Part shown: positions 1 to 64,000 of the stretch, in pieces
How positions within the stretch are numbered: the stretch's first letter is position 1
Layout: each line of letters starts with the position of its first letter
Source of the DNA: Lichina pygmaea
Taxonomy: Eukaryota > Ascomycota > Lichinomycetes > Lichinales > Lichinaceae
Length of the DNA stretch: 64,000 nucleotides
Direction of reading: 5' to 3'
Assembly (NCBI GenBank): GCA_963422465.1
Contig: OY730170.1
Location: 3,386,379 to 3,450,378 of the forward strand
Program-made: the position numbers and the translations under genes
The notes under the pieces: model-generated
The model's database searches: none
Seen by the model: only the letters and a program-made list of their open reading frames with translations
What the model was told of the DNA's origin: nothing

Positions 1-234
1 TGCCAGAAATCCAGATAGGCTTTAGGAAAGAAAGATCAACTGAATCAGCACTCTTTCTACTAACTTCCCAAGTAGAAAAAGTCTGGAAGGAAGGTATAGT
101 TGTATCTCTACTTTCTCTGGGTATCTCAGGAGTCTATGACAGAGTTCTACCTAAGATCCTCCAACAAATCCTGGAGAGAAAAGGAATTCCTCTCTGGCTA
201 TCTTCCTGGATTCTCTCTTTCTGCACCAGTTATT
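1..234 (+). pseudogene. LINE ORF2 reverse-transcriptase fragment
   Basis: This is a scrap of a Tad-like LINE reverse transcriptase, cut by the window edge on the left and by an LTR on the right. It translates as the segment containing QIGFRKERSTESALFLLTSQ and the catalytic-region block SLGISGVYDRV. It matches almost base for base the stretch 32,643-32,876 of LINE L3. The first catalytic aspartate block reads LGIS where the other copies read LDIS, so an active-site Asp appears lost. It ends exactly where an LTR beginning TGTTAC starts, so it is the flank of an LTR insertion. Confidence 0.85.
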
Positions 235-487
235 TGTTACAACCCAGGAGGAACACAGTCTTTATACTCACAGAAAGCAGCAGACAGGATACTGGACAGA
301 AGTACCAGGCAGTATAACACAGGAAGCAGTCACATGACCGGCGAGACTGACCAGAGGTTGCTTGCCACAGCACGCATATACGTGAGCAGAGTGAGCAAAG
401 CTCACCCAGCTCGCTGCAGTATGTATAAGCAGTGAGCAAAGTGAGTAGAGCTCACTGAGCTCACAGACTGAGCACTATATAGTCCGG
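235..487 (+). mobile_element. Truncated family-B Gypsy LTR
   Basis: It starts TGTTACAACCCAGGAGG, the same start as the B1 LTRs at 24,925 and 31,651. It contains short GTGAGC/GCTCAC repeats and a TATA region (CACTATATAGTCCGG near 473-487). It then stops abruptly where the AT-rich tail of LINE L1 begins. The LTR 3' half is missing. Confidence 0.8.
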
Positions 488-733
488 CGATTTATTTATT
501 TATTTATTGATTAATTTTATTTATTTATTTATTTATTTTATTTTATTCTTACACTGATTCAGCTGTAGAGCCATGCAGAACTTCTAGGTACATGTTTGTT
601 TCTCCAGAAAACCTTTGGAGGAATAAAAACTGGAGCTTGGGAGAGACTAGGGAAAATCTTGTGGAATATGCAGTAGCTAAGGAAATTTGTACATGTAGCT
701 ATTTGTTAAAATAAACAGTTGACTTGGTAGAGC

Positions 734-3700
734 TTAGAAAGAGAGTTGGTGGGCTAGGTTGAACTGGTCAAGTCTTTTCAAAGACATAAACCAGAAAAGA
801 AGTTTAGGAAGTAGCTTGGAGGAGAATAAGATAGATAGGAAATCTTGTAGGGGGAATTGGACTTGTTGTCTTTGGTTTGAAAATTTGTTACAGAAAAAAA
901 TGATGTGTTGGGCTGTTTCTTCTCCAAAACCACAGGTGCATAGAGGGGAGTTAAAGTCTGGAACATTTGCTCTGAAAAGAAAACTGGCCAGTCCTATTCT
1001 TGCTGACAGAATTTGAAGAAATAGACTAGACTCAGCTTTTCTCAAATCTTTGAAGATATTGAGGTTTTTCTTCTGTGGCCTTCTGGTGAACATGTCCCAA
1101 ATAGCAGAACAATTTCCTCTGCTTACCTGCCATCTGGCTTCCTATTCTTTGTGGAAAACCTCCTGTAGACTTTTCTTTGAGAAGTCTTGGTTAGTAGTTA
1201 GTTGTTCCAGCCAGACTGTTCTCCAGTTTAGGGAAATAGTTGTCAGAGACATTGGTGTAGTTCTGAGAGAAGAAACATAGAGAGAAATTTGACTGTGTAG
1301 TTTGTGGAGAAGTGTAGAAGGAGAGTTGGGTAATGTGTTTGAATAGAAAGATAAAAGAAAATATGCTGTTCTCAGCTTGAAGTATAAGTCTAGAGAGGGT
1401 AGAAATAGTTCTGATTCAAGTAGGAAAATAGGAGTGGCTTTAAAGACACCTCCTATAGTTCTTAAACATTTATTTTGGAAAGTAGATAATGAAATAATAT
1501 TAGAGAGTTTCTTTTGGGGATTGAACCAGACTCCTACTGCATAACTAAGAAGAGATCTTAGTATAGTAGTGTAGACATGACATGCTGTTAGGACTGGTAG
1601 TCTCCAAGTAGAGTAGGTTGTTCTGGATAAAGCTGAGAAATATTTGGAGGTTTTCTGTGACATGATTTTTTGGTGTTTTTTCCAGACAAGTTTTGAGTCA
1701 AAGTAAAGTCCCAAGATGCGCACTTCTTCTTTTGGTCAAAGTACCACTTCTCCAAGTCTTAGACTGAGCTGAAGATTGTGTCTTCTTCTTCTAGAAAAAT
1801 GGAGAAGTTTATACTTTTCAGGTGCAAACTTCATACCATGTTTTCTTGCCCAGTCCTGACATTTGGAATGTGTAGACTTCAACTTGAGAAGGTTGCTTTT
1901 TAAGGAAGAGGAGAATGCAAGAAGATTAGTGTCATCTGCAAAACCAAGTGCTAAAACTCCTTTCTCAGGGGTGTGTACAGTATTGTGCAGTTCTGAGATA
2001 TAGAAAAGAAACAGAATAGGAGAGAAAGGTGATCCTTGAGGGACTCCACAGTATATAGAGAACTGGGGGGATTCTGAGTCATCAAACACCAGAGAGGTAG
2101 TACATGAAGTAGTGAAGGAAAAGATCCAGGATACAAACCACTTAGGAATCTTTCTCTTAATCAGGATCTTTCTGAGAACTTCTGGCAAGACTCTGTCATA
2201 GACTCCAGAGATGTCTAGAGAGAGAAGACTAGCAACCTTTCCTTCTTTCCCTATCTTTTCTACCTGGGAGGTCAGAAGAAAAAGTGCTGATTCTGTTGAT
2301 CTTTCTTTTCTGAATCCCATCTGGATTTCTGGCAAGAGATTTTCTTTCTCAGCTAGTTCACTTAGTCTTGCAGCTGCAATAGCTTCTATTAGCTTCCCAA
2401 TTGTATTCAGGAGAGCTATAGGGCACTATGCTTTTGCTTGACAGTAGGATCCCTTGCCAGGTTTCCTTAGGCAGATTGTCTTGGCTGACTAGTACCTGTC
2501 TGGAAAGTATTCCAGTCTCCAGCAAGCCTCTAAAACCTTCGCAATTCTTTTGTTGAAAGAGTCTCCCAGTGCTCTTAGAAATCCATTTGGTAGAGTATCT
2601 TGGCCTGGTGCTGAGAGAGGTTTTTTCTTCTTTAGAACCTCTTGTACTTCTTCCTTGGAGACTTCTTAGGATAGTTGCTATTCCTGGGTTTCTTCTGGCA
2701 GGTCCTGTTCCTCTGGCTCTGGCTGTAGGGAAAGAGGGAAGAATTGAGTCCTGAAAGCTTCTGTTTTCTCTTCAAAAGACTTTGCCAGCTGTCCTTGTTG
2801 TCCTATAAGTTCTGGGACTATTGGTAGGTCAGGAACTTTGCCAGCTTTTTCTTTTCCCTATTTGGCAATTCTCCAGTAGTCCTGGGTTTCTGCTAGCTGG
2901 TGGAGATGTGTTCTGAATGTCTTTCTTTTGGCTTGTCTGATCAGACTCTTTTTCTTTTTAGTTATCTTCTCTAGTCTGGTGGTTTCCTCTTGGCCTTGGA
3001 GTACTTTTCTTCTTACTTTTCTTTCCTCCTGGATTATTTCTTTGATTTCCTGGTTCCACTATAGTACTGCATACCTGGACTCTTTGCAAGGTTGGGTTGT
3101 CTTGTTTGCAATTTCTTGGAGAGTTTTGTCTAGTCTTTCCAGGTAATCATCCACTTCTTTCTTGCTAGTTAGAGATAGAATAGGTGGTAGGTTATCAGCT
3201 TCTTGTCTTGCTTGACTAGCATCCAGAGTTCTCCAGTTCTTTTTGTCTGTTCTGGTTTTTCTTGAAGTCTCCAGACTGAGAATTGTGTGCACTGGTCTGT
3301 GGTCTGACCCTGTGTGGAATCTCATGTTAATTTGTGAGTAAATAAGAGAATTAAGTAAAGAACTTGAAATAAAAGAAAGATCAATTGCTGATGAAGGTGG
3401 TTCTAGAAGAGTTCTTGCTCTTGTTGGTGTGTAGGAAGCTATTGCCAGCTCTAGTCCCTATTTGTCTGTTAGGTCCTTGAAGGATAAGGCTAGTTCTGAG
3501 TATAGCTGGCTTGACTTTGACCAACTTGGGTGGTAGAGATTTAAGTCTGTCAGGAGGATATGTTCACCCTCTTTTTGGATAGCTTGTTCCAGTAGGTCTA
3601 GAAGAGTCTGAGCTGACTCCCTATAGTTCCTTTAGCTTGTGGGTGTGAAATAGAGGTTGTGGATCTAGAATGACTTTGTTTGAACTCTTATCTCCAAGAA

Positions 3701-3985
3701 GACTAGATCTTTACTCCAGAAAATTAGGCTTATAGATGACCGCAAAATTCTTCTGTTAACAAGAACAAGTGTTCTCCCTAGCTCCTGGCTTTGTAAAGGG
3801 TAGAAGGCTGAGAATGTTGTAGAGATGCTTGATTCTTGGTGGGGGTTTTTCCAGAGTTCTTGCAGAGTGATGATGTCCATTTCCTGTAGTCTAGGGTTTG
3901 CCAGTAGAAGTTCTTGGCATGTCTGGCTTTTCTGGACATTGTACTGGAGAAGGTTAAGTGTAGAGTAACTTATTAATCCTCTTGG
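734..3985 (-). pseudogene. L1 ORF2: endonuclease/reverse transcriptase, broken
   Basis: This is the remains of a LINE polyprotein with apurinic-type endonuclease and reverse transcriptase. Visible pieces, N to C, are an endonuclease start with MDIITLQELW (about 3,850-3,880), a GSDHRPV-like block near 3,300, RT blocks QMGFRKERSTES (about 2,300), CGVPQGSPFSP (about 2,040) and FADDTNLLAF (about 1,930), and a C-terminal CTCGF...HIIFFC zinc motif near 920-965. The parts lie in different frames separated by stops, so no full protein can be made. The FADD active site is still present. No RNase H domain is visible between the RT and the terminal zinc motif. Confidence 0.85.
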
Positions 3986-4032
3986 CTAGAGTCTTCCAAG
4001 ATCTCAGTAGCTTTTTTTCTGGGTATGTTGAT

Positions 4033-4867
4033 TTAGAACTCTGAGTTCTGTGCAAGTGGGAAAGTGGGGAGCTGAGTGTTCTGTCTTGAGCTTGAGCATA
4101 CTCTTAGTACTTCCCTTTGTTTTCTTTTCTTAGCTTCTTGTCTGTCTTGTAGACTTGGCCCTTTTTCTTGTGTTGAGGGAGTCTGAGGTAGAGCTAGTCT
4201 GGGAGCTGTTATGTACCTCCCTGGTCTTGCTAGCCATACCTCTCTTGCTTTCTGGATTGCTTCCTGTTTTTTCTGGCAGGACTTTGACCAGGCTGGGTGG
4301 TTTCCCTTGCAGTTTGCACATTTTGGTGTTAGAGCTTCTGGAGAAGTCTGGCAGTCTCTTCTGGCATGGTTTCCTCCACAGGCTGTGCACTGGGCTTGGG
4401 CTTGGCAAGTGCGTGCTTGGTGTCTAAACCTAGCACATTTGTAGCACTGGGTGACTGATGTTGCTAGCAGGGCTGGTTCTACTTCATGTAGAGTGTATCC
4501 TAGAACTACTCCTTTCTCAATTAGAAGGTTTGCTTGCTCTGGGGTAGCTAGATCCAGATGTAGAGATGTGACTGGCTTCTGGAGGAGTTTGGCTTTTCTG
4601 GACCAGTAGGTTCTTAGGATGTTGACCTTACTTTCTATCCCAGGGTTTTGTGAGAAGATTGCCTTTTTTGTTTCCTCCAGGTTTTCTAGCTTGAAGTCTT
4701 TTGTCTGCACCCCATGGACTAGCACTGGAAAGATTCTGGGTGATATCTTGGCCTCTGCTGTAAAGACAGCTGGGATCCAGTCCTTGTTTTCCTCTAGCTG
4801 AGTCTTGGCTTGAGGAGTTTCCAGAGAGATTATAATATCTTCTGAGAGTAGTTTTCTGGCTGCTCTT
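4033..4867 (-). pseudogene. L1 ORF1: Gag-like zinc-knuckle protein, N-terminus missing
   Basis: This is an ORF1 (nucleic-acid-binding) protein of a Tad-like LINE. The frame is open from the truncation at 4,867 to a stop at 4,033. It has three cysteine/histidine knuckles: CYKCARFRHQARTC, CTACGGNHARRDC and CANCKGNHPAWSKSC, in the order seen in L2, L3 and L4. The N-terminal half of ORF1 is lost where L2 begins. ORF1 probably binds the element RNA in the ribonucleoprotein particle, by family analogy. Confidence 0.8.
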
Positions 4868-5057
4868 ATTTCTTTTTATTTGTTTTATTTTTTATTTTAT
4901 TTGATTCTTACACTGGTAGTAGCTTTACAGCCATGCAGATCTTCTAGCTAATAGTGAACTCCTTCAGAAAACCTTTGAAGGGATAAAAACTGAAGGCAGG
5001 GTGTGACTAGGGAATGTAACAAAAGAAATCTTGAAGTTTCTGGTAAGAGAAGAGAAT

Positions 5058-8000
5058 CTAGGTATTGGATTGGGAATAGTGGAGTTTGAAAGCTAGATTA
5101 AACTGGTTTAGTCTTTTCAAAAACATAAACCAGTACAAGAACTTCTGTAGTAGCTCTGGGTTTGAAATAATAGTGGTGAAGTCTTGGGGATTAAAAGAGA
5201 CTTGTTGTCTTTGTCTTGAATAAAGAGAGCATGAAGAGGTGATATGTTTTGCAGTTTCTTCTACTTGGCCACACACACATAGTGGGGTAGGGAAGTCAGG
5301 AACTCCAGCTCTGAAAAGAAAACTTGCCAGACCAATTCTTCCAGTCCTGATTTGCAGTAGCAGACTTGCCTCAGCTTTCTGTAACTCTTTGTAGAGCTTC
5401 AGATTGCTTTTGTGTGGCTTTTGACAGAAAGTCTGCCAGCCTGGATAGCTTCTTCTTTTCTTCTCTTCCCATTGGTCTTCCCACTCTTTAGTAAAGAGCT
5501 TTTGTAGTTCTTTCTTTAAACTAGCCTGGTTAGTAGTTATTTGACTTAACCAAGTGAATTTCCACTTAGGAGAGATAGTTGAGGATTCCTTTAAAGGTTT
5601 CTTTAAGAGAGAGGCTTAGCTGGAAATAGTGGAAAAGATACTGTCAAGAAAGTATTTGAGAGGGGAGTTTTGAATAGAAGAAAGAAAACAGGCAGTACGA
5701 AATTTAAAGTATAGGTCTAGAGGTAGAAGAAAAAGCTCACTCTCTAATAGAAAAGAAGGAGTGGCTTTGAAGGCACCCCCAATAAGTCTTAGGCATCTGT
5801 TTTGAAATGAAACAAGAGAAGAGATATTGGAGGATTTTCTTAGAGGGTTAAACCAGATCCCCACTGCATAGCTCAGTAGAGATCTCAGCATAGCAGTGTA
5901 CACCAGACGTGATGTGTGAACTGGAAAGCCCCAAGTAGAATAGGAAGTTCTAGAAAGAGAAGAGAGTGCTTTCTGTGCTTTTTGAAGAATAATCCTCTGG
6001 TGTTTGTGCCAGTGGAGCTTTGCATCTAGGTACACTCCAAGTACTCGCACTTCTTCTTTTAGTTTGAGAATCACTTTCCCTAGTCTGAGCTTGAGCTGGA
6101 GATTGTCTGATCTTCTTCTGGAAAAATGAAGTATTTTATATTTCTCAGGAGAGAAGACTATTCCATGTCTTGCAGCCCATGATAGACATTTGAGGTGTGT
6201 GTTCTTTAACTTCAGAAGGTTACTTTTCAAGGAGTGACCAAAAGCAAGCAGATTTGTATCATCTGCAAACCCCAGGGCAGATACACCAGAAGAGGGAGTA
6301 TGCACAGTCTCATGCAATTCAGAAATGTAGAATAGAAAAAGAATAGAGGATAATGGAGAACCTTGAGGAACTCCACAATGAATAGGAATTGAACAAGACT
6401 CAGAATCATCAAAGACAAGAGTGGTAGAGTGCTTATCACAGAAGGAGTAGATCCAGGAAGCTAGCCAGGCAGGTATTCCTTTTCTTTTCAGAATTTGCTG
6501 TAGTATCTTGGGGAGAACTCTGTCATAGGCTTCTGAGATATCCAGTGAGAGTAGGGATGCAACCATGCCTTCCTTCCAGACTTTTTCCACTTGGGAGGTT
6601 AGAAGGAAAAGTGCTGCTTCTGTGGATCTTCCTTTCCTAAAGCCCATCTGGATATCTGGCAATAGTCCAGCTTCTTCTGCTATCTTGCTTAGTCTGGCTG
6701 CAGCAATAGCTTCCATCAGCTTGCCTGTTGTGTTTAGCAGAGCTATAGGGCGCCAGGCTTTAGCTTGATTGTAGGTTCCCTTGCCAGGTTTCCTCAAGCA
6801 GACTGTTTTTGCACTCTTAAATCTTTCAGGGAAGTACTCCAGTTTCCAGCATGTTGAAGTCAGAATAGCTAGAGCTTGGCAGAACCTAGGCCCCAGAGCT
6901 CTCAGAAATCCATTTGGCAGCTTATCTCTCCCTCCTGCTGTGAAAGGTTTCTTCTTGGCCAGAATTTGCTCCACTTCTTCACATGTTACCTCCTGGGAGA
7001 GCTGTATCTCAGAGATAGTCTGGGAGCTTTCTGAGCCTGGTTCTGGAACTAGAGCTTTTGGAAAGAACTGCTGTGAGAAGGCTTTAGTCTTTTCCTCAAA
7101 GGTTTTGGCTATTCCTTCTTGTGTTTCCAGGTCAGGAACCAGAGGAAGATCAGGAGTCTTGTTGGCTTTGGACTTTCCCCACTTTGCAAGCTTCCAGAAT
7201 TTTGAAGAGCTGGCCAGCTCATGGATTTGGTGTCTGAAAGTGTTCTGTTTTCCATCTCTGACTGCCTTTTTCTTGAGCTTAGTTGCTTGCTCAAGTTCCT
7301 CTTGACTTGCTTACCTTTTTTGCACTTTTCTTCTTACTCTTCTTTCCTCTTTAACCTTGTTTTGGATCTCTTGATTCCACCAGGGAACTGAGTGGCCAGA
7401 TTGCTTCTGGAGCTGTGTGGATTTGCTTGCTATTTCTTGGAGAAAGTTGTCAAGATACTCCAAGTACTCATCCACTTCATATTTGTCTTGGAAGTGGAAG
7501 GGCAGGTGTAGCTTCTCACACTCTACTCTTGCAAGGTTTGAGTCCAGTGTTCTCCAGTTTCTTTCTGGTTTCCAGATTTTCCTTGGAGGATCCAGGTCCA
7601 GGCAGGTTAGTACAGGTCTGTGGTCAGACCCATGAAAGAACTGAAAAGCCACTTTAGAGAAAATCAGAGAGTTAGAAAGAGAAGAAGAAATAAAAGACAG
7701 ATCAATAGCAGAACATAGTTTTTCAGAAAGAGATCTTGCTCTGGTAGGGGTGAAAGGTGCAATAGCTAAATCCAGATTTAAATCTTTCATTAGGTCTTGA
7801 AACTTGTTTGCAGTCTCAGAGTACAGTCTTCTTTTCTTTGACCAGTCTGGGTGGTGAAGATTTGAGTCTGTGAGAAGAATATGTTGTCCTTGTTCTTGTA
7901 AAGCATTTTGGAGTAAACAGAGAAGAGCTTCTGATACCTCTGTGTAGTTTTCTTGACTTGATGGGGTGAAGTAGAGATTATGTACCCAAAGAGAAGTAGG

Positions 8001-8300
8001 AGAGTTTTCCAAGTAGATTTCAAGAGAAACAAAGTCTTTATTCCAGAAGGTAGGATGAAGAGAAGAGAGTTTCAGATTTTTATTAATAAGAAAAAGTGTT
8101 CTGCCAATCTCTGAACAGTAGAGAGGGAGAAAGGAAAAGAAAACAGTTGAAGTGCTTGTTTCTAGGTGAGAGTTTTTCCAGGGCTCTTGAAGTGCAATAA
8201 TGTCCACCTCTTGGAGAGCTGAGGTTGCTAGCAGTAGCTCTTGGACTGATTGGCTTTTTTGCACATTATACTGGAGAAGTGTCAGCTTTGTGTCTTTCAT
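5058..8300 (-). pseudogene. L2 ORF2: endonuclease/reverse transcriptase, nearly whole
   Basis: This is a LINE polyprotein of about 1,080 codons. Endonuclease signatures in order are LLQYNVQKS, DIIALQEPW, LLTDSNLHHPDW and GSDHRPV (8,290 to about 7,620). RT signatures are RPIALLNTTGKLMEA, GFRKGRSTEAALF, CGVPQGSPLSS and FADDTNLLAF (about 6,760-6,260). A C-terminal CCHC-type motif with HITSSC lies near 5,230-5,276. The frame is broken by a small deletion near 7,310 (after VRRKVQKR) and by a TAA near 5,615. The start ATG overlaps the ORF1 stop by four bases (ATGA), the same layout as in L3 and L4. There is no RNase H domain. Confidence 0.88.
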
Positions 8301-9688
8301 GCAGACATCTCAGCATCAAAGATCTTGAAGGAGTTAGCTGGTAGCTTTCCTCCAGAGTTGGCTAATCTTGAAGAAAGAATTTGCACTTCTGGGAGTTCAC
8401 CTCTGAGTCGCTCTGAGCTTCTGCTTGGCTCAGCTGTTTTACGTTTTTTCCCTCCTGGTAGAGACTGAGAGAGAGGGAAAGACATAACTGGGGGGGGTTG
8501 TAGAGCTGGAACAGAGGTAGCTGTTGGGATCTCATATTTTCCTGGGCGTGTGTTCCATGCTTCTCTTGCCTTCTTGGCTGCTTCCTGGCGTACTGGACAG
8601 ACACTGGCCCAGGCTGGGTGAGCTCCTCTGCAGTTGCAGCATTTTGGCTTGAGAAGCTGTTCAGGAACTTGGCAGGCTCTCCTTTCATGTTGGCCTCCAC
8701 AGGCACCACACACAGCTTTGTTCTTGCAGAAGCGTGCTTGGTGCCCATAGCCAAAGCACTTGAAACATTGTGCAATGACTGTGTCTGCCAGGAAAGGTTC
8801 TGCTTCATGCATCCTGTGCCCCAGCACTAGCCCACTCTCAATCAAAAGATTGGCTTGTTCAGGGGTAGCCAGATCCAGGTGGAGAGAGGTAACTGGCTTC
8901 TTTTGAGCTATAGCCTTCTTAGACCAGTAGGCTCTCAGGATGGTGATTTGTTTGCTCAGAGATGGGTTGCTGTTCTGGATTATCTGGCAGGTTTTCTCCA
9001 GGTCTTCAGGTTGGATATCTTCTGTTCTGACTCCATGGATCAGAACTGGGAATCTCTTGGGCTGGATGGTTGCTTCCTTTGTGAAGATAGCTGATACCCA
9101 GGCAGGGTTTTTCTCTAGGAAGACTTTAGTCTCTTGGCTTTCTGTGTTAATAAGGATATCCCCTGAAGGAAGTTTCCTTACTGCTCTGACCTGCTTGTTG
9201 TAGGGGCTGGGTAGTCTGTCTTGAAGAGCCTGGAAAAGCTGGATGTGAGTTCTATTAGCCATGTCAGGTGGCTGGATACCAGGATGTACAAGAACTTCTT
9301 TGAGAATTCTTGCAGGTAGAGGGATTTGTGCTGGAATAGATTTTTGGACAGCCTGGGCATATGATGGCTTGGCTTCTTGTTTGTCCAGCCGCTTGTTGAT
9401 ATTCTCCAGCTCCTGGAAGATTCTGTTGGTGAGGCCAGTAGAGCTAGACTGGGCTTCTGTAGAGAAGGAGTTCTTTTTGATATTTTCCCAGCTTTTCAGA
9501 ATAGATTCTGGGACTGGTTGGGTTTTGATCCAGGAGTCTACTAGTTTGTAGTCATTCTGGGGAGCTGGTTGGAGGGTAGGAGAGCTGGACTGGGTGCTAG
9601 GCAGACTGGAAGCTGGTTGGGAGAGTATAGCTGGTGTAGCTCTGGTGTTACTTTCTGAAGAGGTGGGTTTTTTCTTCTTGGGACATCT
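8297..9688 (-). pseudogene. L2 ORF1: zinc-knuckle Gag-like protein, 5'-truncated
   Basis: The frame runs from the truncation at about 9,688 (a KKKKPTS-type lysine block) to the stop at 8,297. Three knuckles are intact: CFKCFGYGHQARFC, CGACGGQHERRAC and CCNCRGAHPAWASVC. A central domain with VRAVRKLPSGDILI and FPVLIHGVRTEDIQ is shared with all LINE copies here. The C-terminus ends DAEMSA before the ATGA overlap with ORF2. Only the extreme N-terminus and promoter appear to be gone. Confidence 0.82.
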
Positions 9689-10957
9689 TTACTTAGTTGT
9701 GGTATTGTGGAGTTATAGACATTGCAATCAATCCTGACAAGAAAGTGATCATTGAACCGTCCGAGTCATTGAACTGTCCAACACCCCTCCTGGCGGAGGG
9801 GTGTCCCGGGCGTACCGAAGGGACAGGAGGGGGGGGGGGGGGGTAATACACCCCCATGGCACGGGTATTAGGCTGCTAGATCACGACACTCAGAGAATCA
9901 AGAGTCTTACGCGCTGGGAGCCTCTTCCGTACGACGCCGACGTCGCACGCTGACCAGTCGCCTGGCCGCTCAACAGTCATGAGCTTGGAATCGCATGCCG
10001 CTTGACCTTTGATTTGAATTGTATCAGCCTCCGACAATAAGTTCTTGTCAGCCGGATAAACACCCACCTTGCTCCTGTGATGATTCAGGTCAGCCGCTCT
10101 TTTGCAACAGTTCTCCTGTCAAACCTTCAGTGTGGTATGTCATGGGTCCCTGTCAGACAAGACTGTCAGTGCCAGGGTCCACCAAGCGCCGGGCGCCTAC
10201 GTCTAGTCGAGAAAAGCGCTCAGTGCGCGTTGTATGTAAGTTGATTGGTTGATGCTACGTAGGATCTAGCGATCTAGCTATATACCTGAGGTCACTAGGT
10301 ACGTAGCTCCTACCTAGATAGGACTCGAGGCACAGAGTGCTGAGGTCCCGCGTGACCACGTGACTATGCCACGCTCTGGCCTGGTCCGTGACAGCCAGAC
10401 AAGCATGTGGGTGGCACAAAATAATGAGTGATTTGGTAGACTCGGTGTACTCACCCAGCATGCTTAGCACAAGCAGTTGTACAATAGTGTACAGAAGAGC
10501 GTCGGGTCCGGACAAGAAAGACTGGGTGCCCCGGCAATAGGGCTGTCCCGGTAGTTCCAGAAACAGAACGGCAGGGCGCGCGACATCGACAGGTTTCTGG
10601 TCCGGGAGATGGATCTAGATCCGCTTCATTGTTTGAGTGGTAATTAGATCCCAGGCTAACTAACAACTGAGAAAACTGACTGGGTATATAGTTGCGCTCA
10701 TCTGTAGATATGAAAGAGCCAGCAATGCAGCCTTTCGTCCCGCTCTTCCTGGTTCCTTGTGAGTAGTGAGCAGGTGCTAATTATAAGAGAAAACAAAAGG
10801 ACAAAAAGAGCCCCCCCCCCCACGGTAACTGCCCACCGTGATGATTATCCAACCAGATATGATTAGAGAAATCCCCCCATACGGTAGGTGCATGCATGCT
10901 AATGGATGTGACAGAGAGGAGAGAAGAATATGACGACAGAAAGAATATCGCTAGAAT
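9689..10957. other. Host intergenic DNA, 3' side of the membrane-protein gene
   Basis: No gene is recognisable. It contains a G homopolymer ending near 9,842, a C homopolymer near 10,811, and short ORFs without family features or fungal codon character. It probably includes the 3' UTR of the minus-strand gene ending at 10,958. It shows no similarity to the LINE or Gypsy families elsewhere in the window. Confidence 0.6.
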
Positions 10958-13878
10958 CTACCCCTTGGCCATGCCATCGTGATCATCGTAATCAATCGTC
11001 CATCGGGGCACGGCGTCCTGGCCCTGGCTGACGCGTAGGCCGTATCGACGTTTGAGCGCGGCGACGCGCTTGTTGCGCTTGCGTCGGTCGAGGACCGACA
11101 GGTCGGCAAAGTCGTCGAGCAGAGTGCCGCCGTGGGCGGCGCTGCCGCAGAGGTAGGAGAAAACGGCCGCGATCGTGTTGGGCGAGCGCGGCAGGCCTGG
11201 ACCCGAGCGCGACCGGATCCACACCGCTGCCAGCACGACCAGCATCGTGCCGAGGATGACTATGCTCGTCAACGAGCAGATGCGGAATGCTATGTGGATC
11301 TGGTCCGGGTTGAACGGCACGCCGGCCAGCGTCACGATGAGCACGTCGGCCAGGATTGCCACCGCCGCGATGAGCCAGACGAAGACGTGCCGGCGGGGGA
11401 TTGCCATGACGAACGCCGTGATCGGGTGGAGTGCCCGCTCGATGAGGATGCTCGATCTCGCGCTGACTTGGCCTTGCGCGAGGGTTCGGAAAGGTTGGAT
11501 GATGCTCGTCTCTGGATTGCGTACGGCTTAGCCGGGTCGATGCTCGCCGGCCGGAGGAGCGATCGAGAAAGAAGGGAAGGGGGTCGCATGGACTTACCGC
11601 GTTCGATACGTCGCCACTGCGAATGTATGAGCATGCCGATCAGAGACATCAAGAACTTGGCGCCGAATCCCTCGCCGCTCATGAACCGCTCAAAGGCGCT
11701 GTCCCGGCCGACCGTGTAGTAGTACGTGACCATGACCAGCGTCGCCAGCGTGACGGCGCCGAAGACGACATCTCGCATGGGCCGATACACGTTGTGGAAC
11801 CTCCGTCGACGGACCGGCCTGTCGGCTGGGACCGGCCCGTCGTACGTCCTGACCGGGGCGTAGACGGAGCCGTAGTCGCGCACGTAGCCGTCGTGCAGCT
11901 CCACGACGCCGTACCGCTCGCTGCCGTCGACGTGGATGTACGAGTCCAGACGGTACCGCTTGCTCGACAGCGCTCGCTCAATCTCCCTCTTCGTCGCGTC
12001 CGGGTCGATGCGGCGGAAGGCGTCGACCACCTCCGGGTGGTGGAAGAGCGAGGCCATGGTCGCGAGGCTCGACGGATCGGCGTGAAGGCCGCTGCGGTGT
12101 CTCCGCTGCATCGCCCAGAAGCTGATGAGCATGACGGCCGCGAAGCTCAAGAGCCCCTGCAGGATCCGCCCGATGATCGGGTTGACCCGCATCTCGGGCC
12201 CGCATTCGCCGTGGCTGTTGCAGAACTTCTGGAAACTCAACAGTTCGGACGCGAACGGGGTCAGGAGACCGACGCCGGAGTAGAGGATCGACACGGTCAG
12301 CATCAGCCAGTGGCCCTTGAACATGGCGACGAACGGGTCGAGCGAGTCGTTGGTCGAGAGGTAGTTGATGTTCAGAAAGTCCTTGGCCAAAGCGCCCGCC
12401 GGCTCGGAGAGGCAGTAGAACGGCTCCATCATCTTCGTCGCCGAGTACACCATGCCGATCAGGACCCGGTACACGATCGCGAGGAAAGTCGGCAGGTACG
12501 CCCCGACGAAGTATTTCTGGTCCGTGAGATAGGCGACCGGACGATCCATGCGGTTGGGGCCTCCGGTGGCGAAGACCTGCCCTCCGGCGGACGTTGGGTT
12601 GAACGTCCTTGTCCCGGTCGTGACCGAGGGTCGGCCGTCCGCCTGTCTTGCCATGTAGTCCCACTCGGGCCTGGCCGACGGCGTAGAATCTGCTGGATGG
12701 AGCGCTTTAGCGGTCGGCCACGATTGCCGTCGTCACCGGCGGTGCTCATCATACCTCCTTGTCCCGCGGTCCTTGTGCCCCTGACGTCTGACAACGCCGT
12801 CTCGAAGGTGGTCAACGTCGACCCGGAAGCATCTGTGGTCACGACGTCGAATCCGGTGGCCTTTGCCCCAGAAGCGTCGGTGGTGACAACAGCAAGGCCG
12901 TTCATCGTTGCTCCCGAGGCGTCGGTTGTGACGACTTCGAATCCGGTCACGGTTGCGCCCGAAGCGTCGGTGGTGACAATCTGCTCCAGTTCTTCTGACG
13001 TAGGGTGGCCCATCAGCGTCGACTCGGGGACGGGAAGCGCCGAGGTTGCTGGGTGGTCACATCGGCTTACCTTCCTCTGCGCCGCTCTGTGCTTCCTCGG
13101 TGACCGCTGGGTCGGTCTCAGACGTGGCCACCGTTTCTCCGGAGGCGTCGGTGGTGACAACTCGGTCAAGGTATTCTGACGGCGGAACGGCGCCAGCTTT
13201 ATCAGGATCGATGGACACTTCTTTTTCGAGGTATTTCGACTCTGGAGCACCCATGAGTCGATTATCGTCCGCTGTATTGCGCGAGGAACGATCAGTAGAC
13301 GCACGGGAAGCGGCGATCTCGGACGTTTCCGTAGCTCTGTTCAGGTAGGCATCTGGGTCGGCACCCGGTGCACTTCCTTGCGGGCTCGAATCATCCGGAG
13401 CGGTTCGGGATAGACGCTCGTCTTCGAGGGAGGCACCGTCCGCCGAAGGGGAGTGAGACGGGTGAGATGAGTGGGAAGGCCTTTCATCGGAATGGGGGCC
13501 GTGGGGAACGGCCTGGTCGGGGGAGTTATCACCTCGAGGAGAACCGTCAGGCCCGGGCGCGGCCGTCGCCTCGTCGGTCTCGACACGGCGCGTCGGGTCA
13601 TCACGGGAAGGGCGACCCCGATCGCCCCCTTCCGACGGTCGCGCTTGGTCCGGTGGCGACGTTGGCGTGTTCGGTTTCCGGTCCAGGTAGTCGTCCGGGG
13701 GACGGGAGCTCATCTCCGGTGCTCGATCCAGGTAGTCGTCCGACGCAGGCGCGTCCGCTATTTGCGTGTCCGACTTCTTCTGCGGCGTCCGGTTCAGATA
13801 ATCGCTGGCCGGTCGACTCTCCTCCGTTGCCCGGTCTAGGTAATCTTCAGTCGGTCGACTCTCCGTCGGGGTCGGCGT

Positions 13879-13909
<31 letters not shown>

Positions 13910-14351
13910 TCCACATCGTCCCCGTTCCCTTCTCGCTCAGAGCCAACCGCCGGAGATGGGGTGACCAGAGGCATCGAGTCATCTCCGACCTCTGCCGAGG
14001 CGAGCTGGCGCACCTCGATCACGGATCGAAGCACGAGAGGCTTTGGCTTGAACGGTTCCGTCGGCAGCGTCCGGCAGGCGTACTCGATCAAGCCGATCAG
14101 GGTCAGAGCGACCAGGAGAAAGAAGATCAGAACGGGCGTCGAGACGACCGAGGGCCGGTAGGATCTCTTGCGGCCGACCGACCATGACCTCGGCCGGGCC
14201 GACACAGCTTTTAGATACCAGTATCAGCTGCGATGCCACATCGTCGTCTTCTCCAGCACTCACCGGCGGATACTGTTACGTCGGGTGCCTGGTAATGCTC
14301 CTCTTGGCCTGGCACGTAGGCGTATTGACTGTCGTACGTGTCCGACGCCAT
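10958..14351 (-). CDS. DUF3433-type fungal multi-pass membrane protein, five exons
   Basis: My gene model on the minus strand has exons 14351-14264, 14207-13071, 12994-12755, 12689-11598 and 11511-10958. The total is 3,111 nt, 1,036 aa plus stop. All four introns (56, 76, 65 and 86 nt) are GT..AG, with GTGAGT, GTAAGC, GTATGA and GTAAGT donors, and phases agree. A membrane segment lies near residues 51-72 (VLIFFLLVALTLIGLIEYA). A Ser/Pro-rich low-complexity region follows, with about seven degenerate DYLDR motifs and a (TP)n run, then five VTTDASG repeats across exons 2-3. Exon 4 has the block YLPTFLAIVYRVLIG...KMMEPFY...GHWLMLTVSILY, and exon 5 QPFRTLAQG...RHVFVWLIAAVAILAD. I recognise these as typical of DUF3433 proteins, whose function is unknown. 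It is much more GC-rich than the flanking elements. The start is the first ATG of the first supported exon; an upstream exon cannot be excluded. Confidence 0.8.
13860..13912. repeat. GTCGGC hexanucleotide microsatellite in the coding region
   Basis: This is a run of GTCGGC/GTCGGG units inside exon 2 of the membrane-protein gene. On the minus strand it encodes the (Thr-Pro)n tract. Length change in whole hexamers would keep the frame. Confidence 0.85.
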
Positions 14352-15489
14352 CACGTCCGGCAGCGCCGAAGGTGGTCGGTCGAAGACTTCGCCGAACGCG
14401 TGCTCCAAGTTGATGGTCTGACAGCCTCGGGCGCAAACGAGTACAAGTAGAAACGACCTTAATAGAGCGGGAAGCGGTTCCCCCACCACTGCCTTTTTCC
14501 TGGGGCCGGATCACCCGCAGCCGCCGTCCGAATGCTGCCCTGGAGATGTTCCCCTGCGCCTGGACTTAAACCACACCACCTCGTAAGGCTCACCAGACCG
14601 GCGCAGCAGCCCTGCAGACCTTGTGTGATGACCAGCTGCTGGTGGCATCGACGTGCCTGACAACTGATGTTCGCAGTAGGGTCCCGTGGGTCCGTACATA
14701 TGCACCGAAACCGGACGGGTATGGCCATGGCAGACTCCTGAATGGCGTCTCGCTCGGGCCCAGTCAGACGGTGGCGTCCAATGTCGGGCTGGGGGTCTCG
14801 AAGTTGCTCGGCCAGTCGTCGGCCACGCCGTCCCCACATCGTTCCCTAAATAGTGCCCGTAGCCAAAGTCTTTTCCATATCGAGGTCGACTAGAGGCGAA
14901 GAGGCTCATCGCTTACTCCCGCGTGTCCCCGTCTCCGGAGGCGAGAGTGATCTGCCTAAGCGCATTGGGTGCTAGCGTGTTCGTGCGCCAAGCCTTCAGG
15001 CGTTGAATGGTCCACCAGTCCTGTAGTGGAAAGACTGGAGGGCGCAGTCGGTCCGCAGAGATCTGCAACCACACCAGAGGTCAGTACAGGATATTGAAGA
15101 AAATCTTTTGTAGCTCATACCATACTGACCGTTCAATCGGCAAAAGTCATAAGAAATTATCCGTAGCAGCAGCTTCAGCGTGCATACGGAAGTACAGTCA
15201 TCCAGACCCGTGACACATTACCGTTGCTGTCCCAAAGCGGGTCATGAGCAACGTGGCGGAAGATTCGGAACTTGCCGGGTGTACTGGTAAGCCGCCAGCA
15301 ACTTTTCACAATAGGTTTCGCGCCTTGAGGCCCACCAGCGCTGATGATTGTTCATCGTGCAGAGCAGTCACCGTGAGACGAGTCTGCGCTGTCTGCGACG
15401 CACTGTCGACGGTTCTGCCGCACGTCGATCCAAGCCACTCCTAGCCATTACACTCGGCAGGGCGGCGACCATGGCTTTGCTTGTTGTTC
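14352..15489. other. Host intergenic DNA upstream of the membrane-protein gene
   Basis: This presumably contains the promoter and 5' UTR of the minus-strand gene. One GC-rich minus-strand reading frame (14,511-14,909, starting MSLFASSRPRYGKDFGYG) could be an upstream exon or a separate small gene, but it has no recognised domain and no clean splice join to the gene model. I see nothing else. The right limit is the 5' end of LINE L3. Confidence 0.5.
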
Positions 15490-15832
15490 CGATCTAGATG
15501 GTTGTCACGCTGTTCAAGGACCATTACTTTTGGTAAAGACAGCAATTTGTCATATGTTCTGGAAAACAGCCGACATCCTGTCCTGACCCACCCAAACCTT
15601 AAGGTGAAAACCCATCACCTTTGAGAATCACACCTGACTGTCAAAAGTTGTGATCTTGGAATCCACGATCTGTTTCTTCAACAACCAGCAATCCAGCCAC
15701 AGCCAGAGAGAGAGAGTCTCAGGATAAGAGGAATGGTTAGAGTCTGACTGACTCTGGAGCTAGCAGAGTCCTTGACTCAAGGAAAGTCTAGATAGGGGGT
15801 CTGGTCCCTAGTCTAGGCAAATACTCCTAGCT

Positions 15833-16265
15833 TGTTAAAGGCCGGGCCGGGTTCACACAGAAGGCGGTTCGGTCTTGTTGCTTCGCAGGGCGGATTTTAG
15901 ACAGGGACTCGGTAGAGGGATAGACAGGTGGGGTAACTCTCCTGTGCTATCGTCTCAGTACGATGTGTGCATTTGTGTATTTGTGTTCAGCCTGGAGAGC
16001 TAATCCCTCCGGGCCCTTTGGGGGGTCTTTATACAGATGTCCCGAGGGGGGGGGTCTCCTCGAGGGGTATCATCCTTTTGCGTGGACGAGCTCCTCGCTT
16101 AGGGACTGCTTGTCCACTGGACGAGCTCCTCGCTTAGGGACTGCTTGTCCACCGGACGAGCTCCTCGCTTAGCTCCTGCTCGTCCACCAGATCAGTCGGA
16201 TGTTGTTCTGTATGACTAACACTCCTCCCTCGCTTACCTGGGCTGTTCCAGCCTAGGCCTTAACA
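15833..16265 (-). repeat. A1 3' LTR
   Basis: It begins TGTTAAAGG and ends CCTTAACA. It holds three tandem units of about 34 bp with GGACGAGC/GCTTGTCC arms (about 16,082-16,192). In element sense, a polypurine tract GGAGGGAGGGGATAG (reverse of 16,266-16,280) sits directly before it. Confidence 0.9.
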
Positions 16266-16326
16266 CTATCCCCTCCCTCCAAGAGTTCTGTCCCCAGATC
16301 CTTTTCATTCCTACTCCTCTTTTGTC

Positions 16327-16899
16327 ATGAACCAAGATCAGACAACTCGAACTTGTCATCGCAGTTCTCTTTCTTGTTGTATTGGCAAAATAGGCAAGGA
16401 ATCAAAAATCACATGCGGTGCTTGTCGTCGTGACCACGCCAAGTGTGTCGTGAGCTCCGCATCATCTTTTTGTCATCGGTGTGTTGAGAAAAGTCATCGC
16501 TGCAACCTTCATCTCTCGGAATCAGAATAGAAGAAGATGGAACTTGAGCGCGAGCAGCTCAAGGCTCAGCTGCGAGAGACTGATGACTAATTGTCGAAGT
16601 TGCTTCCCCGGTAGATCTGCCTCCGCTGGCAGCTGGGTTGTCTCTTTCAAAAAGAGGCTGATACTATCTGTCATGAGCTGTTGGCTATCAAGGACCAAGA
16701 GTCCCTTGATGCTCAGGAGCAGGAGGCTCTCTGTGTTATTCACGAACAGGAGACCAATCAGGCTGCTGCTCCTCTGTCCTTTGAGGATATCTTCTCCTCA
16801 GAGACTTTGGCTTCTCTCGAGCTGTTGTCACTGTCAGACCTGGTCACTGCGGGTTTGCTTGGTGGTAATCCACCAGCTTCTGGTTCATCGCAGGGCTGA
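16327..16899 (+). pseudogene. A1 opposite-strand Zn(II)2Cys6 ORF, broken
   Basis: It runs opposite to A1 gag-pol, between pol and the 3' LTR. The N-terminal binuclear cluster is intact: CGACRRDHAKC followed by CHRCVEKSHRC, giving C-x2-C-x6-C-x8-C-x2-C-x6-C. A TAG replaces a Trp codon at about 16,528, and further stops occur near 16,588 and 16,611, so only a 67-residue product with the cluster remains. It is homologous to the intact 190-residue ORF of A4. Its 3' end overlaps the convergent end of pol. Confidence 0.82.
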
Positions 16900-19800
16900 A
16901 GTTCTCAGTTGGTTCCCACAAATTCTCTTCTTCGTCAAATCCTAACCACTTCACCAGGTACTTGATTTTCTGTCTGTTTCTCCGGCTATGCAGGATCCTT
17001 TCAACATCGTACTCTTCTTCATTATCCTCAAAGTTCTATTCTGTTTCAATCTCTGCGTTACTGGGTACTGGTTTGAGCAGCAAGACGTGGAATACTCAGT
17101 GTATCCTTACTTTTCGTGGTAGTCTCAGTCAGTAGTTGACCTTCCCAGTGTGCTTCTCAATTTTGAATAGTCTGATTCGTACGTGGTCCAGCTTCTTGCT
17201 TGGTCACTTCAAGCGCAGATTTTTTGTTGATAGGTAGACCTTATCTCCCTTTTCCAGGGTTGGTCTCTTCAACCTTTTGTCGTGCAGTCGGCGGGTAGTA
17301 GTATTCTGGGCACAGTCAATTGTTGTTTTCATCATCTTGTGCATAGCAGCAAGTTTATCAACATTGACAATATTGCCTCCTACTGTTACCTGCCAACAGG
17401 GGTTTCTTCCGTAGTTCGCAAAGAACAGTGTTGTCCCTGTCACACTGTGTTGCTGGTTGTTGTACGCAAACTGTGCTATTGGTAGCAGTTCCACCCAGTT
17501 ATCTTGCTGGTGGTTGATGTAGTGTTGTAGGTACTGCTCCATCATCTGGTTTGTCCACTCAGTTTGTCTGTCAGTCTGTGGGTGGTAGGCTGTTGACATC
17601 TTTGTATTAATGCCTAGTTGCCTTGTCCACATGTTCCAGAATTTCAAGGTGAAGAGTTTGTCTTGATCTGAGATGATTGTTTTTGGTAGTTCTCAGTGGC
17701 TTACCAACTCTCTGAGTAGGACACTCGCAAGTTTGTTCACAGTTCCTGACTCTTTCCATGGGACCAGGTGGGTGTATTTGGTGTGCTTGTCAACAATCAC
17801 CAAAATGCTATCGTATACCACTTTTGTTGCTGGGTCTGCTGACTTTGGCAACTTGACCACAAAATCCATCATGATAGTTTCCCATGGTGCCTCAGGTAGG
17901 TCTATCTGCTGTGCCTGCCTGTAGGACTTATGTCTTGATGGTTTGTTCTTCGCACACTGTTCACAGTTGCGAATGAACTCTGTCACCTTGCACTTCATTC
18001 TGTCAAAGTGGTAGTTCCTTTGGATTTTCTCCAAGGTTTTATCTCACCTGGGGTGTCTGTGCAAAGGTCTGTCATGGTGCCTCCAGATCACCTCCTCTTG
18101 TGCTCTCTCTGGCACAATTTCCTTTTTGTTTGCCACTTTGTAGCCAAGGGTAAGGAGTGGACTCTTTGTTTCAGTTGTTGCCAGTTGGGGCTAGGCATAG
18201 ACCAGAGTTTGTCCTTTTGTTGTTAGGATTGGGTGTTCCTCTGTTATCTTCTTGTCCATCAGGTCTGGTTGCCTACTAAGTGTGTCCACTCAGGCATTCT
18301 CAGTACTCTTTCAGTAGAGGATTTGAAAGTTATATGATGCCAACAACTCTGCCCATCGAACTTGTTGTCAGTTTAGCTTCTTTGTTGTTGTGAAGTAAGC
18401 TAAATTCTTGTGGTCTGAGTACACATCTATCATGTATTTTGCCCCCTCCAAATAAAGTCTCTATTCTTGGAATATGTTGACAATTGCTAACAATTCTTTG
18501 TTGTGAACATCATATCTCAGTTCTGGGCCAGAGAACTTTCTTGATCAGTACACAACAGGGTGTAAGTGGTTGTCGGCGTCTGGTTGACATAAGCAGGATC
18601 CCAATGCTTGGTCTGAGGCATCAGTCTCCAAGGTGATCCTCTTCTCGGGGTCAAATAATGTCAAAATAGGTGCGGAGATGAATTTATTCTTCAACTCCTG
18701 GAAGGCCACTTGTTGGCTCTCCCCCCACCTGAAAGATTTGTTCTTTCTGGTTAACTCTGTCAAGGCTACTGCTGTCCTTGAGTAGTCCTTGATAAATCAT
18801 CAGTAGAAGTTTGCAAATCCTAGGAAGGATTGTACTTCTTTGAGGTTTTTGGGTATTGGCCAGTCTTGTACTGCTGCTGTCTTTGTGTTGTCTATTCAGA
18901 TTCCTTCTGTTGTTAGGATCAACCCTAAATATTCCACTTCTTTCACGTGGAAAACACTCTTATCAAGGTGTAACCTTATGCCTGCTTTCCAGAGTGCATG
19001 TAGGATCTTCTTGACATACTGTTTATACTCCTCCAAGGTTCCATTAGTGTATACCAAGATATTGTTAATGTAGGCAGTGACAAATATGTCCAGGTATTGT
19101 CAGAGGACAGTGTTAATAAGTGATTGGAATATCACCAGTGTATTTGTAAGGCTGAATAGCATCACAGTATACTTGTAGTGCCTGTACCTTGTACGAAAGG
19201 CTGTCTTCCATTCTTCGCTGTCTTTCATCCTAACCAGGTTGAAAGCATCTTGGATATCAAACTTGGTGAACTATTTAGCTTCTTGGATCCAGTCTTGGAT
19301 TTCTGATATCAATGGCAGTGGGTAACAGTTTTTCACTGTGATCACATTTAGCCACCAATAATCAACACACAGTCAAAGTTTGCTGTCTTTCTTTGGCACA
19401 AATAATATCAGGTATCCAGCTGGTGATGTTGAAGGTCTTATGAATCTTTTCACTAGGTTCTTGTCTAGGTAGTCTCTCAGGGCCTCAAGCTCTTTCACTG
19501 ACAGAGTGTAGATAGGGCTGTGTGTGGGTTTCTTTCTGTCTTCCAGTGGAATGTTGTAGTCCCACTCCTGATGTTCTGGTAGCGTCACAATCACTGTTTC
19601 TTCAAACATCTCCTAGTATTCTTTATACTCACTTGGCAACTGCGGTGCCTGAGTCTTGCCCACAGCGTCTTGCGTAGTGCAAAGTTGTTGTGTTCAGGGT
19701 TTCATCCAGGCTACACAGGCCTGCCCTCACTGGTGGTGTTTCTTCCACTGTGTTAGTGAGATTTCCTTAATTGTCACTCCTGGTTCTGACTTGACCAGTG

Positions 19801-20260
19801 TCTTATTCAGAAAGACTAGTTGCCTTCTTTTCTAGTCAATCCTTGGGTTTTGTTTTTCCAACCACGGAAGTCCCAATATAACTTCATGTAGTATCTGGAC
19901 CAAGTCAAATTCCTCTGTTCCAATTATCATGTTATAGACACTCAGTCTCAGGCTCTTAGTCTCCTTTGTCACTTATCCTTCATCTTTGGAGAGTGGTGTT
20001 CTGTCCACTACTGTCAACTGGTAAGAGTCTTTCTTGCTCTGGACTGGAACCTTGTTTCTTCTGGCAAAACTTTCTGACATGAAGTTGCCAGTTGCACCAG
20101 AGTCAATCATAGCCTTAGCCAACCACCCATTGACTCTGATCTTGATGTGAAAGTGCAGGCTGCAGGCTGTTGTGTCAAGGCTCAGCTTGACTTCTTCCTC
20201 CCAGGGTGTTGTCTTGCCTGCTCTTCTGACCCCAGTTTTGAAGAGTGCTGCTAGTTTTTT
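16844..20260 (-). pseudogene. A1 pol: protease-RT-RNase H-integrase-chromodomain, broken
   Basis: It is entered from gag by a -1 shift at the heptamer 20,254-20,260. Visible parts are protease [11 protein letters not shown] (about 20,105), RT block near 19,375, mutated RT site YINN (about 19,060), RNase H ETDASDQALGSCLC (about 18,620), integrase zinc region with NCEQCAKNK (about 17,960), core YHPQTDRQTEWTNQ (about 17,570) and a chromodomain (about 16,930-17,030). Many TGA, TAA and TAG codons interrupt the frame. The TGA at 17,204-17,206, between integrase and the chromodomain module, is shared by all four family-A copies. Confidence 0.85.
20251..20260 (-). promoter_or_regulatory. A1 -1 frameshift site
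   Basis: The heptamer A AAA AAC (reverse of 20,254-20,260) is in the gag frame and is followed at once by the gag stop TAG. A CTCTTC/GAAGAG stem follows after a short spacer, and the loop GGGGT can pair with a downstream ACCCT. The same arrangement occurs in A2, A3 and A4. Confidence 0.8.
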
Positions 20261-21579
20261 GAGCTGTCTAGGCCCTGGGCCTGACACTCTACCACGTGTT
20301 GTTTGCATTGTGTGGTGATGTCTCTATCTTGTGTGACGCTGAAGGTATTGTCAACCTGTTGTGGCACTTGTGTCTCCCCTATTTCTGATAGGGTTGTGTC
20401 CTGTTGTTGAAGGACAGGTTTATCAGGGACTGGTGGTGGCTGGGCTTCTTTGTCGTCAACCTGTTCCTCCATGTAGCCAGTTGCGTCAAACTCGGAGATC
20501 AGGTCATCCTCCTAATGGATTCTATTGACCTTCCTTCAGACCTTGTCAAGGCAGTCCAAGGTTTCTTGGAGTATGGTCTTGAGTTTTTCAGCATGTTGTC
20601 AGAGGTTGTCCTCCTCTCTGAGAAGTGCTGCCTCAGAGTGATTGTGGGGCAGTGTGTCTTGGGGAGCCCTCTGGGGCTTCTCTATCTCTCTGCCTTTCCA
20701 GGTGCTTGTGGTATTCAACTGCTTCCCTCTGCCCTTGTTGTTCTTCTTCTTGCTCCTGCAGTTCACCGCAAGGTGGCCCACTCTCTGACAGTTGTAACAC
20801 TTCCGTGTCTCCTTCTTTCATAGTTCTGCCATATCAATTTCTATAGGTACCAAACTATAGTTATCTTTGGCTGGTGTTGGGTTTTTCTTTACCCATAGTT
20901 TCATCTGCCTGCCTCACTTCTTGAGCTCTCTCTCAAACTGTCAGTCATTGATGTGAGCTGTAGTCTCAATCATTTCGTAGAGCTCAGTTGGTCAGTCTCC
21001 TCACATGATGTCATCCTTGACTTGTTCCTTGAGGTCTTGGTAGAACAGCGCTGTTAGTGCACTGTCCCCCCACTGTGTTCTCACTGCTAGTTGTTAGAAC
21101 TTCACCGCAAACTCTGATGCTGATCCTGTTTGTCACAGTGCTTGGAGCTTTTGTTCTGCATCTTTTTCCTTGTCAAGGATCCCAAACATCTTCCTCATAG
21201 CTGTCTTAAAGATCTTCAAGCTCCCCATGACCTGTCGGGTATTGTCTTCTTACTTCTGGGGGTTTGCCTGATTGTCTAGGTAATCTCTTAAGTAGATGTT
21301 GAACCAAGCGAAGGCTGGTCCTTCCAGGTAGGAGACTGTGAATAGCATCTTCTCCTGGTCTGTTGGGAACTGGGCTGTGTTGAACCTATAGTAGAGCTCC
21401 AGTTGTGAGAAGAACAACTCCAGTCCTCCTCTGGATCTATCGTACCTCTTCAGGGCACCTACCTTCAAGGGCTTCAGGGGTAGATTAACAATAGGTGCTG
21501 CTTGGACAGTCTGGGCCTGAGCCACCTGAGCAGCTTGGGCTTGGGCTGACTGAGAAAGGGTAGAGCTGCGTGGATCCAC
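20251..21579 (-). pseudogene. A1 gag, broken
   Basis: Gag N-terminus with Gln/Ala repeats, then RYDRSRGGLELFFSQLELYY and AFAWFNIYLRDYLDNQ (capsid-like). A zinc-knuckle remnant GHLAVNC lies near 20,780. The frame is interrupted by several stops. The start position reads ATAGTG where A4 has ATGGCA, so the original ATG is lost. Gag ends at TAG 20,251-20,253, directly after the slippery heptamer. Confidence 0.8.
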
Positions 21580-21620
21580 TATTGTATCAAGTCAGTGTTC
21601 TGTATGTTAGAGGCTGAAAC

Positions 21621-22087
21621 TGTTAAAGACTGGGCTGGGTTCACACAGAAGGTGGTTCAGTCTTGTTGCTTCGCAGGGTGGATTTTAGACAGAGACTTGG
21701 TAGAGGGATAGACAGGTGGGGTAACTTTCCTGTGCTATCGTCTCAGTACGATGTGTGTATTTGTGTATTTGTGTTCAGTCTGGAGAGCTAATCCCTCCGG
21801 GCCTTTTGGGGAGTCTTTATACAGATGTTCTGAGGGGGAGGTCTCCTCAAGGAGTATCATCCTTTTGCGTGGACAAGCTCCTTGCTTAGGGACTGCTTGT
21901 CCACCGGACAAGCTCCTCACTTAGGGACTGCTTGTCCACTGGACAAGCTTCTTGCTTAGCTCCTGCTTGTCCACCAGACAAGCTCCTCGCTTAGCTCCTG
22001 CTTGTCCACTGGATCAGTCAGATGTTGTTCTGTATGACTAACACTCCTCCCTCACTTACCTGGGCTGTTCCGGCCTAGACCTTAACA
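21621..22087 (-). repeat. A1 5' LTR
   Basis: 467 bp, TGTTAAAG...CTTAACA. It has one more 34-bp palindromic unit (four) than the 3' LTR, which explains the 34-bp length difference. Its CpG sites are more decayed (GGACAAGC rather than GGACGAGC). Confidence 0.88.
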
Positions 22088-22251
22088 TAGCTTTACCCAG
22101 AGCTTAGTTGGAATAAGCTGCCCAGGAAAGTCTAGTCTTGGGGTCTGGTCCCAGGACTAGATTATTACTGCTGGGAAACCAGGTGACTCCTCTCTCTCTG
22201 GCACTACTTCACAGACTGGAAACAGTTAACCTGTGCCAAGCAAGCTCCACC

Positions 22252-23646
22252 ATGACACTAAAAAAGAAAAAACCCACTTCTTTAGAAACCAATCCCAGAG
22301 CACCACTAGCCACACCAGCTTCCAGTCTCTCTAACACTCAAGCCAGTCCTCCCACCACTGAAAGTACTATACAGAAAGACTGGGAACTTCTTAACTCCTG
22401 GCTGAAAACCCAACCAGTTCCAGAACCAGTCAGAAAAAGCTGGGAGAACCTTAAGCAAAAACTCTCTGCAGAGCTGCAGACTAGCACTGTCCAACCTCTA
22501 GCTTCTGGCATTACCAACAAGATTATCCAGGAGCTTGAAAACCTCAACAAATGTCTAGATAGACAAGAGGCAAAACTATCTTATACACAGGCAGCTGCAA
22601 AAACTTCCTCTGCTCAAATTCCACTAGCTTCCAGAATTCTCAAAGAGGTTCTGGTACACCCTGGGCACCAGACTCCAGACATAGCCAACAGAACCTATGT
22701 CCAGCTCTTCCAAGCTCTCCAAGACAGACTCCCAAGCCCTTATAACAAACAGATCAGGGCAGTGAGAAAACTCCCATCAGGGGATATTCTTATTCACACA
22801 GAGAGCCAGGAAACTAAGCTTTTTCTGGAAAAGGATTCCTCCTGGACTGCAACTATCTTCAACACAAAGGCAATAGTCCAGCCCAAGAGATTCCCAGTTC
22901 TGGTTCATGGAGTCAGAACAGCAGATATCCAGCCAGAGAATCTGGAGGACACCTGCAAAAAAATCCAGACTAGCAACCCTTCTCTTGGCAAACAGATCAC
23001 TATTCTGAGAGTATATTGGTCCAAGAAATCCATAGCTCAAAAAAAACAGGTCACCTCTCTCCACCTGGATCTCTCTACTCCCCAACAGGCCAATCTTCTT
23101 ATTGAGAATGGACTAGTGCTGGGACACAGACTACATGAAGTGGAACTCTTCCTGGCAAACACAGTTATTGCACAATGCTTCAAGTGCTTTGGCTATAGCC
23201 ACCAAGCTCATGCCTGCAGGAACAGAACTGCCTGTGGAGCATGTGGTGGACAACATGAGAGGAGAGCATGCTCAATTCCTGAAAACTTGCTGAAACCAAA
23301 ATACTGCAATTGCCAGGGATCTCACCCAGCCTAGACTAGCACATGCCCAGTACACCAGGAAGCAGCCAAGAAAGCCAGGGAAGCTTGGATTTCATGCCCA
23401 GGGAAGTATAAGATCCCAATCTCTACATCTCTGACACCAGTACCCCAATCTCCAGCTACATCTTTCTCTTTCTCCCAGCCACTCCCAGAGGGGAAAAAAT
23501 ATAAAACAGCTGAGCCAACCAGAAGCTCAGAGAGAATCAGGGGAAGCTGTCCAGAAGTTCAAACTCTTGGGGCAAGATCAACAAATAATAAGAGAAAAGT
23601 ATCAGCCAACCCTTTCAAGATCTTTGAAGATGAGATGTCTACATGA
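22252..23646 (+). pseudogene. L3 ORF1: zinc-knuckle Gag-like protein, one stop
   Basis: It starts at ATG 22,252 (MTLKKKKPTS), preceded by 5' UTR. The coiled-coil-like LENLNKCLDRQEAKLSY segment, the central FPVLVHGVRTADIQ domain and knuckles CFKCFGYSHQAHAC, CGACGGQHERRAC and CNCQGSHPA are present. A TAG at about 23,332 replaces the Trp of the HPAW motif; the frame is otherwise open to the stop TGA at 23,644-23,646, which overlaps the ORF2 ATG as ATGA. Confidence 0.85.
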
Positions 23647-24924
23647 AAGACTCAAAGCTCACACTTCTCCAGTATAATGTGCAAAAAAGCCAATCAGTCC
23701 AAGAGCTACTTCTAACAACCTCAGCTCTTCAAGAGGTGGACATTATTGCACTTCAAGAACTCTGGAAAAACCCTCACCTGGAGATAAGCACCTCTACTGT
23801 TTTCTCTTCTTTTCTTCCTTTTTACTGTTCAGAGATTGGTAGAACACTTTTTCTTATTAATAAAAACCTGAAACTCTCTTCTCTTCATCCTACTTTCTGG
23901 AGTAAAGACTTTATTTCTCTTGAAATCTACTTGGAAAACTCTTCTACTTCTCTTTGGGTGTATAATCTTTACTTTACCCTATCAAGTCAAGAAAACTATA
24001 CAGAGGCATCAGAAGCTCTTCTCTGTTTACTCCAAAATGCTTTACAAGTACAAGGACAACATATTCTTCTCACAGATTCAAACCTCCACCACCCAGACTG
24101 GTCAAAGAAAAGAAGACTGTACTCTGACACTGCAAACAAGTTCCAAAGTCTAATGAAAGATTTAAATCTGGATTTAGCTATTGTACCTTTTACTCCCACC
24201 AGAGCATGATCTCTTTCAGAAAAACCATGTTCTGCAATTGATCTGTCTTTTATTTCTTCTTCTCTTTCTAACTCCCTGATTTTCTCTAAAGTGGCTCTCC
24301 AGTTCTTTCATGGGTCTGACCACAGACCTATACTAACTAGCCTGGACCTGGATCCTCCAAGGAAAACCTGGAAGCCAGAAAGGAACTGGAAGACACTGGA
24401 CTCAAACCTTGCAAGAGTAGAGTGTGAGAAGCTACAGCTACCTTCCCACTTTCAAGACAAGAATGAAGTGGATAAGTACTTGGAGTACCTGGACAACTTT
24501 CTCCAAGAAGTGGTAAGCAAATGTACACAGCTCCAGAAGCAATCTGGTCACTCAGTTCCCTGGTGGAACCAAGACATCCAAAACAAGGTTAGAGAGGAAA
24601 GAAGAGTAAGAAGACAAGTTCTCAGAGGACAGGCATCCCAAGAAGACCTTGAGCAAGCAACTAAGAACAAGAAAAAAGCAGTCAGAGAGGGAAAGCAGAC
24701 CACCTTCAGACAACAAGTCCATGAGCTAGCCAGTTCTTCAAAATTCTGGAAGCTTGCAAAGTGGGGAAAAACAAAAGCCAACAGGACTCCTGATCTTCCC
24801 CTGGTCCCAGATTTGGAAACACAAGAAGGACTAGCTAAAACCTTTGAGGAGAAGACAAAAGTGTTTTCAGCCTAGTTGTTCCCCAAAGCACTTGTTCCAG
24901 AACCAAGTACAGAGAGTTTCCAGA

Positions 24925-25554
24925 TGTTACGACCCAGGAGGAACACAGTCTTTATATACTCACAGAAAGCAGCAGACAGGATACTGGACGTAAGTACCAG
25001 ACAGTGTGGCACGGGAACCAGTCACGTGACCGGTGAGACAAACCAGGGGGTGCTCACCACAGCATGCATATGCATAAACAAGTGAGCAAAGTGAGCAGAG
25101 CTCACCCAGCTTGCCGCAGCGTGCATGAAAAGTGAGCAAAGTGAGCAGAGCTCACCCAGCTCACCACAGCGTGCATGAAAAGTGAGCAAAGTGAGCAGAG
25201 CTCACCCAGCTCACCGCAGTATGCATGAACTGTGAGCAAAGTGAGCAGAGCTCACTGATCTCACTGAGTGAGCAAAGTGAGCAGAGCTCACTGTGCTCAC
25301 AAACTGAGCACTATATAGTCTGGTGATAGTTCCCCTATGGAACAGTTGTCTTCAACTCATGTTGTGATCCAGACAACTAGATCTGCTTCAATACAATCCT
25401 TTTGTACGAAGCTGTTGATCAGGTGTCACCACCACCACATTCCACCAAACCCTTTCGCACTCCTTGACACTCCTCTCCTGCGAGAACCAACCTGCCTTCC
25501 ACCTCTCACCCTAATCCTATACTCAGATAGGACAGTACGGTACAGACTGCAACA
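24925..25554 (+). repeat. B1 5' LTR
   Basis: 630 bp, TGTTACGACC...CTGCAACA. U3 has a tandem array of about 50-bp units with GTGAGC...GCTCAC palindromes (about 25,081-25,300). The TATA region CACTATATAGTC lies near 25,310. Downstream of it GTCTTCAA matches the complement of TTGAAGAC, 2 nt past the LTR end. Confidence 0.9.
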
Positions 25555-25572
25555 CTTTGAAGACCCTCAAGG

Positions 25573-27072
25573 ATGAGTACCTCAGGAGCAACCAACCCCA
25601 ACTTCCCAGATAGAAAGATTAGTGTTGCCAAGCCAGACCTGTTCTACAGTGAAAGAAACAAGGTTGACAACTGGCTCATGCAACTCCAAGTCTACTTTCA
25701 ATTCCAACCAGAGACAAAGCTGCCTAAGGAAAAGTGGCCACTCTTTGCAACCACCTACATGAGAGGTAATACTTATTGATGGATCAAGCTCTACGTCAAC
25801 AAACATCTCTCAGGAAACAGAGACCACGACAGCACAACAGAATGGATGACAAAATAGACATGATTCAAGGACAAGATCAAAAGAATCCTTGGACTATCTA
25901 ACAAAGACAAAGTGGCTATACGAATAATCCAGCACATCAAACAACAACACTCAGCCGCAGAGTACACCACGCAGTTCAAACAATACTCAGTACTGACTGA
26001 CTGGGACAACAACACCCTGATGGTCATGTACTGACGTGGACTCAAGGAAAACATGAAGGATGAAATCACCTTCGACAGACAAGCAGTTGACACACTGGAT
26101 GAACTCATCGCACAAGCAATCAACATCGATAACAAACTATTCAAGTGAGTGATGGAGAAACACCACGACAGAGGATACAGCCACCCCACATAGCATGTGA
26201 GCAACCACTACAAGCTGCCTAACAAGACACCACCACATGACCCATATGGCTATGCACCCATGGAACTGGATGCAGTCCACCACAAGGGAAGGTTCACAAA
26301 GGGAAGGAATAACAAAAAGAGGAAAGCACTGAAGTGCTATGCCTGTGGCAAGCTAGGCCACATAGTGAAAGACTGTTGTTCAAAGAACAAGGTGCACTGA
26401 CAGCAACTTAATACACTTGACAGAGACTGGAATGTTATCAAGTCAGAGGACCTACCAGGAGAGGCTCAGCTATCCCTCAAACAATAGGACAACTACGATC
26501 AGACATTGGAAGCAGCCCACCAACTGGCAACATCAGGAGGTAAAGACCTACCAGAACAGACAGGTCAGAACAAGGGACAGGAGCCCTTAACCACCTCTGA
26601 TGGAGACTGAGATGAACCTGTGTCTATCAAAGAAGAAATACCACAAGGAAGCTATGCTTACAGCATGGACCCATGAAATCTACAGCATGGCAAACTACAG
26701 TGGAGGTTTTGCATGAAGCACTACTACACCTACCACAAACAACTACAAAGGTACGGAGGACATTCACCCTACCACACCACCTGCCACAAGCATTGGGTCA
26801 ATTGCGAGAAGGATGTGTGTGAGATCCATCTTTGGGACAAACACCAACACACCACATTCCCTGGACACACACATGATTGGCACAAACACCTCATGTTCCT
26901 ACAGCAAGGTAACAACTACAACTGCTACGTTGATAATTGGCAGTACTGCCTCAAGCCTGGATGTGACAAGCATCAGCAAGACAAATTCATGAACAGATTC
27001 CTCAGGACTGATGGGAATAGCTGGACCCATTGCCCAGTCAGTGGTAAGACACTTTGATCAGGAAAAGACTGA
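25573..27072 (+). pseudogene. B1 gag, broken
   Basis: It starts at ATGAGTACCTCAGG only 18 nt after the LTR. It matches B2 gag: KPDLFYSERNKVDNWLMQLQ, zinc knuckle CYACGKLGHIVKDC (about 26,336-26,377), then a Cys/His-rich C-terminus with HWVNCEKDVCEIH and NWQYCLKPGCDKH. Stops at about 25,779, 25,857, 26,032 (TGA where B2 has CGA), 26,147, 26,191 and others destroy it. Confidence 0.85.
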
Positions 27073-30000
27073 ACTCCCTTGTCAAGGGGTGACATTGGGA
27101 GCTCAACAACATAACCCCTAGCAACGCAAAGCACCTGCGATTGCCTGTGTCATTACACGCCAACACACCAGTACAGACATACGCACTTGTGGACTCTGGA
27201 GCCAGTGGAAACTATATCTCAAGACAACTTTACAATACCCTCGGCACTGGAAGAAGACGCAAGCAGCAGCCCTATCAGCTTGCGATGGCAAATAGACAGA
27301 CAGAGCTAGTCTGCCATGAGACACAGCCAATGGAAATAGTTACCGGACACTATACTGAAAGGATCCACCTTGATATTGTCAAGTTGGCCACTCAGGATAT
27401 CTATTTGGGGATGCCTTGGCTAAAGAAGCATAACCCAGTTGTTAACTGGAGGACAGGAGTACTCACTTTTAGGAACTGCACTAACAACACAGCTCAGACC
27501 TGTTACCAGCCACAGAAGGCATAGACAGATGAGGGAAGGAGTCCTCAGTGGAACCTCACTGACAGAAAGGACAACTCTCAAGAGAAGAGGTCTGCCTTGA
27601 TAGGCACACCCCAGAACCAGGTGGCCAAACAGTCAGAGATGAAGAGAGAGGAAGTTGTTAACTCTCTGGAGATCCCTCAAGAGTACTGACCTGAGTATGA
27701 TAACCTTTTTCAGGAAGAGACAACAACAGCAGTGTTGCCTAAGCACCAACCTTGGGATCATGAGATCAAGTTGCAACCAGGGATAGAGCCAGGATTTGGA
27801 CCAATTTACCAGTTATCAGAAAAAGAGCTCCAAGTACTTTGCGAGTACCTGGAGGAAAACCTGAAAAAGAGTTTCATTCAAGAATCTCAATCGCCAGCAG
27901 GATACCCGATACTATTTGCACTAAAGAAAGACAGAAGTCTTCAACTTTGTGTGGATTACAGGAAACTCAACGACATTACCATCAAGAACTGATATCCATT
28001 GCCAAATGTGAACGAATTGCGAGACAGGATCAGCCAAGCTATAATCTTTACCAAGCTGGACTTGAAAGGAGCATACAACCTGATACACATGAAAGAAGAA
28101 GAAGAATGGAAGACAGCCTTCAGAACCTGATACAGACACTACAAGTATCTGGTTATGCCATTCGGACTCACAAACACACCAGCAACATGTCAAGCATTGA
28201 TCAACAATGTCATCAGAGCACACCTGGACCAAACAGCTATTGTCTACCTGGACAACATTCTTGTCTACTTGAACACACAACAGGAATATACTAAACATGT
28301 GAAGGATGTTCTACAATACCTACAACAGGCAGGGCTCAAGCTCAACCCAAAGAAATGCGAGTTCAACAAACTAGAAGTTGAATTCCTCGGATACATCATA
28401 GGGATCAAAGGGATCAAGATTGACCCTGAGAAAATCAAAGTGATTCAGCAATGGCCAACACCAACATCAGTTAAGGAAGTACAAGCCTTTCTAGAATTTG
28501 CCAACTTCAACTGACAGTTCATAAAGAACTACTCACAGATGGCAACACCACTGACAGAACTCACAAAGAAGGATGTGGAGTACCGGTGGACAGAGAGACA
28601 ACAAAAAGTATTCCAACAGCTCAAGAACACTTGCGCCAAGGAACCAGTTCTCCTCAACTTCAAGACAGGCCAACCAACACGAATCAAGATGGACGCTTCA
28701 GATCAGGCAGTGGGAGCATGTCTATGCCAACAGGCAGATGGCAAGTGGCACCCAGTTGCCTACTACTCACGAAAAATAACACAAGTGGAACAAAACTATG
28801 ATATCCACAACAAAGAGCTATTGGCAGTTGTCAACACACTCAAACACTGGAGAGTGTACACGGAAAGCAGTTCTGAACTCACTGTTCTCACAGACCACAA
28901 GAATCTGACAACGTTCACGACAACCAAGAAGCTGAACAGACAGCAAGTCAGATGGGCTGAACTCCTAGGGCAACACAAGTTCAAGATCTTGTACACCCCT
29001 GGACAAGACAATAGGAGAGCAGACACACTAAGCTGACAAAAAGACTACATGGAAGATGATGAACACCAAGGAACAATCTTACAGCAGGACCAGCAAGGAA
29101 ACCTGGTGCCTCAACCACAGATCAACAAGCTCACGGCAGAAGACACTGAAGAACTAATAAGGAACTACCACAACAATCCAGCACATAGTCACCCAGGAAT
29201 CTCCAAGACCACAGACCTTATCCAACAGGCAGGGAACAATGTCATTAACCTCTGACAACATATCACAAACTACATCAGCAAGTGTCTACTATGCCAGAAA
29301 AACAAACATGGAAGACATAAGCTATATGGAGAAGAACATCTGAACACAATACCAAGAGGCCTGTGGGAAGATGTGTCAATAGACTTCATCACAAAGCTAC
29401 CCAAGTCCAAAGACCCAGTCATAGGAATCATCTACGACTTGATTATGGTGATAGTGGACAGATTCACAAAATATCTAATAGCAGTACTATTCAAGAAGAC
29501 CCACACAGCAGAACAGTTGGGACATCTTTTACTGGACAGATTAGTCAGAGACCACGGAGTTCCGATCATGATCATTACAGACAGAGACAAACTCTTCACA
29601 TCCAACTACTGGAAGACAATACCAGCTATGCCTCTCTCTTGAAGAAACCTTTAAAGGAATCCTCAACTATCTCTCCTAAGTGGAAATTCACTTGGTTAAG
29701 TCAAATAACTACTAACCAGGCTAGTTCAAAGAAAGAACTACAAAAGCTCTTTACTAAAGAGTGGGAAGACCAATAGGAAGAGAAGAAAAGAAGAAGCTAT
29801 CCAGGCTGGCAGACTTTCTGTCAAAAGCCACACAAAAACAATCTGAAGCTCTACAAAGAGTTACAGAAAGCTGAGGCAAGTCTGCTACTGCAAATCAGGA
29901 CTGGAAGAATTGGTCTGGCAAGTTTTCTTTTCAGAGCTGGAGCTCCTGACTTCCCTACCCCACTATGTGTGTGTGGCCAAGCAGAAGAAACTGCAAAACA

Positions 30001-31159
30001 TATCACCTCTTCATGCTCTCTTTATTCAAGACAAAGACAACAAGTCTCTTTTAATCCCCAAGACTTCACCACTATTATTTCAAACCCAGAGCTACTACAG
30101 AAGTTCTTGTACTGGTTTATGTTTTTGAAAAGACTAAACCAGTTTAATCTAGCTTTCAAACTCCACTATTCCCAATCCAATACCTAGATTCTCTTCTCTT
30201 ACCAGAAACTTCAAGATTTCTTTTGTTACATTCCCTAGTCACACCCTGCCTTCAGTTTTTATCCCTTCAAAGGTTTTCTGAAGGAGTTCACTATTAGCTA
30301 GAAGATCTGCATGGCTGTAAAGCTACTACCAGTGTAAGAATCAAATAAAATAAAATAAAATAAAACTGGAAGACAATCAGTGCAGCCATAGGAACAAAAC
30401 CCAAAATGTCTACAGCCTATCACCCATGAACTGACAGCCAGACAGAGCAAGCAAACCAAGTCCTGGAGACTTACTTACAGCATTACATCAACCAGACCTA
30501 CAGCAATTGGGTACAGTTATTACCGGTGGCACAGCTGGCAATCAACCAGCACAGATCAGACTCAACAAAGGAATCACTATTTTTTGCCAATTTTGGACAA
30601 CATGTGAACATCGGGATGCCAAGCAGAGCTTCACCAAACACGGAGAAAGCACTCCAACATGACAAGCTCCTATAACAAACACACACGATGATGAGGCACT
30701 ACCTTCAAGAGACCTCAGAAAGAATGCAACATCAAATAGACAAGAAATCAAAAATGGCACCTCAGCTAAAGAAGGGGGATAAAGTCTACCTCCTCACAAG
30801 AAATTGGAAAATGAAGAAACCAAAGACAGAAACTTGACAACATCAAGGTCAGACTATTTTCAGTCAAAGAAAAAACAGGACCAGTCAACATCAAGATACG
30901 ACTACCAAGGGATGCCAGAGTCCATCCAAACTTTCATATATTGATGATTGAACCAGCTGACCAGAGCACACCCTTGCAGGAAATATTCCATTATCAACCT
31001 GAAGAAGAACAAGAGTTTGAAGTTGAACAGATCCTGGCTAGAAAAGGTCAGCAATACCTCGTCAAGTGGAAAGGATACCCAGACTCGGAAAATACCTGGG
31101 AACCACTCAAGAACCTCACGAACTGCCAGCTTCTTCTGCGACAGTTTCAGCAGGAGTAG
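27064..31159 (+). pseudogene. B1 pol with chromodomain, broken and split by L5
   Basis: It lies in the -1 frame relative to gag. Protease LVDSGASGNYIS (about 27,190), RT with [15 protein letters not shown] (about 27,945) and mutated site YLDN (about 28,246), RNase H MDASDQAVGACLC (about 28,690), integrase core with SIDFITKLP and ITDRDKLF up to 29,620, then L5, then the C-terminal region and chromodomain [20 protein letters not shown] (about 31,020-31,155). There are numerous TGA stops; several are shared with B2. Confidence 0.85.
29621..30364 (+). mobile_element. LINE fragment L5 (3' end) inside B1 integrase
   Basis: A 5'-truncated 744-bp LINE with a 13-bp duplication ACTGGAAGACAAT (29,608-29,620 and 30,365-30,377). 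It encodes the last roughly 190 residues of ORF2, including CVCGQAEETAKHITSSC, with one TAG near 29,773. The tail is GAATCAAATAAAATAAAAT-type. It is closely similar to the 3' end of L2. Confidence 0.93.
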
Positions 31160-31607
31160 AACTGAACAGCTCGGCCTGCAGAAGGGATGTGTCAATGACT
31201 GATCAAGTCAAATCCTCGCCATCTGACTCTATCTCTTTCACCAAGCACTGAAGCTTCTGCCTCGCACAGACCTTGGCACCCTCCAACACCTTTCACTTCT
31301 GAGACAGACAAGCCTGCACTGTGGCAAGTTGTTCAAAGAGTGTGTCGCGTGTTGCCTTGTCAGTGGCCACATCCTCACAGAGGTTGTCCTGGGACATGTT
31401 CAGAGATTCCCAGGACACAGAGACACAAGACCTTCCACACTGAGTACACGCAGCACATTTCAACTTATCATCTTCTTCCAGCATCTGGAAGCATGGATGA
31501 CCACAGAGAACACAAAAGTTGTAGGGCGTACACGAAACAAAACCCTGATTGCGGATTTGAGCAGCAAGCTGAGTTCGGCTAACAGTCGCACATGACTTTG
31601 GAGGCAT
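31116..31607 (-). pseudogene. B1 opposite-strand zinc-cluster ORF, broken
   Basis: It starts MPPKSCATVSRTQLAAQIRN, 43 nt from the 3' LTR. The cluster aligns with B2, but the first cysteine is Tyr (NFCVL...PC, then CAACTQCGRSC). A TGA at about 31,293, probably from CGA, is followed by an open frame to about 31,175 and further decay. Its 3' end overlaps the end of the convergent pol. Confidence 0.75.
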
Positions 31608-31650
31608 GACCAGATTTCATCAAGATGATGAAAGATGGAGAGGAGGATAG

Positions 31651-32280
31651 TGTTACAACCCAGGAGGAACACAGTCTTTATATACTCACAGAAAGCAGCA
31701 GACAGGATACTGGATATAAGTACCAGACAGCGTGGCACGGGAACCAGTCACGTGACCAGCGAGACAAACCAAGGGGTGCTTGCCGCAGCATGCATATGCA
31801 CAAACAAGTGAGCAAAGTGAGCAGAGCTCACCCAGCTCACCGCAGCGTGCATGAAAAGTGAGCAAAGTGAGCAGAGCTCACCCAGCTCACCACAGTGTGC
31901 ATGAAAAGTGAGCAAAGTGAGCAGAGCTCACCCAGCTCACCGCAGTGTGCATGAACTGTGAGCAAAGTGAGCAGAGCTCACTGATCTCACCGAGTGAGCA
32001 AAGTGAGCAGAGCTCACTGTGCTCACAAACTGAGCACTATATAGTCTGGTGATAGTTCCCCTATAGAACAATCATCTTCAACTCATGTTGTGATCCAGAC
32101 AACTAGATCTGCTTCAATACAATCCTTTTGTACAAAGCTGTTGATCAGGTGTCACCACCACCATGTTCCACCAAACCCCTTCACACTCCTTGACACTCCT
32201 CTCCTGCGAGAACCAACCCGCCTTCCACCTCTCACCCTAATCCTATACTCGGATAGGACAGTACGGTACAGACCGCAACA
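31651..32280 (+). repeat. B1 3' LTR
   Basis: 630 bp, TGTTACAACC...ACCGCAACA, equal in length to the 5' LTR with the same 50-bp palindromic array (about 31,806-32,030). The LTRs differ mainly at CpG-derived positions. Confidence 0.9.
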
Positions 32281-32954
32281 CCAGAGTACTCCAGAGATCC
32301 AGAGCTCTCAGGAAGTTACTGCTGAAGAAGTGGAACAAATCCTGAACAAAAAGAAACCTTTCACAGCAGGGGGAAAAGATAAGCTGCCAAATGGATTTCT
32401 GAAAGCTCTGGGTTCCAAGTTCTGCCAAGCTATAGCTGTTCTCACATCAACATGCTGGAGACTGGAATACTTTCCAGAGAGGTTCAAGAATGCAAAGACA
32501 GTCTGTCTAAGAAAACCTGGTAAAGGATACTATAACCAAGCTAAAGCCTGGCGCCCTATAGCTTTGCTAAACACAACTGGCAAGCTGATGGAAGCTATTA
32601 CAGCAACCAGGCTAAGCAAGGTAGCAGAAGAAGCTAGACTTTTGCCAGAAATCCAGATGGGCTTCAGGAAAGGAAGATCAACTGAATCAGCACTTTTCCT
32701 ACTAACTTCCCAAGTGGAAAAAGTCTGGAAGGAAGGCATGGTTACATCTCTACTTTCTCTGGATATCTCAGGAGTCTATGACAGAGTTCTACCTAAGATC
32801 CTCCAACAAATCCTAGAGAGAAAAGGAATTCCTCTCTGGCTATCTTCCTGGATTCTCTCTTTCTGCACCAGTCGTTCTACCACTCTTGTGTTTGATGACT
32901 CTGAGTCTTCTGCTATTCCTATTCACTGTGGAGTTCCCCAAGGTTCCCCTTTAT

Positions 32955-33343
32955 TGTTAAAGGCCGGGCCGAGTTCACACAGAAGCCAGTACGGTCTGTT
33001 GCTTTGCTGGGCAGATTCTAGACAGGGACTTAGTAGAGGAATAGACAGATAGGGAACTCTCTCTGTACTATTGTCTCTGTACGATGTGTGCATGTGTGTT
33101 CAGCCTGGAGAGCTAATCCCTCCAGGCCCTCTGGGTGGTCTTTATACAGATGCCCCAAGAGGGGGGGTCTTCTCGAGGGGTATCATCCTTTTGCGTGGAC
33201 GAGCTCCTCGCTTAGCTCCTGCTTGTCCACCGGACAAGCTTCTCGCTTAGCTCTTGCTTGTCCACCGGACTGGTCGGATGTTGTTCCATATGACTAACAC
33301 TCCTCCCTCGCTTACCTGAGCTGTTCCGGCCTAGGCCTTAACA
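32955..33343 (-). mobile_element. Solo family-A LTR in L3
   Basis: A 389-bp LTR, TGTTAAAGG...CCTTAACA, flanked by TTTAT on both sides (32,950-32,954 and 33,344-33,348). There is no internal region, so it is the product of LTR-LTR recombination. It has two palindromic units (about 33,196-33,270). Confidence 0.93.
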
Positions 33344-33882
33344 TTTATCTTCTATTCTGTTTCTATTTTATATTTCTGAACTTCATGAAACTGTACACTC
33401 TTCTTCCACTGGTGTTTCTGCTCTGGGATTTGCAGATGATACAAATCTGCTTGCATTTGGACACTCTCTAAAAAGCAACCTTCTGAAGTTGAAGAACACA
33501 CACCTCAAATGTCTATCATGGGCTTGTTAAGGTCTAGGCCAGAACAGCCCAGGTAAGCGAGGGAGGAGTGTTAGTCATACAGAACAACATCCGACTGATC
33601 CGGTGGACAAGCAAGAGCTAAGCGAGGAGCTTGTCCAGTGGACAAGCAGGAGCTAAGCGAGGAGCTCGTCTGGTGGACGAGCAGGAGCTAAGCAAGGAGC
33701 TTGTCCAGTGGACAAGCAGAAGCTAAGTGAGGAGCTCGTCCACGCAAAAGGATGATACCCCTCGAGAAGACCCCCCCCCTCGGGGCATCTGTATAAAGAC
33801 CCCCCAAAGGGCCCGGAGGGATTAGCTCTCCAGGCTGAACACAACACGCACATATTGTACTGAGACAATAGTACAGAGAGAG

Positions 33883-34274
33883 TGTTAAAGGCCAGTCCAC
33901 GTTCACACAGAATGTGGGTGGTCCTGTCTTCGACCGAGGAGGGCAGGGACTCAATAGATGAATAGCAAGGGGGGTAACTCTCTTGCTATTATCACTCGTA
34001 ATGTGTGTTCAGCCTGGAGAGCTATTCTCTCCGGCTATCTGGGTTCTTATATACAGGAGCCTGAGGGGGGGGGGGTCCTCCTGAGGGGTATCAGCTTTCT
34101 GCGTGGACAAGCTGGACAAGCTAGTTACACGTTGTCCACCTTGTCCACCGTGGACAAGCTGGACAAGCTGGTTACACATCATCCACCTTGTCCACCGGGT
34201 CAGGTGAACATTGTTCCGTGTACCTCTGTACACTCGCTTTGGTCAGCTCAGCCGTTCCGGCCTGGGCCTTAACA
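33883..34274 (-). repeat. A2 3' LTR
   Basis: 392 bp, TGTTAAAGGCCAGTCC...CCTTAACA. The array has GTGGACAAGCTGGACAAGC and TTGTCCACC arms (about 34,101-34,200). Purine tract GGAGGGAGGGGATGG adjoins it in element sense. Confidence 0.9.
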
Positions 34275-34326
34275 CCATCCCCTCCCTCCAAAGGTTCTGT
34301 CCCCAGATCCTCTCGCTTCTCTTACC

Positions 34327-34857
34327 ATGACCCGGACATCTTGTGTTAATTGTCATGGAGTCCTCGGTTCTTGTGTTGGCAAGATAGGCAAGGTATCCAA
34401 AGTTTCATGCAGCGCATGTTGTCGTGACCATGCCAAGTGTGTCGTCAGTTCAGAGTCCACATTTTGCGGTCAGTGCCTTGAGAAGAGTCGCCGTTGCGAT
34501 CTCCATCTTGCGGAGTCAGAGTGGGAGAAGATGGAGCTTAAGTGCACTCAGCTTGAGGCTCAACTGAAGGAGATCAAGGAGCAGGAGTCTGTTCTCCTTC
34601 CTCGCAAACTTCGTCTCTGTTGTCAGTTGGGTGTGTTGTCCAAGAAGGAGGGTGAGGCCATCAAGCATGAGCTTGCTGCGATCAAGGATCAGGAGGATCT
34701 CGAGCAGGAGGCTACGCGTGTGGGGTCCCCGCCGCCTTTGGAGGACTTCTTCTCTTCGGAGGCTTTGGCTTCTCTCAAGCCTTTGTCTCCATCAATCCTG
34801 GCTTCTGCGGGTTTTGTCGGTGGAAACTCCGCAGTTTCTTGTTCATCGCAGGGCTGA
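34327..34857 (+). CDS. A2 opposite-strand Zn(II)2Cys6 coiled-coil protein, intact
   Basis: A 176-residue open frame on the strand opposite to gag-pol, reading inward from the 3' LTR. The six cysteines are at CSACCRDHAKC and CGQCLEKSRRC (C-x2-C-x6-C-x8-C-x2-C-x6-C), as in GAL4-type binuclear zinc clusters. A charged heptad-like segment follows (ESEWEKMELKCTQLEAQLKE...LLPRKLRLCCQLG), then an acidic Ser/Pro-rich tail (LEDFFSSEALASLKPLSPS). By eye it is about 60 percent identical to the A4 protein in the first 100 residues, yet every Cys is kept. It follows a pyrimidine-rich leader, common before fungal start sites. A DNA-binding regulator is inferred from the motif only. Confidence 0.75.
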   Translation: MTRTSCVNCHGVLGSCVGKIGKVSKVSCSACCRDHAKCVVSSESTFCGQCLEKSRRCDLHLAESEWEKMELKCTQLEAQLKEIKEQESVLLPRKLRLCCQLGVLSKKEGEAIKHELAAIKDQEDLEQEATRVGSPPPLEDFFSSEALASLKPLSPSILASAGFVGGNSAVSCSSQG

Positions 34858-37800
34858 AGTTCTCGGTGGGTTCCCACGAGTTCTCCTCATTGTCATACCC
34901 TAACCACTTGACCAGGTATTCGATTTTCCGTCCGCTTCTCCAGCTGTCTAGAATTCTTTCGACATCGTACTCTTCTTCATCATCCTCGAAGTGCTATTCT
35001 GTTTTGATTGCTGTGTCGCTGGGTGCTGGCTCGAGCAGCGAGACGTGGAATACTCAGTGTATCCGTGCTTTTTTTGGCAGTCTCAGTCGGTAGTTGACTT
35101 CTCCAGTGCGCTTCTCAATCTCAAACAGTCCGATTTGTACATGATCCAGCTTTTTGCTCGGTCACTTCAAGCGCAGGTTTTTTGTTGACAAATAGACCTT
35201 ATCCCCCCTCTCCAGGGTTGGTCCCTTCAACCTTTTGCTGTTTAGGCAGTGGCTTGTTGTCTTTTGTGCAGATTCAATTGCAGTCTTCATTTCCTCATGC
35301 ATAGCAGTGAGTTTTTCGATGTTCGTTGAAGTGCCACTTCCAGCCACCATCGCTTCCCAGCGGGGGTTTCTGCTGTAGTTCGCAAAGAACAGCGTCATGC
35401 CTGTCACGCTGTGTTGCTGATTGTTGTACGCAAACTGAGCCATTGGTAGCAGTTCTACCCAATTGTCCTGTCAGTGGTTGACGTAGTGGCGTAGGTACTG
35501 TTCCATCATCTGGTTTGTTCTCTCAGTTTGTCTGTCTGTTTGTGGATGGTAGGCAGTAGACATCCTTGTGTCTATCCCTAGCTGTCTTGTCCACATGTTC
35601 CAGAATTTCGAGGTGAAGAGTTTGTCTTGATCTGAGATAATCTTCGTGGGTAGCCCTCGCTGGCTAACCAATTCTTTGAGCAGGACATTGGCGAGTTCGC
35701 TCGCTGTTCCTGTCTCTCGCCACAGGATCAGGTGAGCGTATTTGGTGAGTTTGTCAACAACCACCAAGATACTGTCATATTTCACCTTTGTTACCGGGTC
35801 CTCTGACCTTGGCAGCTTCACCACAAAATCCATTGTGATAGTATCCCAAGCCACTTCTGGGAGGTCCATTTGTTGACTCTCTCCATAGGGTTTGTGGCGT
35901 GACAGTTTGTTTTTCGCACACTCTTTGCAGTTGCAAATAAATTCTGTCACTTTCCGCTTCATTCCGTTGAAGTGGTAACATCTCCAGATCTTTTCCAGGG
36001 TCTTGTCTCACCCAGGATGTCTGTGTAGAGGTCTATCATGATGTTGTTGAATCACGTCCTCTTGTGCGCTCTCTGGCACTTCTTCCTTGTTTGTGGCCGC
36101 AACGTTGTGGCCTAGGGTCAGGAGTGCACCCATTTCTTCAGTTTTCACTAACTGAGGTTGAGCATAGACCAGAGTTTGTCCTTTTGTCACAAGGATTGGG
36201 CGCTCTTCTGTCGTGTTGTCTGTCGTCATATCAGGCCGCCTGCTAAGCGTGTCCGCTCGTGCGTTTTCTGATCCTTTTCGATAGAAGATCTGGAAGTCGT
36301 ATGAAGCTAAAAGCTCCGCCCATCAGACTTGTTGTCTGTTTAGCTTCTTTGTTGTCATGAAGTAAGCCAAATTCTTGTGGTCTGAGTACATGTCCACTGT
36401 GTACTTTGCTCCTTCCAGGTAAGGTCTCCACTTCTGGAATGCGTCGACAATCGCTAACAACTCCTTGTCGTAAACATCGTACCTGAGTTCTGGGCCAGAG
36501 AACTTTCTCAATCAGTATGCGACAGGGTGTAGGTGGTTTTCGGTGTCTGGTTGACACAAGCAAGATCCAAGTGCTTGGTCTGAGGCATCTGTCTCCATGA
36601 TGATCTGCTGTCCGGGATCAAATGATGCCAGTATGGGTGCGGAGGTGAACTTCTCTTTCAGCTCCTGGAACGCTCTCTCTTGGCTGTTCCCCCATGTGAA
36701 GGTTTCTTCCTTCTTTGTTAGTTCAGTCAAGGGTGCTGCTGTCCTTGAGTACTTCTTGATGAATTGTTGGTAGAAGTTTGCAAATCCCAGGAAGGATTGG
36801 ACTTCTTTGAGGTTTTTGGGTGTTGGCCAGTCTTGTACTGCTGTGGTTTTTGTATCGTCCATACAGATTCCTTCTGTTGTCAGGATCGATCCCAAATATT
36901 CCACTTCTTTCACGTGGAAGACGCTCTTATCAAAGTGTAACCTTATTCCTGCTTCTTGGAGTGCATGTAGGATCTTCTTGACATGCTGTCTGTGCTCCTC
37001 CAGGGTTCCATTGGTGTAAACCAAGACATTGTCGATATAAGCGGTAACAAATATATCCAGGTATTGTCGGAGGATGGCGTTAATAAGCGATTGGAACATT
37101 GCCGGTGTATTCGTAAGGCTGAATGGCATAACAGTATACTCGTAATACCCGTACCTTGTACGAAAGACTGTCTTCCATTCTTCGCCATCTTTCATCCTAA
37201 CCAGGTTGAAAGTGCCTCGGATGTCGAACTTGGTAAACCACTTGGCTCCTTGGATTCAGTCCTGGATTTCCAATATTAACAGTAGTGGGTAGCGATTCTT
37301 AATCGTGATCGCATTAAGCTGCCGGTAGTCGACACACAGTCGTAATTTGCTGTCCTTCTTTGGCACAAACAATATCGGGTATCCAGCCGGTGATGTTGAA
37401 GGTCTTATGAACTCTTTCGCTAGGTTCTTGTCCAGGTAATCTCTTAAGGCCTCAAGCTCCTTTGCTGATAGAGCGTAAATAGGGCCATGTGTGGGTTTCT
37501 TTCTGTCTTCCAGCGGAATTTCGTGATCCCACTCTTGGTGTTCTGGTAGCGTCACGACCACTTCCTCACCAAACATCTCCTGGTAGTCTTTATACTCACT
37601 TGGCAGCTGCGGTGCGTGAGTCTCGCCCACAGTGTCATGCATGGTGCAAAGTTGATGGTTTCGGGGCTTCATCCAAGCCACATAGGCTCGCCCTCACCGG
37701 TGGTGCTTCTTCCACCCTGCATATGAGATCTCTTTGATTCTCACTTTCTCTGGCTCTGCTCGAGTTGCCAGACTCCTCTTCGGAAAGACTAGGTGCCTTC

Positions 37801-38233
37801 TTTTCCAGTCGATCCTTGGGTTTTGACTTTCCAACCACGGAAGACCCAATATAACTTCATGTAGTATCTGGACTAAGTTGAATTCTTCTGATCTGATTGT
37901 CGTACTGTCAACACACAGTCGTAGGTTCTTAGTCTCCTTCGTCACTCGTCCTTGGTTGTTGGAGAGTGGTGTCCTGTCCACTACTGTTAGTTGGTATGGA
38001 TTCCTCTTTTCCTGAGTCGGGATCTTGTGCTTCCTGGCGAAACTTTCTGACATGAAGTTGCCAGTAGCTCCAGAGTCGATTATGGTGTTTGTCAGATGCC
38101 TGTTGACTCTCATCCTGATGCGAAAATGCAGACTGCAGGCTGTCACGTCAAGGCTCTGCTCAACCCCTTCTCTCCGGAGTGTTGTCTTGCCCGCTCTTCC
38201 GACTCCGGATTTGAAGAGCACTGCTAGTTTTTT
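34775..38233 (-). pseudogene. A2 pol: protease-RT-RNase H-integrase-chromodomain, broken
   Basis: It is reached by -1 shift at 38,227-38,233. Protease [12 protein letters not shown] (about 38,080), [20 protein letters not shown] (about 37,340), RT site YIDN in place of YIDD (about 37,030), RNase H ETDASDQALGSCLC (about 36,585), integrase zinc region with NCKECAKNK (about 35,935), core ISDQDKLF and YHPQTDRQTERTNQ (about 35,620-35,520), chromodomain (about 34,900-35,000). TGA codons lie at about 37,256, 36,512, 36,008, 35,471 and 35,162. Its 3' end overlaps the opposite-strand ORF by about 80 nt. Confidence 0.85.
38173..38233 (-). promoter_or_regulatory. A2 -1 frameshift heptamer and pseudoknot
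   Basis: A AAA AAC (reverse of 38,227-38,233), stop TAG, 6-nt spacer, stem 1 GCTCTTC/GAAGAGC (38,213-38,220 with 38,192-38,199), loop TCCGGAGT (38,202-38,209) pairing with ACTCCGGA (38,173-38,180). Identical in design to A4. Confidence 0.82.
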
Positions 38234-39768
38234 GAACAACCAAGACCCTGAGCCTGGTGTTCTGCTGTGTGTCTTTCGCATTTTTCAGTGAAGCATAGCT
38301 CCCATGTGTCTTCTCCGCAGTCATCGTGTTCTTTCCCTTGCTGGCTTAGCTGGTGCTTGATGCTCCAGGCTTTCTTGTGGTATTCTGGGCCAGGGAAGTA
38401 TTGCCTTCTCCTTTTCTCTAGGAGATGTTCCTTGCAGTGGTGGTCCTCGCATCCTTTCCAATAAGGACGTCCGCAGGCTGGTGTCGTAGCCTGGTGATGG
38501 TCCACTTGCACTGCGATGTCTTGGGGCTGTGAGATGCTGATGGTGTCGTCCACCCATCATGTCACTCTCGCTTCGCTGTCCTCCGACAAGGTCGCATCCT
38601 GTTGTCGGAGTAGTGGTGTCTTGGGAACTGGTGGCATGCCGGTTATGTCAATCTTGTAGTCTGTTGTGTCAAATTCAGAGATCAGGTCATCCTCCCAATG
38701 AACCTTATTGATCTGGTCTTGGGTTGCGTGCAGGTCCTCCAGTGACCTCTGCAGATCATTCCCCAGTCTTTTGATGTACTGTCTGAGATTGTCCTCCTGT
38801 CTGAGGAGTGTTGCTTCTGACCGGTTCATGGGTAGCATGCCTCTGGGAGCCCTTGGTGGCTCCTGAATGCCCTTGCCTTTCCAGGCACCAGTGGTATTCA
38901 ACTGCTTACCCTTGCCTTCTTTCTTCTTCTTGCTTTGGCAGTTGGCTGCAAGGTGTCCTACCTTCTGGCAATTGTAACACTTCTGTGTTTCTTTCTTCTT
39001 TGTTGCCTGTGGTGTTGTTGCATCAATCTCCATGGGTGTCAAACTGTACTTGTCTTGTGCTGGTGTTGTCTTCTTGCCCTATGGCTTTGCATGCTTGCCT
39101 CACTTCTTGAGTTCTTGTTCGAACTGTCAGTCGTTGATGCGTACTGCTGTGTCAATCATATCCTTGAGGTCGGTGGGTCAGTCTCCTCGTGCGATGTCAT
39201 CCTTGACTTGTTCCTTGAGAGCTTGGTAGAATAGTGCTGTCAAGGCACTGTCTCCCCATTGCGTCCTCACTGACAACTGTTGGAACTTCGCTGCAAAGTC
39301 TGATGCTGACCCTGTCTGCCGTAGTGCTTGGAGCTTTCGTTCCGCATCTTGTTCTTCATCAATGACCCCGAAGGTCTTCTTCATCTGGGTCTTGAAGGTA
39401 GAGAATCTCCCAATGATCTGCCGTGTTGTGGTCTCTATGCTAGAGGGATCTTCCTTGTTGTCGAGGAAGTCTTGTAGGTAGACATTAAACCAGGCAAATG
39501 TTGGTCCGTCCAGGTAGGAAGCTGCGAACAGCACCTTCTCCTGTTCTGTAGGGAATTGTGCGGTGTTGAATCCGTAGTAAAGCTCAAGCTGAGAGAAGAA
39601 TAATTCCAATCCCCCTCGTGATCCATCGTACCTCTTCGGTGTACCTACCTTCAACAGCTTTGGAGGTAAGGTGAGGGTGGTAGGGACAGGTGGTTCCTGG
39701 GCTTGCGCCTGAGGCATAGCCCAAGCTTGGCCTGCCTGCGAAGGGGTAGAGCTGCGTGGATCTGCCAT
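38224..39768 (-). pseudogene. A2 gag, broken
   Basis: It starts ATG 39,766-39,768 (MADPRSSTPSQAGQ). Capsid-like GGLELFFSQLELYYGFNTAQ and TFAWFNVYLQDFLDNKED, zinc knuckle CYNCQKVGHLAANC (about 38,930-38,972), then two C-W-C-C-H modules: YWKGCEDHHCKEH (about 38,440) and [13 protein letters not shown] (about 38,300). Stops near 39,178 and 38,557 and several between interrupt it. Gag ends at TAG 38,224-38,226 after the slippery heptamer. Confidence 0.85.
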
Positions 39769-39806
39769 CGTATTAAGCCGGTGTCCTATGTGTTAGAGGC
39801 TGAAAC

Positions 39807-40189
39807 TGTTAAAGGCCAGTCCACGTTCACACAGAATGTGGGTGGTCCTGTCTTCGACCGAGGAGGGCAGGGACTCAATAGATGAATAGCAAGAGGGGTA
39901 ACTCTCTTGCTATTGTTGCTTGTAATGTGCGTTCAGCCTGGAGAGCTATTCTCTCCGGCTATCTGGGTTCTTATATACAGGAGCCTGAGGGGGGGGGGTC
40001 CTCCCGAGGGGTATCAGCTTTCTGCGTGGACGAGCTGGACGAGCTGGTTACACGTTGTCCACCTCATCCACCGTGGACAAGCTGGACGAGCTGGTTACAC
40101 ATCGTCCACCTCGTCCACCGGGTCGGGTGAACATTGTTCCGTGTACCTCTGCTTCGGTCGGCTCAGCTGTTCTGGCCTGGGCCTTAACA
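39807..40189 (-). repeat. A2 5' LTR
   Basis: 383 bp, TGTTAAAGG...CCTTAACA, with GTGGACGAGCTGGACGAGC-type palindromic units (about 40,026-40,125). It differs from the 3' LTR by indels near the G run and mostly at CpG-derived positions. Confidence 0.9.
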
Positions 40190-40296
40190 GAGAGTTACTT
40201 ATCTGTCTATTTCTCTATCAAGTCCCTGTCTAGAATCCACCCTGCGAAGCAACAGACTGTACTGGTTTCTGTGTGAACCTGGCCCAGCCTTTAACA

Positions 40297-40312
40297 GTTT
40301 CAGCCTCTAACA
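40297..40312 (+). promoter_or_regulatory. A3 primer-binding region (self-priming type)
   Basis: Directly after the LTR comes GT then TTCAGCCTCTAACA. There is no TGG-initiated tRNA-complementary sequence. TTCAGCCT is the exact complement of AGGCTGAA located 34 nt past the TATA box in the LTR. Confidence 0.6.
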
Positions 40313-41646
40313 CATAGGACACTAACTCAATACAATAGTGGATCCACAAAGCCCTACCCTTTCTCAGGCAGCCCAAGCTCAGGCTGCTCAGGCAGCTCAG
40401 ACCCAGGCTGTCCAGGTGGCACCTATTGTTAACCTACCCCTGAAGCCCTTGAAGGTAGGTGCCCTGAAGAGGTACAATAGATCCAGGGGAGGACTGGAGT
40501 TGTTCTTCTCACAACTGGAGCTCTACTATAGGTTCAACACAGCCCAGTTTCTGACAGACCAGGAGAAGGTGCTATTTGCAGCCTCCTACCTGGAAGGACC
40601 AGCCTTCGCTTGGTTCAATGTCTACTTAAGAGATTACCTAGACAATCAGGCAGACCCCAAGAAGCAAGAAGACAATACCTGACAGGTCATGGGAAGCTTG
40701 AAAACCTTTAAGACAGCTATGAGAAAGATGTTTGGGATTCTTGACAAGGAGAGAGATATGGAATGAAAGCTCCAAGCACTGCGGCAAACTGGATCAGCAT
40801 CGGAATTTGCGGCAAAGTTCCAACAACTAGCAGTGAGGACCCAGTGGGGAGACAGTGCACTAACAGCACTATTCTACCAAGACCTCAAGGAACAAGTCAA
40901 GGATAACATTGCGCGAGGAGACTGACCAACTGAGCTCTACAAAATGATCAAGATTGCAGCTCACATCAACAACTGACAGTTCGAGAGAGAGCTTGAGAAG
41001 TGAGGCAAGCAGACAAAACTATGGGTGAAGAAAAAGCCAACACCTGCCAAAGATAACTACAGCTTGGTACCCATGGAAATCAATGTGGTGGAACCACAAA
41101 AGAAGAAGACACAGAAGTGTTACAACTGTCAGAAAGTGGGCCACCTTGCGGTGAACTGCAGGAGCAAGAAGAAGAACAAGAAGGGCAAAAGGAAGCAGTT
41201 GAACACTACAAACACCTGGAAAGGCAGGGAGACAGAGGAGCCCCAGAGGGCTCCCCAAGGCACACTGCTCCACAATCACCCTGAGGCAGCACTCCTCAGA
41301 GAGGAGAACAACCTCCAACAACACGCTGAAAAACTTGAGAACATATTTCAGGAAACCTTGGATCACCTCAACAAGGTCCAAAGAAAGGTCAACGGAATCC
41401 ACTGGGAGGAAGACCTGATCTCCGAGTTTGACACAACTGGCTATATGGAGGAACAGGTTGACGACAAGGAAGTCCAGCCACCACCAGTCTCCAACAAACC
41501 TGTCCTTCGATGACAGGACACAACCCTATCAGAAATTGATTTTGATTTTGATTTGATTCTTACACTGATTTGGCTGTTAAGCTATGCAGAACTTCTTGAA
41601 GAATTTTTGTCTCTGGTAGACTTGACTTGGGGACCTCACACATTTA

Positions 41647-42203
41647 TGTTACGACCCAGGGATGGGAGCCACTCATTTATAGGCAATCAGGCCGCGGGCC
41701 AGGCAAGAGGACACCATGGAAGTCAAGTGACCAACCAACAAGGGGTCACGTGACTGTCGAGACACACACGGGAGTCTTGACGCATGATGCATGAAGCATC
41801 GAGACAATCTCACCAGTCTTGACGCAGGGTGCATGAAGCATCAAGACAATCTCACCTGTCTTGACGCAGGGTGCATAACATGGTGGGACTGTCGAGACAA
41901 TCTCACCTGTCTCGACGTCGAGACTGTCAAGACAATCTTGATTGTCTCGACAGGCCAGCACTATATAGTCCGGTGATAGTTCCCTTATGGAACGATCATC
42001 TTCAACTCATGTTGTGATCCAGACAACTAGATCTACTTCAATACAATCCTTTGTACAAAGCCATTGATCAGGTGTCACCACCACCATGTTCCACCAAACC
42101 CCTTCGCACTCCTTGACACTCCTCTCCTGCGAGAACCAACCCGCCTTCCACCTCTTGCCCTAATCCTATACTCGGATAGGACAGTACGGTACGGACCGCA
42201 ACA
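41647..42203 (+). repeat. B2 5' LTR
   Basis: 557 bp, TGTTACGACCCAGGG...CCGCAACA. U3 carries two 42-bp units with GTCGAGAC/GTCTCGAC-type arms (about 41,756-41,945). TATATAG at 41,962-41,968; TCTTCAA at 41,999-42,005 complements TTGAAGA at 42,206-42,212. Confidence 0.92.
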
Positions 42204-42214
42204 CTTTGAAGACC
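42204..42214 (+). promoter_or_regulatory. B2 primer-binding region (self-priming type)
   Basis: The LTR end is followed by CT and then TTGAAGA, only 10 nt before the gag ATG. No tRNA 3'-end complement is present. Confidence 0.55.
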
Positions 42215-42221
42215 CTCAAGG

Positions 42222-43721
42222 ATGAGTACCTCAGGAGCAACCAACCCCAACTTCCCAGATGGAAAGATTAGCGTCGCCAAGCCAGACCTGTTCTACGGCG
42301 AAAGGAACAAGGTCGACGATTGGCTCATGCAACTCCAAGTCTACTTTCAATTCCAACCAGAGACGAAGCTGCCTAAAGAAAAGTGGCCACTCTTTGCAAC
42401 CACTTACATGAGAGGCAATGCTTATTGATGGATCAAACCCTACGTCAACAAACATCTCTCAGGAAACAGAGACCATGACAGCACATCGGAATGGATGACG
42501 AAATAGACGCAATTCAAGGACAAGATCAAAAGGATCCTTGGACCATCTAACAAAGACAAAGTGGCTATACGAATGATCCAGCACATCAAACAACAACGCT
42601 CAGCCGCAGAGTACACCACGCAGTTCAAACAATACTCAGTACTGACTGACTGGGATGACAACGCCCTGATGGTCATGTACCGACGTGGACTCAAGGAAAA
42701 CATGAAGGATGAAATCACCTTCGACGGACGAGCAGTCGACACACTGGACAAACTCATCACACAAGCAATCGACATTGATGACAAACTATTCAAGCGAGTG
42801 ATGGAGAAACGCCACGACAGAGGATACAGCCACCCCGCATGGCATGTGAGCAACCACTACAAGCCGCCTAACAAGGCACCGCCACATGATCCATATGGCT
42901 ATGCACCCATGGAACTGGATGCAGTCCACCACAAGGGAAGGTTCACAAAGGGAAGGAACAACAAAAAGGGGAAAGCACTGAAGTGCTATGCTTGTGGCAA
43001 GCTAGGCTACATGGCGAAAGACTGTCGTTCAAAGAACAAGGTGCACCGACAGCAACTTAATACGCTCGACGGAGACTGGAATGTCATCGAGCCAGAGGAC
43101 CCACCAGGAGAGGCTCAGCTATCCCTCGAACAATAGGACAACTACAATCAGATATTGGAAGCAGCCCACCAACTGGCAACATCAGGAGGCAAGGACCTAC
43201 CAGAACTAACAGGTCAGGACAAGGGACAGGAGCCCTTAACTACCTCTGATGGGGACCGAGACGAACCCGCGTCTATCAAAGAAGAAATACCACAAGGAAG
43301 CTATGCTTACAGCATGGACCCACGAAATCTACGGCACAGTGAACTACAGTGGAGGTTTTGCACAAGGCACTACTGCACCTACCACAAACAACTACGAAGG
43401 TACGGAGGACATTCACCCTACCACACCACCTGCCACAAGCATTGGGTCAATTGCAAGAAGGATGCGTGTGAGATCCATCTTTGGGACAAACGCCAACACA
43501 CCGCATTCCCCGGGCACACACATGATTGGCACAAACGCCTCATGTTCCTACAGCAAGGCAACAACTACAACTGCTACGTCGACAATTGGCAGTACTGCCT
43601 CAAGCCTGGATGTGACAAGCATCAGCAAGATAAATTCATGAACGGATTTCTCAGAACTGATGGGAATGGCTGGACCCATTGCCCAGTCAGTGGTAAGACA
43701 CTTCGATCAGGAAAAGACTGA
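42222..43721 (+). pseudogene. B2 gag, three stops
   Basis: About 500 codons. It starts MSTSGATNPNFPDGKI. Capsid-like region KPDLFYGERNKVDDWLMQLQVYF, TTQFKQYSVLTDWDD; zinc knuckle CYACGKLGYMAKDC (about 42,987-43,028). The C-terminal domain is unusually rich in Cys and His and contains HWVNCKKDACEIH (about 43,440-43,478) and NWQYCLKPGCDKH (about 43,583-43,621). Stops: TGA at about 42,426, TAG at about 42,505, TAG at about 43,135, all also present in B1. Gag ends TGA 43,719-43,721; pol follows in the -1 frame without a canonical slippery heptamer. Confidence 0.88.
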
Positions 43722-46700
43722 ACTCCCTTGTCAAGGGGCGACATCGGGAGCTCAACAACATGACCCCTAGCAACGCAAAGCACCTGCGATTGCCTGTGTC
43801 ACTACACGCCAACACGCCAATACAGACATACGCACTTGTTGACTCTGGAGCCAGTGGGAACTACATTTCAAGACAACTTTACAATACCCTCAGCACTGGA
43901 AGGAGACGCAAGCAGCAGCCCTATCAGCTTGCGATGGCAAATGGACAGACAGAGCTAGTCTGCCATGAGACGCAGCCAATGGAAATGGTTACCGGACACC
44001 ATGCTGAAAGGATCCACCTTGATATCGTCGAGTTGGCCACTCAGGATATCTACTTGGGGATGCCTTGGCTAAAGAAGCACAACCCAGTTGTTAACTGGAA
44101 GACAGGAGTACTCACGTTTAGGAACTGCACTAACAACACAGCTCAGACCTGTTACCAGCCGCAGAAGGCATGGACAGATAAGGGAAGGAGTCCTCAGTGG
44201 AACCTCACTGACAGAAAGGACAACTCTTAAGAGAAGAGGTCTGCCTTGACAGGCACACCCCGGAACCAGGTGGCCAAACAGTCAGAGATGAAGAGAGAGG
44301 AAGTTGTTAACCCTCTGGAGATCTCTGAAGAGTACTGACCTGGGTATGATAACCTCTTTCAGGAAGAGACAACAACAGCAGTGTTGCCTAAGCACCAACC
44401 TTGGGATCATAAGATCAAGTTGCAACCAGGGACGGAGCCAGGATTTGGACCAATTTACCAGTTATCAGAGAAAGAGCTCCAAGTACTTCGCGAGTACCTG
44501 GAGGAAAACCTGAAAAAGGGTTTCATTCAAGAATCTCAATTGCCAGCAGGATACCCGATACTATTTGCACCAAAGAAAAACAGAAGTCTTCGACTTTGTG
44601 TGGATTACAGGAAACTCAACGACATTACCATCAAGAACTGATATCTGTTGCCAAATGCGAACAAATTGCGAGACAGGATCAGTCAAGCTACAATCTTTAC
44701 CAAGCTGGACTTGAAAGGAGCATACAACCTGATACGCATGAAAAAAGGAGAAGAATGGAAGACAGCCTTCAGAACCCGATACGGACACTACGAGTATCTG
44801 GTTATGCTATTCGGACTCACAAACACACCAGCAACATGTCAAGCATTGATCAACAATGTCATCAGAGCACACCTGGACCAAACAGCTATCACCTACTTGG
44901 ACAACATTCTTGTCTACTCGAACACGCAACAGGAACATACCAAACATGTGAAGGATGTTCTACGATGCCTACAAAAGGCAGGGCTCAAGCTCAACCCGAA
45001 GAAATGCGAGTTCAACAAACCGGAAGTTGAATTCCTCGGATACATCATAGGGATTGAAGGGATCAAGATTGACCCTGAGAAAATCAAAGCGATTCAGCAA
45101 TGGCCAACACCGACATCAGTTAAGGAAGTACAAGCCTTCCTGGGATTTGCCAACTTCAACTGACAGTTTATCAAGAACTACTCACAGATGGCAACACCAC
45201 TGACAGAACTCACAAAGAAGGATGTGGAGTACCGGTGGACGGAGAGACAACAAAAAGCATTCCAACAGCTCAAGGACGCTTGCGCCAAGGAACCAGTTCT
45301 CCTCAACTTCAAGACAGGCCAACTGACGCGAATCAAGACAGACACTTCAGATCAAGCAGTGGGAGCATGTCTATGCCAACAGGCAGACGGCAAGTGGCAC
45401 CCAGTTGCCTACTACTCACGAAAAATGACACAAGCGGAACAAAACTATGATATCCACGATAAAGAGCTACTGGCAGTCGTCAACGCACTCGAACACTGGA
45501 GAGTGTACGTGGAAAGCAGTTCCGAACTCACCATTCTTACAGACCACAAGAATCTGACAACGTTCACAACAACCAAGAAGCTGAACAGACAGCAAGTCAG
45601 ATGGGCTGAACTCCTAGGGCAACACAAGTTCAAGATCTTGTACACCCCTGGACAAGACAATAGGAGAGCAGACGCACTAAGCCGACGAAAAAACCACATG
45701 GAAGATGATGAACGCCAAGGAACAATCTTACAGCAGGACCAGCAAGGAAACCTGGTGCCTCAACCACAGATCAACGAGCTCACGGCAGAAGACACTGAAG
45801 AACTAATAAGGAACTACCATGATAACCCAGCACACAGTCACCCAGGAATCTCCAAGACCACAGACCTTATCCAACGGGCAGGGAACAATGTCATTAACCT
45901 CTGACAACATGTCACAAACTACATCAGCAAGTGTCTACTATGCCAGAAAAACAAACATGGAAGACATAAGCTATACGGAGAAGGACACCCGAACACGATA
46001 CCGAAAGGCCTGTGGGAAGACGTGTCAATAGACTTCATCACAAAGCTACCCAAGTCCAAAGACCCAGTCACAGGAATCACCTACGACTTGATTATGGTGA
46101 TAGTGGACAGATTCACAAAATACCTAATAGCAGTACCATTCAAGGAAACCCACACAGCAGAGCAGTTGGGACACCTCCTACTGGACAGATTGGTCAGGGA
46201 CCACGGAGTTCCAATCATGGTCATTACTGACAGAGACAAACTCTTCATATCCAACTACTGGAAAACAATCAGTGCAGCCATGGGAACAAAACCCAAGATG
46301 TCTACAGCCTACCACCCACAAACTGACGGCCAGACAGAGTGAGCAAACCAAGTCCTGGAGACTTATTTGCGGCATTACATCAACCAGACCCACAGCAATT
46401 GGGTACAATTATTACCAGTGGCACAGCTGGCAATCAACCAGCACAGATCAGACTCAACAAAGGAATCGCTATTCTTTGCCAATTTTGGACGACACGCAAA
46501 CATCGGAATGCCAAGCAGAGCTTCACCAAACACGGAGAAAGCACTCCAACATGACAAGCTCCTACGACAAACACACACGATGATGAGGCACTACCTTCAA
46601 GAGACCTCAGAAAGAATGCAACGCCAAATGGACAAGAAATCGAAAATGGCACCTCAGCTAAAGAAGGGGGATAAAGTCTACCTCCTCACAAGAAATTGGA

Positions 46701-47059
46701 AAACGAAGAAACCAAGAACAAAGAAACTGGACCATGTTAAGGTCAGACCATTTTCAGTCGAAGAAAGAACTGGACCAGTCAACGTCAGACTGCGACTACC
46801 GAGAGACGCTCGGGTACACCCAAACTTTCACATCTCAATGATCGAATTAGCTGACCAGAGCACACCCTTGCAGGAAACATTTCATTACCAACCAGAGGAA
46901 GAACAGGAATTCGAGGCTGAACAGATCCTGAAGAGAAAAGGTCAGCAATACCTTGTCAAGTGGAAAGACTACCCAGACTCGGAAAATACCTGGGAGCCAC
47001 TCAGGAACCTCGCGAACTGCCAGCTCCTCCTGCAGCAGTTCCGGCAGGAGCAGGACTGA
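43700..47059 (+). pseudogene. B2 pol: protease-RT-RNase H-integrase-chromodomain, six or more stops
   Basis: A single frame throughout. Protease LVDSGASGNYIS (about 43,835), [17 protein letters not shown] (about 44,600) and YLDN (about 44,895; catalytic YLDD would need GAC for AAC), RNase H TSDQAVGACLC (about 45,345) and HDKELLAVVNAL, integrase zinc region NPAHSHPG...CLLCQKNK (about 45,825-45,955), core SIDFITKLP, ITDRDKLF, YHPQTDGQTE (about 46,025-46,340), chromodomain [20 protein letters not shown] (about 46,915-47,055). Stops lie at 44,228 (TAA), about 44,337, 44,639, 45,161, 45,902 and 46,340 (TGA). Most TGA sites are CGA in related sequence. Confidence 0.9.
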
Positions 47060-47501
47060 ACAGCTCGGCCTGCAGCGCAGACACATCAATGACTGTCGCC
47101 GACAAGTCTTCACCATCCACCTCCATTTCAGCAACAAGGCACTGGAGCTTCTTCTTTGCTCGACCCTCAGCACCCTCAAGAACCTTTCGCTTTCAGGACA
47201 CACAAGCCTGCAGCTCGGTAAGCTGCTCGACAAGAGCATCCCGCTTGGCCTCATCAACAGCCAAATCCTCGCGAAGGTTATCCCGAGTCATGTTCAGCGA
47301 CTCCCAAGAAAGTGACACACAGGACTTTCCCTGACAAGTGCACTCAGCGCACTTCAACTTATCGTTGTTGTCAGACATTCGGAAGCAGGGCTTGTGGTTC
47401 AAAACACAGAAGTCACACGGAGCAAGCGACACGAAGTTATGATCACAGATCTGGGCTGCCAGTTGGTTTCGGTAAGCAGAGGCACGTGATTTTGCAGACA
47501 T
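47001..47501 (-). pseudogene. B2 opposite-strand Zn(II)2Cys6 coiled-coil ORF, one stop
   Basis: It starts MSAKSRASAYRNQLAAQI at 47,501, 44 nt inside the 3' LTR border, and reads toward pol. Cluster CDFCVLNHKPC then CAECTCQGKSC gives C-x2-C-x6-C-x11-C-x2-C-x6-C. A helical charged segment follows (LREDLAVDEAKRDALVEQLTELQ). A TGA near 47,193 interrupts; beyond it the frame continues with a basic KRKV stretch to a Gly/Ser-rich end (GSSRGS) at 47,001, similar to the GSSQS end of the family-A protein. The last 59 nt overlap the end of pol on the other strand. Confidence 0.75.
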
Positions 47502-47545
47502 ACTCAAGAATTCATCAGGACAATGAATGAAGGAGAGGAGGGTAG

Positions 47546-48144
47546 TGTTACGACCCAGGGATGGGAGCCACTCATTTATAGGCAATCAGGCCGCGGGCCA
47601 GGCAAGAGGACACCATGGAAGTCAAGTGACCAACCAACAAGGGGTCACGTGACTGTCGAGACACACACGGGAGTCTCGACGCATGATGCATGAAGCATCA
47701 AGACAATCTCACCAGTCTTGACGCAGGGTGCATGAAGCATCGAGACAATCTCACCCGTCTCGACGCAGGATGCATGAAGCATCGAGACAATCTCACCTGT
47801 CTCGACGCAGGGTGCATAACATGGTGGGACTGTCGAGACAATCTCACCCGTCTCGACGTCGAGACTGTTGAGACAATCTCGATTGTCTCGACAGGCCAGC
47901 ACTATATAGTCCGGTGATAGTTCCCTTATGGAACAATCATCTTCAACTCATGTTGTGATCCAGACAACTAGATCTACTTCAATACAATCCTTTGTACAAA
48001 GCCATTGATCAGGTGTCACCACCACCACATTCCACCAAACCCCTTCGCGCTCCTTGACACTCCTCTCCTGCGAGAACCAACCCGCCTTCCACCTCTCGCC
48101 CTAATCCTATACTCGGATAGGACGGTACAGTACGGACCGCAACA
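47546..48144 (+). repeat. B2 3' LTR
   Basis: 599 bp, exactly one 42-bp palindromic unit longer than the 5' LTR (three units rather than two; about 47,655-47,895). Otherwise it differs by scattered, mainly CpG-derived, substitutions. Confidence 0.92.
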
Positions 48145-48350
48145 ATTTACCGTACACTCAGTAGTTTGTAGTGTACGTACTGTGGGAAAACCCCAAACCC
48201 CGTAGGGGAAATAGGAAAACTACAGTAATAAGGGTTTTGTGGATCTTGACAGATATTGGGTGAGCTATTTCTTGGGGGTTTTTATACATCTTGCGAGGAG
48301 TACATCTTAGACAAGTTCTATGAATCTTGGGGGTTTTTGTGGCAGAGTGT

Positions 48351-48478
48351 GGGGTGAGTCAGATTCGAACTGACAACTAGTTTAGTCAGGTTCTCCAGGC
48401 CTGACACCACTAGTTCCGGGTCATGGGTGCCACGTAGTGGGAAACTCTCACCAGCTTCCTGCTACACTATGCCACCCC
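48351..48478 (-). other. tRNA-like head of the SINE
   Basis: On the minus strand, GGGGTGG (48,472-48,478) pairs with TCACCCC (48,351-48,357) as a 7-bp acceptor stem. The T arm is perfect: GTCAG, loop TTCGAAT, CTGAC (48,358-48,374). An A-box-like TAGCAGGAAGCTGG is near the 5' end. The region is 128 nt, longer than a normal tRNA, because of an extra hairpin (AACTAGT...ACTAGTT enclosing GTCAGG...CCTGAC). Confidence 0.75.
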
Positions 48479-48830
48479 AACCCTATCAGAAATAGGGGAG
48501 ACGCAAGTGTCACGATGGGTTGACAATACCCTCAGCATCACACAGGTCAGAGACATCACCACACAAGTGGACCTACACCAGGCTACAACAGCAGCCTGCG
48601 GACAACCTTATTGGAAAGTGTGCGAAGACAACCACTGCAAGAAACACCTTCTAGAGAAAAGAAAGAAGATGTGGTTCCCAGGGTCTGAGGTGGAAGTGCG
48701 ATGGAATATGCATATCCAAAGAGTCAACCCTGAACAAGACGATTGCAACCAAGATCTATAGGAATGATGCCTCACCACACGATACAAACAACATGTGGTA
48801 GAGTGTCAGGCCCAGGACCTAGATGGCTCA

Positions 48831-48900
48831 AAAAACTAGCAGCGCTCTTCAAAACTGGGGTCTGAAAAGCAGGCAAGACAACACCCCAGGAGGAAGAAGT
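48831..48900 (+). promoter_or_regulatory. A3 -1 frameshift signal
   Basis: A AAA AAC (48,831-48,837) then TAG. The stem CTCTTC/GAAAAG is weakened by one G to A change. The loop CTGGGGT is exactly complementary to ACCCCAG downstream, differing from A2/A4 by paired changes. Confidence 0.75.
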
Positions 48901-51264
48901 CAAGCTGAGCCTTGACACAACAGCCTGCAGCCCGCACTTTCACATCAAGATCAGAGTCAATGGGTGGTTGGCTAAGGCCATGATCAACTCTGGTGTGACT
49001 GGCAACTTCATGTCAGAAAGCTTTGCCAGAAGAAACAAGGTTCCAGTCCAAGGCAAGAAAGACCCCTACCAGTTGACAGTGGTGGACAGAACACCACTCT
49101 CCAAAGACAAGGGACAAGTGACAAAGGAGACCAAGAGCCTGAGACTGAGTGTCTATGGCATGATGATCAGAACAGAGGAATTCAACTTGGTCTGAATACT
49201 ACACAAAGTTATATTGAGACTTCCGTGGTTGGAAAAACAAAACTCAAGGATTGACTGGAGAAGAAGGCAACTAGTCTTTCCAGATAAGACACTGGTCACG
49301 TCAGAACCAGGGGTGACAATTAAAGAAATCTCACTGACACACTGGAAGAAATACCACCAGCACAGGCAGACCTGTGTGGCCTGGATGAAACCCCAAACAT
49401 AACAACTTTGCACCACACAAGACACCGTGGGCAAGACTCAGGCACCACAGTTGCCAAGTGAGTATAAAGAATACTAGAAGATGTTCGAAGAAACAGTGAT
49501 CACAACACTACCAGAACATCAGGAGTGGGACCACAAGATTCCACTGGAAGACAGAAAAAAACCCACACACAGCCCTATCTACACTCTGTCAGCAAAAGAG
49601 CTTAAGGCTCTGAGAGACTACCTGGACAAGAACCTAGTGAAAGAGTTCATAAGACTTTCAACATCACCAGCTGGATACCCAATATTGTTTGTGCCAAAGA
49701 AAGATGGCAAACTTCAACTGTGTGTTGATTATCAGCAGCTAAATATGATTACAGTGAAAAACTGCTACCCACTGCCATTGATATCAGAAATCCAAGACTG
49801 GATCCAAGGAGCCAAATAGTTTACCAAGTTCAACATTCAAGATGCTTTCAATCTGGTTAGGATGAAAGACAGTGAAGAATGGAAGACAGCCTTTCGTACA
49901 AGGTATGGGCACTACAAGTATACTGTGATGCTATTCAGCCTTACGAATACACTGGTGACATTCCAATCACTTATTAACACTGTCCTCTGACAATACCTGG
50001 ACATATTTGTCACTGCTTATATTGATGATGTCTTGGTATACACCAATGGAACCTTGGAGGAGTATAAACAGCATGTTAAAACAATCCTACATACACTCCA
50101 GAAAGCAGGCATGAGGTTACACCTTGATAAAAGTGTTTTCCACACAAAAGAAGTAGAATATTTGGAGTTGATCCTGACAACAGAAGGAATCTGAATGGAC
50201 AACACAAAGATGGCAGCAGTACAAGACTGGCCAACACCCAAAAACTTCAAAGAAGTACAATCCTTCCTAGGATTTGCAAACTTCTACCGACAATTCATCA
50301 AGGACTACTCAAGAACAGCAGCAGTCTTGACAGAGTTAACCAGAAAGAACAAATCTTTCAGATAGGGGGAGAGCCAACAAGTGGCCTTCCAGGAGTTGAA
50401 GAATAAATTCATCTCCGCACCTATTTTGGCATTATTTGATCCTGAGAAGAGGATCATTCTGGAAACTGATACCTCAGACCAAGCATTGGGATCCTGCTTG
50501 TGTCAACCAGACGCTGACAACCACTTACACCCTGTTGCGTACTGATCAAGAAAGTTCTCTGGCCCAGAACTGAGGTATGATGTTCATGACAAAGAGTTGC
50601 TAGCAATCATCAATGTATTCCAAGAATGGAGGCCTTACTTGGAGGGGGTAAAATACACAGTAGACGTGTACTCAGACCACAAGAACTTAGCTTACTTCAC
50701 AACAACAAAGAAGCTAAACTGATGACAAGTTTGATGGGCAGAGTTGTTGGCATCATACAACTTCCAAATCCTCTACTGGAAGGGCACTGAAAATGCTCAA
50801 GTGGATGCACTCAGCAGGCGACCAGACCTGATGGATGAGAAAACAACAGAGGAACACCCAATCCTAGCGACAAAAAGATAAACCCTGGTCTATGCCCAAC
50901 CCCAACTGGCAACAACTGAAACAAAGAGTCCACTCCTTACCCTTGGCCACAAGGTGGCAAACAAAAAGGAAATTGTGCCAGAAAAAGCACAAGAGGAGGT
51001 GATCTGGAGGCACTATGATAGGCCTTTGCACAGACACCCCGGACAAGATAAAACCTTGGAGAAAATCCAAAGGAACTACCACTTCAATTTTTTTGATTTG
51101 ATTTGATTTGATTCTTACACTGTTTGTAGCTTTACAGCCATGCAGATCTTCCAGCTAATAGTGAACTTCTTCAGAAAACCTTTAAAGGAATAAAAACTGA
51201 AGACAGGGAGGTGACTAGAAAGTGTAGCAAAAGGAAATCTTGTAGTGTCTGGTAGGAAAAGCTT

Positions 51265-54200
51265 CTAGATGTTGGAGTGTGAATAGTGAAGTTTGAAAGC
51301 CAGATTAAATTGGTTTAGTCTTTTCAAAGACATAAACCAGTACAGAAACTTCTGTAGAAGCTCTGGGTTTGAAATAATAGTAGTGAAATCTTGGGGGTTA
51401 AAGAGAGCATGTTGTCTTTGACTTGAGTAGAGAGAGCATGAAGAGGTGATATGCTTTACTGTCTCTTCTGCTTGACCACACATGCATAGGGGGGTAGGAA
51501 AGTCAGGGACTCCAGCTCTGAAAAGAAAACTTGCTAGACTAATTCTCCCAGTTCTGGTTTGCAGTAGTAGACTTGCCTCAGCTTTCTGTAGCTCTTTGTA
51601 GAGCTTTAGGTTGTTGTAGTGAGGTTTTTGGCAAAACACCTGCCATCCAGCATAGCCTTTTCTTTTCTTCTCCTCCCATTGGTTTTCCCACTCTTTAGTA
51701 AAGAGTATTTGTAGTTCTTTCTTTGAACTAGCCTGGTTAGTAGTTATTTGACTTAACCAAGTGAACTTCCAATTAGGAGAGATAGTTGAGGATTTCTTTA
51801 AAGGTTTCCTCAGTGAAGAAGTATAGGAAGAAATAGTAGAAAAGGTACTGTCAAGAAAGTCTTTCAGAGAGGAGGTTTGGATAGAAGATAGAAAACAAGC
51901 TGTGCGAAATTTAAAATAGAGATCTAGAGGTAAAAGAAAAAGCTCACTCTCTAATAGAAAAGAAGGAGTGGCTTTGAAAGCACCCCCAATAAGTCTCAGA
52001 CATTTGTTTTGGAATATGATAAGAGAGGAAATATTAGAGGATTTTCTGAGTGGGTTGAACCAAATTCCCACTGCATAGCTCAGTACAGATCTGAGTATTG
52101 CAGTGTACACAAGGCGTGCTGTGAGAACTGGAAAGCCCCAGGTGGAGTAAGAGGTTCTAGAAAGAGAAGATAGTGCTTTTTGTGCTTTTTGAAGAATAAT
52201 TCTCTGGTGTTTGTGCCAGTGGAGTTTGGCATCCAGGTACACTCCCAATACTCGCACTTCTTCTTTTGGTTTTAGAATCACATTCCCAAGTCTAAGCTTG
52301 AGCTGCAGATTGTCTGATCTTCTTCTGGAAAAATGAAGTATTTCATATTTCTCAGGAGAGAAGACTATTCCATGTCTTGCAGCCCAAGATAGACATTTAA
52401 GATGTGTATTCTTCAACTTCAGAAGGTTGCTTTTAAGAGAGTGTCCAAATGCAAGCAGATTTGTATCATCTGCAAATCCCAGAGCAGAAACACCAGTAGT
52501 AGGAGAATGTACAGTCTCATGAAGTTCAGAAATATAGAATAGAAAAAGAATAGAAGACAAAGGGGAACCTTGGGGAACTCCACAGTGAATAGGAATAGAA
52601 GAGGACTCAGAGTCATCAAAAACTAGAGTGGTGGTACGTCTGGTACAGAAAGAGAAGATCCAAGAAGTTAGCCAGAGAGGGATTCCTTTTCTCTCCAGAA
52701 TCTTTTGAAGAATCTCTGGAAGAACTCTGTCATATGCTCCTGAGATGTCCAGAGAAAGTAGAGATGCAACCATGCCTTCTTTCCAGACTTTTTCCACTTG
52801 GGAAGTTAGAAGGAAAAGTGCTGATTCAGTTGATCTGCCTTTCCTGAACCCCATCTGGATTTCTGGCAAGAGTTTAGCCTCTTCTGCTACCTTGCTTAGT
52901 CTGGCTGCTGTAATAGCTTCCATCAGCTTGCCAGTTGTGTTTAGCAGAGCTATAGGGTGCCAGGCTTTAGCTTGGTTATAGATTCCCTTGCCAGGTTTTC
53001 TTAGACAGACTGTTTTTGCATTCTTGAATTTCTCTGGAAAGTATTCCAGTCTCCAGCATGTTGATGTGAGAACAGCTATAGCTTGGCAGAACTTGGGACC
53101 CAGAGCTTTCAGAAATCCATTTGGCAGCTTGTCTTTTCCTCCTGCTGTAAAAGATTTCTTCTTGTTCAGAATTTGCTCCACTTCTTCAGTGGTAACCTCC
53201 TGAGAAAGCTGGATCTCTGGGGTACTCTGGTGACTTTCTGTACTTGGTTCTGGAACACGTGCTTCTGGAAAGAATTGAGCTGAGAAAGATTTTGTCTTCT
53301 CCTCAAAGCTTTTGGCTAGTCCTTCTTGAGTCTCCAGATCAGGGACCAGAGGAAGATCAGGGGTCTTGTTAGCTTTTGATTTTCCCCACTTTGCAAGCTT
53401 CCAGAATTTTGAGGAACTGGCTAGCTCATGAACTTGTTTTCTGAAGGTGTTCTGTTTGCCTTCTCTGACAGCTTTCTTCTTGAGCTTAGTTGCTTCTTCT
53501 AGCTCTTCTTGGCGTGCCTGTCCTCTGAGCACTTGTCTTCTTATTCTTCTTTCCTGCTTAACTTTAGTTTGGATCTCTTGGTTCCACCAGGGGACTGAGT
53601 GGCTAGATTGCTTCTGGAGTTCTGTGCATCTGTCTGCTATTTCTTGGAGAAAGTGGTTAAGATATTCCAAGTACTCATCCACTTCATGTTTATCTTGAAA
53701 GTGGAAGGGCAGCTGCAAATTATTACACTCTTGTTTTGCCAGGTTTGTGTCCAGTGTTTCCAGTTCCTTTCTGGCTTCCAGGTTTTTCTTGGTGAGTCCA
53801 GGTCCAGGCTAGTTAGCACAGGTCTGTGGTCAGACCCATGAAAGAACTGCAAAGCAATTTTAGAAAAGATTAGAGAGTTAGAAAGAGAAGAAGATATAAA
53901 GGAAAGATCAATAGGTGAACAGGGTTTGTGGGAAAGAGATCTAGCTCTTGTGGGTGTAAAAGGTGCAATAGCTAACTCCAGATTTGAGTTTTTCATTAGA
54001 GTTTGGAACTTGTGTGCAGTGTCAGAATATAGTCTTCTTTTCTTTGACCAGTCAGGGTGGTGAAGATTTGAGTCTGTAAGAAGAATATGCTGCCCTTTTG
54101 CTTGTAAAGCATTTTGGAGTAGACAGAGAAGAGCTTCTGATGCTTGTAGGTAGTTCTCTTGACTTGAGGGAGTGAAGTATAGATTATGCACCCACAGAGA

Positions 54201-54506
54201 AGTAGAGGTGTTTTCCAGATGAATTTCAAGAGAAACAAAGTCTTTACTCCAGAAAGTAGGGTGGAGAGATGACAGATTCAGGTTTTTGTTAATAAGAAAA
54301 AGAGTTCTACCAATCTCTGGAGAATATAAAGGAAGAAAAGAAGAAAAAACAGTTGAGGTGCTGGTTTGAAGGTGAGGATTCTTCCAGGGTTCTTGAAGTG
54401 CAATAATATCTACTTCTTGAAGAGTTGGGGTTGCTAAAAGTAGCTCTTGGACTGATTGGCTTTTCTGCACATTGTATTGAAGAAGTGTGAACTTTGTATT
54501 CTTCAT
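51265..54506 (-). pseudogene. L4 ORF2: endonuclease/reverse transcriptase, one frameshift
   Basis: About 1,080 residues would be encoded but for a single-base deletion near 53,757 (compare the same spot in L2 and L3). Endonuclease: LLQYNVQKS, DIIALQEPW, LLTDSNLHHPDW, IDLSFISSS, GSDHRPV. RT: AWHPIALLNTTGKLMEA, QMGFRKGRSTES, SLDISGAYDRV, CGVPQGSPLSSILF, FADDTNLLAF. The C-terminal zinc motif is CMCGQAEETVKHITSSC. No acidic RNase H residues are visible between RT and the terminal zinc motif. The enzyme would nick target DNA and prime reverse transcription there, by family analogy. The start codon overlaps the ORF1 stop as ATGA. Confidence 0.92.
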
Positions 54507-55945
54507 GTAGACATTTCATCTTCAAAGATCTTGAAGGGGTTGACTGACTGCTTTCCCCCTGTGTTTGTTGATCTTGTAGACAGAATTTGCACTTCTGGAG
54601 ACCCTCCTCTGAGTCTCTCTGAGCTTCTAGTTGGCTCTGTGGTTTTCCGTCTTTTTCCCCCTGGAAGAGTCTGTATGAAGGGGAAAGTAACTGGAGACTG
54701 TGTGACTGGGACAGTGGTAGCAGTGGAGATCTCATACTTCCCTGGGCGGGAAATCCATGCCTCTCTTGCCTTCTTGACTGCTTCTTGGCGTACTGGGCAT
54801 GTGCTAGCCCAGGCTGGGTGAGCTTCTTTGCAGTTGCTGCATTTTGGCTTTAGCAGTTGCTCAGGGATTTGGCAGGTTCTTCTTTCATGCTGGCCTCCAC
54901 AGGCACCACATACAGCTTGATTCCTGCACAGGCGAGCTTGGTGTCTATACCCAAAGCACTTGAAGCATTGTGCCACCACTGTGTTAGCCAGAAAAGGCTC
55001 TGCCTCATGCAATCTGTGGCCCAGCACTACTCCACTCTCAATTAGAAGATTGGCCTGTTCCGGAGTGGCCAGATCCAGGTGGAGTGAAGTAACTGGTTTC
55101 TTTTGAGCTATAGCCTTCTTTGACCAGTAGGCTCTTAGAATAGTGATTTGCTTGCTCAGGGATAGGTTGCTGTTCTGGATAGTCTGGCGAGTTTTTTCCA
55201 GGTTTTCTGGCTGGATGTCTGTGGTTCTGACTCCATGAATCAACACTGGGAATCTCTTGGGTTGGATAGTTGATTCCTTGGTAAAAATAGCTGATATCCA
55301 GGCAGAGTCTTTCTCCAGAAAACTCTTAGTCTCTTGAGTTTCAGTGTTAATAAGAATGTCCCCTGAGGGAAGTTTTCTCACTGCTCTGACTTGTTTATTA
55401 TAGGGACTGGGGAGTCTGTCTTGGAGAGCTTGAAAAAGCTGGATGTGAGTCCTGTTGGCTATATCAGGTGTCTGGTTACCAGGGTGGACAAGAACTTCCT
55501 TCAGAATCCTTGGAGCTAGAGGGATTTGAGCTGGGATATGTTTCTGAACAGCCTGGGCATATGATAGCTTAGATTCTTGCTTGTCTAGCCGCTTGCTAAT
55601 ATTCTCCAGCTCCTGGAAAATCTTGTTGGTCAGACCAGTGGGGAGAGACTGGGTTTTGGTGGACTGGGCTTCATTAGTACAAGAGTTTTTCTTAATATTC
55701 TCCCAGCTTTTCAGTACAGATTCTGGGGTAGCTTGAGTCTTGAGCCATGAGTCCAGTAGGTTGTAGTCATTCTGGAGAGCTGGATAGGGGGTAGAAGAAC
55801 TAGGCTGAGTACCAGCAGAACTGGGAGCTGGCATTGTTGGAGAAGGTGTTGTTTTTCTGGTAGTGTTCTGGGAGGAGTCCGGTTTCTTCTTTTTGACAGG
55901 CATAGGGTAGGTAACCTGCACAGTGGGTTGTTCACAAAGGGTCAC
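54503..55945 (-). CDS. L4 ORF1: zinc-knuckle RNA-binding Gag-like protein, intact
   Basis: An open frame of 480 codons. The start matching L3 is MPVKKKKPDSS at 55,903 (466 aa); an in-frame ATG at 55,945 adds 14 residues. In order: lysine-rich N-terminus, Ser/Thr/Pro-rich linker, coiled-coil-like LENISKRLDKQESKLSYAQA, a conserved middle domain (VRAVRKLPSGDILIN, FPVLIHGVRTTDIQPENL, TSLHLDLATPEQANLL), knuckles CFKCFGYRHQARLC, CGACGGQHERRTC and CSNCKEAHPAWASTC, then a Ser/Arg-containing tail ending FKIFEDEMST. It is expected to coat element RNA, by family analogy. Confidence 0.9.
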   Translation of the reverse strand: MTLCEQPTVQVTYPMPVKKKKPDSSQNTTRKTTPSPTMPAPSSAGTQPSSSTPYPALQNDYNLLDSWLKTQATPESVLKSWENIKKNSCTNEAQSTKTQSLPTGLTNKIFQELENISKRLDKQESKLSYAQAVQKHIPAQIPLAPRILKEVLVHPGNQTPDIANRTHIQLFQALQDRLPSPYNKQVRAVRKLPSGDILINTETQETKSFLEKDSAWISAIFTKESTIQPKRFPVLIHGVRTTDIQPENLEKTRQTIQNSNLSLSKQITILRAYWSKKAIAQKKPVTSLHLDLATPEQANLLIESGVVLGHRLHEAEPFLANTVVAQCFKCFGYRHQARLCRNQAVCGACGGQHERRTCQIPEQLLKPKCSNCKEAHPAWASTCPVRQEAVKKAREAWISRPGKYEISTATTVPVTQSPVTFPFIQTLPGGKRRKTTEPTRSSERLRGGSPEVQILSTRSTNTGGKQSVNPFKIFEDEMST

Positions 55946-57655
55946 CTGGTTCCTAGCAGTAATTGCACAATCCTGGGACCACTCCCCAAGACTGTACTTT
56001 CCTGGGCAGTCTTTTCCAACTAGACTCTAGGGAAATCTGGCTGTATTAACTCAAGCTGGAGACCACACCCCCTGCCTGAGCTTTCCTAGAGTTTTTCAAC
56101 TCTACCAGCACTAGAGGCAAGCTCTAAACTATTTCTCTTATCCTGGGAGCCCTGATCTCCTTGATGCTAGATGTTTCTCTTGAGAGAAGTTCAAGCTGTT
56201 ATCTGTCTGACTGGGAGTACTTGCTCAATCCTGGGACCACACCCCAAGACTGAGTGTTCCTAGGTAATTGGGGCCTGTCCCCAGTCTTTCAGAATCCCAC
56301 TGGCCACTCTCTGCCTTGTTATAGATAGTCTGTTGGTTGTTGAAGTTGAAGATCGAAGATTCAGAGATCACAACTTTTGACAAACAAGCTGGGTTACCCA
56401 AAGTGATGGGTTTTCACCTTAAGGTTTTGGTGGTTCCCAACAGATACTCGCTTGGTTTCCAGAACTTCTGACAAAGTCCGGTGATTATCAGAAGTGATGG
56501 TCCTTGAACGTAGTGGTACTGGGAAGAGTTTTTTGACTACCACTTCAATGGAATGAAGTGCAAGGTGACAGAGTTCATCTGCAACTGCGAACAGTGCGCA
56601 AAGAACAAGCCATCAAGACATAAGCCCTATGGGCAGGCACAGCAAATAGACCTACCTGAGGCACTATGGGAAACTATCACAATGGATTTTGTGGTCAAGT
56701 TGCCAAAGTCAACAGACCCAGCAACAAAGGTGGTATACGACAGCATTTTGGTGGTTGTTGACAAGCTCACCAAATACGCCCACCTGGTCCTGTGGAAAGA
56801 GTCAGGAACCACAAACAAACTTACAAGTGTCCTACTCAAAGAGCTGGTAAGCCACCAAGAGCTACCAAAGACAATCATCTCAGATCAAGACAAACTCTTC
56901 ACCTCAAAATTCTGGAACACATAGACAAGGCAACTTGGCATTGATACAAGGATGTCAACAGCCTACCACCCACAAACTGACAGACAAACTGAGCAGACAA
57001 ACCAGACAATAGAGCAGTATCTACAACACTACGTCAACCACCAGCAGGATAACTGGGTGGAACTGCTACCAATAGCCCAGTTTGCATACAACAACCAGCA
57101 ACACAGTGTGACAGAGACAACACTGTTCTTTGCAAACTACAGAAGAAACCCCTGATGGCAGGCAACAGCAGGAGGTAATATTGTTGATGTTAGCAAACTC
57201 ACTGCTATGCACAAGATAATGAAAACAACAATCAACTGTGCCCAGAACACCACCGCCCACTGATTACACGACAAAAGGTTAAAGGGACCAACCCTGGAAA
57301 AAGGGGATAAGGTCTACCTATTGACAAAAAACCTGCGCTCAAAGTGACCGAGCAAAAAGCTGGACCACGTACGAATCAGACTATTCAAAATCAAGAAGTG
57401 CACTGGGAAGGTCAACTATCAACTGAGACTACCACAAAAAGCAAGAATACACCGAGTATTCCACGTCTCACTACTCAAACCAGTACCCAGCAACGCAGAG
57501 ATCAAGACAGAATGGAACTTCAAGGATGACGAAGAAGAGTACAATATTGAAAGAATCCTGGATAGTTGAAGAAACAGACAGAAAACTGAGTACCTGGTGA
57601 AGTGGTTAGGATTTGACGAAGAGAAGAATTCGTAGGAACCAACCGAGAACTTCAG

Positions 57656-57963
57656 CTCTGCGATGAACCAGAAGCTGGTGGATTACCACCAAGCAAACCC
57701 GCAGTGACCAGGTCTGACAGGGATAACAGCTCAAGAGAAGCCAAAGTCTCTGAAGAGAAGACATCCTCAAAGGACAGTGGAGTAGCAGTCTGACTGGCCT
57801 CCTGTTTGCGGATAACACGGAGAGCCTCTTGTTCCTGAGCATCAAGGGACTTTTGATCCTTGATGGCTGACAGCTCACAACAGATGGCATCAGCCTCCTT
57901 CTGTGAGAGACAACCCAGCTGCCAGCAGAGGTGGATCTGCCAGGGAAGCAACTTTGACAATTG
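57656..57963 (-). pseudogene. A3 opposite-strand zinc-cluster ORF, C-terminal part only
   Basis: It encodes the coiled-coil and tail region (LLPWQIHLCWQLGCLSQKEADAI...DVFSSETLASLELLSLSDLV...SGSSQS). The zinc-cluster half is cut away by the A4 LTR starting at 57,964. Confidence 0.8.
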
Positions 57964-58402
57964 TGTTAAAGGCCAGTCCACGTTCACACAGAATGTGGGT
58001 GGTCCTGTCTTCGACCGAGGAGGGCAGGGACTCAATAGATGAATAGCAAGTGGGGTAACTCTCTTGCTATTGTCGCTCGTAATGTGCGTTCAGCCTGGAG
58101 AGCTAATCCCTCCGGGCTCTTTGGGGGTCTTTATACAGATGCCCCAAGGGGGGGGGTCTCCTTGAGGGGTATCATCCTTTTGCGTGGACGAGCTCCTCGC
58201 TTAGCTCCTGCTCGTCCACCGGACGAGCTCCTCGCTTAGCTCCTGCTCGTCCACCGGACAAGCTCCTCGCTTAGCTCCTGCTCGTCCACCGGACGAGCTC
58301 CTCGCTTAGCTCTTGCTCGTCCACCGGATCGGTCGGATGTTGTTCCGCATGACTCACACCTCTCCCTCGCTTACCTGGGCTGTTCCGGCCTAGGCCTTAA
58401 CA
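57964..58402 (-). repeat. A4 3' LTR (mosaic)
   Basis: 439 bp. The first 130 bp match the A2 LTR (GGCCAGTCCACGTTC, TCTTCGACCGAGGAGGG); the rest matches the A1 LTR (CTAATCCCTCCGGG, GGACGAGCTCCTCGCTTAG units). Four palindromic units lie at about 58,185-58,330. The polypurine tract in element sense is the reverse of 58,403-58,417. Confidence 0.9.
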
Positions 58403-58463
58403 CTATCCCCTCCCTCCAAGGGTTCTGTCCCCAGATCCTTTTTGTTCCTGCTCCTCTTTTGCC

Positions 58464-59036
58464 ATGAACCAAAGCCAGACAACTCGAACTCGTCGTCGCG
58501 GTTTTCTCTCTTGTCGTGTTGGCAAAATGGGCAAGGAATCAAAAATCGCATGCGGTGCTTGTCGTCGCGACCACGCCAAGTGTGTCGTGAGTTCTGCATC
58601 GTCTTTTTGTCGTCGGTGCATCGAGAAGGGTCGTCGCTGCGACCTTCATCTCTCGGAATCGGAATGGAAGAAGATGGAGCTTGAGCGTGAGCAGCTCGAG
58701 GCTCAGCTGCGGGAGACTGATGACCAACTGTCAAAACTGCTTCCCCGGCAGATCCGCCTCTGCCGGCAGCTGGGTCGTCTCTCACAGAAGGAGGCCGATG
58801 CCATCCGTCGTGAGCTGTCAGCCATCGAGGATCAAGAGTCCCTCGATGCTCAGGAACAAGAGGCCCTCCGCATTATCCGCGAACGGGAGGCCTGTCAAGC
58901 TGCTGCTCCACCGTCCTTTAAGGACGTCTTCTCTTCGGAGGCTTTGGCTTCTCTCGAGCCGTTATCTCCGTCGGACCTGGTCGCTGCGGATTTGCTCGGT
59001 GGTAATCCACCAGTTTCCGGTTCATCGCAGAGCTGA
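58464..59036 (+). CDS. A4 opposite-strand Zn(II)2Cys6 coiled-coil protein, intact
   Basis: 190 residues, start ATG 58,464, 61 nt inside the LTR border after a pyrimidine-rich leader. Residues about 32-61 form CGACRRDHAKC...CRRCIEKGRRC, a perfect C-x2-C-x6-C-x8-C-x2-C-x6-C with the CxxCR....KC start typical of GAL4-type clusters. Residues about 65-140 are highly charged and heptad-like (EWKKMELEREQLEAQLRETDD; EADAIRRELSAIEDQESLDAQ), suggesting a dimerising coiled coil. The tail is acidic/Ser-rich (DVFSSEALASLEPLSPSDLV). It would be read from an antisense promoter in or near the 3' LTR. The last 119 nt overlap the convergent 3' end of pol. The function is inferred from motif and conservation; the sequence gives no evidence of expression. 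Confidence 0.8.
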   Translation: MNQSQTTRTRRRGFLSCRVGKMGKESKIACGACRRDHAKCVVSSASSFCRRCIEKGRRCDLHLSESEWKKMELEREQLEAQLRETDDQLSKLLPRQIRLCRQLGRLSQKEADAIRRELSAIEDQESLDAQEQEALRIIREREACQAAAPPSFKDVFSSEALASLEPLSPSDLVAADLLGGNPPVSGSSQS

Positions 59037-62000
59037 AGTTCTCGGTTGGTTCCCACAAATTCTCCTCTTCGTCAAATCCTAACCACTTCACCAGGTACTC
59101 GATTTTCCGTCTGTTTCTCCGACTGTCTAGGATCCTTTCGACATCGTACTCTTCTTCATCGTCCTCGAAGTGCCATTCTGTTTCGATTGCTGCGTCGCTG
59201 GGTGCTGGCTCGAGCAGCGAGACATGGAATACTCGGTGTATCCGTGCCTTTTTTGGCAGTCTCAGTCGGTAGTTGACTTCTCCAGTACGCTTCTCAATCT
59301 CAAACAGTCCGATTCGTACATGATCCAGCTTTTTGCTCGGTCACTTCAAGCGCAGGTTTTTTGTTGACAAATAGACCTTATCCCCCCTCTCCAGGGTTGG
59401 TCCCTTCAACCTTTTGCTGTTTAGGCGGTGGCTTGTTGTCTTTTGTGCGGATTCAATTGCAGTCTTCATTTCCTCATGCATAGCAGTGAGTTTTTCGACG
59501 TTCGTTGAAGTGCCACTTCCAGCCGCCATCGCTTCCCAGCGGGGGTTTCTGCCGTAGTTCGCAAAGAACGGCGTCATGCCCGTCACGCTGTGTTGCTGAT
59601 CGTTGTACGCAAACTGAGCCATTGGTAGCAGTTCTACCCAATCGTCCTGTCGGTGGTTGACGTAGTGGCGTAGGTACTGTTCCATCGTCTGGTTTGTTCT
59701 CTCAGTTTGTCCGTCTGTTTGTGGATGGTAGGCAGTAGACATCCTCGTGTCTATCCCTAGCTGTCTTGTCCACGTGTTCCAGAATTTCGAGGTGAAGAGT
59801 TTGTCTTGATCCGAGATAATCTTCGTGGGTAGCCCTCGCTGGCTAACCAATTCTTTGAGCAGGACATCGGCGAGTTCGCTCGCTGTTCCTGTCTCTCGCC
59901 ACGGGATCAGGTGAGCGTATTTGGTGAGTTTGTCAACAACCACCAAGATACTGTCATATTTCACCTTTGTTACCGGGTCCTCTGACCTCGGCAGCTTCAC
60001 CACAAAATCCATTGTGATAGTATCCCAAGCCGCTTCTGGGAGGTCTATTTGTTGACTCTCTCCATAGGGTTTGTGGCGTGACAGTTTGTTTTTCGCACAC
60101 TCTTCGCAGTTGCGAATAAATTCCGTCACTTTCCGCTTCATTCCGTTGAAGTGGTAACGTCTCCAGATCTTTTCCAGGGTCTTGTCTTGCCCAGGATGTC
60201 CGTGTAGAGGTCCATCGTGATGTTGTCGAATCACGTCCTCTTGTGCGCTCTCTGGCACTTCTTCCTTGTTCGTGGCCGCAACGTTGTGGCCTAGGGTCAG
60301 GAGTGCACCCATTTCTTCAGTTTTCGCTAACTGAGGTTGAGCATAGACCAGAGTTTGTCCTTTTGTCACTAGGATTGGGCGCTCTTCTGTCGTGTCGTCT
60401 GTCGTCATATCAGGCCGTCTGCTAAGCGCGTCCGCTCGTGCGTTTTCTGATCCTTTTCGGTAGAAGATCTGGAAGTCGTATGAAGCTAAAAGCTCCGCCC
60501 ATCGGACTTGTCGTCTGTTTAGCTTCTTCGTCGTCGTGAAGTAAGCCAAATTCTTGTGGTCTGAGTACACGTCCACTGTGTACTTTGCTCCTTCCAGGTA
60601 AGGTCTCCACTCCTGGAATACGTCGACAATCGCTAACAACTCCTTGTCATGAACATCGTACCTGAGTTCTGGGCCAGAGAACTTTCTCGATCGGTATGCG
60701 ACAGGGTGTAGGCAGTTTTCGGCGTCTGGTTGACACAAGCAAGATCCAAGTGCTTGGTCCGAGGCATCTGTCTCCATGATGATCCGCCGTCCGGGATCAA
60801 ATGATGCCAGTATGGGTGCGGAGGTGAACTTCTCTTTCAGCTCCTGGAACACTCTCTCTTGGCTGTTCCCCCATGTGAAGGTTTCTTCCTTCTTTGTTAG
60901 TTCAGTCAAGGGTGCTGCTGTCCTCGAGTACTCCTTGATGAATCGTCGGTAGAAGTTCGCAAATCCCAGGAAGGATTGGACTTCTTTGAGGTTTTTGGGT
61001 GTTGGCCAGTCTCGTACTGCCGTGATCTTTGTATCGTCCATACAGATTCCTTCCGTCGTCAGGATCGATCCCAAATATTCCACTTCTTTCACGTGGAAGA
61101 CGCTCTTATCAAGGCGTAACCTCATTCCTGCTTCTTGGAGCGCATGTAGGATCTTCTTGACATGCTGTTTGTGCTCCTCCAGGGTTCCATTGGTGTAAAC
61201 CAAGACATCGTCGATATAAGCGGTAACAAATATATCCAGGTATTGTCGGAGGATAGCGTTAATGAGCGATTGGAACGTCGCCGGTGCATTCGTAAGGCCG
61301 AATGGCATAACGGTATACTCGTAATGCCCGTACCTCGTACGAAAGGCTATCTTCCATTCTTCGCCATCTTTCATCCTAACCAGGTTGAAAGCGCCTCGGA
61401 TGTCGAATTTGGTAAACCACTTGGCTCCTTGGATTCAGTCCTGGATTTCCGATATTAACGGTAGCGGGTAGCGATTCTTAATCGTGATCGCATTGAGCTG
61501 CCGGTAGTCGACACACAGTCGTAATTTGCCGTCTTTCTTTGGCACAAACAATATCGGGTATCCGGCCGGTGATGTTGAAGGTCTTATGAACCCTTTCGCT
61601 AGGTTCTCGTCCAGGTAATCTCTTAGGGCCTCAAGCTCCTTTGCTGATAGAGCGTAAATAGGGCCATGTGTGGGTTTCTTTCTGTCTTCCAGCGGAATTT
61701 CGTGATCCCACTCTTGGTGTTCTGGTAGCGTCGCGACCGCTTCCTCACCAAACATCTCCTGGTAGTCTTTATACTCACTTGGCAGCTGCGGTGCCTGAGT
61801 CTCGCCCACGGCGTCATGCGTGGTGCAAAGTTGATGGTTTCGGGGCTTCATCCAAGCCACATAGGCTCGCCCTCGCCGGTGGTGCTTCTTCCACCCTGCA
61901 TATAAGATCTCTTTGATTCTCACTTTCTCTGGCTCTGCTCGAGTTGCCAGACTCCTCTTCGGAAAGACTAGGTGCCTTCTTTTCCAGTCGATCCTTGGGT

Positions 62001-62412
62001 TTTGACTTTCCAACCACGGAAGACCTAATATAACTTCATGTGGTATCTGGACCAAGTCGAATTCTTCTGATCCGATTGTCGTACCGTCGACACACAGTCG
62101 TAGGTTCTTGGTCTCCTTCGTCACTCGTCCTTGGTCGTTGGAGAGTGGTGTCCCGTCCACTACCGTTAGTTGGTATGGATTCCTCTTTTCCTGAGTCGGG
62201 ATCTTGTGCTTCCTGGCGAAACTTTCTGACATGAAGTTGCCAGTAGCTCCAGAGTCGATCATGGCATTTGTCAGATGCCCGTTGACTCTCATCTTGATGC
62301 GAAAATGCGGACTGCAGGCTGTCGCGTCAAGGCTCTGCTCGACCCCTTCTCTCCGGAGTGTTGTCTTGCCTGCTCTTCCGACTCCGGATTTGAAGAGCAC
62401 TGCTAGTTTTTT
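58918..62412 (-). pseudogene. A4 pol: protease-RT-RNase H-integrase-chromodomain, two TGA
   Basis: Read by -1 shift from gag. Protease [12 protein letters not shown] (about 62,255), [22 protein letters not shown] (about 61,510), MPFGLTNAPATFQ, YIDDVLVY (about 61,205), RNase H ETDASDQALGSCLC (about 60,765) and [12 protein letters not shown], integrase HHDGPLHGHPG...NCEECAKNK (about 60,220-60,095), core MDFVVKLP, SDQDKLFTS, YHPQTDGQTERTN (about 60,010-59,690), then after TGA 59,341 a module ending in chromodomain YDVERILDS...EYLVKWLGFDEEENLWEP (about 59,165-59,060) and a basic tail. TGA 61,435 replaces the Trp TGG still seen in A1 and A3. Domain order protease-RT-RNase H-integrase-chromodomain defines a Ty3/Gypsy chromovirus. 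Confidence 0.9.
62352..62412 (-). promoter_or_regulatory. A4 -1 ribosomal frameshift signal (heptamer + H-type pseudoknot)
   Basis: In the gag frame TCA AAA AAC TAG contains A AAA AAC (reverse of 62,406-62,412), a classical -1 slippery heptamer with the stop as the next codon. A 6-nt spacer (TAGCAG) is followed by stem 1 TGCTCTTC/GAAGAGCA (62,392-62,399 with 62,371-62,378). The loop TCCGGAGT (62,381-62,388) is the exact complement of ACTCCGGA (62,352-62,359). After a -1 slip the reading continues CTA GCA GTG ([13 protein letters not shown]) into protease. Confidence 0.85.
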
Positions 62413-63947
62413 GAACAACCAAGGCCCTGAGCCTGGCGTTCTGCCGCATGTCTTTCGCATTTTTCAGTGAAGCATAGCTCCCATGCGTCTTCTCCGCAAT
62501 CATCGTGTTCTTTCCCTTGCTGGCTTAGCTGGTGCTTGATGCTCCAGGCTTTCTTGTGGTATTCTGGGCCAGGGAAGTGGTGCCTTCTCCTTTTCTCTAG
62601 GAGATGTTCCTTGCAGTGGTGGTCCTCACATCCTTTCCAATAAGGACGTCTGCAGGCTGGTGTCGTAGCCTGGTGATAGTCCACTTGCGCTGCGATGTCT
62701 CGGGGCTGTGAGATGCTGATGGTGTCGTCCACCCATCGCGTCACTCTTGCTTCGCCGTCCTCCGACAAGGTCGCATCCTGTCGTCGGAGTAGTGGTGTCT
62801 CGGGAACTGGTGGCATGCCGGTTATGTCAATCTCGTAGTCTGTTGTGTCGAATTCGGAGATCAGGTCATCCTCCCAATGAACCTTATCGATCTGGTCTTG
62901 GATTGTGTGCAGGTCCTCCAGTGACCTCTGCAGATCGTTCTCCAGTCTTTCGATGTGCTGTCTGAGATTGTCCTCCTGTCCGAGGAGTGTTGCTTCTGAC
63001 CGGTTCATGGGTAGCGTGCCTCTGGGAGCCCTCGGTGGCTCCTGAATGCCCTTGCCTTTCCAGGCACCGGTGGCATTCAACTGCTTACCCTTGCCTTCTT
63101 TCTTCTTCTTGCTTTGGCAGTTGGCTGCGAGGTGTCCTACCTTCTGGCAATTGTAACACTTCCGTGTTTCTTTCTTCTTTGTTGCCTGTGGTGTTGTTGC
63201 ATCGATCTCCATGGGTGTCAAGCTGTACTTGTCTTGTGCTGGCGCTGTCTTTTTGCCCCATGGCCTTGCATGCTTGCCTCGCTTCTCGAGTTCTCGTTCA
63301 AACTGTCGGTCGTCGATGCGTACCGCTGTGTCGATCATATCCTTGAGGTCGGTGGGTCGATCTCCTCGTGCGATGTCATCCTTGACTCGTTCCTTGAGAG
63401 CTTGGTAGAATAGTGCCGTCAAGGCACTGTCTCCCCATTGCGTCCTCACTGACAACTGTTGGAACTTCGCCGCGAAGTCTGATGCTGACCCTGTCTGCCG
63501 TAGTGCTTGGAGCTTTCGTTCCGCATCTCATTCTTCATCAATGACCCCGAAGGTCTTCTTCATCTGGGTCTTGAAGGTAGAGAATCTCCCAATGATCTGC
63601 CGTGTCGTGGTCTCCATGCTAGAGGGATCTTCCTTGTTGTCGAGGAAGTCTCGTAGGTAGACATTAAACCAGGCAAATGTCGGTCCGTCCAGGTAGGAAG
63701 CTGCGAACAGCACCTTCTCCTGTTCTGTAGGGAATTGTGCGGCGTTGAATCCGTAGTAAAGCTCAAGCTGAGAGAAGAATAATTCCAATCCCCCTCGTGA
63801 TCCATCGTACCTCTTCGGCATACCTACCTTCAACGGCTTTGGAGGTAAGGTGAGGGTGGTAGGGACAGGTGGTTCCTGGGCTTGCGCCTGAGGCGCAGCC
63901 CGAGGTTGGCCTGCCTGCGAAGGGGTAGGGCTGCGTGGATCTGCCAT
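62403..63947 (-). pseudogene. A4 gag, one TGA
   Basis: 515 codons from ATG 63,945-63,947 (MADPRSPTPSQAGQPR) to TAG 62,403-62,405. Capsid-like GGLELFFSQLELYYGFNAAQ, TFAWFNVYLRDFLDNKED, FQQLSVRTQWGDSALTALFYQ; zinc knuckle CYNCQKVGHLAANC (about 63,110-63,152); coiled-coil-like LRQHIERLENDLQRSLEDLH; then two C-W-C-C-H modules, CRRPYWKGCEDHHCKEH (about 62,610-62,660) and [17 protein letters not shown] (about 62,465-62,510). The TGA at 63,528-63,530 corresponds to CAA in A2, consistent with an ancestral CGA. Confidence 0.9.
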
Positions 63948-63985
63948 CGTATTGAGCCGGTGTCCTATGTGTTAGAGGCTGAAAC

Positions 63986-64000
63986 TGTTAAAGGCCAGTC
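63986..64000 (-). repeat. A4 5' LTR, first 15 bp only
   Basis: TGTTAAAGGCCAGTC at the window end. In element sense the adjacent internal sequence (reverse of 63,970-63,985) is GTTTCAGCCTCTAACA, the same self-priming-type primer site as in A3. Confidence 0.88.

Follow-up and report, generated by a model that had tools for sequence, protein, structure and literature searches.

The window, which is the whole stretch of 64,000 nucleotides analysed here, contains a Ty3/Gypsy chromovirus with protease, reverse transcriptase (RT), RNase H, integrase, chromodomain, a pair of long terminal repeats (LTRs) and a target site duplication, and the insertion is complete in outline (Table 1). The pol of this copy is interrupted by a stop codon at 59341-59343. 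The element is nested, in opposite orientation, inside the antisense ORF of an older copy of the A type described below (57606-57963; L039 1004-1270; duplication AATTG). Elsewhere in the window, a LINE-like element with RT and endonuclease domains and long frames on the minus strand occupies positions 51265-55945, and by eye it has an ORF1-like frame with cysteine motifs.

Table 1. Features of the chromovirus and of its antisense ORF in the window.
Feature	Position	Strand	Basis or remark
Antisense ORF, A type, 190 aa	58464..59036	+	Frame reading, dN/dS, genome matches
Putative Zn(II)2Cys6 cluster, residues 30-59	58551..58640	+	Exact spacing, kept cysteines, dN/dS 0.07 (residues 27-62), PF00172 16.4 bits
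3′ LTR, 439 nt	57964..58402	-	99.1% identical (4 mismatches) to 5′ LTR, L039 565-1003
5′ LTR, start	63986..64000	-	Extends past the window to about 64424 (L039 565-1003)
Target site duplication AATTG	57959..57963	.	Same 5 bases outside 5′ LTR
U3 of 3′ LTR, with 35-bp tandem repeat (about 58186-58325)	58106..58402	-	R/U3 border predicted
Sense TATA box, TATAAA	58130..58135	-	Sequence
Polypurine tract (PPT) adjoining 3′ LTR	58403..58417	-	By eye
CGG-N12-CCG in U3, candidate site only	58330..58347	.	A/B position match by eye
pol: RT, RNase H, integrase, chromodomain (about 59005-59148)	58918..61374	-	Pfam, frame
pol: aspartic protease, RT start by position	61435..62460	-	Protease by Pfam, RT start by eye
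gag frames, CCHC knuckle	62403..63947	-	Capsid-like matches below their cut-offs
Cassette indicated as exchanged: U3, leader with PPT, antisense ORF, pol tail, most of chromodomain	58106..59122	.	Fixed A/B differences

A preliminary description of this DNA had drawn attention to a stop-free frame of 190 codons opposite gag-pol and had placed it between pol and the 3′ LTR. Reading of the window bore out the frame, which runs on the plus strand from an ATG through 190 codons to a TGA (58464-59036), with gag-pol on the minus strand. The placement held on the side of the 3′ LTR (57964-58402) but not on the side of pol: the pol frame continues to its stop at 58918-58920, inside the span of the antisense ORF, so that the pol tail and the chromodomain end share their DNA with the final 39 antisense codons. 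With this overlap of 39 codons, the frame is of the aORF-3R kind, an antisense frame from pol to the 3′ LTR. The predicted protein is laid out as an N-terminal Zn(II)2Cys6-like module, a charged middle and a mildly acidic, leucine-rich tail. Zn(II)2Cys6 factors have a linker and a dimerising coiled coil after the cluster. The heptad-like region that had also been described was not significant, shuffled sequences reaching its a/d count in 330 of 5000 cases for A and in 794 of 5000 for B, and the described acidic tail proved only mildly so by its counts of K/R against D/E over residues 120-190 (3 against 8 in residues 120-150, and 1 against 5 in residues 151-190).

Copies of the antisense ORF and its zinc-cluster motif

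The genome searched was the window's own (32.47 Mb, 8 contigs). Out of 279 candidates, at least 150 scored matches were of the A type (190 aa), to which the window copy belongs. A second type, B (176 aa, about 60% identity to A), had 61 matches with 85-94% identity to P0017, assigned to B by script. The sequences fetched were the best-scoring 48 of the 150 A copies, a choice that enriches the A sample for intact copies, all 61 of B, and 6 from C, a third lineage that has decayed. As the copies were found via the ORF itself, the count covers ORF-bearing copies only; one gapped A copy was left out of the cysteine, other-frame and dN/dS counts, which are given for 47. An open antisense frame was present in 26 of 48 A copies, 53 of 61 B copies and none of the 6 C copies, and in the part free of pol each of the other five frames was open in none of the 108 gapless copies (47 A, 61 B). 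In the protein alignment of A and B, inspected by eye, many Arg codons are replaced by Cys, His, Gln or Trp and Glu by Lys, a pattern in line with C-to-T decay after insertion.

Residues 30-59 of the window copy read CGACRRDHAKCVVSSASSFCRRCIEKGRRC, which is exactly the C-x2-C-x6-C-x8-C-x2-C-x6-C spacing first reported for it. Zn(II)2Cys6 clusters have the spacing range C-x2-C-x6-C-x5-12-C-x2-C-x6-8-C, within which both A and B fall (x2-x6-x8-x2-x6) and which was reached by 1 of 200,000 shuffles of the 190 residues. Of the 47 A copies, 46-47 retain each of the six cysteines, as do 59-61 of the 61 B copies. The proposed check against PF00172 returned a match that was weak: the window copy scored 16.4 bits (E = 0.0099) against a gathering cut-off of 21 bits. 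The best of the copies scanned was P0005 with 20.0 bits; P0017, L009 and L010 had 14.9 bits, and no scanned copy reached the cut-off. At E <= 0.1 there was no match for P0021 and P0032, and 4 of the 15 members of set A2 matched while 11 did not. Over the whole genome PF00172 gave 27 matches at E <= 0.001, the antisense ORF not being among them. Since its scores are below the cut-off, the protein is not classed here as a formal member of PF00172; its sequence only suggests Zn(II)2Cys6 membership, and it may still work like one.

Other searches added little. A search of solved structures aligned PUT3 at the cluster with E = 0.13-0.17, which is not significant, and in a profile search of solved structures nothing was significant and PUT3 was absent at E <= 1. 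A search of NCBIfam gave nothing near any cut-off, and one of viral contigs found no relative. The antisense protein is like the fungal Zn(II)2Cys6 factors (PF00172; GAL4, PUT3) in its cysteine spacing, its basic residues and the N-terminal position of the cluster. It is unlike factors of the GAL4/PUT3 type in falling below the Pfam cut-off, in having only 190 aa and in being encoded by a retrotransposon, and it differs from the fungal factors also in the 8 residues between the third and fourth cysteine, which lack a proline. Capture of a host gene was considered as a possible origin; three protein searches, all requiring shared 5-residue words and one of them scoring the 8000 best candidates, gave only proteins of the A/B kind.

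Selection on the antisense frame

A and B were compared in all 47 x 61 = 2867 pairs. Over the 137 shared codons that are free of pol, dN/dS was 0.20 (median dN 0.25, median dS 1.23) and reached 1 in 0 of the 2867 pairs. The zinc cluster was the most constrained part (0.07, residues 27-62), followed by residues 63-151 (0.16). The first 26 codons were hardly constrained at all (0.79, with values of 1 or above in 577 of 2867 pairs), which makes a translation start of A at Met22 possible; 39 of 47 A copies retain this methionine, and 55 of 61 B copies have one at the matching position. In the overlap with pol, dN/dS was 0.55 for the antisense frame against 1.49 for the frame of the pol tail, the latter from one pair, and here the antisense frame is more constrained than the pol tail. 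The single pair L001/L009 gave 0.175 (bootstrap 0.09-0.30, Fisher P = 2e-14), and codons nearly fixed (90%) in both types gave 0.12 (Fisher P = 6e-10).

The frame controls, made with 20 x 20 pairs, gave 1.2 and 1.9 for the other plus frames and 1.2, 0.39 and 1.5 for the minus frames; the value of 0.39 was put down to shared codon phase, and the frame concerned was open in no copy. CpG decay as the cause of the low dN/dS was ruled out, codons free of CpG giving 0.19. Inside the families, selection was not seen: the ratio of nonsynonymous to synonymous variants was 1.31-1.55 in A and 1.85-3.00 in B, against expectations of 1.88-1.93 for transitions and 3.0-3.1 for changes of all kinds. Such near-neutral variants are to be expected if most of them arise after insertion. 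Purifying selection on the ORF is thus shown between the lineages, not within them, and the dN/dS of the antisense frame, for which a value near 1 had been named among the signs against such a gene, is about 0.2 between lineages and near neutral inside each family.

That this frame, lying in the element's 3′ untranslated region, is open by chance is exceedingly improbable. Some GC-rich antisense frames do stay open by chance, and the near-neutral variants within the families would suit this, but a dN/dS of 0.2 between the lineages, the kept motif and the lack of any other open frame in the part free of pol speak against it, and the A-B dN/dS together with the frame controls refutes it. The antisense ORF is a true gene of the retrotransposon, and the earlier proposal that the element carries a conserved antisense gene is supported by the between-lineage dN/dS and the kept cysteines.

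The cassette of U3 and antisense ORF

When the 47 A and 61 B copies were aligned over about 57930-59373, all 276 of 276 fixed differences (a threshold of 75% in each type) fell within 58106-59122, and no column of 57963-58105 had a different commonest base in A and B. Inside the cassette a few stretches are common to both types, namely the LTR end with the PPT (58379-58428, 3 fixed differences) and 58929-58953 (none), and the repeat region around 58204-58228 had no fixed difference in the 8 columns left. Outside it, A and B are close. The final 1450 nt of pol ahead of the ORF gave dN 0.022 and dS 0.059 in 96 pairs (8 A x 12 B, those with at most 2 stops among the 38 copies with long flanks). 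Compared in steps of 100 nt with L041, the one B element to which the whole-length comparison of the backbone refers, all aligned copies being used for the flanks, the window copy was 90-100% identical across gag-pol from 59164 on and 100% identical in the first 100 nt of the LTR; identity was 58-83% over 58064-59063 and 89% over 59064-59163.

The median distances lead to different groupings for the two parts. In R-U5 they were 0.028 between A and B, 0.007 within A, 0.009 within B and 0.135 between B and C, and in pol beyond 59131 the same distances were 0.054, 0.029, 0.042 and 0.143. In the U3, by comparison, A and B were 0.30 apart and B and C 0.167, and in the ORF 0.304 and 0.234, where all distances to C are inflated because the C copies are decayed. 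The backbone groups A with B and the cassette groups B with C, a pattern which faster evolution of the cassette alone would not yield. The type of U3 agreed with the type of ORF in 48 of 48 A copies and 61 of 61 B copies, and all 6 C copies had a B-like U3. It is therefore strongly indicated that U3 and antisense ORF were exchanged together as one cassette, and the linkage between them could be explained by physical proximity alone.

From the TATA box at 58135-58130, the usual spacing between TATA box and start places the transcript start, and with it the predicted start of R, near 58100-58110. The distance from the box to the cassette boundary at 58106 is 24-29 nt, and the LTR edge of the cassette thus coincides roughly with the predicted transcription start. 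The first strand transfer of reverse transcription occurs at R. The cassette probably arose in a particle in which two kinds of element RNA were copied together, an intermolecular first jump at R placing one of its edges at the U3/R border and one later switch of template placing the other within the chromodomain. Such an origin accounts for the edges without any functional pairing, which weakens the case for U3 and ORF as a unit. Most of the chromodomain (59005-59148) is also inside the cassette, and for this reason A and B possibly differ in chromatin targeting.

Related antisense genes and proposed function

Zhao 2011 is said to be the source for brtn of Boty. This antisense gene of the Boty element of Botrytis cinerea, cited in passages of PMC7264820, PMC8365987 and PMC4227169, is, like the antisense ORF here, an additional antisense gene in a fungal Gypsy element; a Boty-like element is given in the available text of PMC4227169 with gag, RT, IN and chromodomain, and a BRTN-like transcript in that of PMC5987419 for Monilinia. 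For brtn, neither a zinc cluster nor a selection test nor an exchanged cassette is stated in these passages, the comparison being one of descriptions only. In plants, antisense ORFs from pol to the 3′ LTR are described in portions of PMC7264820 and PMC11963269 for Grande (gene23), RIRE2, Retand (TRP28 domain) and PvRetro13. They have the same place and orientation as the ORF studied here, nuclear location or DNA binding is suggested for some of them in these portions, and gene23 is reported there to be transcribed in antisense; they encode different proteins, and the word "zinc" is absent from both papers. The 2020 review (PMC7264820) regards the function of such antisense genes as not known and clear resemblance to other proteins as not described so far, and the 2025 paper (PMC11963269) adds that Retand has a predicted DNA-binding domain. 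A figure legend of PMC2864245 names an additional ORF of unknown function, and the word "antisense" was not found in PMC2864245, PMC11540331, PMC5872316 and PMC4595289. In the open-licence literature, as far as its texts were available, no report was found of a zinc cluster in such an antisense gene or of an exchange of U3 plus antisense gene, and an earlier description is possible. Antisense genes at this place are hence already known; what is new is a U3-ORF cassette that differs on a shared backbone.

We hold it slightly more probable than otherwise that the element encodes a zinc-cluster, DNA-binding regulator of its own LTR, more likely an activator. Transcription of the gene would begin on that side of the 3′ LTR where U3 and PPT meet, from an antisense promoter presumed to be in the U3; the protein would re-enter the nucleus, bind the U3 of the element's own LTRs and tune the transcription of gag-pol, as an activator rather than as a repressor. 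We infer zinc binding, DNA binding, antisense transcription, the U3 as target and the sign of the regulation, and the preference for activation is a guess from the composition of the tail. Unlikely, though to be taken seriously, is that the real antisense gene instead serves as a repressor or copy-number limiter, its protein or its antisense transcript lowering the output of gag-pol in a role like that of HBZ. HBZ is a retroviral bZIP protein, and no sequence relation of it to the antisense ORF is claimed. It is likewise an antisense gene controlled by the 3′ LTR in HTLV-1, and retroviral genes of this sort are described in the abstract of PMC10186651. The antisense reading would be convergent with gag-pol, which suits a repressor, while the C-terminal part resembles an acidic, hydrophobic activator tail, in resemblance only, and would count against one. 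Quite improbable, in our estimate, is that the protein of this real gene acts on nucleic acid or on integration, for example in nuclear import of the pre-integration complex or in target choice, and that it was exchanged along with the chromodomain. Cysteine-rich basic modules are in general able to bind nucleic acid, and the cassette takes in most of the chromodomain, but the cysteines are spaced as in Zn2Cys6 domains, typically found in transcription factors, and on its other side the ORF is linked to a promoter. Such roles are treated in sections of the plant review (PMC7264820).

It is possible, if by our judgement a little short of probable, that the exchanged block reflects recombination during reverse transcription and nothing else, with breakpoints at the sites most prone to template switching and with U3 and ORF travelling together by proximity, free of any functional pairing. 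A single exchange suffices for this, and the LTR edge of the cassette is near the predicted R start, the site of the first strand transfer. This explanation leaves the purifying selection on the ORF unexplained, and the pairing is kept in 109 of 109 amplified A and B copies, though two amplified lineages alone would suffice for that. The ORF can be a real gene even if recombination of this kind took place, and the likelihoods given here for the several readings are not shares of one whole. More doubtful, and put forward tentatively, is that a regulatory module of zinc-cluster regulator and cognate U3 was exchanged between element lineages in the manner of a phage immunity region, giving separate regulation on the same replication backbone and allowing amplification side by side in one genome. 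Phage immunity regions consist of a repressor plus its operator. There, too, a putative regulator and its control region are swapped as a block between near-identical backbones, which is an analogy only, and unlike them the cassette here probably stems from template switching in reverse transcription.

For the reading as a regulator of the own LTR, the antisense protein has a recognisable candidate activity and predicted target, selection on it can be measured, and a single genome contains two natural alleles on one backbone that differ in their promoters, so that the role of such genes becomes directly testable. The question raised is whether each protein acts on its own U3 and not on the other's.

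Zn(II)2Cys6 domains bind two zinc ions and recognise CGG triplets in DNA. The U3 was not enriched in CGG or CCG (15 and 15, against 14.7 and 13.4 in shuffles). The candidate CGG-N12-CCG is present in the same part of the U3 in 24 of 48 A, 34 of 61 B and 1 of 6 C copies; as the motif occurred anywhere in 164 of 1000 shuffled U3 sequences for A and 122 of 1000 for B, its significance is low. By eye, the U3 repeat contains inverted repeats, GGACGAG..CTCGTCC in A (58186-58325) and similar arms in B (L009, about 1255-1395). In C (upstream of L073-L075) both arms have changed together to GCAGAG..CTCTGC, as if the pairing or palindrome were kept.
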